From NCBI RefSeq assembly GCF_008386235.1, contig NZ_CP040671.1, positions 310,001 to 374,000 of the forward strand: a stretch of DNA of 64,000 nt. Reading direction: 5' to 3'. Under the pieces are notes generated by a model, which was not told where the DNA came from, did no database searches, and saw only the letters and a program-made list of their open reading frames with translations. How positions within the stretch are numbered: position 1 is the stretch's first letter; each line of letters starts with the position of its first letter. This stretch comes from Thermosynechococcus sp. CL-1. GTDB lineage: Bacteria > Cyanobacteriota > Cyanobacteriia > Thermosynechococcales > Thermosynechococcaceae. The position numbers and the translations under genes are program-made. This document shows positions 1-64,000 of the stretch, piece after piece.

Positions 1-172
1 CCAGCAAGAACCTGCTAACTGCAAATGCTAGAAAATACGCAAGAGATTAAGCGATTGCGATCAAACGAGAAATGCAAATGAACTTTTTGTAGGCCAAGCC
101 TCATCACTCTTTTTCGGCCTGCTCACACCTACACTTTCATTATACTCCCTATAATCTAGGGGCTGATTTTTG

Positions 173-203
173 CAAAAAGTAAAGCATTCTGTTCATTGCT
201 TTA
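173..203 (-). terminator. Weak terminator hairpin after dusB
   Basis: On the minus strand the dusB stop codon is the first base triplet of a 7-bp stem (TAAAGCA / TGCTTTA, 10-nt loop, plus-strand 180-203), followed by a short CTTTTTGC tract. The stem is AT-rich, so termination strength is doubtful. The remaining sequence at 1-172 shows no gene I can support. Confidence 0.35.
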
Positions 204-1238
204 GGCCGCGATCGCCCTCATTTCTTGGGCATTTTGCAACCGCTCAATTGCTACATCCAGCAGGGCTAAACCAGCCTCTAGGGTTTCAATGCGACACAAT
301 TCACTGCGCAGTTCTGCGGCATCAGCAAAGCCCTTGGCGTACCACGTCAAATGTTTACGCGCTTGGCGAATCCCCCGTTCCCCCTTGTATTCCCAGAGGG
401 CAATGAGATGATCCCGCGCACAGTGCAGACGTTCAACCACCGTTGGCGCAGGCCGCAATTCCCCGGTTTTCAAAAAGTGATCAATTTCCCCCACCAAGAA
501 GGGATAACCCATCGTTCCCCGCGAGCACATCACACCATCTGCGCCGGTTTGCTCCAAGCAGCGCACTGCCGCTTCTACCGAGAAAATATCGCCATTGGCA
601 ATCACGGGAATACTGACGCGCTCCTTCACCCGCGCAATCCACTCCCAGCGGGCTGGGCCATTAAAGCCTTGGGCACGGGTTCGCCCATGAACCGTAATCA
701 TTGCCGCGCCAGCATCTTCCATCGCCTTGGCAAAGTCAAGGATATTAATCTCCTGATCGCTCCAACCAATGCGGGTTTTGACCGTAACCGGCACAGGCAC
801 CGCCTTGGAGACCGTCCGCACAATTGTTGTTGCCGTTTGCACATCCCGCAGCAGCGAAGAACCACCGCCATTCTTCGTAATTTTATTCACGGGGCAGCCC
901 ATATTGATATCTACCGTATCCGCCCCTTCAGCCACTGCCTTTATCGCTGCTTCTGCTAGAAAATCAGGGCGACAGTCAAAAAGCTGAATACTAATGGGGT
1001 GCTCATTGGCATCCACTTCCATGATCCGGGGCAATGTTTTCAGATAGTGCAACCCCGAAGCACTGACCATCTCCGTGTATATCATTGAGTCGGGGGCATA
1101 ACGGCGCACCAATCGCCGAAACACCAAATCAGTTACCCCGGCCAACGGGGACTGCAAGACCCGACTATTGACCGTAACAGAGCCAATCTGCAATGGCGTT
1201 GCCAAACGGGCTTTTAGCTCTGGAGACAGGGTTGACAT
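201..1238 (-). CDS. dusB: tRNA-dihydrouridine synthase (DusB family)
   Basis: Flavin-dependent enzyme that reduces uridine to dihydrouridine in the D-loop of tRNA. The 345-residue protein is full length for the family, with an N-terminal TIM barrel. The catalytic cysteine sits in the NMGCPV motif near residue 115, and the FMN-site motif VKTRIGW follows near residue 155. I chose the ATG at 1238 over a GTG nine bases upstream because a GGGAG lies just before it, although the spacing is short. It is the last gene of the leftward glycan block, but it is a housekeeping gene and probably unrelated to it. Confidence 0.93.
   Translation of the reverse strand: MSTLSPELKARLATPLQIGSVTVNSRVLQSPLAGVTDLVFRRLVRRYAPDSMIYTEMVSASGLHYLKTLPRIMEVDANEHPISIQLFDCRPDFLAEAAIKAVAEGADTVDINMGCPVNKITKNGGGSSLLRDVQTATTIVRTVSKAVPVPVTVKTRIGWSDQEINILDFAKAMEDAGAAMITVHGRTRAQGFNGPARWEWIARVKERVSIPVIANGDIFSVEAAVRCLEQTGADGVMCSRGTMGYPFLVGEIDHFLKTGELRPAPTVVERLHCARDHLIALWEYKGERGIRQARKHLTWYAKGFADAAELRSELCRIETLEAGLALLDVAIERLQNAQEMRAIAA
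208..215. repeat. HIP1 octamer, representative of many copies
   Basis: GCGATCGC, usually extended to GGCGATCGCC, recurs throughout the window in genes and spacers (for example 208-215, 1720-1727, 3798-3805). This highly iterated palindrome is a hallmark of many cyanobacterial genomes. Only one copy lies in 2251-5747, where the base composition also changes. Confidence 0.9.
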
Positions 1239-1253
1239 AGCTCCCACGAAAGC

Positions 1254-2216
1254 TCAATGCTGCTGCTGCAGTGTTTGCTCTTGATAGGCTGAATAGACTG
1301 CCCGCACATTATACCAGTTCAAAAAGATGCGAGCCACTTCCAAGGCATCTTGAGGGCGACCGATGTTAATCAGCCATTGCAACAGGGGCGCCAGTGTTTT
1401 TTCATTGAGAATGCCGCCGAGGGATAGGATGGCCCAAAGGAAATAGTGAAAGGGCGTCATTTGAATCATGAGCTTCACTTCCCAAATGGGATGCTTTTTA
1501 TAGAACAAGACCCCCATTCGTCCCCTTTCAATCTCTTTCTGAATCAGGGTGGGCACTTGACTGAGGGAAAAGGGGGGATGCCAGTGGTAGCCAACGGCTT
1601 CGGGGCACTTCAGTAATCGCAAACCCAATTTCTTGAGGCGCACCCCTAGTTCTAAATCTTCCCAGCCGTAGAGCTGAAACTGGGTATCAAAGAGGCCTGC
1701 TTTTTCCAACCAATGGCGGGCGATCGCCACATTCCCCGTTGCAAAATAGGCGGCTGAAAAATCAATGATTTTGTAGGGTTCTGAGGTGGGGTCTTCAAAG
1801 TTACAGGTATTAATCACACGGCCATAGGAAAAAGCAGGAACCTGAGTAATATCCTCAATGCCAAGACGTTCTTTTTCTTGGGTTAAGCACTTCCCATGGG
1901 CTTCTAAAAACGTTTCCGTCACTACCAAATCACTATCGATAAAAATAATCCAGTCCCCCTGAGCCACCTGAAGCCCCAAGTTACGGGCAGCCGCAGGGCC
2001 AAGATGTTCCTGTTGAAGCCAGCGGACACAGGGAAACGCTTCACGATGTGCCTCAAGCCACTCAATGGTGTTGTCTGTTGAGCCATCGTCAACAATAATG
2101 ACCTCATAGCCCTCAATGCCTAAGTCTGGATTCCACGTTTGATGGGCGATCGCGCGAATACACTTTTCTAGAATGGGCAAGCGATTATAGGTAGGAATTA
2201 CGACACTAAAAAACAT
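1254..2216 (-). CDS. Family 2 glycosyltransferase
   Basis: Inverting GT-A glycosyltransferase of 320 residues. It opens with the typical GT2 strand and nucleotide-binding segment (FSVVIPTYNRL). A VDDGSTD motif follows near residue 46, and the metal-binding DSD lies near residue 100 (FIDSDLVV). The WEDLELGVRL segment near residue 205 matches the ED acceptor-site motif. The ATG at 2216 has a GGAG five bases upstream, so it is preferred to a GTG six bases further out. It leads the surface-glycan group 1254-5747 and has the GC content of the rest of the chromosome. Donor and acceptor sugars cannot be told from sequence. Confidence 0.85.
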   Translation of the reverse strand: MFFSVVIPTYNRLPILEKCIRAIAHQTWNPDLGIEGYEVIIVDDGSTDNTIEWLEAHREAFPCVRWLQQEHLGPAAARNLGLQVAQGDWIIFIDSDLVVTETFLEAHGKCLTQEKERLGIEDITQVPAFSYGRVINTCNFEDPTSEPYKIIDFSAAYFATGNVAIARHWLEKAGLFDTQFQLYGWEDLELGVRLKKLGLRLLKCPEAVGYHWHPPFSLSQVPTLIQKEIERGRMGVLFYKKHPIWEVKLMIQMTPFHYFLWAILSLGGILNEKTLAPLLQWLINIGRPQDALEVARIFLNWYNVRAVYSAYQEQTLQQQH

Positions 2217-2250
2217 GATCACTCCAGAAATGTGGTCTTGAGCTACTCAA

Positions 2251-3141
2251 CTAGCTTGTTCTATCTAAAACCCAACTATGAAAACGGTGGGAACAAAGGC
2301 GCGGGAATGCATGGTGGAGAATTTTTTCTGCTTCTGTTCCTTTATAACATTGCTTTAACTGCCGCAGGAGTTGAAATGTTTTCCACAAGTCTTTCTCTGC
2401 TTCTTGAGCCTCAGTTGGTGAAATTCCTAGCTTGGCACTTAGGAGTTGCTGCCAGTGGCGCGAACGAATCCGTTGACTATTTTGAGCTTGCTGCCGGCGA
2501 TAAAGGCTTGAGGTTTGCTTCCGATGCACTCGGTACTGCAGAAGCACCTCTGGCACATTCCCCATCTTAAACCCTGCCGCCCATGCCCGCTGCCATAGAT
2601 CATAATCTTCCACCAGTGACCACTCAGAGGAGTACCTCAGTTCTTTGAAAACACTGGAGTGACCCATTACAGATGGATGGGCAAAAGGTACACCAAATAA
2701 CAATTCAATTTCGCAACCTTCATGGGAAGGAGGATAGTGCCAAGAACCAATCGCTGACCCAATGAGCTGAACAGATGAGCCACAAAGATGTAATTTATTT
2801 TTTTCTAGAAATTCAAGTTGACTTTCTAACCTGTTAGGTAAAGTCAAATCATCTGCATCCATTCTAGCGATATATTGACCCTTAGCAAGTTCAATTGCTT
2901 GATTCAGTGTATAAATCAAACCTTGATTATCCCGACGAATTAAATGAATACGAGCATCAAGTTTTGCATAATTTGATAAAATTTCAAAGGAGTTATCCGA
3001 AGAACCATCATCAATAACAATGAGTTCAAAATCATTAAAGGATTGATTAAGAATAGAATTTATAGCTAATTCAATATATTGGTCAGAATTAAAAACTGGT
3101 AAAATAACTGAAATAGTCGGACTGTTGTGTATATTCATCAT
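2251..3141 (-). CDS. Family 2 glycosyltransferase
   Basis: A second GT2 enzyme of 296 residues. It shows the SVILPVFNSDQYI opening, the VIDDGSSDNS nucleotide-binding motif near residue 45 and an ARMDADD metal-binding motif near residue 92. The SLVEDYDLW segment near residue 175 carries the acceptor-side ED. The tail is rich in Gln and Arg and probably helical. ATG 3141 is used; the longest frame starts at a TTG two codons earlier. The gene is markedly AT-rich, as are its three upstream neighbours, which suggests acquisition as a block. The sugar specificity is unknown. Confidence 0.83.
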   Translation of the reverse strand: MMNIHNSPTISVILPVFNSDQYIELAINSILNQSFNDFELIVIDDGSSDNSFEILSNYAKLDARIHLIRRDNQGLIYTLNQAIELAKGQYIARMDADDLTLPNRLESQLEFLEKNKLHLCGSSVQLIGSAIGSWHYPPSHEGCEIELLFGVPFAHPSVMGHSSVFKELRYSSEWSLVEDYDLWQRAWAAGFKMGNVPEVLLQYRVHRKQTSSLYRRQQAQNSQRIRSRHWQQLLSAKLGISPTEAQEAEKDLWKTFQLLRQLKQCYKGTEAEKILHHAFPRLCSHRFHSWVLDRTS

Positions 3142-3160
3142 TAACAATAACTAAATCATC

Positions 3161-4042
3161 TCAAATTCTAATCCAAGTCTTTGGAATTAAATCCGAATCA
3201 TCTTTATCAGATGTGGCGAACCATTTTTGAGGAGCAATTACAATTTTTTCAGGGCTATTATTTAGCCAAGCTCCCCACCAACTAAACGTACTGTTGGCAA
3301 TAATATGATGACGACATAGACTCATGAGGCGCATATCATTATAGCTCTCTTGAGCAGTATTGTTTTCTACATAAAAAATTGGATAAGAAGTTTTCAAGTT
3401 TGATTTTGCCCATTCAGCTTCGTCTGAAAAAACAAAGAATACAGGATCATCTATAAGTGACGTGATATATTCAATGGCTCGATAGTAATAGTCAAGCTGA
3501 CAGACGCCATGAACTTTATGGGTCATAGGATTTGAAACATAGTCTCCACGACGAATATGGAGACTAATTGAATGACACTGAGTAATTTTATCTGCCCATT
3601 GAGCATTTATTTCTGACAAGGGTTGCCTAAACTTGAAATCTTCCCGTAGAAGGTCAGCAATTTCGCTAAAGTATTTTTCTGATTGCCAGTAACCCTGAAG
3701 GTAGGCAGTACTGGGGATAGAGTGAATTTGTTCCCAATAGTGATAGTGAGGTTCAAGAATCAGTCGCCCCTTACATAGCGCTGAAAGTTGCAGGTTGGCG
3801 ATCGCTCTTCTGATTGTTGGCACCCCCCACCACCCCAAAACAGACTTCAAATCTTCAAGAGAAGCAATTGGGGCCTCACAGCAAAATACACGATGTAGCT
3901 CAAACCCTTGATGAAGCTGGTAACTTGCAAAATCGGAAATATCTAAACGCAAGGGCACTCCCCTAGTCATAGACAAAGCCCTTCCTAAAGCATACTGGAA
4001 CATCTGATTGCCAAGGCCACCGATAAGATTGACAAAGATCAT
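3161..4042 (-). CDS. GT11 family alpha-1,2-fucosyltransferase
   Basis: Predicted to transfer L-fucose from GDP-fucose to a hexose in an extracellular or lipid-linked glycan. The 293-residue protein opens with the family signature GGLGNQMFQYALG. It carries the GDP-fucose-binding HIRRGDY motif near residue 160 and the C-terminal NSTFSWWGAWL motif, all typical of GT11. Its start codon shares one base with the stop of the upstream GT10 gene, so translation is likely coupled. An L-galactose or related donor is possible in some family members. The gene is AT-rich compared with its surroundings. Confidence 0.88.
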   Translation of the reverse strand: MIFVNLIGGLGNQMFQYALGRALSMTRGVPLRLDISDFASYQLHQGFELHRVFCCEAPIASLEDLKSVLGWWGVPTIRRAIANLQLSALCKGRLILEPHYHYWEQIHSIPSTAYLQGYWQSEKYFSEIADLLREDFKFRQPLSEINAQWADKITQCHSISLHIRRGDYVSNPMTHKVHGVCQLDYYYRAIEYITSLIDDPVFFVFSDEAEWAKSNLKTSYPIFYVENNTAQESYNDMRLMSLCRHHIIANSTFSWWGAWLNNSPEKIVIAPQKWFATSDKDDSDLIPKTWIRI

Positions 4043-5067
4043 TATTCCGAGTGTTTATGACTAGCGTTGACTTGATCCAAAATGCCGTGAACGATGGTCT
4101 GCACAAAGTGAGCAATAGAAAACCGCTGTGCTTGGGAAGAGTGCAGAAAATTCCAAATCGCTTGCTGGTAGCCTTTATAGATCTCTTCTGGCATCGTCTT
4201 GAGAAAATCGTACAAAGAGTCGTAGGAAGAAAACTCTCTACGGTCAATAAAACAAGCCTTAGGAATGTAGTCGGTAATGTCTGGTGCCCCCCAGTAGATC
4301 GGCACGTTCCCGGCGCAAAAGGCATCAAAAATTTTCTCTGTGATGTAACCACGAAAAATCGCGTTCTCATAGACAATTGAGAAGCGGGACTGTCGTAACA
4401 CTTCACTCTTTGTGGGCGCAATGCCCCGCCAAGACGGAAACGGGGGCAATGGTCTGTGAATCCACCTTTTTTCTAAGGCGTGAATGATCTCTCCCACCAC
4501 GGGCTGTCGGGCTGAATGATTCCAACCGTGACCATAAAGGGCAAAGTCCTGTGGTGCATGACGTTCAAACCAGCGAATAGCTCTGACCCGCTCGCGGTAG
4601 AGATCTTGATACGGAGCCCACCAAGCCAAAGCCTTATTACTGTTGATTAAAACAACCAACTGAGGACGTTGCCCATAGCCATCTACACCACCTGTTACCT
4701 TGAAGGGGTGAGGCAGTTGAATTTGCTGAGCCTGCTTGATAGCTAGGTCAGGGTTCCAAGTAAACACACTTTGATAGCGACGCAATAAGAACCGCTGCCC
4801 ATTGGCTGGATAGATCAAGGGATGTTCAGTGAGAATTACAAACTTTGGAGACTTAGAGCGGGGAGCTTGAACATTAAGATGGAGTTCAAAATCGGGGTCA
4901 TTACAGCATTGATCGAGGCCGACAAGTTCAACGCCTTGGGCACAAAACCCCTCCCGCAGGGCAACCCAAGGCTGTGTTAGCCCGTCTGGAGATCCATTCG
5001 GATCAAAAAATACGGTTGTGGGAATATCAGGATAGACAAAAAGACCAGTTAATCCTTGCTTTGTCAT
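4042..5067 (-). CDS. GT10 family fucosyltransferase
   Basis: Predicted alpha-1,3/1,4-type fucosyltransferase of 341 residues. The diagnostic GT10 donor-binding segment lies in the C-terminal half: VYENAIFRGYITEKIFDAF followed by GNVPIYWGAPDI. The N-terminal half is a weakly conserved acceptor-side domain. The longest frame starts at TTG 5121 and overlaps the FkbM gene. I prefer ATG 5067, which leaves a 23-nt gap, though neither has a convincing ribosome site. It lies directly before the GT11 gene with a one-base overlap. GDP-fucose synthesis genes (gmd, fcl) are not in this window. Confidence 0.82.
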   Translation of the reverse strand: MTKQGLTGLFVYPDIPTTVFFDPNGSPDGLTQPWVALREGFCAQGVELVGLDQCCNDPDFELHLNVQAPRSKSPKFVILTEHPLIYPANGQRFLLRRYQSVFTWNPDLAIKQAQQIQLPHPFKVTGGVDGYGQRPQLVVLINSNKALAWWAPYQDLYRERVRAIRWFERHAPQDFALYGHGWNHSARQPVVGEIIHALEKRWIHRPLPPFPSWRGIAPTKSEVLRQSRFSIVYENAIFRGYITEKIFDAFCAGNVPIYWGAPDITDYIPKACFIDRREFSSYDSLYDFLKTMPEEIYKGYQQAIWNFLHSSQAQRFSIAHFVQTIVHGILDQVNASHKHSE

Positions 5068-5090
5068 TGCATGATTTTCTAGGTTAAAAC

Positions 5091-5747
5091 TCAAATGCTC
5101 TTTAGGCGCCAGCTTTCCCAAACAAATTCATAATTCCACATTTCAATATGAGTTCTTGTTAACTTAAAGCGCAAATTCTGACGCTTTTGTTCTGAGTTCT
5201 CAACAAAATTATGAAACTGAATCTGAAGATATTTTATCTTTTCTATTAAATCAGAATCGATGAGCTTTTTCACTAAATTATACTCTCCTCCTTCAATGTT
5301 AATTTTCATCAAATCTACTTTTTCGATACCAAGCTCCTTGAAAACAGTAGCACAGTTTCGTAGTTGAGCTATTTCCTCTGATGTTTTTGAATTTCTTTTA
5401 TAAAAACTTGACGATTCCTCAGCTATGTGAATTTGGGAAATTTCATCGACGTTGGACAGTCCATAATTCAGGACAATAATCTTTGTATTACCAGCAAACC
5501 GTTTCTTACAAATATGATAGAAGACTGAAACCGGTTCAAAAACAAATACTCGACAATTGAATTTCTCATGAATGAGAGCAGTAAAGTCTCCTTTATATCC
5601 CCCCACATCTAGGACAATGCTCTCTGCATCAAGTGGATAATCAAGCCGCAAGGTACTATCGCCTTTATCTCGAAACCAGCGACGAACCTCTCTTTGAAAT
5701 GAGTTTTGAATTAGCAATGAGTCAAGCCAGTCTAAAACTTTGTTCAT
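5091..5747 (-). CDS. FkbM family SAM-dependent methyltransferase
   Basis: Class I methyltransferase of 218 residues. The SAM-binding strand and glycine loop are visible as IVLDVGGYKGDFTALIH near residue 45. The acidic VFVFEPV strand follows, and the family's KVDLMKINIEGGEYNLV segment lies near residue 140. FkbM proteins O-methylate polyketides or sugars; within this glycosyltransferase block, methylation of a glycan hydroxyl is the likely role. It is the first gene of the leftward group and the most AT-rich one here (about 35-40 percent GC by eye). The start is ATG 5747. Confidence 0.82.
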   Translation of the reverse strand: MNKVLDWLDSLLIQNSFQREVRRWFRDKGDSTLRLDYPLDAESIVLDVGGYKGDFTALIHEKFNCRVFVFEPVSVFYHICKKRFAGNTKIIVLNYGLSNVDEISQIHIAEESSSFYKRNSKTSEEIAQLRNCATVFKELGIEKVDLMKINIEGGEYNLVKKLIDSDLIEKIKYLQIQFHNFVENSEQKRQNLRFKLTRTHIEMWNYEFVWESWRLKSI

Positions 5748-5822
5748 ACCTGAAAAATTTGATAAATGTCAATAAATCAAATGAGGTAAATCCCTAGGTC
5801 ACTAACAGCCCGCTTACAACGC

Positions 5823-6611
5823 TTACGAAGCGATAAAAACGGCTACCATTGCCACGAAAGCTCCCACCGTTGTGTTGATGCCGTTAACGATTTCATTACT
5901 CAGCCAAGTGTAGCGTTCCTGAAGGGTAGCTCCCACCAGACTCTCCACAAGGTTGGCTAGGAAAGCAGCAAGAATACAAATGGGGATGGCGATCGCCCCC
6001 ATCAAGTCCACACTCCAGCCTAGCACAGCAATCACGGTGGCACCAATTAGACCGGCCAGTGTTCCCTCTAAACTCACCGCTCCCTCTGTCCCGCGGGGCA
6101 CCGGTTGTAATGTGGTGATGAGGAAGGTGCGCTGGCCATAGGCTTTGCCCACTTCACTGGCACAGGTATCTGAGAGCTTGGTGCTAAAACTGGCCACAAA
6201 CCCCACCAAAAATAACTCCCGCCATTGGGGCAGCAGGAGAGCAAGGAGTGCACAGAGGGTGCCTGTAAAGGCTGATCCCCAGACATTCTCTGGCCCGCGC
6301 GCCCCGGAGCGTTTTTCAGCAATGCCTGCGGCCTCTTTTTCGGCCATGCCGATGCGGGTGACGGCTGAACCGACAAGGAAATAAACCATGACAATCAGAT
6401 AGCCCTGCCAGCCTAAGGTGCCCCAAATCAGTACGCCGAGGAGCCACGCATGGAAAAGTCCCGCCGCGGTCAGTAACTTCTGCCGCGCAAGGAGGGCGAT
6501 CGCTCCAAGGAAGGTGTTGAGCAAAATACCTATCCACCAAGGGTTCAGTAAAAGACTGCCATCCACAAGAACTGCACTCCGACTGTACTGGCAGCACCTT
6601 ATCATAATCAT
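5823..6611 (-). CDS. DUF92 (TIGR00297) membrane protein, VTE6-like
   Basis: Polytopic membrane protein of about 262 residues with six or seven hydrophobic segments. It carries the DUF92 signatures EKRSGARGPENVWGSAFTGT near residue 100 and FSTKLSDTCASEVGKAYG near residue 145. Plant and cyanobacterial members include VTE6, a phytyl-phosphate kinase that salvages phytol for tocopherol and phylloquinone; the same role is inferred here. The start is uncertain: ATG 6611 is used, but a downstream GTG before the first membrane segment is possible. The gene diverges from the metal permease at 6636 with a very short gap. Confidence 0.8.
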   Translation of the reverse strand: MIMIRCCQYSRSAVLVDGSLLLNPWWIGILLNTFLGAIALLARQKLLTAAGLFHAWLLGVLIWGTLGWQGYLIVMVYFLVGSAVTRIGMAEKEAAGIAEKRSGARGPENVWGSAFTGTLCALLALLLPQWRELFLVGFVASFSTKLSDTCASEVGKAYGQRTFLITTLQPVPRGTEGAVSLEGTLAGLIGATVIAVLGWSVDLMGAIAIPICILAAFLANLVESLVGATLQERYTWLSNEIVNGINTTVGAFVAMVAVFIAS

Positions 6612-6635
6612 ACTTTTCAAGATAGAGGACAGAGG

Positions 6636-7478
6636 ATGAACACTTGGCTACTAGAGCCGCTGCAACACACATTTATGGTCAAGGCACTAGGGGTGAGCAC
6701 CCTTGTGGGCTGCGTTTGTGCGGTATTGTCCTGTTTTTTAACCCTAAAGGGCTGGGCCTTGATGGGGGATGCGGTGTCCCATGCAGTGCTACCCGGTGTG
6801 ATCTTGGCCTATTGGCTGGGGCTGCCCTTTGCCTTAGGTGCCTTTGTTTTTGGTTTGATGGCCGTGACCCTCATTGGCTTTATTCAACGGCAGACACGGG
6901 TGAAGGAGGATACGGTCATTGGCTTGGTGTTTACGGGCTTTTTTGCCTTGGGGTTGGTGCTGCTCTCGAAGACTGCCAGCAGTGTTGACCTGATGCATAT
7001 CCTCTTTGGAAATGTCTTGGGGATTAGCGATCGCGACCTCTGGCAAACAGTGATTGTGAGCCTCATGACACTGATCACGATCGCCCTATTGCATCGGGAT
7101 TTGATCCTCTTTTGCTTTGACCCGACCCATGCCCGCACCATTGGCCTAAATACAACGCTGCTGTACTATCTCCTGCTGGCGTTGCTATCCCTCACCACTG
7201 TCGCTGCCCTGCAAACCGTGGGCATTATTCTCGTCGTGGCGATGCTAATTACACCGGGGGCAACGGCCTATTTGCTGAGCGATCGCTTTGGCATCATGGT
7301 ACTCATTGCCTTGGCAGTGGGTGGCCTTGGCAGTTTATTGGGAACCTACATCAGTTACTATCTCGATGCGTCAACGGGGGGTTGTATTGTTGTTCTGCAA
7401 ACAGTGATTTTTTTGCTGGCGATGATTTTTGCCCCCAAGCACGGTCTGTTGGCCAAAGCCCGCTCTCCCCTGAGTTAG
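6636..7478 (+). CDS. Mn/Zn-type ABC transporter permease
   Basis: ABC-3 family inner-membrane permease of 280 residues with about eight hydrophobic segments. The SxxVGxxCAxLSC start and the LxGWALMGDAVSHAVLPG segment near residue 45 are typical of MntB/ZnuB proteins. It would move Mn2+ or Zn2+ with an ATPase and a binding lipoprotein, but neither partner gene is adjacent. An AGAGGA sits upstream of ATG 6636. Specificity (Mn versus Zn) cannot be decided from the permease alone. Confidence 0.88.
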   Translation: MNTWLLEPLQHTFMVKALGVSTLVGCVCAVLSCFLTLKGWALMGDAVSHAVLPGVILAYWLGLPFALGAFVFGLMAVTLIGFIQRQTRVKEDTVIGLVFTGFFALGLVLLSKTASSVDLMHILFGNVLGISDRDLWQTVIVSLMTLITIALLHRDLILFCFDPTHARTIGLNTTLLYYLLLALLSLTTVAALQTVGIILVVAMLITPGATAYLLSDRFGIMVLIALAVGGLGSLLGTYISYYLDASTGGCIVVLQTVIFLLAMIFAPKHGLLAKARSPLS

Positions 7479-7551
7479 GTTTAAGGATTATTTTGTGGGG
7501 TGTTGCCGATGCCTTTGCTAGAGTTCATGATATAGTTGCCCCATATTTATC

Positions 7552-8814
7552 ATGGGTGAAGACAGTTGCGTTATGGAGTCAGATCAACAGTGGCCTACGG
7601 AACCTGTTCCCTCTGAAGTCCCCGCCTCCTTTGTTTCGGGAGAGGTAGGCATTGCATCTGGCGACAATGGCCATGGCGCACCAACCGATGTGTTAAGGAG
7701 TTATGACAGCTTGGTGGAAACTTCAGCAGCGCGCATCAAAGTGATTGGTGTCGGTGGGGGCGGTGGCAACGCAGTCAACCGCATGATTGCCAGTAATGTG
7801 GCGGGTGTTGAATTTTGGTGCGTCAATACTGATGCGCAGGCGATCGCCCAATCCCAGGCTCACCGCTGCCTGCAAATTGGCCAGAAACTCACCCGTGGTC
7901 TCGGCGCCGGTGGCAACCCCGCCATTGGTCAAAAAGCGGCTGAAGAATCCCGCGAAGACCTTGCTGCGGCACTCAAGGATGCCGATTTGATTTTCATTAC
8001 CTGCGGCATGGGTGGCGGTACCGGCACTGGCGCTGCCCCAATTGTGGCTGAAGTAGCCAAGGAACAGGGCGCCCTAACTGTTGCAGTGGTAACCCGCCCC
8101 TTTACCTTTGAGGGTCGCCGTCGCGCTAGCCAAGCGGATGAAGGAATCGAAGCCCTACAAAGTCGTGTTGACACTCTCATCGTGATCCCGAATGACAAGA
8201 TTCTCTCAGTGATTTCGGAGCAAACATCGGTTCAGGATGCGTTTCGAGTGGCCGATGATGTCCTGCGCCAAGGGGTTCAGGGGATTTCCGACATTATTAA
8301 CCTGCCGGGGCTGATTAACGTTGATTTCGCCGATATTCGTTCGGTGATGGCTGATGCCGGTTCTGCCATGATGGGTATTGGTATTGCCTCTGGCAAGTCA
8401 CGAGCTACGGAAGCTGCCGTCAGTGCAATTTCTTCGCCCCTACTGGAGGGGTCGATTGAGGGTGCCAAGGGCGTTGTCTTCAATATTACGGGGGGCACAG
8501 ATCTCACCCTCCATGAGGTCAATGCCGCTGCCGAGGTGATCTACAATGTGGCCGATGCTAACGCCAATATCATTTTCGGTGCGGTGATTGATCCCCAAAT
8601 GCAAGGGGAAGTTCAAGTCACCGTTATTGCCACTGGCTTTAGTGGTGAACCCATTAGCCGCACTCGTGCCACAACCAAAACGACACCCCTAACGAACCGC
8701 CCCCTAACGATGGCATCGCCTCCCCCGGAAGCCCCCGCACCACAACCAGAGGTTGAAGCCAAGCCGAAGTTAGACATTCCTGAGTTTCTCCAGCGACGGC
8801 GACCGAATCCTTAG
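7552..8814 (+). CDS. ftsZ: Cell division protein FtsZ
   Basis: Tubulin-like GTPase that forms the cytokinetic ring. The 420-residue protein has a variable N-terminal extension of about 60 residues, common in cyanobacteria. The nucleotide-binding [13 protein letters not shown] follows, then the tubulin signature [12 protein letters not shown] near residue 160, and the T7-loop [11 protein letters not shown] near residue 255. A proline-rich linker leads to the C-terminal peptide [10 protein letters not shown], the usual docking tail. The start is ATG 7552; a second in-frame ATG lies eight codons downstream. No division partner is adjacent. Confidence 0.96.
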
Positions 8815-8856
8815 GTATTAAAGGTGCCTATTTCTAACAGGGGATGGCAGGCCGTC

Positions 8857-9723
8857 TCAAAGACCTAATTCGCGGGCGATCGCTAGTAACCCCTCGCGGT
8901 AGGAAGGATAGCGGAGCTGAACGCCTAAAACCCGCTTGATTTTGTCATTGCGGACTCGGCGGGATTCGCGCCAAAAGGACTGGGCCATTGGACTCAGATT
9001 GGCTGCCTCTAAAGGGATGGCTGGTGGGGCTGGGCGACCCAAAAGACGATAGGCCTCGAGTAGAACAGGGAGCGACTCTGAGGGTTGATCATCACTGAGG
9101 TTATAGATTTCCTGCGGCGTGGGTTGTGCCAGCGATCGCTCAAGGGTTTGGACAATATCCACCACATGAATACGGCAGAAGTAGTGTCCCGGTTTATCAA
9201 TGAGTTGCACATCCCCCTTGAGAATACGAGCAATGGGATTGCGTCCTTCTCCGGGGCCATAGATGCCGGGGAGTCGAAAGATATGGGTGGGCAGATTGGA
9301 GTTGAGAAAGGTTTGCTCAATGCTGACGCGGTGTTGTGAACGCAAATTTTGGGGATTGACGGGTGTGGTTTCATCTACCCAGCCCCCTTGGCGATCGCCA
9401 TAGACCCCCGTTGTCGAAAGGTAGCCAAACCAGTGCAGATTCAGTTTCTCTAACTGCGGCAACAGTGCCAGCGCAACCGCATCCTCCCCTTGGCGATCAG
9501 GAGGAATACTATTGAGGATGTGGGTTACCCCCTCAAGGGCGGCTGGTGCTAAGGGGACTGGCTCCCCCTGCTGCTCCCATGTAAAGGGAAAACAGGGAAC
9601 AGTGCTGAGTTCTGGCGGCGGCTCTCCCCGACGGTTGGTAATGACCACATCAATGCCTTGGGCTTGGAGCGATCGCGCCAACCACGTTCCCGTATAACCG
9701 CAACCGAGAATGAGAACCCGCAT
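8857..9723 (-). CDS. SDR-family NAD(P)-binding epimerase-like protein
   Basis: Extended short-chain dehydrogenase/epimerase-type Rossmann protein of 288 residues, similar to the YeeZ group. The cofactor-binding loop is VLILGCGYTGTWLAR at the N-terminus, a GxGxxGxxL variant with Cys. YLSTTGVYGDRQGGWVDE near residue 105 carries the serine and the region of the catalytic tyrosine, and FRLPGIYGPGEGR follows. The substrate is unknown. It begins six bases after the desaturase gene ends, so both are probably one leftward transcript. Confidence 0.8.
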   Translation of the reverse strand: MRVLILGCGYTGTWLARSLQAQGIDVVITNRRGEPPPELSTVPCFPFTWEQQGEPVPLAPAALEGVTHILNSIPPDRQGEDAVALALLPQLEKLNLHWFGYLSTTGVYGDRQGGWVDETTPVNPQNLRSQHRVSIEQTFLNSNLPTHIFRLPGIYGPGEGRNPIARILKGDVQLIDKPGHYFCRIHVVDIVQTLERSLAQPTPQEIYNLSDDQPSESLPVLLEAYRLLGRPAPPAIPLEAANLSPMAQSFWRESRRVRNDKIKRVLGVQLRYPSYREGLLAIARELGL

Positions 9724-9729
9724 TGCGCT

Positions 9730-10563
9730 CTAGTCTTGGGAAGAGGCTGCTGGTGCTTCTACCAAACGCACCTTCGTAGCCAAACCCAGCAATTGCAAGA
9801 AGCGAATGGTGAGCCACGTCAGATCCAGTTCCCACCACTGCAACCCATGGCGTGCCGAGTATTGATAAGCATGGTGATTGTTATGCCAACCCTCGCCAAA
9901 GGTTAACAGGGCGACCCACCAGCAATTCGTTGAGTGATCTGTGGTTTCAAACGTGCGATAGCCAAAGGCATGGGTGGCACTATTCACCAGCCAAGTGGTG
10001 TGATAGACCGTTACAAGGCGCACAAAAATTCCCCAAACCACAAACGGCCAACCGCCCCAGAGGTAAAGAACAATGGCCAAGACCACCTGAATTGGTAGAA
10101 AGGACTTGTCAAGAAACTGATACACCGGATCATCCGCAATATCTTTGGTGAAACGGGGAATCTCTGCCTCCGCTGGCACCTCACGAAACATCCATTCAAT
10201 ATGGCTCCACCAAAAGCCCTTACGGGAATCGTGGTGATCATTGGGTTGATCGGAGTACAGATGGTGATGGCGGTGCAGCCCAACCCACCAAATCGGCCCC
10301 CCTTGCATTGAGAGTGTGCCGCAAAAGACCAAGAAATACTCTAACCACTTGGGCACTTGGAAGCTGCGATGGGTAACGAGGCGGTGCCAACCAAGGGTAA
10401 TACCAATGCCAGCAGTCAACCAGTGAAGTGCAAGCGCCAGCAGGACTGCCTTCCAACTAAACATGCCGGGTAAAAACGCAAGAAGAGCACCGAGGTGCAC
10501 AAAAATAATAAAGGTCGCCGTAGGCCAGGCAATGGGGGGTTTGGCAACGGTGGCTTGGGTCAT
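9730..10563 (-). CDS. desC: Delta-9 acyl-lipid/acyl-CoA desaturase
   Basis: Membrane di-iron fatty-acid desaturase of 277 residues. The three histidine boxes are clear: HRLVTHRSF near residue 65, HRHHHLYSD near residue 105 and HNNHHAYQ near residue 240. They sit between pairs of hydrophobic segments. Cyanobacterial DesC puts the first double bond at position 9 of membrane-lipid acyl chains. I start at ATG 10563, because the longer frame adds 22 residues with no desaturase character. Cold or light regulation is usual for this family but is not demonstrable here. Confidence 0.92.
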   Translation of the reverse strand: MTQATVAKPPIAWPTATFIIFVHLGALLAFLPGMFSWKAVLLALALHWLTAGIGITLGWHRLVTHRSFQVPKWLEYFLVFCGTLSMQGGPIWWVGLHRHHHLYSDQPNDHHDSRKGFWWSHIEWMFREVPAEAEIPRFTKDIADDPVYQFLDKSFLPIQVVLAIVLYLWGGWPFVVWGIFVRLVTVYHTTWLVNSATHAFGYRTFETTDHSTNCWWVALLTFGEGWHNNHHAYQYSARHGLQWWELDLTWLTIRFLQLLGLATKVRLVEAPAASSQD

Positions 10564-10757
10564 GAACACATCCGTAAAACAACTGATTCGGCTGCTGTTC
10601 TCTCTAGGCTGAGCTTGAACAACACCCATCAGACTTTAGTATAACGAGCTACGGTTGAGTATCTTTACTTAGGGTGTTTTTCCCAAGACCAATGATTCGG
10701 CAATCCCCCCTATAAATTCCCTCTGGTGGGGGAAGTCTCTGGGGAGAGTGTCCCCGA

Positions 10758-10787
10758 AAATAGCAGGCATCATACCAAATAGCAGGC
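10758..10787. repeat. 11-bp direct repeat, 19-bp period
   Basis: AAATAGCAGGC occurs twice without mismatch, starting at 10758 and 10777. It sits upstream of the promoter at 10824-10852 and about 195 bp upstream of the desC start. A transcription-factor site is possible; the factor is unknown. Confidence 0.6.
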
Positions 10788-10823
10788 TGATTATTTCACT
10801 TTCTGTGGTTTTGTAACGAAATG

Positions 10824-10852
10824 TTGCATTTTCTCAGATTAATCCCTAGGAT
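10824..10852 (+). promoter_or_regulatory. Sigma-70-type promoter for DUF2949 gene
   Basis: TTGCAT (10824-10829) and TAGGAT (10847-10852) are separated by exactly 17 bp. The predicted start is near 10859, about 24 nt before the ATG at 10883, which leaves room for the AGGA ribosome site. Confidence 0.5.
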
Positions 10853-10882
10853 AGAGGGTAAGGTGTGGTAGTTATAGGAATC

Positions 10883-11080
10883 ATGAAAACGCCACGTTGG
10901 ACACGACTCATTGACTTCCTACAGCGGGAGATGGCACTGCCCACCGCTGCCATTGACTTCGGCCTCAAGCACTGCGATGAGCAGGTGAATCTGTTGCCCG
11001 TTGTTCTCTGGCAGTATGGCTTGGTGAGCCTTGAGCAGCTTGACCGCATCTTTGACTGGCTAGAAACCAGTCACTCCTAG
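10883..11080 (+). CDS. DUF2949 family small protein
   Basis: A 65-residue soluble protein conserved in cyanobacteria as DUF2949; its function is unknown to me. The sequence is amphipathic and helical, with LQREMALP near residue 12 and LLPVVLWQYGLVSLEQLDRI in the second half. This pattern recalls small two-helix proteins that choose between states or partners. ATG 10883 has AGGA just upstream; the longer frame from 10865 overlaps the predicted transcript start. It stands alone between two leftward genes. Confidence 0.75.
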   Translation: MKTPRWTRLIDFLQREMALPTAAIDFGLKHCDEQVNLLPVVLWQYGLVSLEQLDRIFDWLETSHS

Positions 11081-11109
11081 TGGCGCTCTCAGAATTCCTT
11101 TATTTAGGC

Positions 11110-11565
11110 TTAATGAATCACGGTTTCCTTAGCAACAAAGTCATAGCTCTGGGAAATCCCTAATTGCTGAGGCAGAGAGATGGGACTTTGCCAGCCCACG
11201 GGTTGAATTGACAACAGGGGTGAGGGACTCTTGAACGTTCCCCAGAGATGAACCTTCTGACCGAGTAGCTCGGGCGGAACGGTAATTTTGTAACTGCAAC
11301 CATGACTACCAGCAGGGGACAAAGTAGCGGTGGCACCCCCCACTGGAAAGCCGCCGGGAGGATGCAGTGTGGCATTAATCACAATCTCATTGCAGGAGAT
11401 AGAAGGAGATTTATTGATCTTGCCGATAATCGTAGGGCGCACCCGTACATTACTTGGGGGTTGCAATTGCACGGTCTGGGTAGCAGCTAGAGGTACAGCA
11501 CGGCTCACAGCGGGGCTGAGGGCAACGGCGAGGCAGGCGAGGAGTAAACCTTTTTGATTCAGCAT
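11110..11565 (-). CDS. Secreted hypothetical protein
   Basis: A 151-residue protein I do not recognise. The first 23 residues form a clear signal peptide (short basic start, LLLACLAVALSPAV core, small residues near a likely cleavage site). The mature part is proline-, serine- and threonine-rich with a beta-strand character. It holds two cysteines (near 58 and 90) that could form a disulfide in the periplasm. AAAGGA lies about eight bases before ATG 11565. It is a single-gene unit, and no neighbour suggests a role. Confidence 0.7.
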   Translation of the reverse strand: MLNQKGLLLACLAVALSPAVSRAVPLAATQTVQLQPPSNVRVRPTIIGKINKSPSISCNEIVINATLHPPGGFPVGGATATLSPAGSHGCSYKITVPPELLGQKVHLWGTFKSPSPLLSIQPVGWQSPISLPQQLGISQSYDFVAKETVIH

Positions 11566-11893
11566 TTGGGTGTCCTTTGTGTGAATGGAGAGAACAGTTT
11601 TGTCTAGCCCCTATGGGGTGAATACTCTTACTCTTATCCTAGGTGGGCTGACTAAGAACATCCGTGGCGTTTCTCACCCGCAACCGATGATGCTCATCAC
11701 CAAGGGCGGTGACCGTCGAACATGTTTAGCCTGCACTCCCCCATCCTCGCGTCACAGGTGGCGGTTAGGGCGCGGTAATGTAGCGAAGCGGAGTTGCCAA
11801 TAGACTAATGAAGAAGAAAAAACGTTGAAGTTTCGGGCGGGTAGCCTCCTTCAGCGGCGATGATAGGCGTAACACGATTGTTTGAGAACAGCG
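11566..11893. other. Gene-free 328-bp region, content unidentified
   Basis: There is no convincing reading frame here. The region is GC-rich, unlike most spacers in this window, and contains several short inverted segments such as TGATG/CATCA near 11687-11698. It could hold a decayed mobile-element end or an untranslated RNA, but I recognised no family consensus. Confidence 0.4.
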
Positions 11894-12238
11894 ATGTACA
11901 CCGAGCAAATTAACCACATCAAATCCTACACGGCAAAGCTAACGGCAGCGATGCCCGATGCCATGAAGGCCTTTTATAGCTTGAGTCGGGCCTCGTCAAC
12001 CCCCGGTGCTCTTGATACCAAAACCAAAGAGTTGATTGCCCTAGCCATTGGGGTTGCCAAACACTGTGACGGCTGCATTGCCTTCCACACCCGTGCTGCT
12101 TTGCATGCAGGCGCAACCCCTGAAGAAATCATGGAAACCCTCATGGTGACTGTAGCCATGGATGGCGGCCCTGCCTTGATGTATGCCACCCATGTGATGG
12201 AGGCGCTAGAGGAGTTTACCCAAGCGCAGACCCATTAG
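11894..12238 (+). CDS. Carboxymuconolactone decarboxylase / AhpD-like protein
   Basis: All-helical AhpD-like protein of 114 residues. It carries the redox motif CDGCIAFH (CxxC followed by His) near residue 58 and the preceding KTKELIALAIGVA helix. AhpD proteins reduce peroxiredoxin partners. Others in the family are gamma-carboxymuconolactone decarboxylases, but the CxxC-x3-H arrangement favours a thiol-redox or peroxidase role. ATG 11894 is used rather than a TTG four codons upstream. No peroxiredoxin gene is nearby. Confidence 0.85.
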   Translation: MYTEQINHIKSYTAKLTAAMPDAMKAFYSLSRASSTPGALDTKTKELIALAIGVAKHCDGCIAFHTRAALHAGATPEEIMETLMVTVAMDGGPALMYATHVMEALEEFTQAQTH

Positions 12239-12248
12239 GAAATTCCCC

Positions 12249-13601
12249 TCAGACTGCTGTCGTTTCAAGGGGCAATGGCTCCTCGGGTTCACTGACTTCA
12301 AGGAAAATTTCTTTGGCCGGTTCGTCGTAGCTAAAGAGTTCGGCGTAGCGTCCCCAGTCAATGGCGGTATTGAGCTGGCGATCGGCCTCCTGCGGCGTAA
12401 AGTGCCGCTCTAAAATATCCAGCACCAAACTTTCGGGAATGCGGTGGTTTTGCTTGGCCATTAGGAAAGTGTGGATTTGCTGCACAAGGCGAATATGCTT
12501 GAGGAGTTGTTGGCGAATAATCAGCTTGCGCTGGTCAATGTCCCCCTGAATAAAGGCATTGCCAATCGGGGTCACGCTGATGTCTCCCTCCTTGAGTTCC
12601 ACCAGTTCCATCATCTGGGCGGCTTCGACAATGGGCAGAATATCATCTAGCTCCAGTTGCAGCTCTTGAGCAATGCGGTAGAGGTCTTCTTTGCGGTGTT
12701 CTAAGAGTTCCAATAGACCGGCGATCGAGCCAATGCGCACATGGGGTAGCAGCGGATAACGCGGTTCTTGACTCGTGGGCAGGGTAGCTGGCTTGGGTTC
12801 CAGTTGCTCCAATTCATCCACATGGGGATTGGTGAGAATTTTATAGATGCGATCCACGGTAGCTTGAAACTCGGGGTTCTTGCGATCGCGATAGTGGGGC
12901 AATGTCACTGGAAAGTCAGCGCGGACGCGACCGGGGTTGCTCCCCAAAACAATAATGCGATCGGCGAGAATGACCGCTTCTTCAATGTGGTGGGTGACAA
13001 TCAAAATACTCTGGGTAGGAATTTTATGCTCTAGCCACAGATCGAGAAGTTCAAAACGCAGGTTCTCTGCTGTCAGTACGTCCAAGGCGGAAAATGGCTC
13101 ATCCATACACAGGAGTTCGGGTTCTACCGCCAAGGCACGGGCAAATCCCACCCGCTGCCGCATCCCCCCCGACAGTTCCTTGGGGTAGGCGTTTTCAAAA
13201 CCATCCAAGCCAATAATGTCAATCATCCGCAGTGCCTTGCGGCGGCGCGATCGCGGGCCTTCTCCTAGAGCCTTTAGCCCCAATTCCACATTTTCTAAAA
13301 CCGTTAGCCACGGATAGAGCGCCGAACTTTGAAAGACAATCGCCGCCCCCGGATTCAGGCCCTGCATTGGCTGCTCGCGGTACAAGACCTGCCCAGACGT
13401 AGGCGCAACCAAACCCGTAATAATGCGCATCAGGGTTGACTTACCGGATCCCGATGGCCCTAGGAGCGCAACAATTTCCCCCGTGCGCAATTCAAGGTTA
13501 ATATTTTCCATAATGCTAATGACCTGACCGTTGGGCTGACGGTAGGCCTTACCCACATCCAGTAAGCGGACGAGCGATTCCCCTTTGGTTTTGGCGTGCA
13601 T
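12249..13601 (-). CDS. ABC transporter ATPase with AAA-associated C-terminal domain
   Basis: Nitrate/sulfonate/taurine-type ABC ATPase of 450 residues. The nucleotide-binding domain fills residues 10-265, with Walker A GPSGSGKST near 48, signature LSGGMRQR near 143 and Walker B LLCMDEPFSALD near 165. Residues 290-430 form a helical extension matching the AAA-associated C-terminal domain found behind such ATPases in cyanobacteria. Its permease and binding protein are not next to it. The substrate is unknown; an anion or organic sulfonate is the family norm. Confidence 0.85.
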   Translation of the reverse strand: MHAKTKGESLVRLLDVGKAYRQPNGQVISIMENINLELRTGEIVALLGPSGSGKSTLMRIITGLVAPTSGQVLYREQPMQGLNPGAAIVFQSSALYPWLTVLENVELGLKALGEGPRSRRRKALRMIDIIGLDGFENAYPKELSGGMRQRVGFARALAVEPELLCMDEPFSALDVLTAENLRFELLDLWLEHKIPTQSILIVTHHIEEAVILADRIIVLGSNPGRVRADFPVTLPHYRDRKNPEFQATVDRIYKILTNPHVDELEQLEPKPATLPTSQEPRYPLLPHVRIGSIAGLLELLEHRKEDLYRIAQELQLELDDILPIVEAAQMMELVELKEGDISVTPIGNAFIQGDIDQRKLIIRQQLLKHIRLVQQIHTFLMAKQNHRIPESLVLDILERHFTPQEADRQLNTAIDWGRYAELFSYDEPAKEIFLEVSEPEEPLPLETTAV

Positions 13602-13788
13602 GGTCCTGCATCCTGTGGCATTTCCACCGTTAACCTACCATGAGGATTCAGGTCTTGGAAAACCTAGGGGACAAAAATTGCTACTAGGGTTAGCGATCGC
13701 CCCTCATTTGCGGAATTTTGGATAGCCCCCCTTAGGGTTTTATTGTAAACTGATCAGCGGTTTCTTCACAAAAGGTAACAACTCCGCT

Positions 13789-14142
13789 ATGGGACTCTTT
13801 GATGGCCTTTTCCGTCGGGGCAAGCAAGCTGACGCCCAACCCAGCAAAGACTTTTTTCTCGATCCCGATGCAGCCAAGACCTACGGCAACATTGAGTACA
13901 TGCGTACCGCCAAGGTCGTGAAAAAAACGTTCCCTGCGACCGGCGGTGCCAAAGAAGAGGTAGAAGTGGTGGAGTTGGTCTCCTCCATCGAAAAGGTAAA
14001 TCCAGAGGCAGAAAACAAAGGTAAACCCGAACCCAGTGTCAGTGATGTAGTGACGCCCCCAGTAGAAGAACAGGAACGGCGTCGCCGTGATCCCAGCTTA
14101 GATCGCTTTCGCTCCATGGCCAAAGATCTACGCCGTGGCTAA
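13789..14142 (+). CDS. Conserved cyanobacterial hypothetical protein
   Basis: A 117-residue hydrophilic protein that I cannot assign to a named family. It begins GLFDGLFRRGK and has an acidic, Glu-rich middle likely to be disordered. It ends in a basic stretch (ERRRRDPSLDRFRSMAKDLRRG splits around Pro). There is no membrane segment and no cysteine. An AAAGG precedes ATG 13789. It is followed 107 bp later by the DUF2214 gene on the same strand. Confidence 0.6.
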   Translation: MGLFDGLFRRGKQADAQPSKDFFLDPDAAKTYGNIEYMRTAKVVKKTFPATGGAKEEVEVVELVSSIEKVNPEAENKGKPEPSVSDVVTPPVEEQERRRRDPSLDRFRSMAKDLRRG

Positions 14143-14248
14143 AGCCTAAAAACCTGTGGGGGTTGGCACTTGCGCATCCCAAGGCTGCCCCCTAGGATCA
14201 ATACAGCCCTTTTTGCAAAGTCTCCCTCTCGCCAAGGAACGCTATCGG

Positions 14249-14725
14249 ATGAACACCCTTTGGAGCAGTGCCGCGATCGCCTATCTGCACTACCTCAGCT
14301 TTATGGTGGCTTTTGCTGCCCTTGTGGTGGAGCACCTCACCCTGCGCAAGGATATAGACCTTAAACAGGCTTGGCGATTAGTGATTACGGATGCCCTCTA
14401 TGGCATTGCTGCGGTGACTGTTCTTGTCACGGGCATTTTGCGGGTTCTCTATTTTGGCAAAGGCACTGAATATTATTTGGCCAACCCCATCTTTCACCTC
14501 AAGGTAGGCTTATTTATTTTGGTGGGGCTATTGTCGCTGTATCCAACAATCTCTTTTCTACTGTGGATTAAACCGCTGCGGGAAGAGAAGGCTCCCACCC
14601 TCGAGTTACCGACTGTGCAGCGTTTGACTTGGGTGATTCGGGCTGAATTGGCCTTTCTCAGTGCCATTCCCTTTTTGGCAGCGATGATGGCGCGGGGGAT
14701 TGGCTTGGATTGGATTCAACGGTAA
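14249..14725 (+). CDS. DUF2214 family membrane protein
   Basis: Integral membrane protein of 158 residues with four hydrophobic segments (near 5-28, 48-70, 84-106 and 130-150). LHYLSFMVAFAALVVEHLTL at the start and ALYGIAAVTVLVTGILRV in the second helix fit DUF2214. A conserved His in helix 1 and another near residue 80 recall haem-binding bundles, but that is inference. ATG 14249 is chosen because the 31 extra residues of the longer frame are not membrane-like. The function is unknown. Confidence 0.75.
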   Translation: MNTLWSSAAIAYLHYLSFMVAFAALVVEHLTLRKDIDLKQAWRLVITDALYGIAAVTVLVTGILRVLYFGKGTEYYLANPIFHLKVGLFILVGLLSLYPTISFLLWIKPLREEKAPTLELPTVQRLTWVIRAELAFLSAIPFLAAMMARGIGLDWIQR

Positions 14726-14785
14726 TACTCTTCAGCAGGGGAGCGATCGCCCCTATGATAGATCTTGCTGCCACGGATAAAACGG

Positions 14786-16756
14786 ATGAGTCATCCCACA
14801 ATTGAATCCATTCTTCAGGAAAACCGCCTTTTTTATCCCCCCGCTGATTTTGTGGCCAAGGCGCGGATCAATTCCCTTGAGGCCTACAATACCCTCTACG
14901 AAAAGGCCAAAGCCGATCCCGCTGCCTTTTGGGGCGAATTGGCACAACAGGAATTAGAGTGGTTTCAACCTTGGGATCAGGTGCTGGATTGGCAGCCCCC
15001 CAATGCCAAGTGGTTTGTCAATGGCAAAATCAACATCACCTACAACTGCTTGGATCGCCACCTCAAGACTTGGCGCAAGAATAAAGCAGCCTTGATCTGG
15101 GAAGGAGAACCCGGCGATAGCCGCACCCTCACCTATGCCCAACTGCACCGCGAAGTCTGCCAATTTGCCAATGTCCTCAAGCAACTGGGGGTGAAAAAGG
15201 GCGATCGCGTCGGTATTTATATGCCGATGATTCCAGAGGCAGCCATTGCCATGTTGGCCTGTGCACGGATTGGCGCCCCCCACTCAGTGGTCTTTGGGGG
15301 GTTTAGTGCCGAAGCCTTGCGCGATCGCCTCATTGATGCCCAAGCCAAGCTGGTGGTTACGGCGGATGGTGGCTGGCGCAAAGATGCCATTGTGCCCCTC
15401 AAGGATCAAGTGGATAAAGCCCTAGCCAATCAGGCGGTTCCCAGCGTTGAACATGTCTTGGTGGTGCAGCGCACGCAGCAGCCAGTGACCATGGCGCCCG
15501 GTCGCGATCACTGGTGGCATGATCTGCAAAAGGGGGTCAGCGCTGACTGTCCTGCCGAACCCATGGACAGCGAAGATTTACTCTTTATTCTCTACACCTC
15601 TGGCTCCACCGGCAAACCCAAAGGCGTTGTCCACACCACAGCGGGTTACAACCTCTACACCCACATCACCACTCAATGGGTCTTTGACCTCCAAGAGAGC
15701 GATGTCTATTGGTGTACCGCTGATGTTGGCTGGATTACGGGTCACAGCTACATTGTCTATGGGCCGCTGTCCAATGGGGCAACCACCCTCATGTATGAAG
15801 GGGCACCCCGCGCCTCCAATCCCGGTTGCTTCTGGGATGTGATTGAGAAGTATGGGGTGACTATTTTCTACACAGCTCCCACGGCTATTCGTGCCTTCAT
15901 TAAAATGGGCGAACACTTGCCCCGCGCACGGAACCTCTCTTCTTTGCGCCTCTTGGGAACCGTGGGTGAACCTATTAACCCCGAAGCATGGATGTGGTAC
16001 TACCGGGTCATTGGCGGTGAGCGCTGTCCCATTGTGGATACGTGGTGGCAAACAGAAACAGGGGGGCACATGATCACCTCACTGCCGGGGGCGATTCCGA
16101 TGAAACCCGGCTCTGCCACCAAGCCCTTTCCGGGGATCCTGGCTGATGTCGTGGATCTCGAGGGTAACCCTGTCGGCGTCAACGAGGGCGGCTATCTGGT
16201 GATTCGTCACCCTTGGCCGGGGATGATGCGCACAGTGTATGGGGATCCCGATCGCTTCCGCCGCACCTATTGGGAACACATTCCGCCTCGCGATGGCCAG
16301 TACGTTTACTTTACCGGTGATGGTGCCCGCAAGGATGAAGATGGCTACTTTTGGGTGATGGGACGGGTTGACGATGTGATCAATGTCTCCGGTCACCGCT
16401 TGGGCACCATGGAAATTGAATCGGCATTGGTGTCCCATCCTGCTGTTGCTGAAGCAGCCGTTGTCGGTAAACCCGACGAGGTCAAAGGGGAAGAAATCGT
16501 TGCCTTTGTGATTCTTGAAGGGTCGGCTACCCCCAGCGATGCTCTCCAACAGGAATTAAAGCAGCACGTTGTCAATGAAATTGGTGCCTTGGCACGGCCG
16601 GCGGAGATTCGCTTTACGGATGCCCTGCCCAAAACGCGATCGGGCAAAATCATGCGGCGGCTCCTGCGTTCTCTTGCGGCTGGCCAAGAGGTGGCTGGGG
16701 ATACTTCAACATTGGAAGATCGCTCAGTGCTGGATAAGTTGCGCCAAGGGGTTTGA
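14786..16756 (+). CDS. acs: Acetyl-coenzyme A synthetase
   Basis: AMP-forming acetate-CoA ligase of 656 residues, which activates acetate to acetyl-CoA through acetyl-AMP. The ANL-superfamily motifs are present: P-loop [12 protein letters not shown] near residue 265, TWWQTETGG near residue 410, and [14 protein letters not shown] near residue 515. The hinge and CoA-side [15 protein letters not shown] follows. The catalytic acetylatable lysine lies in [10 protein letters not shown] near residue 620. ATG 14786 gives the usual length; the longer TTG frame adds seven residues. The 3-prime end runs into an inverted repeat before the next gene. Confidence 0.95.
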
Positions 16757-16764
16757 GGGTCTTC

Positions 16765-16791
16765 CCTATCAATGAGTCTATAATTGATAGG
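16765..16791. promoter_or_regulatory. 9-bp inverted repeat spanning a TATAAT box
   Basis: CCTATCAAT (16765-16773) and ATTGATAGG (16783-16791) are perfect inverted copies separated by nine bases. A consensus TATAAT (16779-16784) lies across the spacer and right arm, and the next gene's ATG follows two bases later at 16794. No ribosome site fits between. This could be an operator over the -10 box, an RNA hairpin, or both. Confidence 0.6.
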
Positions 16792-16793
16792 TT

Positions 16794-17363
16794 ATGGCAA
16801 CTGGCATCCGCACACAAACGCTAGTTCTTTTAGCAACGGCAGCCATTTTGGGTGGTGGCCTCTATCTTTTTGAACAACAACTGCCTACTCCCAATAGCAC
16901 TGATACAGCGGCAAAAAAACCTCTGTTTGGCTTTCAAGAAGGGGATGTGGTGGCACTGAAAATTATTACCCCTGATTACAGCCTAAACCTGAGAAAGTTG
17001 GTTACAGGTCACTGGGTGATTGATCGGGAAAAGCAAACCCCCGCAGAGGAAGGGACGGTTGTGTTCCTATTAAACCTGTTAACCACTGGTCAGCGCGATC
17101 GCTCGCTGCAGGTGCCTGTAGCCCGTGCGGCCGACTATGGCCTAGCACCCCCTATGGCCACTGTGGATATCACCCTTAAAGATGGCCAGCAGCACCGTTT
17201 ACACTTGGGGGACACCACCTTTGACGGCCTCAAGCTCTACGCGGAAATTGACCCGCCAGCGGAACCGCGCGAAAAAATGACGGTGACCCTCGTGCCCCTT
17301 GATCTTAAAAATGCCCTCCAGCGCCCCCTACAGGAATGGGAGCGTCAGCAAGCAGCAAACTAG
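16794..17363 (+). CDS. DUF4340 domain membrane-anchored protein
   Basis: A 189-residue protein with one N-terminal membrane segment (residues 9-27) and an extracytoplasmic DUF4340 domain. The domain shows the repeating hydrophobic pattern seen in this family, including YGLAPPMATVDITLKDGQ and LYAEID. Its biochemical role is unknown; elsewhere the domain is found near gliding and ABC export genes. There is no Shine-Dalgarno sequence. If the TATAAT at 16779-16784 is used, the transcript would start only about three bases before the ATG, making it nearly leaderless. Confidence 0.75.
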   Translation: MATGIRTQTLVLLATAAILGGGLYLFEQQLPTPNSTDTAAKKPLFGFQEGDVVALKIITPDYSLNLRKLVTGHWVIDREKQTPAEEGTVVFLLNLLTTGQRDRSLQVPVARAADYGLAPPMATVDITLKDGQQHRLHLGDTTFDGLKLYAEIDPPAEPREKMTVTLVPLDLKNALQRPLQEWERQQAAN

Positions 17364-17443
17364 AACGCTGTGACTTCTGGCACGACTCCCCAAAAGCTCG
17401 TCAGAATATAAAAGCGTAGTGAACTATCGAGTGGACATCAGCC

Positions 17444-18103
17444 ATGGGATTCTTCGGATTCAAAAAGTTGACAATGCCTAGCCCCAGTGCCGCTCTACCC
17501 GGCCGAGCAGAACCCATGCCCGTGCCAGAGGCTCATCTTGTGAATGGTCATCCCCTCACCCCTCCCTATCCCGAAGGCATGGAGTTAGCCATGTTTGGTA
17601 TGGGCTGTTTTTGGGGAGCTGAGCGCAAGTTTTGGCAGGTGCCGGGGGTCTATGTCACCGCTGTGGGCTATGCTGGCGGCTATACCCCCAATCCCACCTA
17701 TGAGGAGGTGTGCACGGGCATGACAGGTCACAACGAGGTGGTGCGCGTGGTCTTTGACCCCCAGAAGGTGACCTATGAAGAATTGCTGAAGGTCTTTTGG
17801 GAAAACCATGACCCCACCCAAGGCATGCGCCAAGGCAATGATGTGGGGACGCAGTATCGCTCCGGTATTTACTACTATTCCCCTGAGCAAAAAGCCCTTG
17901 CCGAGGCCAGTCGCGATCGCTACCAAGCAGCCCTAAAAGCCGCCGGTTATGGCACGATCACCACTGAAATTCTACCAGCGCCCGAATTTTACTTTGCCGA
18001 ACCCTACCACCAGCAATATCTCCATCGCAATGTCAATGGCTACTGCGGCCTTGGAGGCACAAAGGTGCCCTACGAACTGATGAGCGCCACCCCTAGCGCC
18101 TAG
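17444..18103 (+). CDS. msrA: Peptide-methionine (S)-S-oxide reductase MsrA
   Basis: Repairs methionine-S-sulfoxide in proteins using thioredoxin. The 219-residue protein has an unconserved N-terminal extension of about 45 residues. The catalytic motif GMGCFWGAE follows, with Cys near residue 52, and then VGYAGG. The substrate-pocket segment EVVRVVFDP and the family [11 protein letters not shown] segment are also present. The C-terminal [11 protein letters not shown] carries a likely resolving cysteine. It converges on the pentapeptide gene and the two reading frames overlap by four bases. Confidence 0.94.
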
Positions 18104-18648
18104 TGGAGATTGAGGCGATAGGGCATACGGGGACGGTAAGCATCGCTAAAGTTGGTCTGACTGACAGTGGCATTGTTTAACCGTGCCCACTGCATATTGG
18201 CTTGCTCAAAAGTGGCACCGTTGAGATTGGCGCGGCGAAAATCCCCATAGCGGACATCGGCTCCCGTTAAGTTGCTGTTGTTGAAATTGGCACGGCGGGC
18301 ACGACTATGGCGCAAAATCGCACGGCTCAGGTTAGCACCACTGAGATTGGCCTGTTCTAGGTTAGTTCGTTCTAAATAAGCGGCGGTGAGGTTGGCATTA
18401 CTCAGATTCGTCCCGACCAAATTGGCCACCATGAGGTTAGTATCTTGGAGGTTGGCGCCCTGAAGATTGGCGCCGCGCAAATTTGCCCCTGCTAAGTTAT
18501 AGCCCCGTAAATCGACATTCCGCAGATCACAGCCGGGACAAGCATTGGTTTGCACCAGTTGCTGCATGGGGGAGGGCATGGCAAAAGCAGCACCGCTGGT
18601 AAGCGCCGCACTAATCATTGCTGTTGCGATGAATGCTTGCTGGTTCAC
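18100..18648 (-). CDS. Exported pentapeptide-repeat protein
   Basis: A 182-residue protein with an N-terminal signal peptide of about 25 residues, so it is probably periplasmic or lumenal. Twenty-odd A(D/N)LxX repeats run from about residue 45 to 165, which should fold as a right-handed quadrilateral beta-helix. Two cysteines (ACPGC) sit just before the repeats. GTG 18648 lies eight bases after an AGGAGG; a second GTG two codons earlier is too close to that site. The function is unknown, as for most of the family. Confidence 0.85.
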
Positions 18649-18691
18649 ATTCACATCCTCCTGCCACGCTAGAGAGACTTTAGCACAAGTC

Positions 18692-19249
18692 CTAGGAATT
18701 TAGCCGTTGGCGGCGGGAGCGCTGATGTCGTTGTTGCCAATCCTTAGCACTGCGAACGGCCAACCACAACAGGAGTAAGGCAATTAACCCGCCCTGCTTG
18801 GGTGCCCTGAGGGCAAATAAAATTAACAGCATACACAGGATATCCTGCCCGACAATCACCCAGCGGGGTAACTTCCCCAGCCGATAAAACCAACCCACCT
18901 GCACCAATTGCAACACAAAGGCAAAAAGACCACTCAGGGTACCAATGAGCCACTGCGGTGTCTCTGTTGCTGTTGCCACGGTCATGCCAAGGAGGGCACC
19001 CACAAGGGGGCTAAAGCACAGTTGTACAAGGATAATCAGGCGGTAGCCCCAGACATTGCGGGACAGGAAGATCTCCAGAAACGACCAAGCGGCTAACACA
19101 CCAACCACGCCATAGGGGGAAAAATGGCGCAGTAAAGGCACCTGTGACCACAGTTGTTCCCCCTGCAATAGACCAATCAACAGGAGGGGCAGTGCCAGTC
19201 GTAGCCCGCCGGCCGCTGCTGCTGAAAGAATCGCTAGAACTTCTAGCAT
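18692..19249 (-). CDS. DUF4126 family membrane protein
   Basis: Polytopic membrane protein of 185 residues with about five hydrophobic segments. The start LAILSAAAAGGLRLALPLLLIGLL is split by small residues as in DUF4126 proteins. The function is unknown. ATG 19249 lies inside the last seven bases of aroK, so the two genes overlap and are probably translationally coupled. The longer frame from 19303 would place 18 non-membrane residues within aroK and is rejected. It ends 43 bp upstream of the pentapeptide gene on the same strand. Confidence 0.75.
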   Translation of the reverse strand: MLEVLAILSAAAAGGLRLALPLLLIGLLQGEQLWSQVPLLRHFSPYGVVGVLAAWSFLEIFLSRNVWGYRLIILVQLCFSPLVGALLGMTVATATETPQWLIGTLSGLFAFVLQLVQVGWFYRLGKLPRWVIVGQDILCMLLILFALRAPKQGGLIALLLLWLAVRSAKDWQQRHQRSRRQRLNS

Positions 19250-19797
19250 GATGGCTCTATGGGTTTCAAGATATTGGGGAGGGTTTCCCACAGGCGATCG
19301 CACACCGTTTGCGGGGTATCCTCAGCCGTAATCGCCAGTTCTAAATCCGCCTGCGCATAGAGGTATTGACGCGCTTGCAGCAGTTCACTCAAGCGTTCCT
19401 CAAGGGGCTGATCCTGCAACAGGGGACGTTCCTGATCTTGGCGCAGGCGCTGACAGAGCACCGCAAGGGGGACATGAAGCCAGACGACAATGCCATGGCG
19501 CAAATAACTCCAGTTCATCGGGTTGAGGACAATGCCGCCACCGGTGGCCACGACCAAATGATGGTAACTAGAGACTTGTGCTAAGACCTGTTGTTCCAAC
19601 TCCCGAAAAGCAGCCTCCCCCTCTTGGGCAAAGATCTCGCGAATCGGTCGTTGGCGAAACTCCGTAATCACTGCATCTGTATCCACAAACCCGTAGCCCA
19701 AACGTTGGGCCAGTATCCGACCCGTAGTGGTTTTACCGGCACCCATCATGCCCACAAGATAGATATTGACTCCCCCAAGGCGTTCTTGCAGTTCCAT
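19243..19797 (-). CDS. aroK: Shikimate kinase
   Basis: Phosphorylates shikimate at O-3 in aromatic amino-acid synthesis. The 184-residue protein has the P-loop GMMGAGKTTTGR near residue 17 and the FVDTD magnesium motif near residue 37. Shikimate-binding FRELE and VATGGGIVLNP follow, and the lid arginine lies in RPLL near residue 123. The length is normal for the family. It starts at ATG 19797 and diverges from the J-domain gene, whose ATG lies 70 bp away. A seven-base overlap joins it to the DUF4126 gene downstream. Confidence 0.95.
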   Translation of the reverse strand: MELQERLGGVNIYLVGMMGAGKTTTGRILAQRLGYGFVDTDAVITEFRQRPIREIFAQEGEAAFRELEQQVLAQVSSYHHLVVATGGGIVLNPMNWSYLRHGIVVWLHVPLAVLCQRLRQDQERPLLQDQPLEERLSELLQARQYLYAQADLELAITAEDTPQTVCDRLWETLPNILKPIEPSC

Positions 19798-19866
19798 AGA
19801 TAACCATTTCTCGACACCGCCAAATCAGCACTTTAACCTAAATATGGAGGTCTTCTCACCATTTCG

Positions 19867-20511
19867 ATGTCCCAGCCCAATCCCTACGTGACACTACAGG
19901 TGGCAGTAACGGCGACCCAAGCCGAGATTAAGGCCGCTTATCGCCGCTTAGTCAAGCAGTATCACCCCGACTACCATCCTAGCGATCGCTCCAGCCATGA
20001 GCGGATGGCCGCCATTAACGCCGCCTATGAAATCTTGGGGGATGAGCAGTGTCGGCAGGCCTATGATGCCCAGCACCGTGTCCAGCAAACAACCGCTAAG
20101 CCTGATGTGCAGCGTTCCCAAGCGGCCGATCGCGAGCTAGAGCAATGGCTGACCCTCACCTACAACCCCGTGAGTCGGATTATTGAAGCGGTCTTGCGAT
20201 CGCTCCCCCGCCAGATTGATGCCCTTGCGGCTGATCCCTTTGATGATGACCTCATGGATCACTTCCTTACCTACTTGCAGGACTGTCGTCGCGCCCTCAC
20301 CCGCGCCCGCTATACGTTCCAAGCCCAACCCAACCCCGCTGCTGTGGCCAAGGTGGCAGCCCACCTCTATTACTGTTTGAATCAACTGGTGGATGGTCTT
20401 GATGAGCTAGAGCAATTTAGCCACAGTTACGACGATCGCTATTTGCATACGGGGCAGGAACTCTTTCGCATTGCCCATCGCCTCTTCGCAGAGTGTCGGC
20501 TTGTCCGCTAA
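19867..20511 (+). CDS. J-domain protein
   Basis: Hsp70 co-chaperone-type protein of 214 residues. Residues 4-68 form a J-domain with the HPD motif (QYHPDYH) near residue 36 and the usual [12 protein letters not shown] helix IV. There is no Gly/Phe region and no zinc domain, so it is a class C J-protein. Residues 85-214 are helical and of unknown role; they may select clients or a location. It is followed by ilvN on the same strand with a 49-bp gap. Confidence 0.88.
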
Positions 20512-20560
20512 ACTGGAAAGAATCAGCATCCCAGCATGGCAGCAAGATCTAGCATCAGTT

Positions 20561-21079
20561 ATGAAACATACCCTATCGGTTTTAGTGGAAGATGAGGCGG
20601 GTGTGCTCACTCGCATTGCCGGTTTATTTGCGCGGCGTGGCTTTAACATTGAGAGCTTAGCGGTAGGCCCTGCGGAGCAAATTGGCATCTCCCGCATTAC
20701 GATGGTCGTGCCCGGCGACGATGCCATCATTGAGCAATTGACCAAGCAACTCTACAAGCTGATCAATGTCCTCAAGGTGCAGGATATTACCACGATTCCC
20801 TGTGTGGAACGGGAACTGATGCTCTTGAAGGTGAATGCCACCGCCAGCACCCGCTCTGAAATTCTTGAGCTGGTACAAATCTTCCGTGCCAAGGTGGTGG
20901 ATGTGTCCGATGATTCCCTGACTATTGAGGTGTCGGGTGACCCCGGCAAGATGGTGGCCATTGTCCAAATGCTCAATAAATTTGGGATTCGCGAAATTGC
21001 CCGCACCGGGAAGATTGCCCTTGTGCGCGAGTCCGGGGTGAATACGGAATACCTGAAGTCCTTGGAGGCACGGGTCTAA
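20561..21079 (+). CDS. ilvN: Acetolactate synthase small (regulatory) subunit
   Basis: Regulatory subunit of acetohydroxyacid synthase, which confers valine feedback control on the first common step of branched-chain amino-acid synthesis. The 172-residue protein has an N-terminal ACT domain ([20 protein letters not shown]) and the family's NIESLAVGP segment. The C-terminal ALS_ss_C domain starts near residue 85. ATG 20561 matches the family N-terminus; 30 extra residues upstream do not belong. Its stop codon abuts the start of the next gene. The large subunit is elsewhere. Confidence 0.95.
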
Positions 21080-22285
21080 TTGGCGGGGAAGTATCGCTGG
21101 TTATTACTTGCACTAGGGGCGATCGCCCTCAGTAGCTGTACCGCAACGGAGTCTCCCTCAGTAAGCAACAATTCATTACCCCTTGGGGTTGCCCTCGCTC
21201 AAACCGGTAATGCTGCTCTCTACGGCCAAGAGGCTCTACAGGGGGTGCAAGTCGCCGGGGAGTTTTTCAACCAAGCCGGCCAGATCAAGGGGCAGACCCT
21301 ACGGCTGGTGATTCAGGATACCGGCAGTGATGAAGCGGGGGCAGTGAATGTTTTTCAAACCTTAATCAATCGCGATCGCGTGATTGGCATTGTTGGCCCC
21401 ACCCTCTCGCAGCAGGCTTTTAGTGCCGATCCTATTGCCGAGCAGGCTGGTGTCCCCGTGGTGGCTCCTTCCAACACCGCCCGTGGCATTCCCGAAATCG
21501 GTGCCTTCATTAGTCGCGTCTCCGCAGGGGTGGATGTGGTGGCGCCCACGGCAATTCAAGCAGCCCTTGAGATTAATCCCAACATTCGCCGAGTGGCGGT
21601 CTTTTTTGCCCAAGACGATGCCTTTAGTCGCTCAGAAACTGAGATTTTTCAAAAGGCCATTCGCGAGAACCCCAAGCTTGAATTGGTGACTGTCCAGCAG
21701 ACCCAAACCACGGATACCAACTTCCAAGCCCAAATCAATGCCACCCTAAATCTCAAACCTGATCTAATTGTCATTTCTGGTTTGGCAGCAGACGGCGGTA
21801 ATCTCATTCGCCAACTACGGGAATTGGGCTACCAAGGCCTAATTTTGGGCGGGAATGGCGTCAACACAGTCAACCTCTTCCCCGTTTGTCGTCGCCTCTG
21901 CAATGGCGTTCTGGTGGCGCAGGCCTATAATCCCGAAAACCCCGATCCCATGAATGTCAAGTTTCGCGACGCCTTTGCAGCCAAATATCGTCAAGCCCCC
22001 TCTCAATTCAGTGCTCAAGCCTTTACGGCAGTTCAAGTCTTTGCGGACTCCTTGGCACGACTGTCTCAAGAAAAGAACCTGTCGGAATTGCCCCTTGCTG
22101 ATTTGCGTCAGGCCTTGAATCAAGAGATTCTCAAGGGAGTCTATGAAACCCCCCTTGGGGAAATTCGCTTTACCCCTGAAGGCGAAGTGCTGCAACGCTT
22201 CTTTTACGTTGGCCAGATTGAGATGAGTGAGGATGGCCAGAGTGGGAAGTTTAGTTTGGTGAAAAAAGTTGAACGCCAACCCTAA
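21080..22285 (+). CDS. Branched-chain amino-acid-type ABC binding lipoprotein
   Basis: Periplasmic type I binding protein of 401 residues (LivJ/UrtA/NatB-like receptor-ligand fold). The N-terminus is a lipoprotein signal with lipobox LSSC near residue 20. Two lobes follow, with typical segments such as [20 protein letters not shown] and [11 protein letters not shown]. It starts with TTG 21080 immediately after the ilvN stop, which implies coupled translation. No permease or ATPase gene follows. Ligands in this family include amino acids, urea and short amides, so the ilvN linkage makes a branched-chain ligand only plausible. Confidence 0.87.
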
Positions 22286-23631
22286 CGGGCAACTAACTCA
22301 GCAGCTTCACGAGGTTTCTTACTGCGCCAAAGGAGACGAATGGGGGTGCCTCGAAATCCCAGTTGTTGGCGAATTTGCCCTTCAATGTAGCGGCGATAGT
22401 TGTCCTTGAAGAGTTTGGCATCGTTGACAAAAATCGCAAATGTTGGCGGCTGGGTGGCCACTTGGGTGGCGTAGTAGATTTTCCCCTGGCGACCTTGACG
22501 AGTCGCGGGGGGCGTGTGCCAGCGCAGAGCTTCTTGAATCACTTCATTGACCACTGCCGTACTGACCCGGCGCCGATGTTGTTCAACCGCCGCATCCACA
22601 GCGGCAAAAATTTTCTCGAGGCGTTGACCTGTCTTTGCGCTCACAAAGAGAGCCTCTGCCCACTCCAGAAAATGCAGCCGCTGATACAGGCGATCGCGAT
22701 AGGTATTGATCGTATAGGTATCCTTTTCGGGAACGGCATCCCACTTGTTCATAATCAGCACACAGGCACGCCCCTGATCGGCAATGTGACCGGCAAGGCG
22801 TTGATCCTGCTCGGTAATTTCTTCCAAGGCATCTAAAACCAGAAGCACCACATCAGAGCGATGAATGGCCTTAAAAGCTCGGTGGACGCTAAACATCTCA
22901 GGCCCGTAGGCCACATGACTCCGCTTACGAATGCCGGCGGTATCAATGAAGCGGTACTGGGTGCCATTGTGTTCAATCACGGTATCAATGGCGTCACGGG
23001 TGGTACCTGAAATCGGACTGACAATAGCGCGATCGCTCCCAATCAAGGCATTGAGCAAACTGGATTTGCCCACATTGGGACGCCCAGCAATGGCCACCTG
23101 AATTTCCGGCGCCTCGGGGAGCGTTGCCACTGCGGGTAAGTGGGTCATCAACTGATCCAGCAATTCCCCCGTACCGCTGCCATGAATACTGGAAATGGGG
23201 TAGGGTTCCCCTAGACCCAGCGCCCAAAATTCTGCCGCCTGCGCCTGACCCATTTGAGGAGATTCGCATTTGTTGACCGCCAGTAAAACAGGAACAGGAT
23301 GCTGTCGCAACCAAGCCGCAATCTCATAGTCCAGGGCAGTGGGTCCTGCTTGGCCATCTACCACTAAAATTGCAGCTGTTGCCTCCTGCAGAGCCAGTTC
23401 CGCCTGTTGGCGAATCAGGGGGAGAAACTCACTGTCATCGTCAAAGACGAGTCCGCCGGTATCCACCACCAAGAACTCCCGATCGCGCCAAAAGGCTGGG
23501 CGGTAGGTGCGATCGCGGGTTACACCGGGCTGATCGTGGACAATGGCATCCCGTTCCCCGGCCAAGCGATTGACAAAGGTGGACTTGCCCACATTGGGGC
23601 GTCCTACAACGGCAACAACGGGCAAAGCCAT
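22282..23631 (-). CDS. der: Ribosome-assembly GTPase Der (EngA)
   Basis: Double-GTPase needed for 50S subunit maturation. The 449-residue protein has two G domains. The first opens [16 protein letters not shown] near residue 8, with DTGG and NKCE. The second opens [16 protein letters not shown] near residue 180, with DTAG and NKWD. A C-terminal KH-like domain begins near residue 350. ATG 23631 gives the standard N-terminus; the 30 upstream codons of the longer frame are spurious. It lies 43 bp downstream of petG on the same strand, and its end overlaps the convergent binding-protein gene by four bases. Confidence 0.96.
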
Positions 23632-23674
23632 AGGCGTGTTGTTTGCAGAATCAGGCTTTAGTTTACCCCTCAAC

Positions 23675-23788
23675 CTAGGTCTCAAATTGACTGCCGCGCT
23701 TGTACTGCTGGTAGGCAGCAAAGAACAAGCCCGCTAATGTGACTGGAATTAGCCCCAGCACAATGCCACACAGTAAAGGTTCAATCAT
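23675..23788 (-). CDS. petG: Cytochrome b6f complex subunit V, PetG
   Basis: A 37-residue single-helix thylakoid protein that stabilises the cytochrome b6f complex at its periphery. The translation begins [20 protein letters not shown], contains one membrane helix (residues 5-27), and ends in the basic-then-acidic tail [10 protein letters not shown]. This matches PetG in length and sequence. The start is ATG 23788 and the stop is at 23675-23677. It precedes der by 43 bp on the same strand, so they may be cotranscribed, and it diverges from the hybrid kinase gene. Confidence 0.95.
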
Positions 23789-23907
23789 GGCCTTACACCC
23801 CTTTTAACCATGAACTCCATTCCCCACGATACACTAATGAATGGGCGCTGTACCGGCATCTCCCTGTTGATCAGGAAAAATCATCCTCACCGCCAGCGAG
23901 AACGTCC

Positions 23908-26900
23908 ATGTTTCGCTTTCCTCTTTTCTCTTTCATTAAGTTATTTTTGCCCACAACAGCAGTCATTGCCGCTCTGTTAACACCCCTCTATTTTAGCCAA
24001 CGCCACGCCCTTCTTAAGGACTTACAACTGCAAGAGGAGTATAAACTAGAGCGCAGCCGGCTGCTCCTAAGAATGATCTTGGATGACGCGGTTGAAGAGT
24101 TGAGAGCTTTGATGGCACTGCAGGTGTTGTCTAATTTAATGGAGGCTTCTGCTGGGGAAGAGGCTCACGAAAAGGCAAAGGCAGGACTGGCAGCATGGCA
24201 ACGCCTCAAAAAACACTACGATCAATTTTATTTTTTTGATCCAGAGGGCAGGGTGCGTTTTCAGTGGCATGCAACACCCAAAGCGACGGATGCCGCTGCG
24301 ACCAAGACAATTGACCGCTACTGGCCTATCCTACAGCGATTGACCCCCAACCAGATTTTTATTTCCCCCTTGGATATAATAGAGGGCACTGGTATCAGCT
24401 TGGCTCAACCTGTTTTGTATATTGGGGTACCCCTGTACCAAAAAGCAGCACCAAGGGGGGTTTTGCTGGTTCGTTACCGCGCCAGCCACCTTCTCAATCA
24501 GTTGATCAACAATTGCAATCTAGGGAACAGCAGCTGTCTCCTAGCAGATGACCAAGGCTATTGGTTCATTGCAGAAAATAATCACCAAGAATGGGGATTC
24601 CATTATCCTGAGCGACAGCAGTTTACGATCCGCAATCAATATCCGCTGCTGTGGCAACAAATGCAACGACGGCCTCGAGGCAGCCTATTGAGCCCCCAGG
24701 GGCTATTTGTCTATCAAGCCTTTTTTCCCCTAAAGGCCAACTACCTCTCTGCTGATCGAGCAACCAATTCGGCTAGGGACTCGAGCAGCACCCGTTGGTG
24801 GCTGGTTTCGCGGCTTTCTGACACCCTGTTGGCGCAATACAGCCGCCGCCTCCACCAGGAGTTCCTTGTCCTCTTTGCTGCCCTATCCGTTTTGGCGGCT
24901 GGTGCTCTCTTGATCATTGCCCGCGATCGCCAGCGCAAAGAGCAATTGCGAGAACTCCTAAGGTCAAGTGAAGCGCGCTTTCGTAGTGTCAGCAAAATGG
25001 CGCCGGTGGGCATTTTTACTCTAGATGCCGAGGGACGACCCACCTTTTTGAATCAGGCACTTCTAGACCTGTTGGGCGTCAACAGTCTGGAGGAAGCCGA
25101 ACAACAGTGGATAGAACGCCTGCACCCTGAGGATCGCGATCGCGTCTTGAAGGCATGGGCCGGCTGCCAGCGAAAGAGGGTACCCCTCAACGAGCGCTTC
25201 CGGGTGGTTCAAGAAGACGGCAGTAGTCGCTGGATTAGGGCGCGGATTATTCCTCTGCAGCAAAGCCGTGGCAAAGATCGCTTTGTTGGCACCTGGGAAG
25301 ACATCTCCCAAATGATCCAGCAGCAGGAATTCCTAGAGCAAGCGCGTAGGGCTGCCGAGGAAGCCAGCCGGGCCAAGAGTGAATTTTTGGCCACCATGAG
25401 CCATGAAATTCGCACCCCAATGAATGCCATCATTGGCCTCACTGGATTAGTGCTGGATACCCCCCTCAATCCCCAACAGCGGGAATTTGTCAACACCATT
25501 CGCCTCAGTGGTGATGCCCTACTTGCCATCATCAATGATATTCTCGATTTCTCTAAGATTGAGTCGGGCAAGCTGCAGTTAGAGAGCTATCCCTTTAACC
25601 TGTGTAACTGCGTCGAAGAAGTCCTCGACCTTTTGGCCAGTCGAGCCAGCGATCGCCAGGTGGAACTAGCTGCCCATATTGAGCCAGGGATTCCCTATGA
25701 GGTCATTGGTGATATGGGGCGGCTGCGGCAGGTCTTGGTGAATCTCATGGGCAATGCCATCAAATTTACCCAAGGTGGCAATGTGACCCTCTACCTTAAG
25801 GGCATGCCTGCACCAATGAGCCAGTATGAGTTTATGCCCTGCTATTACTCCTACTGGTTTGCCATTCAGGATACGGGCATCGGCATTTCGCCAACGGGCA
25901 TGGCTCGCCTCTTTCAGCCCTTTATGCAAGTGGATGCCTCAACCACTCGGCACTACGGCGGCACAGGTTTGGGCCTTGTCATTTGTCAACGCCTTGTGGA
26001 GCATATGGGGGGGCAAATTTGGGTAGAAAGTAAAACGGCTACAGATCCTTTGGCCGTTGGCGGCACACCCCCAGCCAACTATGAATCGATCCCAATTGAA
26101 GAAAGTGGCTCTGTTTTTTACTTTACTGTCAAATTTCTCGTCAATCCGCGGGCCATTGCCAAAGAGAGCAGGGGGGTCGGCCATCTTGAAAATCGGCGCG
26201 TGCTCATTGTGGATGACAATGCCACCAACCGTCAAATTTTGGCCCTACAAACCAAAAACTGGAAAATGCACCCCCTTGTGGCTGAGAGTGGCCCCAAGGC
26301 CCTTGTGCTTCTTCAACAACAAGCCCTGCCGGATGTGGCCATTTTAGATCTGCAAATGCCGGAGATGGATGGCATTTCCCTTGCTCGTAAAATTCGCGCC
26401 ACCTACACGCAATTGCCCCTGATTCTGCTGACCTCCCTGGGCAATACACTGCCAGAGTCGGAAACTGCTTTATTCTCTGCCCTGATCAGCAAGCCGGTCA
26501 AACAGTCCACACTGTACAATGTCTTTAACCATTTATTTGGCCAAGAGCCGACAACGGTATCGCCTAAGCCAGCGGCTGCCCTATCCTTTGAAGACTTAAA
26601 AGCTGGTCTGCCGCCGCTGCGGATTCTCATTGCCGAGGACAACAAAGTCAATCAAATGGTGGCACTGCGCATCTTAGAAAAATTGGGCTATCGCGGTGAT
26701 ATTGCTGCCAATGGTTTGGAGGTGCTGGATGCGGTGCAACGGCAGCCCTACGATGTGATTTTGATGGATATGCAGATGCCGGAGATGGATGGGATAACGG
26801 CTACCCGTGAGGTGATTAATCTGTTTCAACAGCTGAACCAACCCCGTCCGCGAATTATTGCCATGACCGCCAATGCCATGGAGAGCGATCGCCAGCTTTG

Positions 26901-27003
26901 CTTGGATGCAGGTATGGATGACTATGTGAGCAAGCCCATTAACCTTGAAGACTTGGTGCGTGCCCTGCGTCAGTGCCATCCCCTCCAGACCTCAACAACT
27001 TAA
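23908..27003 (+). CDS. Hybrid sensor histidine kinase with two receiver domains
   Basis: Membrane sensor kinase of 1031 residues. A first helix lies at residues 10-28, an extracytoplasmic sensor of about 290 residues follows, and a second helix lies near 318-338. Next come a PAS domain (about 350-470) and HisKA with His499 in [12 protein letters not shown]. HATPase_c has N-box [17 protein letters not shown] and GGTGLGLVI. Two receiver domains follow, with Asp814 ([12 protein letters not shown]) and Asp954 ([12 protein letters not shown]). It has no HPt domain and no response-regulator neighbour, so its phosphotransfer target is elsewhere. The ligand is unknown. Confidence 0.93.
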
Positions 27004-27071
27004 CATTTAGCGATAGACTAAAGAGATAGATTAACGGGTTCTTAATTCCAGCTAGGAATAAATAATTATCT

Positions 27072-27323
27072 ATGGTTACCCCTGAACAACTGACCACCTT
27101 AATTCAATCCAGCTTGCCCGATGCCTTTGTGCAAGTGCAAGATTTGACCGGGGGTGGCGATCATTACGAAGCTGTAGTGGTCTCTGCCGCCTTTGAGGGT
27201 AAGCGACTGGTGCAGCAGCACCAATTGGTCTATAGCAGCCTTAAGGATCTCATGGCCAGCAATGAACTCCACGCCCTTGCCCTCAAGACCTATACCCCCC
27301 AGCAATGGGCACAACGCCAGTGA
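27072..27323 (+). CDS. BolA family protein
   Basis: An 83-residue BolA/IbaG-type protein. It shows the family's [27 protein letters not shown] pattern split around the conserved HYEAVVVS strand and the [15 protein letters not shown] helix. BolA proteins form a [2Fe-2S]-bridged pair with monothiol CGFS glutaredoxins, using a histidine as ligand. Such a glutaredoxin is encoded 62 bp downstream on the same strand. The role is probably iron-sulfur trafficking or iron sensing. Confidence 0.92.
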
Positions 27324-27384
27324 TTTAGAATGCAATCTATTGCTGTTCTTTTGTAACTTGTGAACTCAAGAGGGAAAGCCAACG

Positions 27385-27708
27385 ATGACACCCGAACTCC
27401 ACGCCAAAATTGATCACCTCGTCAAAAGCAACAAAATCATTGTCTTTATGAAGGGCAGCAAGCTCATGCCCCAATGCGGGTTTTCCAACAATGCGGTGCA
27501 AATCCTGAATGCCCTCGGTGTTCCCTATGAAACGGTGGATGTCCTTGAGGATTTTGAGATTCGCCAAGGGATTAAGGAGTATTCCAACTGGCCAACGATT
27601 CCCCAAGTGTTTATCAATGGTGAGTTTATTGGTGGCTCGGACATTCTCATTGAGCTATACCAAAGTGGTGAGTTGCAACAACTGGTTGAGGTGGCCTTCG
27701 CTTCATAG
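27385..27708 (+). CDS. grxD: Monothiol glutaredoxin (Grx4/CGFS type)
   Basis: A 107-residue monothiol glutaredoxin that carries glutathione-ligated [2Fe-2S] clusters. The active site CGFS follows KLMPQ near residue 31. [19 protein letters not shown] near residue 68 holds the cis-proline and the glutathione-binding GG. The preceding KGSKLMP lysine-rich loop is typical of the class. It is paired with bolA upstream, its expected partner. A bidirectional hairpin lies about 35 bp after the stop, between this gene and the convergent hspA. Confidence 0.95.
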
Positions 27709-27732
27709 TTTTTGCTCACCTTCACTGACGCC

Positions 27733-27759
27733 CAAAATAAATCCCCCATTGCTGGGGGA
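27733..27759 (-). terminator. Rho-independent-type terminator for hspA
   Basis: A perfect 7-bp stem (TCCCCCA / TGGGGGA, loop of four bases, 27742-27759) is followed on the minus strand by TTTATTTTG. On the plus strand no T-run follows the hairpin, so it serves mainly hspA but may also slow transcripts from grxD. Confidence 0.6.
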
Positions 27760-27810
27760 GCTTCATCATCTGTTCAACAACCTTGACCGTTTGGCCGAGA
27801 GAATGGCGGA

Positions 27811-28248
27811 TTAGCCAAGGTTCACTTTGACGACGCGGTTTTTCTCTTCTTCCGCTTTCGGCAGGGTCAGGTGCAAGATGCCATCTTTGTATTCGGCCTT
27901 GACATCGGTGTTTTGAATCCGCACTGGCAGAGGAATGACCCGTTGGAATTTACCGTAGCGGAATTCGGTGCGTTTGATACCATTGCTTTCGCTTTGGCTT
28001 TCAGATTTGCGTTCGCCACTGACAGAGACCGCATCCGCCGTCACTTGAATGTCGAGGTCTTTGGCCTCCATGCCGGGCAGTTCAATTTTTAGAAGCAAAG
28101 CATCAGGGGTTTCTTCGAGTTCGGCTGCCGGCAGGAAGCTAAGATCGTTGCGGCGTTCGGTCAAGGGAATCAATTCATCAAATAGACGGTTCATTTGGCG
28201 TTGTAGCGCATCGATTTCGCGGAACGGTTCCCAACGAACGAGTGCCAT
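27811..28248 (-). CDS. hspA: Small heat-shock protein (Hsp20/HspA)
   Basis: Alpha-crystallin-type chaperone of 145 residues that holds unfolding proteins and protects membranes. It opens with MALVRWEPFREIDALQRQMNRLF (split here at RE), the usual class N-terminal helix. The alpha-crystallin domain covers about residues 43-135, with ELPGMEAKDLDIQVT and the terminal strand DGILHLTLPK. A GGAGG ribosome site precedes ATG 28248. The 130-nt leader contains an AT-rich stretch; related thermophilic cyanobacteria are reported to bind a protein to an AT-rich element in the hspA leader. No CIRCE element is visible. Confidence 0.93.
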   Translation of the reverse strand: MALVRWEPFREIDALQRQMNRLFDELIPLTERRNDLSFLPAAELEETPDALLLKIELPGMEAKDLDIQVTADAVSVSGERKSESQSESNGIKRTEFRYGKFQRVIPLPVRIQNTDVKAEYKDGILHLTLPKAEEEKNRVVKVNLG

Positions 28249-28380
28249 ACGCTGATCCTCCTGTATTCCTTAAGGTTTTAGATTGCCCACGGGATGATTT
28301 ACAGAGAGAACAGCACCAACAATTAACTTTGTTTTTGTTTACCTTGGTATTGCTTGGGCTTATTCCCTCTGCCTACCTTC

Positions 28381-28408
28381 ACTATAGAGGATGCAAGTCT
28401 TGATCCAA
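28381..28408 (-). promoter_or_regulatory. Candidate hspA promoter
   Basis: Read on the minus strand, TTGGAT (28408-28403) and TATAGT (28386-28381) are separated by 16 bp. Transcription would start near 28374, giving a leader of about 125 nt. The element is a reasonable but unproven sigma-70 match. Confidence 0.35.
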
Positions 28409-28480
28409 GTGGGGTTTAACGATCTCTCCAAGTTCCTTTTCCCGAACCTGTATTATCCTGATGGGGAAATTAAGGAAACA

Positions 28481-29155
28481 TTAAACCTTGTTAGCCAAAA
28501 GGTTATCAACAGGGATTTCTTGCAGAATGGCTTGGGCATTGGCGATCGCCAGTGTCCCCCGCAGAAAACCAATATTTGCCCCCGGACAGAGATAACTCAG
28601 GGACTTCTGCCGACAAAAGGCTTTTAATGTCTCAACACTGCGCAGTTGTCGAGGCCAGTGGAAGGTGGTCGCCGTTTTCATCGGTGCCAGTTCTCCCGTC
28701 GGCGTAGGGAGTAGGTGACGACCGCTAAAGAGAACACCCCCTTGGCCAGACCAATAGACACAGGCGCTGCCGGGGGAGTGACCGGGTGTCCAGAGGATTT
28801 CGAGGGTTTCACTGACTTGCAGATGGTTCCCAAAGGTGGTCACGGCCACTTGGGGCAGCAGGTAGGCCTCTTGGGCATGGATGATCACTTCACAGTTAAA
28901 GGTGCGCTGCAGCTCACGAACGCGGGCGATCGCCCCTCGATGGGTAAGGATGAGGCGCTGAACGCCACCCTGCTCCCTGAGCCAATTTTGGCTGCTCTCT
29001 GTCCAAGGGGGGGAATCAATAAGGGTATTGCCATCATTTTCTACAATGAGATAAGCAGTGCCTCCCAGCGTCTCGCGGTTTGGTGGAAACCCGTAAACCA
29101 TGGGCAATACAAGGCGGGGCGGTTTCTGTTGTTGAGCCACAGGTATCGAAATCAT
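28481..29155 (-). CDS. Metallo-beta-lactamase-fold protein, active site degenerate
   Basis: MBL-fold protein of 224 residues. The scaffold landmarks are present: TAYLIV, NTLIDSPPW, LILTHR near residue 70, TPGHSPGSACVYW near residue 123 and VLFSGRHLL. However, the THxHxDH metal motif reads THRGAIAR, the FSGD aspartate is Arg, and the last histidine is absent (CPGANIG). Only two of the expected metal ligands remain, so it may not be a hydrolase. Its ATG overlaps that of the divergent M50 gene by two bases. A downstream start at the second Met is possible. Confidence 0.75.
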   Translation of the reverse strand: MISIPVAQQQKPPRLVLPMVYGFPPNRETLGGTAYLIVENDGNTLIDSPPWTESSQNWLREQGGVQRLILTHRGAIARVRELQRTFNCEVIIHAQEAYLLPQVAVTTFGNHLQVSETLEILWTPGHSPGSACVYWSGQGGVLFSGRHLLPTPTGELAPMKTATTFHWPRQLRSVETLKAFCRQKSLSYLCPGANIGFLRGTLAIANAQAILQEIPVDNLLANKV

Positions 29156-30611
29156 GACATGGATTTCCCTTATTGTATTGGGTTTGATCTTGGTGTTTAT
29201 TGTCCGCCAGAGTGCTGCCCGTGTCAGTCAAACCCCTTGGTGGCTCCTATGGCTGGTGCTGATGTTGCCAGCATTTTTTATTGGGGGTTGGATGCTGCTT
29301 TTAGGGAATACCCCTGTGCCGTCGGGATGGTTGATCCTTGTTTTTGTCACCAGTTCGGTGCTCTATCTTGTGCTTTTGCGCCGAGGCCAGCCCTCCTTAC
29401 CAGCGGCACCACCCACACCCCCACCGCCCACACCGACGGAAAATGGCAAGCTCCTCAATCAGGATGAAGAAACGCAATTGCAGAGCTGTTTCCCTTGGGG
29501 CATGTACTATCTGCAACAAATTGAGTATCGTCCGCAGGCGGTGATCTGCCGGGGGCAAATGCGCGGGGATGCCAACCAAGTCTATGAAACCGTGGAGCGC
29601 AATATTGCCCAACGCTTTGGCGATCGCTTTCTGGTCATGTTTCAAATGGGTTTGAGTAATAAGCCCTTTTTTGCCTTGATTCCTCGCGATCGCCTGCCCC
29701 AGCCCCAACAGCTTTTTCGTCCCGGTCTTAGCCTTGGCCTACTTGCCTTAACCTTTCTCACCACCACCGTTGCTGGCTTGGCACTCGTGGCGCCTGATCT
29801 GACGGCGGCGGAACTGCGACTCAATCCCAGTTTGCTCTGGCAGGGGTTGCCCTACAGTGTCAGTCTGCTGTTGATTTTGGGCATCCATGAACTGGGACAC
29901 TTTGCCACTGCGTGGTATTACCGCGTCAAAGCAACGCTGCCCTACTTTATTCCTCTCCCCTTTGCCATGGGCACACTGGGGGCCTTTATCCAGATGCGAT
30001 CGCCCGTTCCCCATCGCCGTGCCCTCTTTGACATCAGTATGGCGGGTCCCCTTGCGGGATTGCTCGTGACGCTACCGATTCTAGTTTGGGGACTACAGCA
30101 GTCCGAGGTGGTACAACTGCCCGCCAATGCTTCCGAGCAGCTCCTCAATCCCCAAGTGTTTAGTCCCCGCATTTCGCTTCTCTTTGCCCTGATTGCCAAA
30201 GCCATTTTTGGCGCTGCCCTCAAGAGTGATAGTGCGCTACACCTCCATCCGATGGCAGTGGCGGGGGTGCTGGGCTTGGTGGTGACGGCTTTGAACTTGA
30301 TGCCGGTGGGTCAATTGGATGGGGGGCACATTGTCCATGCGATGTATGGTCATCGGGCGGGGGCAGTCATTGGCCAAGTCAGCCGTTTACTGGTGCTGAT
30401 TCTCTCCTTTATTCAACCGTGGCTCTTTGTCTGGGCCTTGATCCTCTTCTTTATGCCTGCCTTTGATGAACCTGCCCTCAATGATGTCAGTGAATTGGAT
30501 AACTGGCGCGATGCCCTTGGCTTGATGGCACTGGTGTTGCTATTGCTCATTATTTTGCCGGTGCCGGCACCTCTGGGGGATTTGCTACTGCCGACACACC
30601 CAATGCCATAG
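29154..30611 (+). CDS. Site-2-type (M50) membrane metalloprotease
   Basis: Intramembrane zinc metalloprotease homolog of 485 residues. Two N-terminal membrane segments (about 2-15 and 25-50) precede a cytosolic region of about 120 residues. The catalytic membrane core follows, with HELGHFATAW near residue 244 (HExxH) and the third-ligand motif NLMPVGQLDGGH near residue 382. Cyanobacterial and plant EGY-type proteases share this layout and act in thylakoid or envelope signalling. It diverges from the MBL gene with overlapping start codons. The last 27 bases overlap the convergent small membrane-protein gene. Confidence 0.9.
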   Translation: MTWISLIVLGLILVFIVRQSAARVSQTPWWLLWLVLMLPAFFIGGWMLLLGNTPVPSGWLILVFVTSSVLYLVLLRRGQPSLPAAPPTPPPPTPTENGKLLNQDEETQLQSCFPWGMYYLQQIEYRPQAVICRGQMRGDANQVYETVERNIAQRFGDRFLVMFQMGLSNKPFFALIPRDRLPQPQQLFRPGLSLGLLALTFLTTTVAGLALVAPDLTAAELRLNPSLLWQGLPYSVSLLLILGIHELGHFATAWYYRVKATLPYFIPLPFAMGTLGAFIQMRSPVPHRRALFDISMAGPLAGLLVTLPILVWGLQQSEVVQLPANASEQLLNPQVFSPRISLLFALIAKAIFGAALKSDSALHLHPMAVAGVLGLVVTALNLMPVGQLDGGHIVHAMYGHRAGAVIGQVSRLLVLILSFIQPWLFVWALILFFMPAFDEPALNDVSELDNWRDALGLMALVLLLLIILPVPAPLGDLLLPTHPMP

Positions 30612-30989
30612 GGGATGGCGTTGCCCCTGTTGACGAATGCGCAGGACTTGTTTTTCTAGGCGTTGCTGCCACTTGGGGGATCTGCCCCAGAAAATGTTGC
30701 GGGTCTGCCAGTAGAGAACGCTCAGGGTCATGCCAATGCACAGCGCCAAACCGATCGCCGGCAGCCGATTGAAGAGAATGCCATAACGCAACGCTGCCCA
30801 CGTAAAATGCTCCCGCATCAGGCTAATTTCATAACGGAAGCCCCAGAGACTCAATGTGCCAACCGTCAGCCAAAGAAAGAGCACCACACTCCAGCGCATG
30901 AGAACGGTAAAGCGATGCAGGCGATCCACCTGCTGCCGAAATTCTGACTCAAGGCCTTGGGGCATTCGCGATCGCTCGTTAGCAGACAT
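30585..30989 (-). CDS. Hypothetical two-helix membrane protein
   Basis: A 134-residue protein conserved in type among cyanobacteria, though I cannot name the family. A charged N-terminus (residues 1-30) leads into two membrane helices (about 32-50 and 75-95). The basic C-terminal tail is rich in Arg, Gln and Trp. The charge pattern places both ends in the cytoplasm. It starts at ATG 30989, and its end overlaps the M50 protease gene by 27 bases in convergent orientation. Confidence 0.65.
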   Translation of the reverse strand: MSANERSRMPQGLESEFRQQVDRLHRFTVLMRWSVVLFLWLTVGTLSLWGFRYEISLMREHFTWAALRYGILFNRLPAIGLALCIGMTLSVLYWQTRNIFWGRSPKWQQRLEKQVLRIRQQGQRHPLWHWVCRQ

Positions 30990-31131
30990 TTCTCTTCTCT
31001 ATCGTATCTTTTTGCAGCTTTCTCATCATCTAATGTTGGTTTGAGAGGATCATTGGGCAGGGATTGCAAAGCCTCAATTTTATCTTTGTGGCACACTGTT
31101 GAGAAACAATGCCAGTGACAAGGAGCCTCCG

Positions 31132-32094
31132 ATGCCAAGCGTGAGTTTACTGCGGGCAACATCCTATGACCTTGACCGTCTCAGTGCATCCCTTGAGGAA
31201 CTCCTAGCGCCCTTGGGGGGAATGGCGGCGATCGTCAAACCGGGCGATCGCGTGCTGCTCAAGCCGAACTTACTCACCGGCGCACGACCAAAACACGAAT
31301 GCGTCACTCGCCCAGAACTGGTCTATTGCGTTGCCAAAATGGTGCAGGCGGTGGGGGGACAACCCTTCCTAGGGGATGGACCTGCCTTTGGCTCGGCATT
31401 GGGGGTCGCCCGCAACAATGGCTATTTGCCCTTTATTCAGGAATTGAATTTACCGGTCATTGAATTCCATGGCGATCGCTATGCCACCGCCAATCCTGAA
31501 TTTGCTCACCTGCGCCTGAGCAAAGAAGCGATGGCCGCCGATGTCGTCATTAACCTACCCAAGGTCAAATCCCATGTGCAACTCACCCTCACCCTTGGGG
31601 TCAAGAATCTCTTTGGCTGTGTCCCCGGCAAAATGAAGGCATGGTGGCATATGGAAGCCGGCAAGGATGCCGATCGCTTTGGCCGCATGCTCGTGGAAAC
31701 TGCACGGGCGATCGCCCCCGACCTCACGATTGTGGATGGCATTATCGGCCATGAAGGCAATGGCCCCAGTGGGGGAACGCCGCGCCCCCTGAATATTTTG
31801 GGTGCCAGTCGCGATGTCTTTGCCCTCGATCGCGCCCTCGTGGCTATCCTGAATGTTGATCCGGATCGCGTTCCCACCCAGCGTGCCGCCACCGCCCTTG
31901 GCTACAACTATGACCTCAGTGAGATTGACTTTCCCTTGGCACAGCCCCATGAATTGGCGATTCGGGATTGGCAACTGCCGCAGCAGATGATGCCCATTGA
32001 CTTTGGCGCGCCGCGTGTCCTCAAATCCACCTTCAAACATCTCTATATTCGTTGGATCAAAGAACCCCTAACCGCCTATAGCCAAAAGGTCTAA
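31132..32094 (+). CDS. DUF362 domain protein
   Basis: A 320-residue member of DUF362. The family signature runs through VKPGDRVLLKPNLLTG near residue 42, VINLPKVKSHVQLTLTLGVK near residue 140 and the following NLFGCVPGKMK. The C-terminal ferredoxin domain that some family members carry is absent here. The catalytic role is unknown. ATG 31132 has AAGGAG upstream, so the 11 extra codons of the longer frame are dropped. lpdA follows 57 bp later on the same strand. Confidence 0.85.
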   Translation: MPSVSLLRATSYDLDRLSASLEELLAPLGGMAAIVKPGDRVLLKPNLLTGARPKHECVTRPELVYCVAKMVQAVGGQPFLGDGPAFGSALGVARNNGYLPFIQELNLPVIEFHGDRYATANPEFAHLRLSKEAMAADVVINLPKVKSHVQLTLTLGVKNLFGCVPGKMKAWWHMEAGKDADRFGRMLVETARAIAPDLTIVDGIIGHEGNGPSGGTPRPLNILGASRDVFALDRALVAILNVDPDRVPTQRAATALGYNYDLSEIDFPLAQPHELAIRDWQLPQQMMPIDFGAPRVLKSTFKHLYIRWIKEPLTAYSQKV

Positions 32095-32151
32095 GTTCTC
32101 AGGGGGACGGCCTTTGATAAGCTAGGAAAATGCTGTTGGGGAGAACCGTCC

Positions 32152-33588
32152 TTGAGCTTTGACTACGATCTCGTCATTATCGGTGCGGGTGTGGGGGGAC
32201 ATGGGGCTGCCCTGCATGCCGTGAGTGTCGGTCTGAAAACGGCCATTGTTGAAGCCGCAGAAATGGGGGGCACCTGCGTCAATCGCGGCTGTATTCCCTC
32301 AAAGGCTCTCCTTGCGGCAGCCGGACGGGTACGGGAACTGCGTCAAGCCAGTCATTGGCAAGCCTTAGGGATTCAACTGGGGCGGGTGAATGTGGATCGC
32401 GCGGGTGTGGCTGCCCATGCCGCCAATTTGGTACAAAAAATCCGCAGTGATCTGACAAACAGCCTCAAGCGTCTCGGTGTGGATACGCTCATTGGTCGCG
32501 GGAAAGTGGCGGGTTCCCAAAAAGTGAGCATCAGCACCCCCACAGGGGAAAAAATTGTTACCGCCAAGGACATTATCATTGCCACGGGGTCAGTGCCTTG
32601 GGTGCCCCCCGGTATTGAAGTGGATGGCAAAACCGTCTATACCAGTGACGATGCCATTAAGCTGGATTGGTTGCCACAGTGGGTGGCGATTATTGGCAGT
32701 GGCTACATTGGCCTAGAATTTGCCGATATTTACACCGCCCTCGGCAGCGAAGTGACCATGATTGAGGCTCTGGATCAACTGATGCCCACCTTTGATCCAG
32801 ATATTGCTAAACAGGCACAGCGGGTCTTGATTGCCCCTCGCGACATTGAAACCTACAGCGGTACCTTAGCCAAGCGGGTGATTCCCGGTAGTCCGGTGGT
32901 CATTGAATTGGCGGATGCCAAAGCCAACGAAGTGGTGGAGGTTCTAGAGGTGGATGCCTGCCTTGTGGCCACCGGTCGCATTCCCGCCACTCAAGATATT
33001 GGCCTAGAGAGTGTGGGCGTCAGCACCGATAAGCGTGGCTTTATCCCCGTCAATGAGTATTTGGCAGTAACGAAAAAAGGGAAACCCGTTCCCCACCTGT
33101 GGGCGATCGGTGACGCCACGGGGAAAATGATGCTTGCCCATGCCGCTTCGGCGCAGGGAATTGCTGTCGTGGAAACCATTGTTGGCCGACCACGCCAAGT
33201 GGATTATCGCAGTATTCCTGCAGCGGCGTTTACCCATCCAGAAATCAGTTTTGTTGGCCTGACGGAACCCCAAGCCCGCGAATTGGCGGAAAAAGAAGGT
33301 TTTGAAGTCCAAGTGGCACGCACCTATTTCAAGGGCAACTCAAAAGCGCTGGCGGAAACCGAAACCGATGGCCTTGCCAAGGTGATCTTCCGTGCGGATA
33401 CCGGCGAGCTACTGGGGGCGCATATCTTTGGTCTCCATGCTTCGGATTTAATTCAAGAGGCCGCCAATGCCATTCGCGATCGCCAAACCGTGAGCCACTT
33501 AGCCTTTAATGTTCACACCCATCCCACCCTCTCGGAGGTGCTGGACGAAGCCTTTAAGCGTGCCCACGAGATGGTGAGCCACCGCTGA
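32152..33588 (+). CDS. lpdA: Dihydrolipoamide dehydrogenase (E3)
   Basis: FAD enzyme that reoxidises dihydrolipoamide with NAD+ in pyruvate dehydrogenase and glycine cleavage complexes. The 478-residue protein has the FAD loop [15 protein letters not shown] and the redox-active disulfide [13 protein letters not shown] near residue 40. The NAD loop [12 protein letters not shown] lies near residue 184, [12 protein letters not shown] near residue 322, and the dimer-interface His-Glu pair in [12 protein letters not shown] near residue 460. It starts at TTG 32152, the only in-frame choice, with GGGGAGAA upstream. No other subunit of the complex is adjacent. Confidence 0.95.
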
Positions 33589-33628
33589 ACTTGCTACGAT
33601 AAAGTTTGGAGTCTTTCAGGAGTGGGTG

Positions 33629-33982
33629 ATGACACAGGCCACACAACCCGCCAAGGGAATCATGATGACCGAAGCTGCCCTCAAGCACGTGCTTGAACTC
33701 CGCGATCAGCACGGCAAAGACCTATGTTTGCGGGTCGGCGTCAAAGGGGGTGGCTGCTCCGGCATGTCCTACACCATGGACTTTGAAGACCCCGCCAATA
33801 TCCGTCCCGATGATGAAGTCTTTGACTACGATGGCTTCAAGGTGGTCTCCGATCCCAAGAGTATGCTCTACATCTATGGCTTGGTGCTCGACTACAGCAA
33901 CGCCCTCATTGGTGGCGGCTTTAAGTTTACGAATCCCAATGCCACCCAAACCTGTGGCTGTGGTACCTCATTTTCTGCCTAA
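33629..33982 (+). CDS. Iron-sulfur assembly A-type protein (IscA/SufA)
   Basis: A 117-residue A-type carrier for [2Fe-2S] and [4Fe-4S] clusters or iron. The three ligand cysteines are in place: one in GGGCSGMSY near residue 42 and two in TCGCGTSF near the C-terminus. CAGGAG lies six bases before ATG 33629; a GTG one codon earlier is less likely. The TPR gene follows 12 bp downstream on the same strand. Whether it is IscA or SufA by function cannot be judged from sequence alone. Confidence 0.93.
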   Translation: MTQATQPAKGIMMTEAALKHVLELRDQHGKDLCLRVGVKGGGCSGMSYTMDFEDPANIRPDDEVFDYDGFKVVSDPKSMLYIYGLVLDYSNALIGGGFKFTNPNATQTCGCGTSFSA

Positions 33983-33994
33983 GGAGTCCTGCCC

Positions 33995-34432
33995 TTGACC
34001 ACATCTCAACCGGTGAGTGACGTTGAACGTCAATTTGAGGCGGCGATCGCCCGCTACAAAGAAGGGGCACCGCCGGCGGAACTGATTCCCACCTTCAAAG
34101 AGATTTGCCAGCGTGCTCAAAAAAGTAGCGCCGCTTGGACGTGCTTAGCGTGGCTCTATCTCCTCGATGACAAGCCCCAATCTGCCCTGAAGGCTGCCCA
34201 AAAAGCGGTCAAGCTAAATCCTGAAGACCCCCAAGCCCGCATTAACCTTGCGGTAGCGATGCTAGAAACAGGCCAAAAGGGGGTTCGTCCCCACATCGAA
34301 TTGGCGCAAACCGTTGTTGCTGCTGTCGCTGAGCTGCGCCAAGAGGTCATCGATAACTTTGCCGACGGCCTGCAGCGCAAACCCAATTGGGAGAGCCTTG
34401 CCCGCGTCAAACAGTGGGTATTGGGGGGATAG
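33995..34432 (+). CDS. TPR-repeat protein
   Basis: A small helical protein of 145 residues with about two tetratricopeptide repeats. They are seen in AWTCLAWLYLLDDKPQSALKAAQ and KLNPEDPQARINLAVAMLE (each quoted in part). It should mediate protein contacts in the cytosol. The start is TTG 33995 behind AAGGAGTCC. It is sandwiched between the A-type iron-sulfur carrier (12-bp gap) and a small membrane protein (2-bp gap), so all three are probably cotranscribed. The partner is unknown. Confidence 0.82.
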   Translation: MTTSQPVSDVERQFEAAIARYKEGAPPAELIPTFKEICQRAQKSSAAWTCLAWLYLLDDKPQSALKAAQKAVKLNPEDPQARINLAVAMLETGQKGVRPHIELAQTVVAAVAELRQEVIDNFADGLQRKPNWESLARVKQWVLGG

Positions 34433-34434
34433 CT

Positions 34435-34704
34435 ATGGCACGGCTGCGGGACGTGATCAATTGGCTCTTGGTGGCGGATACCTTCTTTGTCTTGGCTAGC
34501 TTTGGCTGGTTTGTGGTCGCCCTTGTGGGGCGCTCCTTGGCGCTACCCCTTGGCTTTGATCTCTGGTTCAGCCTCTGGGAACCCCTCTTTATGCCTGCGA
34601 TTGGCATCTTGATGGCCGCCGCACTCATTAACGGTGCCCTGAGTTATGTGCAAAACCGCTGGCTGCTGCGCTCTGTTGGCAGTGACTTGCGATCGCGGGA
34701 TTAA
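34435..34704 (+). CDS. Small membrane protein, hypothetical
   Basis: An 89-residue protein with two hydrophobic segments (about 8-32 and 42-70) and a short Arg-containing tail. I do not recognise the family. ATG 34435 begins two bases after the TPR stop and is preferred to an upstream GTG inside that gene. The tight spacing suggests one operon with the A-type iron-sulfur carrier and the TPR protein. The gene converges on the DUF1232 gene with a 3-bp gap. Confidence 0.65.
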   Translation: MARLRDVINWLLVADTFFVLASFGWFVVALVGRSLALPLGFDLWFSLWEPLFMPAIGILMAAALINGALSYVQNRWLLRSVGSDLRSRD

Positions 34705-34707
34705 TCC

Positions 34708-34968
34708 CTAAACTTGCTCTGCTTCCACATCTACGGTCGTGGTGAGGTTGGGCGATCGCCGGCTTTTAATCCGCTCCACCAGCAATTGCGTTAGCTCACT
34801 GGCAAGGATCACCATGACCGTGACATCATCCAATTGACCAACGATTGGCACTAGGTCTGGTGAAATATCCAGAGGACTGAGCAAATAGATCAAGCTGGCG
34901 GCAATGATAAACCAGCGATATTTAGGATGCCGCAACACATTCCGATACCAGTTGTAGAAGCCGCTCAT
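34708..34968 (-). CDS. DUF1232 (YkvA-like) membrane protein
   Basis: An 86-residue protein of the DUF1232/YkvA family. The diagnostic segment is YLLSPLDISPDLVPIVGQLDD near residue 28 (shortened form: SPLDISPDLVP). It is followed by DVTVMVILASELTQLL. The first hydrophobic stretch (about 17-32) is probably membrane-embedded. The function is unknown. Its convergent partner ends three bases away, leaving no room for a terminator. Confidence 0.85.
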   Translation of the reverse strand: MSGFYNWYRNVLRHPKYRWFIIAASLIYLLSPLDISPDLVPIVGQLDDVTVMVILASELTQLLVERIKSRRSPNLTTTVDVEAEQV

Positions 34969-35044
34969 GGCGTATCAACCTTGAACCCTGCTCCTATTCT
35001 GGCATAGGGACTCAATGGCCCTAGGTGGGGAAAACCGTCCGCGG

Positions 35045-35563
35045 CTAATCAAAGTAAAAGAGCGTCACCACCTTATGCTGCTCTTCCGCCAGTTCACAGG
35101 TTTGCAGCAGTGTGTGGCTATCGTGAAAAGCAAAACAAATCAGTTGCTGGCAGCGGGAAATAATTTCCTGATTGCAGAGGGAACTGGCTTCTGCGAGGGG
35201 CAGGTGATCGTTTTCGGGCTTCTCCACCAAGTGCATCACCTTATCCAGTTGTTGGCGGGACTCGCGAGGCTGGCGCTCAAGACTTTGGGGCAAGATCACC
35301 GTTAGCAAATTGGGGTCTGCCCGCATGGCTCCCCGAATCGCAGCCGCATTGGTTCCAACGGCACCTGAGGTCATCAAGCGGTTACCCGCCAGCACGAGGG
35401 CATAGCTCATCATTTCAATGAGGTGCTGATGCGTAATCGGGACGTGACGCGAGCCAAGGAGCGCAATCCGCTTCGGACCAGAGTCTTGGATTGTCGCTAA
35501 TTCCTGCAAAAACTCATCAATTTGGGGGGAATCAATGCCCGGAAGATTCGTCGCCTGCGTCAA
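35045..35563 (-). CDS. DprA/Smf-like Rossmann protein
   Basis: A 172-residue single-domain protein of the type annotated in cyanobacteria as DNA recombination-mediator protein A. It shows the DprA/LOG-like Rossmann pattern: IALLGSRHVP near residue 33, TSGAVGTNAAAIRGAM near residue 65 and VILPQS near residue 90. The classical DprA length and winged-helix end are missing, so a role in DNA uptake is unproven. A nucleotide-binding or LOG-like enzyme is equally possible. The only available start is TTG 35563, and no clear ribosome site precedes it. Confidence 0.68.
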   Translation of the reverse strand: MTQATNLPGIDSPQIDEFLQELATIQDSGPKRIALLGSRHVPITHQHLIEMMSYALVLAGNRLMTSGAVGTNAAAIRGAMRADPNLLTVILPQSLERQPRESRQQLDKVMHLVEKPENDHLPLAEASSLCNQEIISRCQQLICFAFHDSHTLLQTCELAEEQHKVVTLFYFD

Positions 35564-35637
35564 GAGCGTGTCTCATGTGCTACGGAACGACGCTATTTTA
35601 GCATTTTGGCCTTCAATTCTAGTAGGGGTGAATCCAG

Positions 35638-36477
35638 TTACCAACTGCCCGAAGCCCCCCCACCTGAGGAATGCCCACCCTCATCATCACTGCGGCTCGA
35701 GTAACTGTCGTCATAGCTGGAGTAACTGTGGTAGCGATCGTCATCATCGTCGTAGGAGGGGCGAGAGCGATCCTGAGGCTGCGGCCAGTTGCCAAAAAAG
35801 AAATTGAAAATAAACTTGACGATCGCAGAAATGATGCTGGAAGGAATAAGAATGATCAGACCAACAATGATAAAGATGCCCGTAATAATGTTCCCCCCGG
35901 CAGTGCTGGTGTAAGTTGAGGGGACAGAGCTACTGGAGGTGGTCAACTGATTGGTCCCCAGTTCATTGAGCAGAGCACGCACCCCATTCATGATGCCCTG
36001 CGCCATCTGGCCCCGGCGAAAGTCCGGCAGCATATAGCGATCAATCACGGTTTGCATGCGTGGGTTCCAACCACTGCCATAGGCACTGCCCAATTCAATC
36101 CGCACCTTGCGATCGCCAGGGGCAACCAACATCATCACGCCATCATTGCGCCAATGGCTACCCACGCCCCGATGGTTAAATAAATCCGTGGCAAAGGCTT
36201 CAAAACTCGGGTGTTGGTTGCTGTAGTCGCGATAGGAAGGAATCGTTACCAGCAGGACTTGCTGATTCGTGCGTTGATGAAATGCTTGAAGTTCGGAGCG
36301 AACCTGTTCCCGCTGGGGATCCTCTAACACCTTCACTAGATCGTTGATGTAGGTATCGGGTAAATCAGGGAAGCGCACATAGGCTTGAATCGGCGACGGC
36401 GCCAGCGTCAACATCAAACCGGCCACCACAGAAAGGATCAGCAACAAAGGGCGGTTTCGCCAGCGCAAAGTCATCAT
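35638..36477 (-). CDS. TPM-domain membrane phosphatase-like protein (YgcG/Psb32 type)
   Basis: A 279-residue exported protein. A signal peptide (about residues 1-32) is followed by the TPM domain (about 35-175). The domain shows DTYINDLVKVLE, NQQVLLVTIPSY and the GVMMLVAPGDRKVRIELG strand. One or two membrane helices (about 197-230) and an acidic tail ending in GGASGSW complete the YgcG layout. Plant TLP18.3 and cyanobacterial Psb32 share the TPM domain and act in photosystem II repair; TLP18.3 has acid phosphatase activity. The promoter region holds four 11-bp-spaced repeats (36553-36593). Confidence 0.82.
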   Translation of the reverse strand: MMTLRWRNRPLLLILSVVAGLMLTLAPSPIQAYVRFPDLPDTYINDLVKVLEDPQREQVRSELQAFHQRTNQQVLLVTIPSYRDYSNQHPSFEAFATDLFNHRGVGSHWRNDGVMMLVAPGDRKVRIELGSAYGSGWNPRMQTVIDRYMLPDFRRGQMAQGIMNGVRALLNELGTNQLTTSSSSVPSTYTSTAGGNIITGIFIIVGLIILIPSSIISAIVKFIFNFFFGNWPQPQDRSRPSYDDDDDRYHSYSSYDDSYSSRSDDEGGHSSGGGASGSW

Positions 36478-36506
36478 TTTTCTGAAAGGAGTGCATCTTG
36501 GCTCAC

Positions 36507-36512
36507 AGTATA
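36507..36512 (-). promoter_or_regulatory. Candidate -10 box for the TPM gene
   Basis: TATACT on the minus strand lies about 30 bp before the ATG at 36477. No good -35 hexamer is found 16-18 bp upstream, as expected for an activator-dependent promoter. Confidence 0.4.
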
Positions 36513-36552
36513 GCTTTTCTGCTCAAAAACATTCACAAAATGTGTGTATTGA

Positions 36553-36593
36553 TGACTAATTTATGACTAAGTTTCGTTTAAGAATAGATTAAT
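36553..36593 (-). promoter_or_regulatory. Four direct repeats with 11-bp period, Pho-box-like
   Basis: Plus-strand octamers TGACTAAT (36553), TGACTAAG (36564), CGTTTAAG (36575) and AGATTAAT (36586) start exactly 11 bp apart. On the minus strand they read ATTAATCT, CTTAAACG, CTTAGTCA and ATTAGTCA. These approach the cyanobacterial SphR Pho-box unit PyTTAAPyPy(T/A) with 3-bp spacers. They end about 40 bp upstream of the -10 box at 36507-36512. A binding array for an OmpR/PhoB-type regulator is likely; SphR itself is inference. Confidence 0.55.
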
Positions 36594-36635
36594 TGTTTCT
36601 GATAGATAATTGACGCAGGCACTGGTCTGAGAGCA

Positions 36636-37226
36636 TTAGAGAAATTGACAGGGTTGACGAATTGCCTGTGCCAATAACTGCCGATACTCGCGATCGCTGA
36701 CAACATATGCCCCAAAGCGCTCAAGATGGGGATTTTGCAGTTGGGCATCAAACAGCAGAAAGCCGCGACGCCGCAGATACTCCACCAGTTTCACCATCGC
36801 CACTTTCGAGCCGTCGGGGATGCGATAGAACATGGACTCACCAATAAATGCGCCGCCAATCACAATACCGAGAATGCCCCCTGCCAGTTCATCCCCCTGC
36901 CACGTTTCAAAACTTACTGCCCAACCCGTGGCGTAAAGCAGATGGTACACCTCCTTGAGACGGGGTGTTATCCATGTACTCGGGCGATCGGCACACCCCT
37001 CAACCACAGCAGCAAAGTCCCGGTTAATCGCTACTTGAAAGCGATTTTGATTGAGCACCCGCTGCAAAGACTTCGGATAGCGAAACCGCTCATCGAGGGG
37101 AATCAATGCCCGCTGGCGGCTGGTGTACCACTCTAGGTGATCGCCTTCCCCCATGAGAAAGTAGCCTTCGGCATAGCCATCATCAATAAAGGTATCGCGT
37201 ACCCACTCGGCCTCAGAAATCTCCAT
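36636..37226 (-). CDS. aat: Leucyl/phenylalanyl-tRNA-protein transferase
   Basis: Transfers Leu or Phe from tRNA to N-terminal Arg or Lys of proteins, marking them for ClpS/ClpAP(C) degradation. The 196-residue protein shows [25 protein letters not shown] in pieces, including EGDHLEWY near residue 20. [31 protein letters not shown] and the core [18 protein letters not shown] segment follow. ATG 37226 is used; the frame extends eight codons to a GTG at 37250, and neither has a clear ribosome site. It diverges from a pentapeptide gene. Confidence 0.92.
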
Positions 37227-37274
37227 GCTGATAATCTGAACAATAGACACTTCACATTAACTCTAGTGTTGCCT

Positions 37275-37802
37275 ATGCTACTCTCATCCTCAGCTGTCAC
37301 GACAACCATTAGCCGTTACTGGCGCTGGTGTGTAGCATTGCTATTGGCCATCCTGTGGATTCTGCTCACCCCTACGGGGGCGATCGCCGAAGATTACACG
37401 AAAGAAGCCCTGATCAATATGGATTTTTCCGGGCGGGATCTGCGGGGGTCGGAATTCACAAAAGCCAACCTCTTCCACAGTAACCTCAGCCACACCAATC
37501 TTCAGGGGGTAAGCTTCTTTGGTGCCAACATGGAAACGGCTAACCTTGAAGGTGCCGATTTACGCTACGCCACATTGGACACCGCACGGCTGACCAAGGC
37601 CAATCTCACCAATGCCATCCTTGAAGGTGCCTTTGCTTTTAATACCAACTTTGACGATGCCATTATCACCGGTGCTGACTTTACCGATGTGGAACTGCGG
37701 GAAGACGCCCAACGCAAGCTCTGCAAGGTTGCCAGTGGCACTAATCCCGTGACGGGGCGCAAAACATGGGAAACGCTCCACTGTGAAGACTTTGCCACTT
37801 AA
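37275..37802 (+). CDS. Lumenal/periplasmic pentapeptide-repeat protein
   Basis: A 175-residue protein. An N-terminal hydrophobic segment with a signal-type cleavage site (TGAIA before EDYTKE, about residue 38) suggests export to the thylakoid lumen or periplasm. About fifteen A(N/D)LxX repeats follow, forming a beta-helix. The C-terminal cap carries two cysteines (LCKVASG and LHCEDF) about 20 residues apart, a feature of lumenal pentapeptide proteins whose cysteines form a disulfide. ATG 37275 is used; the 46 upstream codons overlap aat and lack signal-peptide character. Confidence 0.85.
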   Translation: MLLSSSAVTTTISRYWRWCVALLLAILWILLTPTGAIAEDYTKEALINMDFSGRDLRGSEFTKANLFHSNLSHTNLQGVSFFGANMETANLEGADLRYATLDTARLTKANLTNAILEGAFAFNTNFDDAIITGADFTDVELREDAQRKLCKVASGTNPVTGRKTWETLHCEDFAT

Positions 37803-37887
37803 TCCGTCTGCGTTTGCTCAGGATGATCCCCACGATTGTCCGTAGGACACGCTGCGCGATCGCCCGTGTCGGGAATTCTGATAAAGT

Positions 37888-37905
37888 ATTACAAAAGTTA
37901 AGATT
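37888..37905 (+). promoter_or_regulatory. HLR1-like element upstream of ycf39
   Basis: ATTACAAA-AG-TTAAGATT fits the two-octamer, 2-bp-spacer layout of the HLR1 site bound by the response regulator RpaB. The first octamer matches at seven of eight positions and the second at six. It ends 17 bp before the ATG at 37923. This is weak evidence without experiments. Confidence 0.3.
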
Positions 37906-37922
37906 TATGACTAGAGTTTTTC

Positions 37923-38915
37923 ATGAACGTTTTTATTGTTGGCGGTACGGGTACCCTAGGGCGGCAAATTGTGCGCCGCGCTTTAGATGAAGGACATCAG
38001 GTCTATTGTTTTGTCCGCAGTCCAGCCAAAGCCACCTTTCTGCGGGAATGGGGCGCCACCATTCTTCAGGGAAACCTCTGTGCTGCTGACAGTATTCTTG
38101 AGGCATTGCAGTACGCCAAAGCCTCAGTGGTCATTGATGCCTCTGCCACTCGCCCCACCGATACCCTAACCATCGAAGCAGTGGATTGGCAAGGCAAAGT
38201 CAACTTGATTCAGGCTGCCCAAGCTGCTGATATTGAGCACCTGATCTTTTTCTCGATTATGGGAGCGCAGGACTATCCCCACGTGCCCCTGATGCAAATC
38301 AAACACTGTACCGAAGACTTCTTGCGCGAATCAGGGCTAAACTACACGATCCTGCGTCCCTGTGGCTTCTTTCAGGGCTTGATTGGCCAATACGCGATCC
38401 CGATTCTGGAAAATCAATCCATTTGGGTTTTGGGAGAGTCCACCGCCATTGCCTACATGGATACTCAGGACGTGGCCAAATTTGCCGTGCGTGCCATTGA
38501 TCGGCCAGCGACCTATGGCAAAACCTTTGATCTAGCGGGCACCCGCGCTTGGACAGCCGATGAAATTATTAAGCTATGTGAAAATCTCTCAGGGCAGGAG
38601 GCAAAAATTACCCGCTTGCCCATTGGGGTTTTGCGAGCCGCACGGCAGGCCACCCAGTGGTTTCAGTGGACATGGAACATTAGCGATCGCCTTGCCTTTA
38701 CGGAAGTGATTGCCAGTGGTCAAGTCTTCAATGCCCCGATGGAGGAAGTCTATCGCACCTTTGACCTCGATCCCAGCGAAACCCTGACCCTTGAGGCCTA
38801 TTTACAGGACTATTTCACCCGAATTCTGCGTAAACTCAAAGAATTGGATTACGAAAAAGCCAAACAGAAAAAATCTGGACGCAAAAAACGCAGTCCCTTT
38901 AAGTCCACCCCCTAG
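37923..38915 (+). CDS. ycf39: Photosystem II assembly factor Ycf39
   Basis: Atypical SDR/NmrA-like protein of 330 residues. In cyanobacteria Ycf39 binds Hlip proteins and helps deliver chlorophyll to newly made D1. The NADP-binding loop is [17 protein letters not shown] at the N-terminus. The family-typical [21 protein letters not shown] lies near residue 130 (quoted in pieces), then [15 protein letters not shown] and [15 protein letters not shown] basic tail closes the protein. The next gene, ppnK, begins nine bases after its stop, so they are probably cotranscribed. Confidence 0.92.
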
Positions 38916-38923
38916 GAGTTGCT

Positions 38924-41925
<3,002 letters not shown>

Positions 41926-42037
41926 ACAAAAAATTAGTGGGAGTACGGCGTCACGACCCTGAAAAATCTTTTAGCCTAAAAAGTGTGGCTGCTTAGTACC
42001 TAACGTTCAAGCACAATAGGGGGCAATTCGCTGATCT

Positions 42038-42769
42038 ATGGTTTCTGTCACGCCGTCTCGACCTGCTGGGAGTGCCAATGCTATGACCCGTGCTCAGGGC
42101 TATCAGCATCAGTTACACCAAACTCATCCGACGCGCACCAATCACTATAGCCTGCGGGACTATCTGCAATTTGATCGCCAACGGGGCAGCATTACCGACT
42201 GGTATGATCAGCGGATCGCTCTAGCGACAGAAGACTTTGTCATTGGCCTAGTGGAAGGTCTCGAAGAGGAAGTTGGCCCTGCTTCTGCCCTCGTCATGTA
42301 CAAAATTGGCGAAGAGTGGGGCAAACGCGATGCGGTTGTCTTTAAGCAACACTTTGAGCAAGAGTACCAGCGCGAACTACGCAAGGCCGCCTTGACATTT
42401 ATCCTTGAGGCTTGGTGGTGGCCCTTTACGACCCTAGGCTGGGGCAACTGGGAAGTGGATCTCACGGAGCAAAAGAATGGTTTTATGTTCATCAATATCT
42501 TTGACTCCGTGGTGGCGCGCACCCTTGGGGATGTGGGTAAGCCCGTCTGCTACATCTATGCCGGTCTGTTTGCGGGCTTCTTTACGGGATTGATTCAAAA
42601 GCCCCTGAGTTGTATCGAGTTGCAGTGCTATGCCATGGGGGAAACCTACTGTAAGTTTCTCGTCGGTAAACAGGATCGCATTGATGCTGCTGCCTTCTGG
42701 CAAAACGAAGGAGCCACGGCACGGGATATTGAAAAACGCCTGCGCCAAGGGGAGTTGGTGAAACGATAA
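42038..42769 (+). CDS. V4R-domain protein
   Basis: A 243-residue protein ending in a V4R (4-vinyl reductase) domain, about residues 75-225. The domain has the typical cysteine-rich end: VCYIYAGLFAGFF, then LSCIELQCYAMGETYCKFLVG (three cysteines). V4R domains bind small hydrophobic ligands or tetrapyrroles. Two allophycocyanin-like genes follow on the same strand. This layout resembles, from memory, the Synechocystis slr0144-slr0152 group linked to photosystem II assembly. ATG 42038 is used; an internal ATG at 42083 has a better ribosome site. Confidence 0.82.
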   Translation: MVSVTPSRPAGSANAMTRAQGYQHQLHQTHPTRTNHYSLRDYLQFDRQRGSITDWYDQRIALATEDFVIGLVEGLEEEVGPASALVMYKIGEEWGKRDAVVFKQHFEQEYQRELRKAALTFILEAWWWPFTTLGWGNWEVDLTEQKNGFMFINIFDSVVARTLGDVGKPVCYIYAGLFAGFFTGLIQKPLSCIELQCYAMGETYCKFLVGKQDRIDAAAFWQNEGATARDIEKRLRQGELVKR

Positions 42770-42814
42770 GCTCCAGGTGAGTGTGTTCATTTATTTTCTA
42801 GCGAGGGTTGCCCT

Positions 42815-43288
42815 ATGTTCCGTCAGTTGAATCACTTAACCGTTGTTGCCGATGGTCGCTATGCCCGTCCTGAGGAATTGAACTTTCTGCGGGATTATCT
42901 GGCCTCGGTGGAGAGTCGCATCAGTGCCTACGAAAAAATCCGCACTGAGGCGGAAATGATGGCGGATAAAATTCAATCCATGCAAAAGGCAGAAAATCCC
43001 CGCTGCTTCCAGTTCATCAATGGCGATCGCTCAGAAATTTGCCGTCGTGATTTAGTGGATACCATTCGTCTGTGTGCCTCGGCCATGCTTTTTGCGGAGT
43101 TGGACTTGCTGCGGGATAATTTCTTACTTTGGTACCGCACCATTGTCAAATCCTTTAACTACGAAGCAACTGCCTCCTCCACCTATGGCAAGTACCTGCC
43201 GAATATGATGAAGCAACTGCTCACGCCCGAAGAACAACGGGTGATGCAGCCTGTCCTTGCCCTCGGCAGTTCAATTTTGTCAGAATAG
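42815..43288 (+). CDS. Allophycocyanin-like phycobiliprotein-family protein
   Basis: A 157-residue phycobilisome-protein-family member, distant from ApcA/B/D/F. ADGRYARPEELNFLRDYLAS near residue 12 matches the N-terminal helices of phycobiliproteins. SEICRRDLVDTIRL near residue 73 aligns with the chromophore region, keeping Cys76, Arg78 and Asp79 of the C-x-R-D bilin motif. Cys64 and Cys87 are additional. It may bind a bilin or act as an assembly or degradation factor. It lies between the V4R gene and a paralog, on the same strand. GAGGG precedes ATG 42815. Confidence 0.8.
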   Translation: MFRQLNHLTVVADGRYARPEELNFLRDYLASVESRISAYEKIRTEAEMMADKIQSMQKAENPRCFQFINGDRSEICRRDLVDTIRLCASAMLFAELDLLRDNFLLWYRTIVKSFNYEATASSTYGKYLPNMMKQLLTPEEQRVMQPVLALGSSILSE

Positions 43289-43309
43289 AGTTGTTGTGGG
43301 GTGGGACTG

Positions 43310-43786
43310 ATGCTGCGTCAACTAGAAAAACTCAGCCTTGAGGCCGATGGCCGCTATGCCAGTGCCAAGGAACTGGAATTTCTCAGAAATTATCTAGCAG
43401 CAGCGGAGCAGCGCATTCGTGCCTACGAAAAAATCCGCGATGCTGAAGAGAAAATCCTAGATCAGGTGGAGCAGCAACTGCGCGCCAAAAGTCCCCATAT
43501 TTTCCGTAAGGGCAATCACGACTATTCCGCCGTGTGTCGGCGCGATCGCAAGCATGTGCTGCGCCTAGCGGCAGCGGCGATGTTATTTGCCGATTTGGAT
43601 GCCCTGCGGGATGGCTTCTTGCTGTGGTACCGCACGATCATTAAGGCCTTCAAGGATGAAAAGGTGGCACAAGTGACGTACCAAGTCCTGCCCCAAGCGG
43701 TCAATCAAGTGCTCTCGGGAGAGGAAACACCGTTAATGCAGCCTGTGATGGCACTGACCCAGTCCATCCTAGGGGAATCGGCTTGA
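43310..43786 (+). CDS. Second allophycocyanin-like protein (paralog)
   Basis: A 158-residue paralog of the preceding gene; the starts (MLRQLEKL and MFRQLNHL) and the whole length align. Its only cysteine is Cys76 within VCRRDRKHVLRL, the position of the phycobiliprotein bilin-attachment residue, with Arg78 and Asp79 retained. ATG 43310 matches the paralog's start; a GTG three codons earlier is possible. The gap to the first copy is 21 bp, so the pair is cotranscribed and may form a heterodimer. Confidence 0.8.
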   Translation: MLRQLEKLSLEADGRYASAKELEFLRNYLAAAEQRIRAYEKIRDAEEKILDQVEQQLRAKSPHIFRKGNHDYSAVCRRDRKHVLRLAAAAMLFADLDALRDGFLLWYRTIIKAFKDEKVAQVTYQVLPQAVNQVLSGEETPLMQPVMALTQSILGESA

Positions 43787-43928
43787 GCACCTGAGCAGTG
43801 TGGCAAAAATGCGCTAGCCTAGAAGCACCGATTGCACGGGGCAATTTATCACTCCTGCGATCGCCTTTGGCGTACCATTGGTATTCGCCGCTATAGTATT
43901 ACTAAGATTCATTGGGATACACAAAGGC

Positions 43929-44816
43929 ATGACCATATCGGCGCAATTGCTGCAACGGGCAGATTTGATCGGTACACAGGTAATTACCCGTGATACTGGT
44001 CGGAAGTTAGGCGTCATTAATCAAGTTTGGGTCGATATTGACCAGCGGCAAGTGGTGGCCTTGGGGGTACGCAATACCCTCTTTACAGGGGAGCAACGCT
44101 ACATTCTTCTCGACAGTATTCGCCAAATTGGCGATGTCATTCTCGTTGAGCACGATGATGATGTCACCGAAGCTCTCAATACCTACAACTACAGCACACT
44201 GATTGATAGTGAGATTGTCACCGAAACCGGCGAAGTGCTGGGTAAGGTACGGGGCTTTAAGTTTGATCCTGAAACGGGCGACATTACGGATTTGATTTTG
44301 GCTTCCATTGGCTTGCCTTGGATTCCGGCGCAACTGATTAGCACCTACGAGTTGCCCATTGAGGAAATTGTCAGCACCGGCCCTGATCGCATTATTGTCT
44401 TTGAAGGGGCAGAAACCCGCCTGCGGCAATTAACAGTGGGTCTCTTAGAACGGGTCGGCTTGGGGGCACCCCCTTGGGAAAGCGACGAGGACGAGTACTA
44501 TCAACCCGTTACGCCGAGCAGTAATCAATTGCCCTCCGGAGCGCGATCGCCTGTCTATCCCCCCCAACGCAGCCGCAGTGATTACGAAGCCGATTGGGAA
44601 ACCGCTCCCCGGCGGCGCCGTCGCCAGCCCGAGTATGTGGAGTATGAGGAGGAGTATGAGTACGAAGAGCGTCCCCGCTCGCGTCAAGTTAAACCTCCAG
44701 CTCCAGCCATGCCCGTAGAACTGCCGGAATCGGAACCCACTGCCGATCCTTGGGAAGAACAACAACCGATTCGCCTTGAGCAGCGGCAGAAGCAAGAGGA
44801 ATACGATCACGAATAG
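43929..44816 (+). CDS. PRC-barrel domain protein
   Basis: A 295-residue protein with two PRC-barrel domains. The first covers about residues 5-75 (LIGTQVITRDTGRKLGVINQVWVD). The second covers about 85-165 (IVTETGEVLGKVRGFKFDPETGDI, both quoted in part). PRC barrels occur in RimM and in the photosynthetic reaction-centre H subunit. Residues 185-295 are Pro-, Arg- and Glu-rich with no predicted fold. ATG 43929 is preceded by AAAGG; the longer frame adds 17 hydrophobic residues. DciA follows 16 bp later. The function is unknown. Confidence 0.85.
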   Translation: MTISAQLLQRADLIGTQVITRDTGRKLGVINQVWVDIDQRQVVALGVRNTLFTGEQRYILLDSIRQIGDVILVEHDDDVTEALNTYNYSTLIDSEIVTETGEVLGKVRGFKFDPETGDITDLILASIGLPWIPAQLISTYELPIEEIVSTGPDRIIVFEGAETRLRQLTVGLLERVGLGAPPWESDEDEYYQPVTPSSNQLPSGARSPVYPPQRSRSDYEADWETAPRRRRRQPEYVEYEEEYEYEERPRSRQVKPPAPAMPVELPESEPTADPWEEQQPIRLEQRQKQEEYDHE

Positions 44817-44832
44817 TCGGGAATAGTCCACA

Positions 44833-45363
44833 ATGGCCTATGTCCCACTGGCCACGGTACTTCAGCAATGGCAGCAGGCTCCTGAATGGCAACAGCCGCA
44901 ACACTTCTTGCGTCTTTTGGAGCAGTGGCCGCAGCTCGTGGGGGCGGTCGTCGCTGAGCACGCTGTTCCTGTGGAACTCACCAGTCAAGGGGTTTTGCAG
45001 GTGGCCGTTGCCAGTAGTACTTGGGCACATCATCTGATGTTCTCGCGATCGCCCGTCATGGTCAAAATTCAGCAGACCCTTGGTATTCCCCTCAGTGATA
45101 TTCGCTTTTCCAATCGGGACTGGCAACCCCAACGCTCGGCGATCGCTAGCCATGAGGCCTTACCGAAAGTCGGGAATCTTCCCAGTGTGGCGCCTGCGGC
45201 CACTCCCCAAGAGGCTTTTCAACGATGGCAAGCCCAAGTGCGCCAGCGATCGCGAGACTATCCTCTTTGCCCCCGCTGTCAGTGCCCTACGCCAATCCAA
45301 GAATTGCAGCGCTGGGGAGTCTGTGGGCTGTGTTATGCACGGCCTAGATGCCAGAGCCGTTGA
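44833..45363 (+). CDS. DciA/DUF721 family helicase-loader-like protein
   Basis: A 176-residue DUF721 protein. Its first 100 residues form the KH-like domain, with WPQLVGAVVAEHAVPVEL and VLQVAVASSTWAHHLMF near residue 60. DciA proteins load the replicative helicase DnaB in bacteria that lack DnaC. The last 40 residues add a putative zinc ribbon with CPRC, CP and CGLC cysteine pairs and a final cysteine. The last 20 bases overlap the convergent cysE gene. Assigning the helicase-loader role here is family inference. Confidence 0.8.
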   Translation: MAYVPLATVLQQWQQAPEWQQPQHFLRLLEQWPQLVGAVVAEHAVPVELTSQGVLQVAVASSTWAHHLMFSRSPVMVKIQQTLGIPLSDIRFSNRDWQPQRSAIASHEALPKVGNLPSVAPAATPQEAFQRWQAQVRQRSRDYPLCPRCQCPTPIQELQRWGVCGLCYARPRCQSR

Positions 45364-46084
45364 GAAACTCTTCAATGGGGCGATCGCTCAGGCGGCAGGC
45401 TTGACCTTGGGAGGCTTGCAAATGTCCTTGCGCCAGAGCAGGCACCTTTTCCTGCTGTTGCAGTGTTTGCACCTGTTTCTCTAGGAGTTCAATGCGATCC
45501 AAGAGATAGCGAATTGCTTCGGCCTCAGAGTCTGGCAGTTGACCGTGTTCCAAGGGGGCAATTTTGGCACCTGCACGATAGACAATTCGCCCGGGAATCC
45601 CCACCACGGTACAATCCGAGGGCACATCTCGCAGCACCACAGACCCCGCGCCAATGCGCACATTGTCCCCAATCGTGAGGTTGCCCAACACCTTTGCCCC
45701 AGCACCGACAACCACATTTTCACCGAGGGTAGGGTGCCGCTTTCCCGTTTCTTTACCGGTACCGCCGAGGGTCACTCCCTGATAAATCAAACAGTAATTG
45801 CCCACAATCGCAGTCTCGCCAATGACGACCCCCATGCCGTGATCAATGAAAACGCCCTTGCCAATCGTGGCGCCGGGGTGAATTTCAATCCCCGTCAGCA
45901 GGCGAGCAATGTGAGAAATAAAGCGGGGGATAAAGGGAATACCCCGCCGCCAAAGCCAGTGGCTCAACCGATGGAGAACAATGGCCTGAAGTCCGGGATA
46001 GCAAAAAACAACCTCTAACCAATTGCGGGCAGCGGGATCCCGCTCAAAGATAATTTGGAAATCTGCTTTGAGGGTGCTGAGCAC
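45344..46084 (-). CDS. cysE: Serine O-acetyltransferase
   Basis: Makes O-acetylserine from serine and acetyl-CoA, the entry to cysteine synthesis. The 246-residue protein has the N-terminal helical segment (RDPAARNWLEVVFCYPGLQ in part). A left-handed beta-helix of hexapeptide repeats follows, with GIEIHPGATIGKGVFIDHG near residue 65 and catalytic DHG/GVTLGG. The tail (from about residue 185) is longer than in E. coli and ends differently, which may alter cysteine feedback. It starts at GTG 46084 behind AAGGAG. Confidence 0.94.
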   Translation of the reverse strand: MLSTLKADFQIIFERDPAARNWLEVVFCYPGLQAIVLHRLSHWLWRRGIPFIPRFISHIARLLTGIEIHPGATIGKGVFIDHGMGVVIGETAIVGNYCLIYQGVTLGGTGKETGKRHPTLGENVVVGAGAKVLGNLTIGDNVRIGAGSVVLRDVPSDCTVVGIPGRIVYRAGAKIAPLEHGQLPDSEAEAIRYLLDRIELLEKQVQTLQQQEKVPALAQGHLQASQGQACRLSDRPIEEFLNGSGI

Positions 46085-46159
46085 ACGCGGCTCCTTGGCA
46101 GTGATGCAACCTAAACAGCAGTTTTGATCTTAGCGGATTTTGCCAAGGTCTAAGAGGCT

Positions 46160-47770
46160 TCAGGAGGCCACCAAAGGGGAAGGTTGCGATCGCCGAGTGC
46201 GCTGTAGGCCATATTCGAGGGCTTCGGCAACTGCTTGGTAGGAAGCTTCAATGATATTGGCAGAGACACCGACTGTTGCCCAGCGATCGCGCCCATTACT
46301 GGATTCCACCAGCACCCGTGTTTTGGCTGCCGTGCCGGCATGGCCATCTAAAATCCGCACCTTGTAGTCCGTCAGGTGAAACTCGGCAATCTCTGGATAG
46401 AAGGACATCAAGGCCTTGCGCAGCGCCTGATCCAATGCCGAGACAGGACCATTGCCCTCTGCCGCCGTGAGCATCTCCTCCCCATTGACTTCAACTTTGA
46501 CCGTGGCCAGAGACTGGCTGCGAATCGTGGCCTCTAGTTGGCGTGAATCGGTGCGGCAAAAAACATCAAAGCCCTTGAGGGTAAAGGGTCGCTGGCGCTG
46601 CCCTAGAACCTCCTGAATCAGCAGTTCAAAGCTCGCTTCCGCCGCTTCAAATTGATAGCCTTCGCTTTCTAGGTGTTTAATCCGCTCCAAAATCGTCCGA
46701 CTCAGGGGATGCTGCCGATCCAACTCAAAGCCGAGTTCACTGGTTTTCGCCAAAATATTGCTGATACCCGCCTGCTCAGAAATAATAATGCGCCGTTGAT
46801 TGCCCACCCAATGCGGCTCAATGTGTTCGTAGGTACGGGGGTTACGCTGCACGGCACTGACATGGATTCCCCCCTTGTGGGCAAAGGCCGACAGACCCAC
46901 ATAGGGCGCGTGATCATCGGGGGCAAGGTTGACAATTTCACTCACATGGCGGCTGACTTCCGTCAGTGTCGCCAACTGCTCCGGAGTGACACAGTCATAG
47001 CCGAGTTTCAATTGCAGATTGGGAATCAGGGTGCACAGATTGGCATTGCCGCAGCGTTCGCCATAGCCGTTGATCGTTCCCTGCACCATCCGCACACCAC
47101 TTTGCACCGCCGCAAGGGCATTGGCTACTGCCGTCCCGGCATCATTGTGGGTGTGAATCCCCAGACAATCAAGGCCACCAAAGTGCGCCATTACGTCTGC
47201 CACTACGGCTTGAATTTGATGGGGGAGGCAACCGCCATTGGTATCACACAGAACGAGCCATTCTGCCCCAGCAGCCAAAGCCGTTTCAAGGGTTTGTAGG
47301 GCATAGTCTGGATTGGCAAGATAGCCATCAAACCAATGCTCAGCATCGTAGATCACCCGCCGTCCTTGGGAGCGGAGGAACTGGATTGAGTCGGCAATCA
47401 TGGCGCAGTTTTCGGCCAAGGTGGTCTTGAGGCCGTCGGTGACATGCAGATCCCAAGATTTGCCAAAGAGTGTCACCCAGCGGGTACCGGCCGCTAGAAT
47501 CGGCTCAAACATTGGCTCTTCTGCGGCCTTGCGGCCGGGGCGACGAGTGGCACAAAAAGCAACGATTTCTGCCTGTTGGAGGGGCGTTTCCTGCAACTGC
47601 CAAAAAAACTGTACGTCCTTGGGATTGGCACCCGGCCACCCCCCCTCAATAAAGGGAATGCCAAGGCGATCCAGTTGACGGGCAATCCGCAGTTTATCCT
47701 CGAGGGAGAGGGAGAGACCTTCCCGCTGGGCGCCATCGCGGAGAGTGGTATCGTACAGCCAAATTTTCAC
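46160..47770 (-). CDS. cimA: (R)-Citramalate synthase
   Basis: Condenses pyruvate with acetyl-CoA to citramalate, giving the threonine-independent route to isoleucine. The 536-residue length, the opening YDTTLRDGAQREG and the FIEGGWPGANPKD motif near residue 40 separate it from isopropylmalate synthase. HTHNDAGTAVANALA near residue 205 supplies the metal ligands. The C-terminal allosteric domain starts near residue 385. It begins at GTG 47770, which overlaps the ComFB stop by four bases, so translation is likely coupled. Confidence 0.93.
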   Translation of the reverse strand: MKIWLYDTTLRDGAQREGLSLSLEDKLRIARQLDRLGIPFIEGGWPGANPKDVQFFWQLQETPLQQAEIVAFCATRRPGRKAAEEPMFEPILAAGTRWVTLFGKSWDLHVTDGLKTTLAENCAMIADSIQFLRSQGRRVIYDAEHWFDGYLANPDYALQTLETALAAGAEWLVLCDTNGGCLPHQIQAVVADVMAHFGGLDCLGIHTHNDAGTAVANALAAVQSGVRMVQGTINGYGERCGNANLCTLIPNLQLKLGYDCVTPEQLATLTEVSRHVSEIVNLAPDDHAPYVGLSAFAHKGGIHVSAVQRNPRTYEHIEPHWVGNQRRIIISEQAGISNILAKTSELGFELDRQHPLSRTILERIKHLESEGYQFEAAEASFELLIQEVLGQRQRPFTLKGFDVFCRTDSRQLEATIRSQSLATVKVEVNGEEMLTAAEGNGPVSALDQALRKALMSFYPEIAEFHLTDYKVRILDGHAGTAAKTRVLVESSNGRDRWATVGVSANIIEASYQAVAEALEYGLQRTRRSQPSPLVAS

Positions 47771-48321
47771 TGTGCCGACTCTCCCTTGGGATGCTCATAG
47801 TCATTGGCGTAAGCCTGCAGCAAAGAACTGACTTGGGAAAAGACCTCTTTACCAGAGGTTTTGCCAATGGCCGATCGCTCCGGATGAAATTGTGGCCGTG
47901 CCATGCTGCGGTTAATCGCCTCTTGGACTTGGGCGCGAATCAGATCCATGAGTTCCTCTTCAGCCCGCTGGCGTTGATACTGTGCGCCCTCTTCGGTTGT
48001 GGCGTAGAGCGGGGGAAGGCGGTTGAGGGCGTAGGCGGCAATATCTCCCAAATCAAGGGCGCATTCTTGCTCCGCTTCAATGGCAGCAATGCGGGTAATT
48101 GCCTCGGTGAGCACCAATTCTTCCATGACGTTGATAAATTGCTTGCGGGGAACCGCCACCACTTGCCCCGTCAATAGGGCACCCATAAGGCGATCCAACG
48201 CCATATAGTCTTCCACGGAGAGTTCGGTGGCTTTGTCGCAAATGCGTCCTACTTCTGCCTCCTGCGTTGGTGTGAGATAACCATTGCGCAGTGCTTGTTC
48301 AACAATCTCTTGAATCCCCAT
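47767..48321 (-). CDS. ComFB-family protein
   Basis: A 184-residue protein with a ComFB domain (about residues 75-150). NVMEELVLTEAITRI near residue 70 and AYALNRLPPLYATTEEGA near residue 100 are the family signatures. Cyanobacterial ComFB/CdgR proteins bind cyclic dinucleotides and influence motility, competence and cell size. An N-terminal helical region (1-65) and a C-terminal extension (150-184) flank the domain. ATG 48321 is used; the longer frame adds 35 residues of no family character. Its stop overlaps the start of cimA. Confidence 0.8.
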   Translation of the reverse strand: MGIQEIVEQALRNGYLTPTQEAEVGRICDKATELSVEDYMALDRLMGALLTGQVVAVPRKQFINVMEELVLTEAITRIAAIEAEQECALDLGDIAAYALNRLPPLYATTEEGAQYQRQRAEEELMDLIRAQVQEAINRSMARPQFHPERSAIGKTSGKEVFSQVSSLLQAYANDYEHPKGESAQ

Positions 48322-48602
48322 ACGTGTTTCCGCCGTAATTGCTGTAGGGGCACTCCCCCACTCAAATTTAGTATATGCCGAGGAACTGCCAAGGGCAGGG
48401 GGAATTTTGCACTGTAGGTAGTCCATATTTTAGAAAAAGGCGGTAACGCTAAGATAACGATAAGAACTGTTGCAAAGAACTGCCAAATCCTACGAAATCT
48501 TTATATTTATACCTGTATAGCCAAGTGGTAAAATTGTCGTAGGAAATAATTAAAGGCTAGCAGTCGCCCACATCATTCTCATTTCTTCTTCTGTTGCAGC
48601 CT
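48322..48602. other. Divergent intergenic region with an 8-bp inverted repeat
   Basis: This 281-bp region separates leftward comFB-cimA from the rightward small membrane protein. TCCTACGA (48488-48495) and TCGTAGGA (48537-48544) are perfect inverted copies 41 bp apart, flanking AT-rich DNA that includes TAAAAT. No gene or known RNA was seen. Whether the repeat is an operator or chance is open. Confidence 0.45.
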
Positions 48603-48872
48603 ATGGTTGTTTGGTTGTCATCTTTTTTACATACCGTAGAGCCATTACTAGTCCCAATTTGTTTTTGTTTTGCTTGGCTGCTGCTGGCAATCATGGCGTG
48701 GAATGTGTGGCACTTCACACAGGAGGGGCTGGCGATCGCCCGCCGTCTGCATCAAATTCCCTGTTCTCGCTGTCGTTTCTTTTCAGGAGACTACCGCCTC
48801 AAGTGTTCCCTACATCCCGATTGGGCAGCTACTGAAGCCGCCATTCAATGTCCCGACTATCATTTTGAATAA
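48603..48872 (+). CDS. Small membrane protein with four-cysteine tail
   Basis: An 89-residue protein I cannot name. One membrane helix (about residues 12-35) is followed by a cytosolic tail. The tail holds Cys54, Cys57, Cys68 and Cys83 in a CSRC-FFSGDYRLKC-HP-C pattern, suggesting a zinc or iron-sulfur site. ATG 48603 is preferred to a TTG three codons upstream. The FHA gene follows 51 bp later on the same strand, so they may work together, but there is no functional evidence. Confidence 0.65.
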   Translation: MVVWLSSFLHTVEPLLVPICFCFAWLLLAIMAWNVWHFTQEGLAIARRLHQIPCSRCRFFSGDYRLKCSLHPDWAATEAAIQCPDYHFE

Positions 48873-48923
48873 AGCACCGAGAGACCGAATTTATTCCTCT
48901 AGGGAGTTGGAAAAGGGAGCACC

Positions 48924-49802
48924 GTGCTCACACAGTATCCACAATTAGTCATCTCCACCGAGGCCAGCACCTATATCGTCCCTCTTACCCAAGGCAATTC
49001 ATGGGTGATTGGTCGAGGTAAAGACTGCACAATTGTTTTGGCGGATCGCTGGTCTTCCCGTCGCCATGCCATGATTCAGCGTCTGGATAATGATGATTAT
49101 TATCTCATTGATTTGGGGAGTCGTAATGGCTGTGTGCTGAATGGTCAAATGATTCAGGTGCCGACGCTCCTCAAAACGGGCGATCGCTTTATTATCGGCA
49201 AAACAACCCTTGAATTTCGTACCGATGAGGCTGTCTCCACCACCCCGCCGGCTGCCCCTCTTGCCCTTCAACCCACCATTCTCATCATTCAACCCCCCGG
49301 CATTCAAGTACAAATTTGGCAAGAATTGCTGCGCAGTCAGGGGTTAGAAGTTATCGTTGAATCGGGGCAAATCAATAGCCGCCGCATTATTAGTGATTTT
49401 GTGACCGTGATGCAGCGCAACCCTGACCTGTTGCTCCTTGATTCGCAACTGGAAACCCCGGATATTGGTAACCTTTTGAATTGGATCAAGGCAACCTATC
49501 CCAAGCTGCGCAGTTTCATTATTGACCGCTACGACAACCATATTTCCCCCATGCAGCGACAATGGGCAGTAGAACATGGGGCAATTGATTGGCTGCCCGC
49601 ACTGCCCGATGAAAATCTCACCATGTTTGGGGCAGAAATTGCAGCTCAATTACGCCGCATTCTCAAGGCCTTGGGACGCAACAAACTAGAGCAAGACAGG
49701 CTCGCAGTGGCTCTTTTGAATCTGCAATTGGCGACCAATGATGATTTGCCCTCCCAGTTGCTCAGTGAGTATGTCAATCGCCCGCCCTTTCCCCCTGAAT
49801 AG
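48924..49802 (+). CDS. FHA-domain protein with degenerate receiver-like domain
   Basis: A 292-residue protein. The FHA domain (about 8-100) has GRGKDCTIVL, SSRRHAMI near residue 44 and GSRNGCVLNG near residue 65, the phosphothreonine-binding set. Residues 116-245 have the alternating pattern of a receiver domain. Asp173 (LLLLDSQL) sits where the phospho-acceptor should be, but the first-strand acidic pair (ILIIQPP) and the conserved lysine are missing. It is a likely pseudo-receiver. Translation starts at GTG 48924 behind AAGGGAG. Its last 29 bases overlap the convergent scpB. Confidence 0.8.
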   Translation: MLTQYPQLVISTEASTYIVPLTQGNSWVIGRGKDCTIVLADRWSSRRHAMIQRLDNDDYYLIDLGSRNGCVLNGQMIQVPTLLKTGDRFIIGKTTLEFRTDEAVSTTPPAAPLALQPTILIIQPPGIQVQIWQELLRSQGLEVIVESGQINSRRIISDFVTVMQRNPDLLLLDSQLETPDIGNLLNWIKATYPKLRSFIIDRYDNHISPMQRQWAVEHGAIDWLPALPDENLTMFGAEIAAQLRRILKALGRNKLEQDRLAVALLNLQLATNDDLPSQLLSEYVNRPPFPPE

Positions 49803-50283
49803 TTGGCAGTTGATCCACCTGAAAATACTGGTGAAAGCGCTCAGTGACTTGGAGGATGTAGGAGCGACTTTGGCTATCCCGCCGCCGCTGAATAAACCCA
49901 AGGGTGAGGAGTTCTTGAATGTGTTGGTAGGCACTGGATCCCCGCAGTTCAATCACCTCTGGTTGGCGAATGGGGCCACGAAAAGCAATCAGGGCTAATG
50001 TGCGCTGTGCCGCAACCCCCAATTCAACGGGGATAAGGGACTGAACCAATTCTTGAAAGGCGGGCTTGAGTTGCAGGCTGTATCTATCGTCAATTTGGAC
50101 AATTTCAAGGGCCGTTTGGCGATGGGCATAGTCGTTGAGTAGCTCAATCAGTGCCATTTCAACGGCCTCAGGAGCAGTGGCGGCAAGGGTTGCTAGTTCA
50201 GCAAGGGTCAGGGGCTGCGCCTTCAGGTAGAGAATGGCCTCCACCCGCATCGTTAATGTACGCAGGTCAGTGTCCCCTTGCAT
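49774..50283 (-). CDS. scpB: Segregation and condensation protein ScpB
   Basis: A 169-residue subunit of the SMC-ScpAB condensin, which organises and separates chromosomes. It has the two winged-helix domains of ScpB, with VEAILYLKAQPLTLAEL at the start. The RTLALIAFRGPIRQPEVIELRG core lies near residue 90 (quoted in part), then TLGFIQRR. It follows fabH on the same strand with a 3-bp gap, an odd operon partner for lipid genes. It ends inside the convergent FHA gene. Confidence 0.93.
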   Translation of the reverse strand: MQGDTDLRTLTMRVEAILYLKAQPLTLAELATLAATAPEAVEMALIELLNDYAHRQTALEIVQIDDRYSLQLKPAFQELVQSLIPVELGVAAQRTLALIAFRGPIRQPEVIELRGSSAYQHIQELLTLGFIQRRRDSQSRSYILQVTERFHQYFQVDQLPTIQGERAGD

Positions 50284-50286
50284 AGG

Positions 50287-51276
50287 CTATTGCCAGCGGA
50301 ACAGGGCCGCTCCCCAAGTTAACCCCGCACCAAAGCCAGCGGTGGCAATTAAGTCTCCGGGTTGAATATGCCCCTGTTGAATCGGAGCCGTCAGGGCAAG
50401 GGGAATCGAGGCGGCGGAGGTATTACCATACTGACCCACATTGCTAATCACCTTTTCCTGAGGAATGCCCAAACGCTGGGCAACCGCGTCCAGAATGCGT
50501 TGATTGGCCTGATGCAACACCAGCCAGTCAATTTCCTCAACCGTACACCCCGCGCGGTGCAGGGCTTTCTCAATGACTTCAGGGACTTGGGTGACGGCAA
50601 AGCGATAAACTTCACGGCCATTCATGGCAATGGGAGCAAATCCCCCTTGGGCGATCGCGAGATTGTCCCCTAAGGTCTGGGGAGTACCAGCAAAGGCAAG
50701 GGTAAGGTGCTCATTGAGGCGACCATCACTGCGCAATTCAAAGCTCAAGAGTTGATCAGCATCGCTGGCTTGCAAGACCATCGCGCCGGCGCCATCGCCA
50801 AAGAGAATGCAGGTGCGGCGATCGCCCCAATCCACCCAGCGCGACAGAATATCACCACCAATGACCAAGGCACTGCGGTAGGCACCGGTGCGCAAATACT
50901 GAGCCGCCGTAACCAAGGCAAAGAGAAAGCCAGAACAGGCAGCCGTTAAGTCAAAGGCCACGGCATTTATCGCACCAATGCGAGTTTGCACCAAGCAGGC
51001 GGTGCCAAAGAGATCATCGGGCGTAGAGGTCGCCAAGATGATTAAATCGACTGCTGTGGGTTCTAGGCCGGCCATCTGTAGGGCTGCGCCCGCCGCTTCG
51101 CTGGCCAAATCCACAAGACGCTGGTCAGGAGCTGCCACGTGCCGTTCTTGAATGCCCGTACGGGATTGAATCCACTCATCAGACGTATCCACAAGGGCAC
51201 TGAGGTGGGCATTGGTCAAGCATTGACGGGGGATTGCCGCGCCCACACCGCTAAATTTAACGCCCTGCACAGTCAC
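50287..51276 (-). CDS. fabH: Beta-ketoacyl-ACP synthase III
   Basis: Starts fatty-acid synthesis by condensing acetyl-CoA with malonyl-ACP. The 329-residue protein has the catalytic Cys in AFDLTAACSGFLFAL near residue 113. His and Asn follow in DWLVLHQANQRI near residue 250 and SNVGQYGNTSAAS near residue 280. The final GFGAGLTWG is typical. It starts at GTG 51276, which shares one base with the plsX stop; plsX-fabH is a common bacterial pair. scpB follows after three bases. Confidence 0.96.
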   Translation of the reverse strand: MTVQGVKFSGVGAAIPRQCLTNAHLSALVDTSDEWIQSRTGIQERHVAAPDQRLVDLASEAAGAALQMAGLEPTAVDLIILATSTPDDLFGTACLVQTRIGAINAVAFDLTAACSGFLFALVTAAQYLRTGAYRSALVIGGDILSRWVDWGDRRTCILFGDGAGAMVLQASDADQLLSFELRSDGRLNEHLTLAFAGTPQTLGDNLAIAQGGFAPIAMNGREVYRFAVTQVPEVIEKALHRAGCTVEEIDWLVLHQANQRILDAVAQRLGIPQEKVISNVGQYGNTSAASIPLALTAPIQQGHIQPGDLIATAGFGAGLTWGAALFRWQ

Positions 51277-52301
51277 TAAGCCTGATCCTCAACGGCAACG
51301 GCATGCTGATAACAGGCCTGAATCCGCTCTGAAACGCGATGATCCACCGCTTCCTTGGCTAGGCGAATGGCATTGAAAATCGAGGGCGCTTGGGAACTGC
51401 CGTGGCTAATGATACAGATGCCATCCACCCCCAACAGCAAACCACCGCCATGTTCGGCATGATCAATGCGCTGCTTAATTTTGCGGAGATTGGGACGCAG
51501 CAGCGCCGTACCCAGTTGCCCGCGCCAGCCCCGAGGTAGCTCTTCACGGAGAATTTGGACAAGGACACTACCCAAGGATTCAGCAAATTTAAGCAGAACA
51601 TTGCCAACAAAGCCATCACAGACCACGACATCAAATTGTCCCGACAGAACATCGCGGCCTTCGGCATTGCCCAAGAAGGAGATTTGGCGATTTTGCCGCA
51701 GGAGTTGATGTGCCTTTAGGGCCAGATCATTGCCTTTGCAGTCCTCTTCGCCAATGTTAAGCAAGCCCACTTTGGGATCTTCGACATCCAAGACGTACTG
51801 GCTGTAGATCGAACCCATGACCGCAAATTGCTCAAGGTATTTCGGGCGGCAGTCCACATTGGCACCGACATCGAGGACAAGAACGGATTTGCCGGGGATG
51901 AGGGTGGGTAAGACGGCACCAATGGCGGGGCGATCAATGCCAGGGAGTCGACCCAAGCGCAATAGTGCCGCAGCCATCGCTGCCCCTGAGTGACCAGCGG
52001 AAACAACCGCATCAGCCGCACCCGCTTTGACCAGATCCATCGCCACGTTAATTGAGGCCTTGGGTTTCTTTTTCAGGGCGGTCAGGGGTTCTTCCCCCAT
52101 TTCCACAACATCACTCGCTTCGACAATTTGGGGCTTGGCTGTGGGGGCATGTTCATTGAGGTAGCGCTGAATGGGCACCGGATCACCCACAAGGAGGATA
52201 TCGGCATCTAATTCTTCACTGGCTCTGAGGGCACCGGCAACAATCTCATCGGGAGCATAGTCACCCCCCATGGCATCCACAGCAATCCGTGCACGAGTCA
52301 T
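51276..52301 (-). CDS. plsX: Phosphate acyltransferase PlsX
   Basis: Converts acyl-ACP to acyl-phosphate for PlsY-dependent phospholipid synthesis. The 341-residue protein opens with RIAVDAMGGDYAPDEIV, the family signature. AVVSAGHSGAAMAAALLRLGR follows near residue 97 (quoted in part), then VCDGFVGNVLLKFAES near residue 225. It overlaps fabH by one base. The start is ATG 52301. A gamma carbonic anhydrase gene lies 106 bp upstream on the same strand and may be separately transcribed. Confidence 0.96.
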   Translation of the reverse strand: MTRARIAVDAMGGDYAPDEIVAGALRASEELDADILLVGDPVPIQRYLNEHAPTAKPQIVEASDVVEMGEEPLTALKKKPKASINVAMDLVKAGAADAVVSAGHSGAAMAAALLRLGRLPGIDRPAIGAVLPTLIPGKSVLVLDVGANVDCRPKYLEQFAVMGSIYSQYVLDVEDPKVGLLNIGEEDCKGNDLALKAHQLLRQNRQISFLGNAEGRDVLSGQFDVVVCDGFVGNVLLKFAESLGSVLVQILREELPRGWRGQLGTALLRPNLRKIKQRIDHAEHGGGLLLGVDGICIISHGSSQAPSIFNAIRLAKEAVDHRVSERIQACYQHAVAVEDQA

Positions 52302-52407
52302 TGGCTGAACTCTTACGAGAAAATCCTTCAGAATTTTAGCAGATGACAGCCCTTTTCCTAAGAATGGCGGACACTGAACACGCTGAGGGGCAGTTTAGGA
52401 CAAACTT

Positions 52408-52941
52408 CTACGGATAGAACCCTAGATCGGTGCCTGTGCCACTGTGGACATGGGCCAGTTGTTCATACTTACGGGCATGCTGACGTAGATCGGCGGCCTC
52501 AGTGTCACTCACTTCCCGCACCACTTTAGCGGGAATGCCCACAACCAAAGAGCGTGGGGGGACATCTTTGCTCACCACTGCCCCTGCACCGACAATACTG
52601 CCCGCTCCAACTCGAACGCCATTGAGAATCACGGCGCCAATGCCAATTAAGCAGCCATCTTCAACGGTTGCCCCATGAATAACCGCGCGATGCCCGACCG
52701 TCACCTCTTCCCCAAGGATCGTGGGTTGTCCCGGATCACCATGGAGGATGGCGCCATCTTGAACATTGGTGTGGGCACCAATCTCGATGTACGCCACGTC
52801 ACCGCGTAAAACAGCGCCATACCAAATGCTACAGCCTTCACCCAAGCGGACATCGCCAACAAGGGTGGCATTGGGGGCAATAAAGGCAGCGCGATCGCTG
52901 GCAACGGGGGGCCAAAAAGCACTAGGGGCAGTGATTACCAT
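52408..52941 (-). CDS. Gamma carbonic anhydrase family protein
   Basis: Left-handed beta-helix trimer protein of 177 residues. The three histidines expected to bind metal are His67 (AILHGD), His84 and His89 (VGHRAVIHG), with the same five-residue gap between the last two as in the archaeal Cam enzyme. Cyanobacterial relatives include CcmM's N-terminal domain and soluble YrdA-like proteins; without RbcS-like repeats this is the latter type. CO2 hydration activity is plausible but not certain. The start is ATG 52941. Confidence 0.87.
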   Translation of the reverse strand: MVITAPSAFWPPVASDRAAFIAPNATLVGDVRLGEGCSIWYGAVLRGDVAYIEIGAHTNVQDGAILHGDPGQPTILGEEVTVGHRAVIHGATVEDGCLIGIGAVILNGVRVGAGSIVGAGAVVSKDVPPRSLVVGIPAKVVREVSDTEAADLRQHARKYEQLAHVHSGTGTDLGFYP

Positions 52942-53004
52942 TTTATCCCAAGCATCAAAAAGCTAAACGACAGTTTCCAAACTGCGGGTAAGCCTGAAAT
53001 GGGC

Positions 53005-53679
53005 TTACGGACTCGGGGTTTCTGGTGTTGTGGGTGCCGGTGAGGGCGTGACGGCTTCGGGGGTGGGGGGCAGGGCTTCCTCGCGGGGGGGACGGCGTTC
53101 GGGCACTGGTAGATGGAAAAAGATCGCAGCCATGACGGCTAAGCTAGCAGCGCCAATACCCAAAGGCATCAGTTGTTTGCGCAAAGGCACAGCAGGGGCG
53201 ATCGCCCGCCGGGGGAGGGAATGGAATGTCGGTATCAGGGTAGGCAGTGTTTGGCTATCACTACAGAGTTGATCCAATGCCTCCACTAAATCCGCTAGCT
53301 GCAACCAAGTGAGCTGCACTTCTAGGGTTTCACCAGCGCCATTCTGGGCAGGGGTATCGGCATTTTCTGTAGGCGAGCCTTGCAATAGCTGGCGGGGAAT
53401 ATGCAGCACTACCTGATTAGAGGCCTGAATCTCGACCTGAATCGGGTACTGGGGCGATCGCCGTAACTTAACACCACTCAACCACGTTTGCGCTGCTGCG
53501 GGCACACTATTGAGCAATGCCACAAGGAATTCTTTCCCGCCCTTGACCCGCTGATTCTGGCCAATAATCTCCCACTCGCAGAGGGTGACAATATCCAACT
53601 GCTCTGCGCCGGCTTGACCACTCAGCCCTTCAATTCGCAGTGTGCAATTGGGCAATGAATACTGGCGTTGCAGCAGCAT
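53005..53679 (-). CDS. DUF4335 membrane-anchored protein
   Basis: A 224-residue cyanobacterial protein of the DUF4335 type. An N-terminal domain of about 140 residues (RQYSLPNCTLRIEGLSG at the start) is followed by a linker. One membrane helix lies near residues 170-188, and a Pro/Thr/Glu-rich tail sits outside. The DUF3038 gene is immediately upstream with a one-base overlap, a pairing I recall across cyanobacteria. The function is unknown; the arrangement suggests the two proteins form a complex. Confidence 0.75.
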   Translation of the reverse strand: MLLQRQYSLPNCTLRIEGLSGQAGAEQLDIVTLCEWEIIGQNQRVKGGKEFLVALLNSVPAAAQTWLSGVKLRRSPQYPIQVEIQASNQVVLHIPRQLLQGSPTENADTPAQNGAGETLEVQLTWLQLADLVEALDQLCSDSQTLPTLIPTFHSLPRRAIAPAVPLRKQLMPLGIGAASLAVMAAIFFHLPVPERRPPREEALPPTPEAVTPSPAPTTPETPSP

Positions 53680-54305
53680 TAACTTACTTCCCCGTCAAAT
53701 AAACTAAACCAAAGGCGTTCCATGCCCTTTGTACCTGCACAGAGCAGAAGTTGTGCCAACAGCTTTAGACCCAACTCATTGAGGGCTTGGTTATTTTTGT
53801 AGAGAAAGAGACCCGATCGCTGGAGGTTCATGCGTTTGCGAAAATGGCGGCGAAAGCGGTCTAAATACTCCGCCAAGGGGGCATAGGTTTCCGGGGGCAA
53901 ATTTTGCGCCTGCAATTGATCCAACACCAAAAGTAAATGCCGCAGGATTGCCGTCTGCCGCCGCGCCACTTGCACAACCACTGCGGTGAGTGCCTTTGTT
54001 TCCGCTAAGGGCAAGGGGGTACGCTGGGTAATTTGGCGAAAGGGATTGGTGCAGCGAATTTGCCAAAATACGACCCGATTGGGGATCATCACTTGCAGTT
54101 GCAGATCTCGCAGCACTTGCAACATCAACTCAGAGGCATGCAAATCAACGCACTCTAGGGCAAGCAACAATAAGTCTAATTGCCAACGTGCCCGCCGAGG
54201 ACACACACTCACCCCTTGGGGGTCGGGCAGTGCTGCCAACATCGGAGGTAATAGCTCAACTTCAGGGGATTCGATTGTTGCTGGCATTGAGTTTGCCGTT
54301 TCCAT
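53679..54305 (-). CDS. DUF3038 family protein
   Basis: A 208-residue helical cytosolic protein of the DUF3038 type. RRARWQLDLLLLALECVDLHASELMLQ appears near residue 38 (seen as RARWQLDLLLLALECVDL). A conserved LARRQ-type helix follows near residue 110. There is no membrane segment. The start is ATG 54305; a GTG six codons upstream overlaps a TATAGT box and is less likely. Its stop shares one base with the start of the DUF4335 gene. The function is unknown. Confidence 0.72.
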   Translation of the reverse strand: METANSMPATIESPEVELLPPMLAALPDPQGVSVCPRRARWQLDLLLLALECVDLHASELMLQVLRDLQLQVMIPNRVVFWQIRCTNPFRQITQRTPLPLAETKALTAVVVQVARRQTAILRHLLLVLDQLQAQNLPPETYAPLAEYLDRFRRHFRKRMNLQRSGLFLYKNNQALNELGLKLLAQLLLCAGTKGMERLWFSLFDGEVS

Positions 54306-54480
54306 ACTCTCTAGAGTGCTCACTATACAGCAATAATGACAGGACTCATGGTGAAATAGGCCTAAACGATCTTAGCCGTTTCTTCGCTGACGACTGCCGC
54401 CTATCTTTATGTTGCCCCCTAGGCTAATTTTTCGAAAAGCAGGCTAGACTTGAGGGGAACCACAGGATTGTGAGGTTGCA

Positions 54481-54918
54481 ATGAGTCAAGAGATTCCCCC
54501 CCCAGAAGCCTATGTGGTGCTTGGACTGGCTCATTGTTTTGTGCAGGTGGAGGGAAAACTCCAGCCCGTAGAGGTGATTGAGCCGATTCCCTCAGCGGCG
54601 TTGGAAGCCTTGCTCCATGGCTTGCCCACTTCCTATAGTGAAGCCCATGCCCTCACCTATGGTACAGCCCAAGATCCGCAGCAGGTGCAGCAGCAGTTTC
54701 CCCCCAGTGCCCATCTGTGTGATGACTATGGCGATCGCCTTGCAGCAGCCGCACGCACCTACATTGCCCGTCCCCAAAGTACCCGCCATATTCCCCTTGG
54801 CCAAACCTACCGCAACTTTAATACCTCCACAGAACGCAAACGGGTGCTCAACTCCGAGCGTATCGTTACCGCTGCCGACAATGTCAAACAACACGCCTAC
54901 ACCCACCAAGTCCTCTAA
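54481..54918 (+). CDS. Conserved cyanobacterial hypothetical protein
   Basis: A 145-residue soluble protein that I cannot assign. It begins with a proline-rich segment and a short beta region (EAYVVLGLAHCFVQVEGK). A mixed helical part and a basic segment (STERKRVLNSER) follow near residue 118. The last two helices contain DNVKQHAYTHQVL. It has no signal peptide and no membrane span. A GAGG lies before ATG 54481. The YbjN gene begins 31 bp after its stop on the same strand, so the two are probably cotranscribed. Confidence 0.6.
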   Translation: MSQEIPPPEAYVVLGLAHCFVQVEGKLQPVEVIEPIPSAALEALLHGLPTSYSEAHALTYGTAQDPQQVQQQFPPSAHLCDDYGDRLAAAARTYIARPQSTRHIPLGQTYRNFNTSTERKRVLNSERIVTAADNVKQHAYTHQVL

Positions 54919-54949
54919 CAAGTTGTCCTGATTCACGAAAGGAATGACC

Positions 54950-55405
54950 ATGGTCAGTGAAGTGCAGCCCGTCCCCGCAACATCCCTTGACACGCCCCCA
55001 GAAAATGCGGTTGAGATTATTGAAACGGTGATTTCTAGTCTCCATCAAGGGGACGCCCCCCTCGTTGGCCAAACGGACAGTGGCAAAATTTGGATGTTTC
55101 GCTATGGCAGTGCCGAGGTCTTTGTACAGTTGAGTGGCCATACAGCGGAAGACTTTCTCACCATTTGGTCACCGGTACTGCCTCTGCCCGTAGCGGATGA
55201 ATTGGCACTCTATCGTAAGCTCCTGACGTTGAACTGGCTCACCACCCTCGAGGCACACTTTGCCATTGCTGAAGACCAAGTCCAAGTCGTGGCTACCCGC
55301 ACCCTAGGGGGGATTACTGCGGGTGAAATTTCCCGCCTAATTACGATTGTGGCGACACTCGCTGATGACTATGATGACGCCCTCAGGGCTGAGTTTAAGA
55401 GCTAA
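54950..55405 (+). CDS. YbjN-domain protein
   Basis: A 151-residue protein with the YbjN fold, related to type III secretion chaperones. The motif region [19 protein letters not shown] lies near residue 60, followed by [22 protein letters not shown]. In Escherichia coli YbjN influences motility and stress, but the molecular role is unknown. The start is ATG 54950, eight bases after AAAGGA; an ATG two codons earlier is possible. Its end overlaps the convergent pdxJ by 11 bases. It pairs with the unassigned protein upstream. Confidence 0.78.
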
Positions 55406-56111
55406 TGAGGGCTTTCATATCCCGTACGGCTTGCACCATGCCCACAAGAACAGCGCGGCTAATAATCGTGTGGCCAATATTGAGTTCTTCAATGCCTTCA
55501 AGGCGGGCGATCGCCCCCACATTGGTGTAGGTCAGGCCATGGCCTGCATTCACCCGCAAGCCTAAGGATTTTGCTTGTTGGACACCATGAGCTAAAATCG
55601 CTAACTCCTGTTGTTGCGCCGCTTCCCCCTTGGCTTCAGCATAGCGACCGGTGTGCAGTTCAATAAATTGAGCCGTGGTTTTGGCGGCGGCTTCCAGTTG
55701 GGCCGGATCCGCGTCAATGAATAAACTCACAGGAATTCCTGCGCCTTGCAACGTTTGCACCACTTGGGTCAAGGGTTCCTGCTGACCCACCACATCTAGC
55801 CCGCCTTCGGTGGTGACTTCTTCGCGCCGCTCAGGTACCAACGTCACGTAATCTGGCCGAATGTCAAGGGCGATCGCCACCATTTCGGAAGTGGCAGCCA
55901 TCTCTAGGTTCAAATGGGTGCGTACCGTTTGCCGCAGGAGGCGCACATCTCGCTCTTGAATATGGCGACGATCTTCCCGCAGATGTACGGTAATGCCATC
56001 AGCTCCCCCCAGTTCTGCCAAAACGGCTGCGGCTACGGGATCGGGTTCAACTGTGCGCCGCGCTTGGCGAATCGTTGCCACATGATCAATGTTGACCCCT
56101 AGGGTTGCCAC
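55395..56111 (-). CDS. pdxJ: Pyridoxine 5-phosphate synthase
   Basis: Final ring-forming enzyme of DXP-dependent vitamin B6 synthesis. The 238-residue TIM barrel opens with the invariant [18 protein letters not shown]. It also carries [20 protein letters not shown] near residue 50 (seen as [10 protein letters not shown]) and [12 protein letters not shown] near residue 190. I start at GTG 56111 because AAGGAG lies nine bases upstream and the family begins here. The longer frame adds 31 unrelated residues. It diverges from rodA. Confidence 0.94.
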
Positions 56112-56257
56112 TGCGATCGCTCCTTGTCGGAATAGAAGCTCAACCCTTCGGATAATACACCAAGGCAAGGTGCCATGTCGGTTGTCCGCGCTGGCCGTTT
56201 GCAACCTTTTGAGCCAGCCGATAGACTAACCCCCTAGGAGAGACAGGACAGTGGCTG

Positions 56258-57526
56258 ATGACTTGGCGAGTACCCCGACGGCGGACTTTTGGCTGGTTTT
56301 ATCCATGGCGAGGCGTGGATTGGCTGCTGTTGGGGGCTGTTTGGGCAACCACGGTCATTGGGGCGGTCTTCATCCACAGTAGTCAACTACACCTAGAGGA
56401 AAACGATAGTCTCCAGCATTTATTGGTGGGGGGGATGGGTACGATGCTTGCCCTGATCCTTGCCCGCGTTCCGGAATCGGTCTTTATGGGCAGTCATTGG
56501 GTCATCTACGGCCTGAGCTGTGCCCTGCTGCTAGCGGTTGATCTCGTGGGGGTAGAGGCCAAGGGAGCAGAGCGCTGGTTGGCGATTGGCGGCTTTAACC
56601 TGCAACCCTCGGAGTTTGCCAAAATCTCCCTCATTCTTACCCAAGCGGCACTGTTGCACCGCATTTCAGGCCACTCTCTGAAGGGCATTCTCAGTGTCTT
56701 TGCAGCCACCGCCCCCCCCTTTTTCCTGGTTTTGACGCAGCCGGATTTGGGCACGTCCCTTGTTTTCATTGCCATTACATTGACGATGCTCTACTGGGCG
56801 AATACCCCCGGCAGTTGGATTATCTTGATGCTTTCCCCTTTGGTGGCGGCAATTCTCGTTGCCCTGCCCCTACCCTACCAACTGAATATCGGCCTCTGGT
56901 TGGTGTGGACACTGGCGATGGCAATCGTTGCATGGCGGAGCTTGCCCTTGGGCTGGGTCGGTGGCTTGGGAGGACTGGTACTCAATCTCGGGGGGGCTGG
57001 CTTGGGGCAACTGCTTTGGAGCGTGCTCAAGGACTATCAAAAAACCCGTATTCTCATGTTTCTTGACCCCGACAAGGATCCCCTTGGGGCTGGCTACCAC
57101 TTGATTCAATCGCGGATTGCCATTGGTGCTGGTGGGCTATGGGGGCGGGGCATTTTTCAAGGCACCCAGACCCAGTTGGGATTTATTCCCGAACAGCATA
57201 CAGACTTTATTTTTTCAGCGATCGCTGAGGAGACGGGGTTCATTGGCAGTTTAGTTCTCCTATGCCTTTTTTGGTTAATCGGTTTGCGCTTATTGCAAAT
57301 TGCCAATAGTGCAGGTCATGACTTTGGCTCGTTGCTGGCGATCGGTCTATTTGCCATGATCCTGTTTCAAGTGGTGGTGAATATTGGCATGACCATTGGT
57401 CTGCTCCCCGTGACAGGAATGCCGTTACCACTGGTGAGTTATGGCCGCTCAGCCCTGCTGGCGACCTATCTTGGCTTAGGGATGGTGCTCTCCGTGGCGA
57501 ATCATCGCCCGCGATCGCGCTACTAA
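56258..57526 (+). CDS. rodA: Rod-shape/peptidoglycan polymerase RodA (SEDS family)
   Basis: Integral-membrane glycosyltransferase that polymerises lipid II with a class B PBP during cell elongation. The 422-residue protein has about ten hydrophobic segments. The SEDS motifs include WLAIGGFNLQPSEFAKIS near residue 115, the RILMFLDPDKDPLGAGYHLIQSRIAIGAGG region near residue 268 (in part), and PEQHTDFIFSAIAEETGF near residue 308. The final MPLPLVSYGRSALLATY is the family end motif. It is assigned as RodA rather than FtsW by similarity of these segments. Confidence 0.9.
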   Translation: MTWRVPRRRTFGWFYPWRGVDWLLLGAVWATTVIGAVFIHSSQLHLEENDSLQHLLVGGMGTMLALILARVPESVFMGSHWVIYGLSCALLLAVDLVGVEAKGAERWLAIGGFNLQPSEFAKISLILTQAALLHRISGHSLKGILSVFAATAPPFFLVLTQPDLGTSLVFIAITLTMLYWANTPGSWIILMLSPLVAAILVALPLPYQLNIGLWLVWTLAMAIVAWRSLPLGWVGGLGGLVLNLGGAGLGQLLWSVLKDYQKTRILMFLDPDKDPLGAGYHLIQSRIAIGAGGLWGRGIFQGTQTQLGFIPEQHTDFIFSAIAEETGFIGSLVLLCLFWLIGLRLLQIANSAGHDFGSLLAIGLFAMILFQVVVNIGMTIGLLPVTGMPLPLVSYGRSALLATYLGLGMVLSVANHRPRSRY

Positions 57527-57534
57527 CCGAGGCG

Positions 57535-58731
57535 CTAGCGTCCTAGTTTATTCGGAATGCCCTCACAGCCACCGGGAATCGTTTCACGGGAGCGGCTACC
57601 ACTCCAAGCACAGCAATAGTAGCGTTGTTCTTCGGAGAGGTTCTTGACATTGGTAAAGTTGACATCCTCGACCACTGCACCCGTCTGCGCCCCAGTGCGA
57701 AAGTTGGGAGGATTCAGGCGATCGCGGGGGCTGGCCTGATCAGCGGTGCCATAAAAGAAGCGAACCCGACTGAGATCGGCATTGGTGAAATCCGCCCCCT
57801 GCAAAATCGCCCCTGCCAAATTGGCTCGTGTCAAATTACAGTTGCGAAAGAGGGTGCCTGTGAGATTGGCATCACTCAATTCGGTCCAGCGCAAATCGGT
57901 ACCACTGAGATCAGCGCCCGCTAGCATACTGCCAAGGTTAATCACCCGCACACCATACTCAATGTCTTCCTCATAGCCACCCAGCCCATCAAAAATCGCC
58001 CGTCCCAGTCGGCGATCGCGCTTCAGCGGCGAGAGTAACTTTGCGCCTGACAAAAAGCGAATGATTTTGGCCTTGCCTTCGGCATCGAGTCCCCCTAAGA
58101 TGGCGGCAGTGCGTCCCTCGGCGATCGCTCGCTCCGGCGGCCAATCCTCCAATAGCCCCTCATCGTCAAGAATGAGATCGGCAATCCCTTGGAAATAACT
58201 GTCAATCGTTTGCTGTTGGGTAATGCGGTTTTGTTGCGTCGTCAAATCCCGCGAGATCACGTATTGTCGCCAAGCCACATAGGCGGCCAAGAGCGCCACC
58301 AAAATTTGTCCCAAGGCACCGAAGCCCTCCGCCAGTGCCCCCACCGCATCCCAATTCGTACCTTGAAAGCGTCCTCGAATCCAGTCCATGGCGCCAGTCA
58401 TGGCAATGAGTGCCACCACCGTCAAACTCAGACCCAGTGAGGCCAAAATGAACTGCCGTTGCTGTTCCGTGAGATCTTCAGTAAACCAGTGATAGGTCGA
58501 AGTCCAGACCAAGGGGAAACTCAGTCCCCCCAGCACCAAAGCAGCCACCACACCCACCGCATCCCAATCGAGTCCCCAAGCCACCAAGACAGTGACCATG
58601 GCGATCGGCATCAACACCGAACGCAGAGACTGCCAACCCGTGCGCCAACGACTACGAGCGGCTAACACTTTACTGAGACGCAAAGCAGCCGCCGTTTGGT
58701 TGTCACGGAGGGTCATTTTGTCTTCGCCCAT
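57535..58731 (-). CDS. Membrane protein with C-terminal pentapeptide repeats
   Basis: A 398-residue protein. Residues 1-175 contain about four membrane segments (near 38-52, 58-75, 90-112 and 133-150). Residues 175-275 form a helical cytosolic domain. Residues 280-330 carry about ten pentapeptide repeats (AGADLSGTDLRWTELSD), and the last 60 residues include CCAW and a further cysteine. It is distinct from the two exported pentapeptide proteins in this window. The start may be Met1 (58731) or Met6; neither has a strong ribosome site. The function is unknown. Confidence 0.78.
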   Translation of the reverse strand: MGEDKMTLRDNQTAAALRLSKVLAARSRWRTGWQSLRSVLMPIAMVTVLVAWGLDWDAVGVVAALVLGGLSFPLVWTSTYHWFTEDLTEQQRQFILASLGLSLTVVALIAMTGAMDWIRGRFQGTNWDAVGALAEGFGALGQILVALLAAYVAWRQYVISRDLTTQQNRITQQQTIDSYFQGIADLILDDEGLLEDWPPERAIAEGRTAAILGGLDAEGKAKIIRFLSGAKLLSPLKRDRRLGRAIFDGLGGYEEDIEYGVRVINLGSMLAGADLSGTDLRWTELSDANLTGTLFRNCNLTRANLAGAILQGADFTNADLSRVRFFYGTADQASPRDRLNPPNFRTGAQTGAVVEDVNFTNVKNLSEEQRYYCCAWSGSRSRETIPGGCEGIPNKLGR

Positions 58732-58806
58732 CAGGATTTGGCCTACAGTTCAGGAATTAACCCAATCATAATCAGATTTTTCTTCGTTACATCCATAGAA
58801 AGTTCC

Positions 58807-58858
58807 CCTTCTCTCCTTAGAGAAGGCTGTACAATAATTCATAAAGTTTTCAGAAAAC
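58807..58858 (+). promoter_or_regulatory. psbY upstream palindromes and -10 box
   Basis: A perfect hairpin (CCTTCTCT, loop CCTT, AGAGAAGG, 58807-58826) ends four bases before a TACAAT -10-like box (58830-58835), covering the -35 position. Inside the predicted leader GTTTTC-A-GAAAAC (58846-58858) is a second palindrome. Their placement suggests operator or RNA-stability functions for psbY. Confidence 0.5.
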
Positions 58859-58877
58859 GTTTTGGGAGGTTATGGGT

Positions 58878-59003
58878 ATGGATTGGCGTGTCCTGATTGT
58901 CCTGTTACCTGTCCTACTGGCTGCGGGTTGGGCAGTTCGTAACATTCTGCCCTATGCTGTCAAGCAGTTTCAAAAGCTCCTGCAAAAAGCCAAAGCAGCC
59001 TAG
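58878..59003 (+). CDS. psbY: Photosystem II protein Y
   Basis: A 41-residue single-helix photosystem II subunit that sits beside cytochrome b559 at the complex edge. The translation begins MDWRVLIVLLPVLLAAGWA, continues VRNILPYAVKQF and ends in a Lys/Ala-rich tail. This is a close match to thermophilic cyanobacterial PsbY. GGGAGG lies eight bases before ATG 58878; an in-frame ATG two codons earlier is too close to that site. It is a single-gene unit with its own terminator at 59048-59105. Confidence 0.95.
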   Translation: MDWRVLIVLLPVLLAAGWAVRNILPYAVKQFQKLLQKAKAA

Positions 59004-59047
59004 GACATTGATACGGCTGTATCCTCTGTAGAATTGTTGGGCAAGCG

Positions 59048-59105
59048 CTCCCCAAGGAACCAGACCGAGTGTGATCTTGGTTTTACTTCGGGGAGACTTT
59101 TTTTT
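59048..59105 (+). terminator. Rho-independent terminator after psbY
   Basis: CTCCCC (59048-59053) pairs with GGGGAG (59090-59095). An inner imperfect stem AACCA/TGGTT lies between them, and eight T residues follow at 59098-59105. The T-run merges with the TATAAT of the next promoter. Confidence 0.75.
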
Positions 59106-59110
59106 ATAAT
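59082..59110 (+). promoter_or_regulatory. Promoter of the HEAT-repeat gene, inside the terminator
   Basis: TTTACT (59082-59087) and a consensus TATAAT (59105-59110) are separated by 17 bp. The -35 box lies in the right arm of the psbY terminator and the -10 box follows its T-run. Transcription would start near 59117, about 40 nt before ATG 59158. Confidence 0.5.
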
Positions 59111-59157
59111 AGGAAGTATATTGTTAACTTTTGTAAATTAGCTTTCAGGTTACTGCC

Positions 59158-59850
59158 ATGCCTTCCCTCGAACAGCTTGCCCATCAACTGGAAAGTCCCA
59201 ATTCCCGCGATCGCCTGCTGGCGCTAGCCGCGCTACGGGATGTCCCCTCTGCGGATGCCGTACCCCTGATTAAAAAAGTTCTTTGGGACGAAAATCTACA
59301 GATTCGCTCAATGGCTGTGTTTGCCCTTGGTGTCAAATCCACACCGGAGTGCTTTGACATTCTGGTGCAGTTGCTCGAGAGTGAACCGGATTATGGTATT
59401 CGTGCCGATGCTGCGGGTGCCTTGGGCTATCTCGAAGATGGGCGTGCCTTTGAACCGCTAGTGCGCGCCTTTTATGAAGACACCGATTGGTTAGTGCGCT
59501 TTAGTGCCGCTGTGGCGCTGGGCAATCTTAAGGATTCCCGCGCGGTGGATGTATTGCGCTCGGCGCTGAAAAGTCAGGAAGTCGTGATGCTCCAAGGGGC
59601 GATCGCCGCTCTGGGGGAAATTGGCGATCCCAGTGTTGTCGAAGATATTTTGCCCTTTGTGACCGCAGAGGATTGGTTGGTACGGCAACGGCTCGCTGAA
59701 GCTCTGGGCAATCTCCCTAGCCCGAAAACCCAAGCCGCTTTGGAATACCTCGCTAAAGATGAGCATCCCCATGTGGCGACGGCAGCCCAGATTTCTTTGC
59801 AACGCTTGCAAGAGCGACTTTCCTCCGAAGTTCAGGGCACTGGCAATTGA
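59158..59850 (+). CDS. HEAT-repeat protein (PBS lyase-like)
   Basis: A 230-residue all-helical protein made of about six HEAT-like repeats, such as LLALAALRDVPSADAVPLI and FSAAVALGNLKDSRAVDVL. The repeat type is that of phycobilisome lyase and NblB-like proteins. These attach, detach or handle bilins, but many relatives serve other binding roles. No lyase-specific residue pattern was recognised, so the role is open. A consensus promoter lies upstream and the start is ATG 59158. Confidence 0.82.
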   Translation: MPSLEQLAHQLESPNSRDRLLALAALRDVPSADAVPLIKKVLWDENLQIRSMAVFALGVKSTPECFDILVQLLESEPDYGIRADAAGALGYLEDGRAFEPLVRAFYEDTDWLVRFSAAVALGNLKDSRAVDVLRSALKSQEVVMLQGAIAALGEIGDPSVVEDILPFVTAEDWLVRQRLAEALGNLPSPKTQAALEYLAKDEHPHVATAAQISLQRLQERLSSEVQGTGN

Positions 59851-59935
59851 GATCAAACTTTTTTGCCCACTGCGGTTTCTGCCACAACTCTCTAAACTGG
59901 AAAGAAAGGCGCGGCATCCGCAGTAACCTATCTCT

Positions 59936-60442
59936 ATGTCTATCCGAATTAAATTTCTTCCTTACCTCGTGGCAGTGCTGGTCGGGGTGATGGGTGCGAT
60001 TATTCTTTCACAACTACATTTTGCGCTCTGGTGGGAGCCAGACCTGCTGACCCAACCGCCCCCCATTGTCGAGGCAGAACCAGAAACCACTACTGTTCAG
60101 CCCTTACCCCCTCCCCAAACGCCAGCCAACCCGCAACCGAATGGGCTACGCATCAGTAATCAAACGGCCTTTCCGGTGCGCGTGGTGTTGCTCGCTGCCC
60201 GCGATCGCGCCCATCCTGATCAGGGCGCCGTTCACTGGGATTTTGCTCCTATGGAGGGCAGTATTAAGGGATTACTATTAACGCTGCCAGAGGGCAAGCT
60301 GACACTTCAGTCAGGGGATATTGTCCTTGCTTTCACGCTGGATGGCTCCAAACGCTACTGGGGGCCCTATGTGATTGGTGAAAATAGCGAACTTCAGCGC
60401 GATCACCAGACCCAAGAGTGGCAACTCACCCTCCGCCCCTAG
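59936..60442 (+). CDS. Hypothetical membrane-anchored protein
   Basis: A 168-residue protein that I do not recognise. One N-terminal membrane helix (residues 9-28) is followed by a Pro/Thr/Glu-rich linker (40-70). A C-terminal domain rich in beta strands follows (RISNQTAFPVRVVLLAARD and ITLPEGKLTLQSGD-type strands), probably exposed to the periplasm. There are no cysteines. It is transcribed away from the HEAT gene, 85 bp downstream on the same strand, and converges on lrtA. Confidence 0.65.
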   Translation: MSIRIKFLPYLVAVLVGVMGAIILSQLHFALWWEPDLLTQPPPIVEAEPETTTVQPLPPPQTPANPQPNGLRISNQTAFPVRVVLLAARDRAHPDQGAVHWDFAPMEGSIKGLLLTLPEGKLTLQSGDIVLAFTLDGSKRYWGPYVIGENSELQRDHQTQEWQLTLRP

Positions 60443-60500
60443 CAGCAGGAAAACCAGAGGCAGAGGGCATCCCTTTTGTGATTGCTGTTTGAGTGTGGTT

Positions 60501-61118
60501 CTAGGGTGCTGCCTTAGCTATGGGTTTAGCCGCAGGGTGATGATTTTCTTGCGAGGTGGGGCGGGGTTGAATGACGCCATAGCCCCCATGATTCCGTTCA
60601 TAGACCACGTTGATTTCTCCCGTATCGCGATTGCGGAAGACATAGAAGTCGTGATCCACCATTTCTAGGTGCTCAAGGGCTTCTTGGATCGTCATCGGCG
60701 GCATGGCAAAGTATTTCATGCGCACCACTTGTTCGGGCAGTTGCGGTGTGCGATCGCCCACTAAGTCGGTCACCACTGCGGGCTCCACCACACTATTGGT
60801 ATCTTTGGCACGGGATTTGTCTTGCCGTTTTTCTTTGAGTTTGCGCAGTTTGCGGGCAATTTTGTCGGCAACGAGATCAATACTGGCGTAGAGATTTTCA
60901 CTGCTTTCTTCGGCGCGAATGACGCAGCCATTAACAAAGAGGGTTACTTCAGCGGTTTGCTTGGGAGCAGTGCTACGGTTACGAGCCACGGACAGATGCA
61001 CATCAACTTCGTTAATCACATTTTGGAAATGACTGGTGGCTCGCTCAATTTTTTGGTTCACATAGCTGCGAATGCCATCCGTAATATCAATGTTTTTACC
61101 GTGAATCACTAGCCTCAT
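60501..61118 (-). CDS. lrtA: Long-form ribosome hibernation factor LrtA/HPF
   Basis: A 205-residue long HPF that dimerises 70S ribosomes into inactive 100S particles. The N-terminal HPF domain (1-105) begins [20 protein letters not shown], with the basic [13 protein letters not shown] helix. The C-terminal dimerisation domain (about 145-200) contains [23 protein letters not shown] in part, then [19 protein letters not shown]. In cyanobacteria its mRNA is light-repressed. ATG 61118 has GGAGG seven bases upstream. Confidence 0.95.
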
Positions 61119-61278
61119 AGGGTTGCCTCCCCTGAGCAAAACAGATACATCTAAGGCTGATCTACTTCCACCCTAACATCTTCGTATCGGGGATTACAGG
61201 GTGTGCTGCCGCTCTTCACCTTTATTCGTGTTCTGTGATAATTCTTATCCTCTAGCTCTTGACAATCTGGCACCCCCT

Positions 61279-61959
61279 ATGAAAACTGCCCTTGGTTGGC
61301 ATTGTGCCTTGGGGATCATTCCCTACCGCGATGCTTGGCGCTGGCAACAGCAACTGGTGGCTGAGCGCTGCCACAATCCCACTGCCCGAGATGTCCTACT
61401 CACTTTGGAGCATCCCCCCATCTACACCCTTGGTCAAGGGGCAACCACCGCCCACCTTCACTTTGATCCTGTGGCTACGGGCATTGAGGTATTGCGCATT
61501 GAGCGCGGAGGCGATGTCACCTACCACTGCCCCGGCCAATTGGTCGCCTACCCGATTTTGAATTTACGCCGCCACCGCTGCGATTTGCATTGGTATCTCC
61601 ACCAGTTGGAGGAAGTCGTGATTCAAACCCTAGGGCACTATGGCATTAAAGGGGAACGCGTTGCTGGCCTTACGGGTGTTTGGGTAGAGGGGTACAAGGT
61701 GGCCGCAATTGGGATCAAGGTGACCCGCTGGATTAGCTTCCACGGCATTGCCCTCAATGTGGTGAACGATTTGAAGGGCTTTGGGCGTATTGTCCCCTGT
61801 GGCATTGGCGATCGCCCCGTCGGGAACCTACGGCAGTTTTGTGCCGACATTACCTTAGAGGAGGTGCGCCAGCAGTTTGTTGCTGCCTTTGGCCGTGTTT
61901 TTGCCCTCGAATTTGCCCCCAAAGCCCTTGCCGATCTCCTGATCCCGGTCTCTAGTTGA
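61279..61959 (+). CDS. lipB: Octanoyltransferase LipB
   Basis: Transfers octanoyl groups from octanoyl-ACP to lipoyl domains, the first step of lipoate attachment. The 226-residue protein has [20 protein letters not shown] near residue 78. [16 protein letters not shown] follows near residue 138, with the catalytic lysine, and [15 protein letters not shown] near residue 175 holds the catalytic cysteine. Upstream codons in the longer frame are not conserved in type, so ATG 61279 is used. lpdA in this window encodes an enzyme that acts on lipoyl domains. Confidence 0.94.
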
Positions 61960-62179
61960 CAAACTTTAATCTTTATTTCAGGAATCGGCTGTTATGAATT
62001 GGCAACTTTCGGGGCACAATTTAAGTCTAAGTAGATTAGGATACAGGCCAACTCCCTCTCACCTGCTAGGCTAACGCTATACAAACCTCAGCTTCATCAG
62101 TGCGAGTCGTCATCTTCATCGCGATAAATCTTTTATCTACATTCTTCCTTGCCAAATACTGTTTAGAATCTGAGCCGCT
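61960..62179. other. Intergenic region upstream of the sigma factor
   Basis: This 220-bp spacer lies between lipB and the sigma gene. It is AT-rich with several TAGGAT-like boxes, but no hexamer pair with good spacing was found. I see no gene or RNA. Confidence 0.4.
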
Positions 62180-63163
62180 ATGATGAACTCCGCTTCCAAA
62201 ACCCCATCCCCTACACCCACTGTTAGCACCGATATGGTGCGCACCTACCTACAGGAAATTGGGCGCGTGCCGCTGCTGACCCATGAGCAGGAAATTATTC
62301 TGGGTAAACAGGTACAGCAAATGATGGCACTGCGGGAAAAACGCGAGGCTCTCACCAAAGAACTGGGACGTGAACCAACCTTTGAAGAATGGGCGGCGGC
62401 CTCTCATCTCACGCCGACGGAATTGCGCAATCTCCTTAAGCGCGGCGAACGCGCCAAGCAAAAAATGATTGAAGCCAACCTACGGCTGGTGGTTTCGGTG
62501 GCCAAGAAGTATCAAAAACGCAACCTTGAATTGCTGGACTTGGTGCAAGAGGGCACCCTTGGCCTTGAACGCGGTGTGGAAAAGTTTGATCCCACGCGGG
62601 GCTATAAGTTCTCTACCTATGCCTACTGGTGGATTCGTCAGGCCATTACGCGGGCGATCGCCCAACAGGCGCGAACCATTCGGCTGCCCATCCACATTAC
62701 CGAGAAGCTGAACAAGATCAAACGCACCCAACGCGAATTGGCGCAAAAATTGGGACGGAGTGCCACCCCTGCTGAGGTGGCAGCAGCCCTAGAACTCGAA
62801 CCGGAGCAAATCCGTGAATACCTGACCCTTGCGCGCCAACCCGTTTCCCTTGATCTGCGCGTTGGGGACAATCAGGACACTGAACTCGGTGAACTGCTCG
62901 AGGATGATAGTCTTTCGCCAGAGCAATTTACCACGGTGGAGTCCCTCCGCGATGATGTCAACCTGTGGCTGGCGGAACTCACCCCGCAACAACGGCAAGT
63001 CCTCACCCTGCGCTACGGCTTGGGGGATGGCCAAGAACTGTCCCTTGCCAAGGTGGGTGAGCAACTCAACCTCAGCCGTGAACGGGTGCGGCAACTGGAG
63101 CGGCAAGCCCTTGATCACCTGCGGCGGCGGCGGCAGCAAATGTATGAATACTTGGCCAGCTAA
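62180..63163 (+). CDS. Group 2 sigma-70 factor
   Basis: A 327-residue RpoD-like sigma factor of the non-essential group 2 type (SigB-SigE in cyanobacteria). Region 1.2 opens the protein ([21 protein letters not shown]). Region 2 has [24 protein letters not shown] and [14 protein letters not shown], which recognises -10 boxes. Region 3 and region 4.2 ([21 protein letters not shown]) follow. The acidic region 1.1 of the primary sigma is missing. Its exact Sig letter cannot be set by eye. The last 20 bases overlap the DUF985 gene. Confidence 0.92.
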
Positions 63164-63653
63164 GGCGTGGATTGAGGCACTGGCTCTGCAACCCCATCCA
63201 GAGGGGGGCTATTTCCGTGAGGTCTATCGCTCAGCAGGGAGGCTTCCCGCCGCGGTTTTGCCTTCAGGCTTTCAGGGGGGCGATCGCGCCTACTGTACGA
63301 GTATTTACTTTTTGCTCCCCTCCACGGCCTGTTCGCGACTGCACCGCATTGCCAGTGATGAACTGTGGCACTTTTACACGGGCAGTAGCCTAACGATTCA
63401 TGTGATTCTACCAACGGGCGAGTATCAGCCCCTGCGCTTGGGGATGAATATCGATCAGGGGGAGCAATGGCAACAGGTGGTACCAGCGGGGGCATGGTTT
63501 GGAGCAACGGTGGATGCGCTAGACAGTTTTAGTCTTGTGGGGTGTACGGTGGCGCCGGGATTTGACTTTCGCGATTTTGAATTGGGCGATCGCCAGCAAT
63601 TGCAGCAGCAGTTTCCTCAGCACCAGAGATTAATTGAACGCTTGACGCCCTAG
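63144..63653 (+). CDS. Cupin-fold DUF985 protein
   Basis: A 169-residue single-domain cupin of the DUF985 type. [16 protein letters not shown] near residue 16 is the family signature. [21 protein letters not shown] near residue 62 holds histidines likely to bind a metal, and [18 protein letters not shown] follows. The enzyme role is unknown; a sugar-epimerase-like function is only a guess. It starts at ATG 63144, 20 bases inside the sigma gene, so it is probably cotranscribed with it. The end overlaps the next gene by four bases. Confidence 0.83.
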
Positions 63654-64000
63654 ACATTAAAGAGCGTTTGCAAACGGCGACGAATCCACTGCAAGGGGGG
63701 CAGGCTTTTGATTTCTTGGGAGTTCACGAGGCCGAGTTCTTGAAGAACCTGTTGTCGTGCCGCTAGCTCGTGGGCAATATCTTCCGCCAATTGGGGTTGG
63801 GCTTGCAGCAGTCGCTGTACGGCTGAACGATGCACCACAAATAGAACTGTTTCTTCCAAGGCTCGCACCGTGGCCGATCGCGGCATCCCCGTCAGCACGG
63901 CAATTTCACCAAAAAACTCCCCCTCATAGAGGGTGGCTAAAATCTGATTCAGGTGCTCGGAGCGGACTTCCACGGATCCCTCAAGGACAATGTAAAAGGC
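63650..64000 (-). CDS. Cyclic-nucleotide-binding domain protein, 5-prime part missing
   Basis: Only the C-terminal 116 or so residues lie in the window; the frame runs off the right edge. The segment FYIVLEGSVEVR continues into FFGEIAVLTGMPRSATVRA. This is the phosphate-binding cassette of a CRP/FNR-type cNMP domain, with the glutamate and arginine that hold cAMP or cGMP retained. A C-terminal helix follows. No DNA-binding domain comes after the cassette, so a cNMP-gated channel (for example a MscS-type channel) or an enzyme with the domain at its C-terminus is more likely than a CRP regulator. Confidence 0.8.
   Translation of the reverse strand, partial: AFYIVLEGSVEVRSEHLNQILATLYEGEFFGEIAVLTGMPRSATVRALEETVLFVVHRSAVQRLLQAQPQLAEDIAHELAARQQVLQELGLVNSQEIKSLPPLQWIRRRLQTLFNV

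Follow-up and report, generated by a model that had tools for sequence, protein, structure and literature searches.

The globins considered in this work belong to a group which Rockwell et al. in 2023 named the cyanobacterial BBAGs, bilin biosynthesis-associated globins (PMC10151467). According to the available text of that paper, many cyanobacteria have lost the slr0144–slr0149 cluster, others have it in duplicate, and some cyanobacterial BBAGs have the motif CXRD. Bilin binding is reported there for BBAG-1, BBAG-2 and BBAG-3, of which BBAG-1 and BBAG-3 self-assemble with bilins without a lyase; the fluorescence yield is about 3% for a BBAG-3 protein and 4% and 7% for two BBAG-2 proteins, and the holoproteins of BBAG-1 and BBAG-2 are photoinactive or photoinert. 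The binding tests described in the available text covered no cyanobacterial BBAG. Relatives in other bacteria adjoin genes of bilin reductases, often together with heme oxygenase.

In Synechocystis, the proteins Slr0144–Slr0149 are located in the thylakoid, and tagged Slr0149 served to validate their mutual interactions (PMC9880817). Published reports on the operon differ: one associates it with photosystem II (PSII) assembly, with growth slowed and PSII activity lowered (PMC9145668), while in another growth was unaffected, oxygen evolution was reduced and a link to photosystem I (PSI) genes was described (PMC5970561). A link of the Pap operon to PSI was also reported (PMC4853703). Deletion alleles of slr0148 did not segregate (PMC8887894), and the phenotypes of the cluster may stem from neighbouring genes (PMC10151467).

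The locus described below shares with the published BBAG cluster (PMC10151467) the globin type, the motif CXRD and the V4R partner, but its Slr0149-type gene is located outside the cluster, is doubled and is accompanied by a second Slr0144-type gene, with no Fe-S or second-type V4R gene adjoining. The same protein families form the Pap operon of Synechocystis (slr0144–slr0152; PMC4853703, PMC9145668, PMC5970561), and a home cluster is present here too, whereas V4R-A and globin genes are the sole members found in the satellite. The family itself is already published; the relocation, the doubling and the extent of the Cys/Trp split are novel here. Among open-access papers (most subscription papers lay outside the scope), no literature on the Thermosynechococcus arrangement or the Trp form was found.

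Genes of the locus

The window, a stretch of 64,000 nucleotides, belongs to a 2.65 Mb genome of the heat-loving cyanobacterium Thermosynechococcus. Three consecutive genes of its forward strand were studied, namely, A2 (42038–42769, 243 aa), encoding a Slr0144-type V4R protein in its second copy (PF02830, E 8.6e-22), G1 (42815–43288, 157 aa; PF00502, E 2.4e-10) and G2 (43310–43786, 158 aa; PF00502, E 2.2e-18), encoding the first and the second Slr0149-type globin. All three matches are above the curated Pfam cut-offs, and the intergenic gaps are 45 bases between A2 and G1 and 21 bases between G1 and G2. An alternative GTG start of G2 at 43301 is possible, giving 161 aa; residues of both globins are counted here from the homologous ATG starts. 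The closest named match to A2 is a protein of a Thermosynechococcus MAG with 98% identity, and the best profile match of A2 is the Slr0144 type, not the Slr0147 type. In scans for promoters and terminators, sites were no more numerous than in shuffles.

Upstream of A2, positions 37923–41925 of the same strand contain an NmrA-family gene, which we take to be Ycf39-like, followed by genes of NAD kinase and ligA, assigned by Pfam and ORFs; gaps within this trio are 8 and 5 bases, and 112 bases separate its ligA side from A2. The order is kept in 9/9 further Thermosynechococcus loci. Outside the genus, ligA alone was found in genomes G016 and G012 and none of the three genes in G018, so a functional tie to the Ycf39-like gene was given no weight. 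On the reverse strand, a ComFB-domain protein is encoded at 47767–48426 (PF10719, E 2e-21).

Identity of the globins

The first-pass annotation of the window had described a V4R gene followed on the same strand by two tandem allophycocyanin-like genes, and ORFs and Pfam matches agree with this order. C-x-R-D had been placed at residues 76–79 of both globins, and CRRD is indeed read in both, at 43040–43051 in G1 (Cys76, Arg78, Asp79) and at 43535–43546 in G2; the CXRD trait known from some BBAGs is thus present in each copy. Cys76 is the only cysteine of G2, as had been noted, while G1 has two more. In the alignment to allophycocyanin chains, which had been proposed as a check of the cysteine position, HMMER pairs Cys76 with the cysteine of CxRD. 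G1 and G2 are 53% identical to each other.

Their likeness to allophycocyanin holds for the fold but not for identity. The fold predicted for G1, including N-terminal helices, and the Cys-x-Arg-Asp of both globins are shared with the light-harvesting phycobiliproteins (ApcA/ApcB, CpcA/CpcB), but identity to the solved phycobiliprotein structures listed is 12–20%, and there are four residues fewer immediately before the cysteine. With the NCBIfam models of ApcA/ApcB, G1 and G2 score 12–39 bits against cut-offs of 228–270. A quick tree was built from 61 selected rows, with 43 of the 95 Slr0149-labelled and 12 of the 75 Slr0146-labelled globins among them. Both proteins fall within the Slr0149 clade (34 rows, starred support 99), and the genome's own six phycobiliproteins group apart (also 99, starred). 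These cut-offs and the tree rule out G1 and G2 as allophycocyanin paralogs and bear out the earlier placement outside the phycobilisome families. They also make it highly improbable that the globins are minor core subunits of the phycobilisome of the allophycocyanin type, a reading that draws on the shared fold and motif; against it stand, besides the low scores and the separate clade, six further phycobiliprotein genes of the genome with high scores (176–219 bits).

G1 and G2 are cyanobacterial BBAGs of the Slr0149 type, as their sequence, the tree and the fold predicted for G1 show; the gene neighbourhood, with a V4R-A gene only, agrees in part. The kinship with slr0144–slr0152 that had been suggested for the locus is supported by the same families and by a home cluster in the same genome: A2, G1 and G2 are pieces of the already known slr0144–slr0149 (Pap) cluster.

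Predicted fold and interface

The AlphaFold model of G1 as a single chain, built with 57 natural sequences, has a pLDDT of 91.8 and a pTM of 0.85 and supports a full phycobiliprotein fold; a single-sequence model with a pLDDT of 59 was set aside. Each of the 50 entries that VIA-align lists for G1 is a phycobiliprotein, the ApcE bilin domain or smURFP (Z 16.0–17.7), and Foldseek on the model gives an agreeing result. The structure match yields ranges rather than residue pairs, and the placement of Cys76 rests on the HMMER alignments.

Asp/Glu13 is found in 86/86, Tyr16 in 81/86 and Arg85 in 77/86 Slr0149-type proteins; these are presumably the alpha/beta interface residues of phycobiliproteins. 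The Slr0146-type globin retains Arg85 in 71 of 72 proteins and Asp79 in only 4 of 72, which suggests that home clusters elsewhere combine a pigment-type globin with a blind one. In the satellite, by this sequence pattern, two pigment-type globins would pair.

Home cluster and satellite

The home cluster of the same genome is located at C1:969–975 kb, about 615 kb from A2–G1–G2, and contains Slr0144-, Slr0145-, Slr0146-, Slr0147-, Slr0148-, Slr0151- and Slr0152-like genes. Globin, V4R, 2Fe-2S, TPR and kinase domains were detected in it by Pfam, with no Pfam match for the 0145-like gene. By profile matches and inspection, a Slr0149-type gene is absent from this cluster, and none was found in 7/7 inspected home clusters of pair-bearing genomes (L017, L062, L063, L072, L073, L074 and L156). 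The globin kept in the home cluster of satellite genomes is of the type without the RD motif. Next to G1 and G2 only the V4R-A gene is found, the Fe-S and V4R-B genes being about 615 kb away in the home cluster; the same split is present in two other genera. A bilin reductase gene (PF05996) is located at C1:978740–979390, with about 4 kb between it and the end of the home cluster; in G016 and G018 such a gene is not close to it.

The home cluster is followed by a protein kinase gene (L017:9082–10875; PF00069, E 8.6e-46), a neighbour in favour of a reading in which the globins are bilin photoreceptors reporting light to the assembly machinery. No kinase was seen among the ORFs of the satellite, and the BBAG-1 and BBAG-2 holoproteins, in the available text of PMC10151467, are photoinactive or photoinert. 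A photoreceptor is therefore very improbable; light sensing by G1 and G2, the "bilin-sensing" part of the first-pass annotation, is not supported.

The satellite A–G1–G2 was found in 11/11 Thermosynechococcus genomes and in two sister genera (G016 and G018). All 13 have two globins: with nine candidates scored per genome, each gave two Slr0149-type matches. The genome G012 contains a V4R-A gene and one globin only, with no Slr0144 gene in its home-cluster stretch. In a careful V4R tree, home and satellite copies of three genera are sister groups (support 94/88 for their union, 100/97 and 99/96, both starred, for each), from which it follows that the V4R gene was doubled in these three genera. 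The copy of G012 branches outside the Thermosynechococcus pair, and one origin for all satellite V4R genes including G012 has a p-AU of 0.096. In a quick tree, in which seven near-identical Thermosynechococcus loci were thinned, the satellite globins form one clade (12 rows, starred support 95) split into a G1 group (99, starred) and a G2 group (88), which points to a single globin duplication before the three genera parted.

The arrangement elsewhere is different. Of the host family, 11 further loci have both neighbours visible, and in these the Slr0149-type gene is flanked by the Fe-S and TPR genes; no Fe-S gene was seen beside it on the partial contigs L154 and L155 of the same family. Non-cyanobacterial loci have the order Fe-S, V4R-A, globin, V4R-B in 9/10 cases, some with a kinase between. 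Across the class, Slr0144-type genes were found in 236/388 genomes (E <= 1e-40) and Slr0149-type genes in 223/388 (E <= 1e-20). Distances between the two outside the family were taken, among the matches listed, from 71 genomes: the Slr0149-type gene is at most 1.6 kb upstream of the Slr0144-type gene on the same strand in 33, 1.6–4 kb downstream in 14 (13 on the same and 1 on the other strand), on another contig in 20 and farther away on the same contig in 4. The upstream cases were rejected as satellites; where fetched, they represent the whole cluster in permuted order. The relocation and doubling of the Slr0149 gene beside a second Slr0144 copy is a new arrangement, and gene comparison and trees together identify A2–G1–G2 as a relocated, duplicated satellite of the slr0144–slr0149 (Pap/BBAG) cluster.

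Cysteine and tryptophan at position 76

Cys76 is present in 27/27 distinct satellite proteins, so the cysteine of CRRD reflects homology and not chance. In the first set of 86 cyanobacterial Slr0149-type proteins, which omits ten non-cyanobacterial loci, the frame-broken copy of L067 and identical sequences, Cys76 is found in 74; the other 12 have Trp (5), Tyr (2), Phe (2), Ser (2) or Gly (1), and a quick tree built without the motif requires at least eight losses or gains of Cys76. The second set comprises 40 orthologs of other families in the class, hand-picked across genera and not random (L199 equals L117), with 36 Trp and 4 Cys. Asp79 is present in 85/86 and 40/40 proteins, respectively. 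Both sets together (126 rows) contain 78 Cys, 41 Trp, 2 Tyr, 2 Phe, 2 Ser and 1 Gly, and on a thinned quick tree of 112 rows the aromatic state changes at least eight times, four of the changes being forced by starred branches. Cys120 is found in 38/45 aromatic-76 proteins, in 4/78 with Cys76 and in 1/3 others, largely in one clade. The words "Trp" and "tryptophan" are absent from the main text of PMC10151467.

Cys76 is an optional trait of the family but fixed in the satellites. Among four Thermosynechococcus genomes, dN/dS is 0.05–0.14 for G1 and G2 and 0.03–0.08 for A2 (one A2 pair was saturated), and both globins are under purifying selection; between genera, dS is near or past saturation. 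Retention of the attachment motif under this selection and the predicted fold of G1 are in line with the earlier annotation. Bilin binding by G1 and G2 is likely by analogy with the published BBAGs.

Since Cys76 is replaced in 12/86 and 36/40 orthologs, mostly by Trp, the core function can do without a covalent bilin at this position. The globins may then serve the Pap complex chiefly as structural subunits, with an inherited cysteine and a non-essential bilin. The repeated changes at position 76 and the Trp form agree with this, as does the Slr0146-type globin, which rarely has Asp79 yet is a regular member of the cluster. In the satellites, on the other hand, the cysteine is kept in every protein through duplication and deep divergence, and Acaryochloris retains it with one phycobiliprotein-type gene left; a purely structural role is possible but doubtful.

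The combination of Trp76, Asp79 and the usual Cys120 possibly represents a second mode of pocket use. A more speculative proposal, somewhat less probable than the structural role, is that cyanobacterial BBAGs have two alternative site states, a bilin-linkable cysteine and an aromatic residue (mostly Trp, usually together with Cys120), switched several times. In Thermosynechococcus and its two sister genera, the satellite would be an all-pigmented heterodimer with a V4R partner of its own, separated from a home complex left with the RD-less globin, and the bilin an optional cofactor altering the handling of chlorophyll or excitation in photosystem assembly, perhaps at high temperature. The Cys/Trp split among orthologs amounts to a natural experiment that bears on the importance of the pigment.

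Globins in the genus Acaryochloris

In the genus Acaryochloris, each of 7/7 genomes (G001–G007, 82–98% complete) contains a single phycobiliprotein-type gene (151–162 bits), whereas nine relatives have 7–23 phycobiliprotein-family matches each; the genomes compared are in part incomplete. A PcyA-type gene was found in six of the seven. Cys76 is present in 8/8 Slr0149-type genes of the genus, one of them frame-broken and one reading CQSD, and the motif thus survives where phycobiliproteins are nearly gone. In L067 (7482–9195), the globin and V4R-B genes are each split over two frames, which may reflect sequencing error or decay.

These genomes bear on a further alternative, in which the globins keep phycocyanobilin in store for transfer to antenna proteins or protect the cell from bilin in free form. 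The reported proximity of relatives to bilin reductases and often heme oxygenase, and their binding of several bilins without a lyase (PMC10151467), are in its favour. In Acaryochloris, however, the globin is kept with almost no antenna to load. Covalent storage of a bilin through a thioether is, moreover, hard to reverse, and a store or chaperone appears improbable.

Possible function

The preferred explanation, held at even chances, is that in the relocated satellite a bilin-carrying globin dimer and its V4R partner serve a thylakoid photosystem-assembly complex and not the phycobilisome. Each of G1 and G2 would bond covalently with phycocyanobilin through Cys76, probably unaided by a lyase; lyases may be unneeded because BBAG-1 and BBAG-3 bind bilins without them. 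The two globins would pair in the manner of the alpha and beta chains of phycobiliproteins, with both partners of the satellite pigment-competent, whereas the home cluster has Slr0146 without the RD motif. A2 may bind a hydrophobic compound, conceivably a precursor of chlorophyll, and would tie the globins to the thylakoid Pap complex, by analogy with Synechocystis. While photosystems are assembled or repaired, a weakly fluorescent bilin could hold the energy of pigments or possibly quench it.

This mechanism is a commitment and not a result, since the reports on Synechocystis differ and effects of neighbouring genes are possible. The role in photosystem assembly is inferred by analogy; against it stand the distance of about 615 kb between A2–G1–G2 and the home cluster and the origin of the Pap phenotypes from Synechocystis. 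Because the globins and one of the V4R proteins lie apart from the rest of the cluster here, the satellite gives access to their function with the PSII-repair genes next to slr0149 left intact.

The V4R partner

In the V4R domain of A2, residues C171, E194, C197 and C205 (42548–42652, forward strand) are candidate zinc ligands by conservation and alignment. They are invariant in 11/11 aligned Slr0144-type proteins and align with Cys, Glu, Cys and Cys of MopR; in sensor domains of the MopR class, zinc is bound by three cysteines and one glutamate (PMC10715001, PMC7264223). A2 thus shares with the V4R sensors MopR and DmpR the V4R domain and the pattern of three cysteines and a glutamate. Unlike in these sensors, no ATPase or DNA-binding domain was detected in A2 by Pfam, and Trp134, which anchors phenol in MopR, aligns with Phe in A2.
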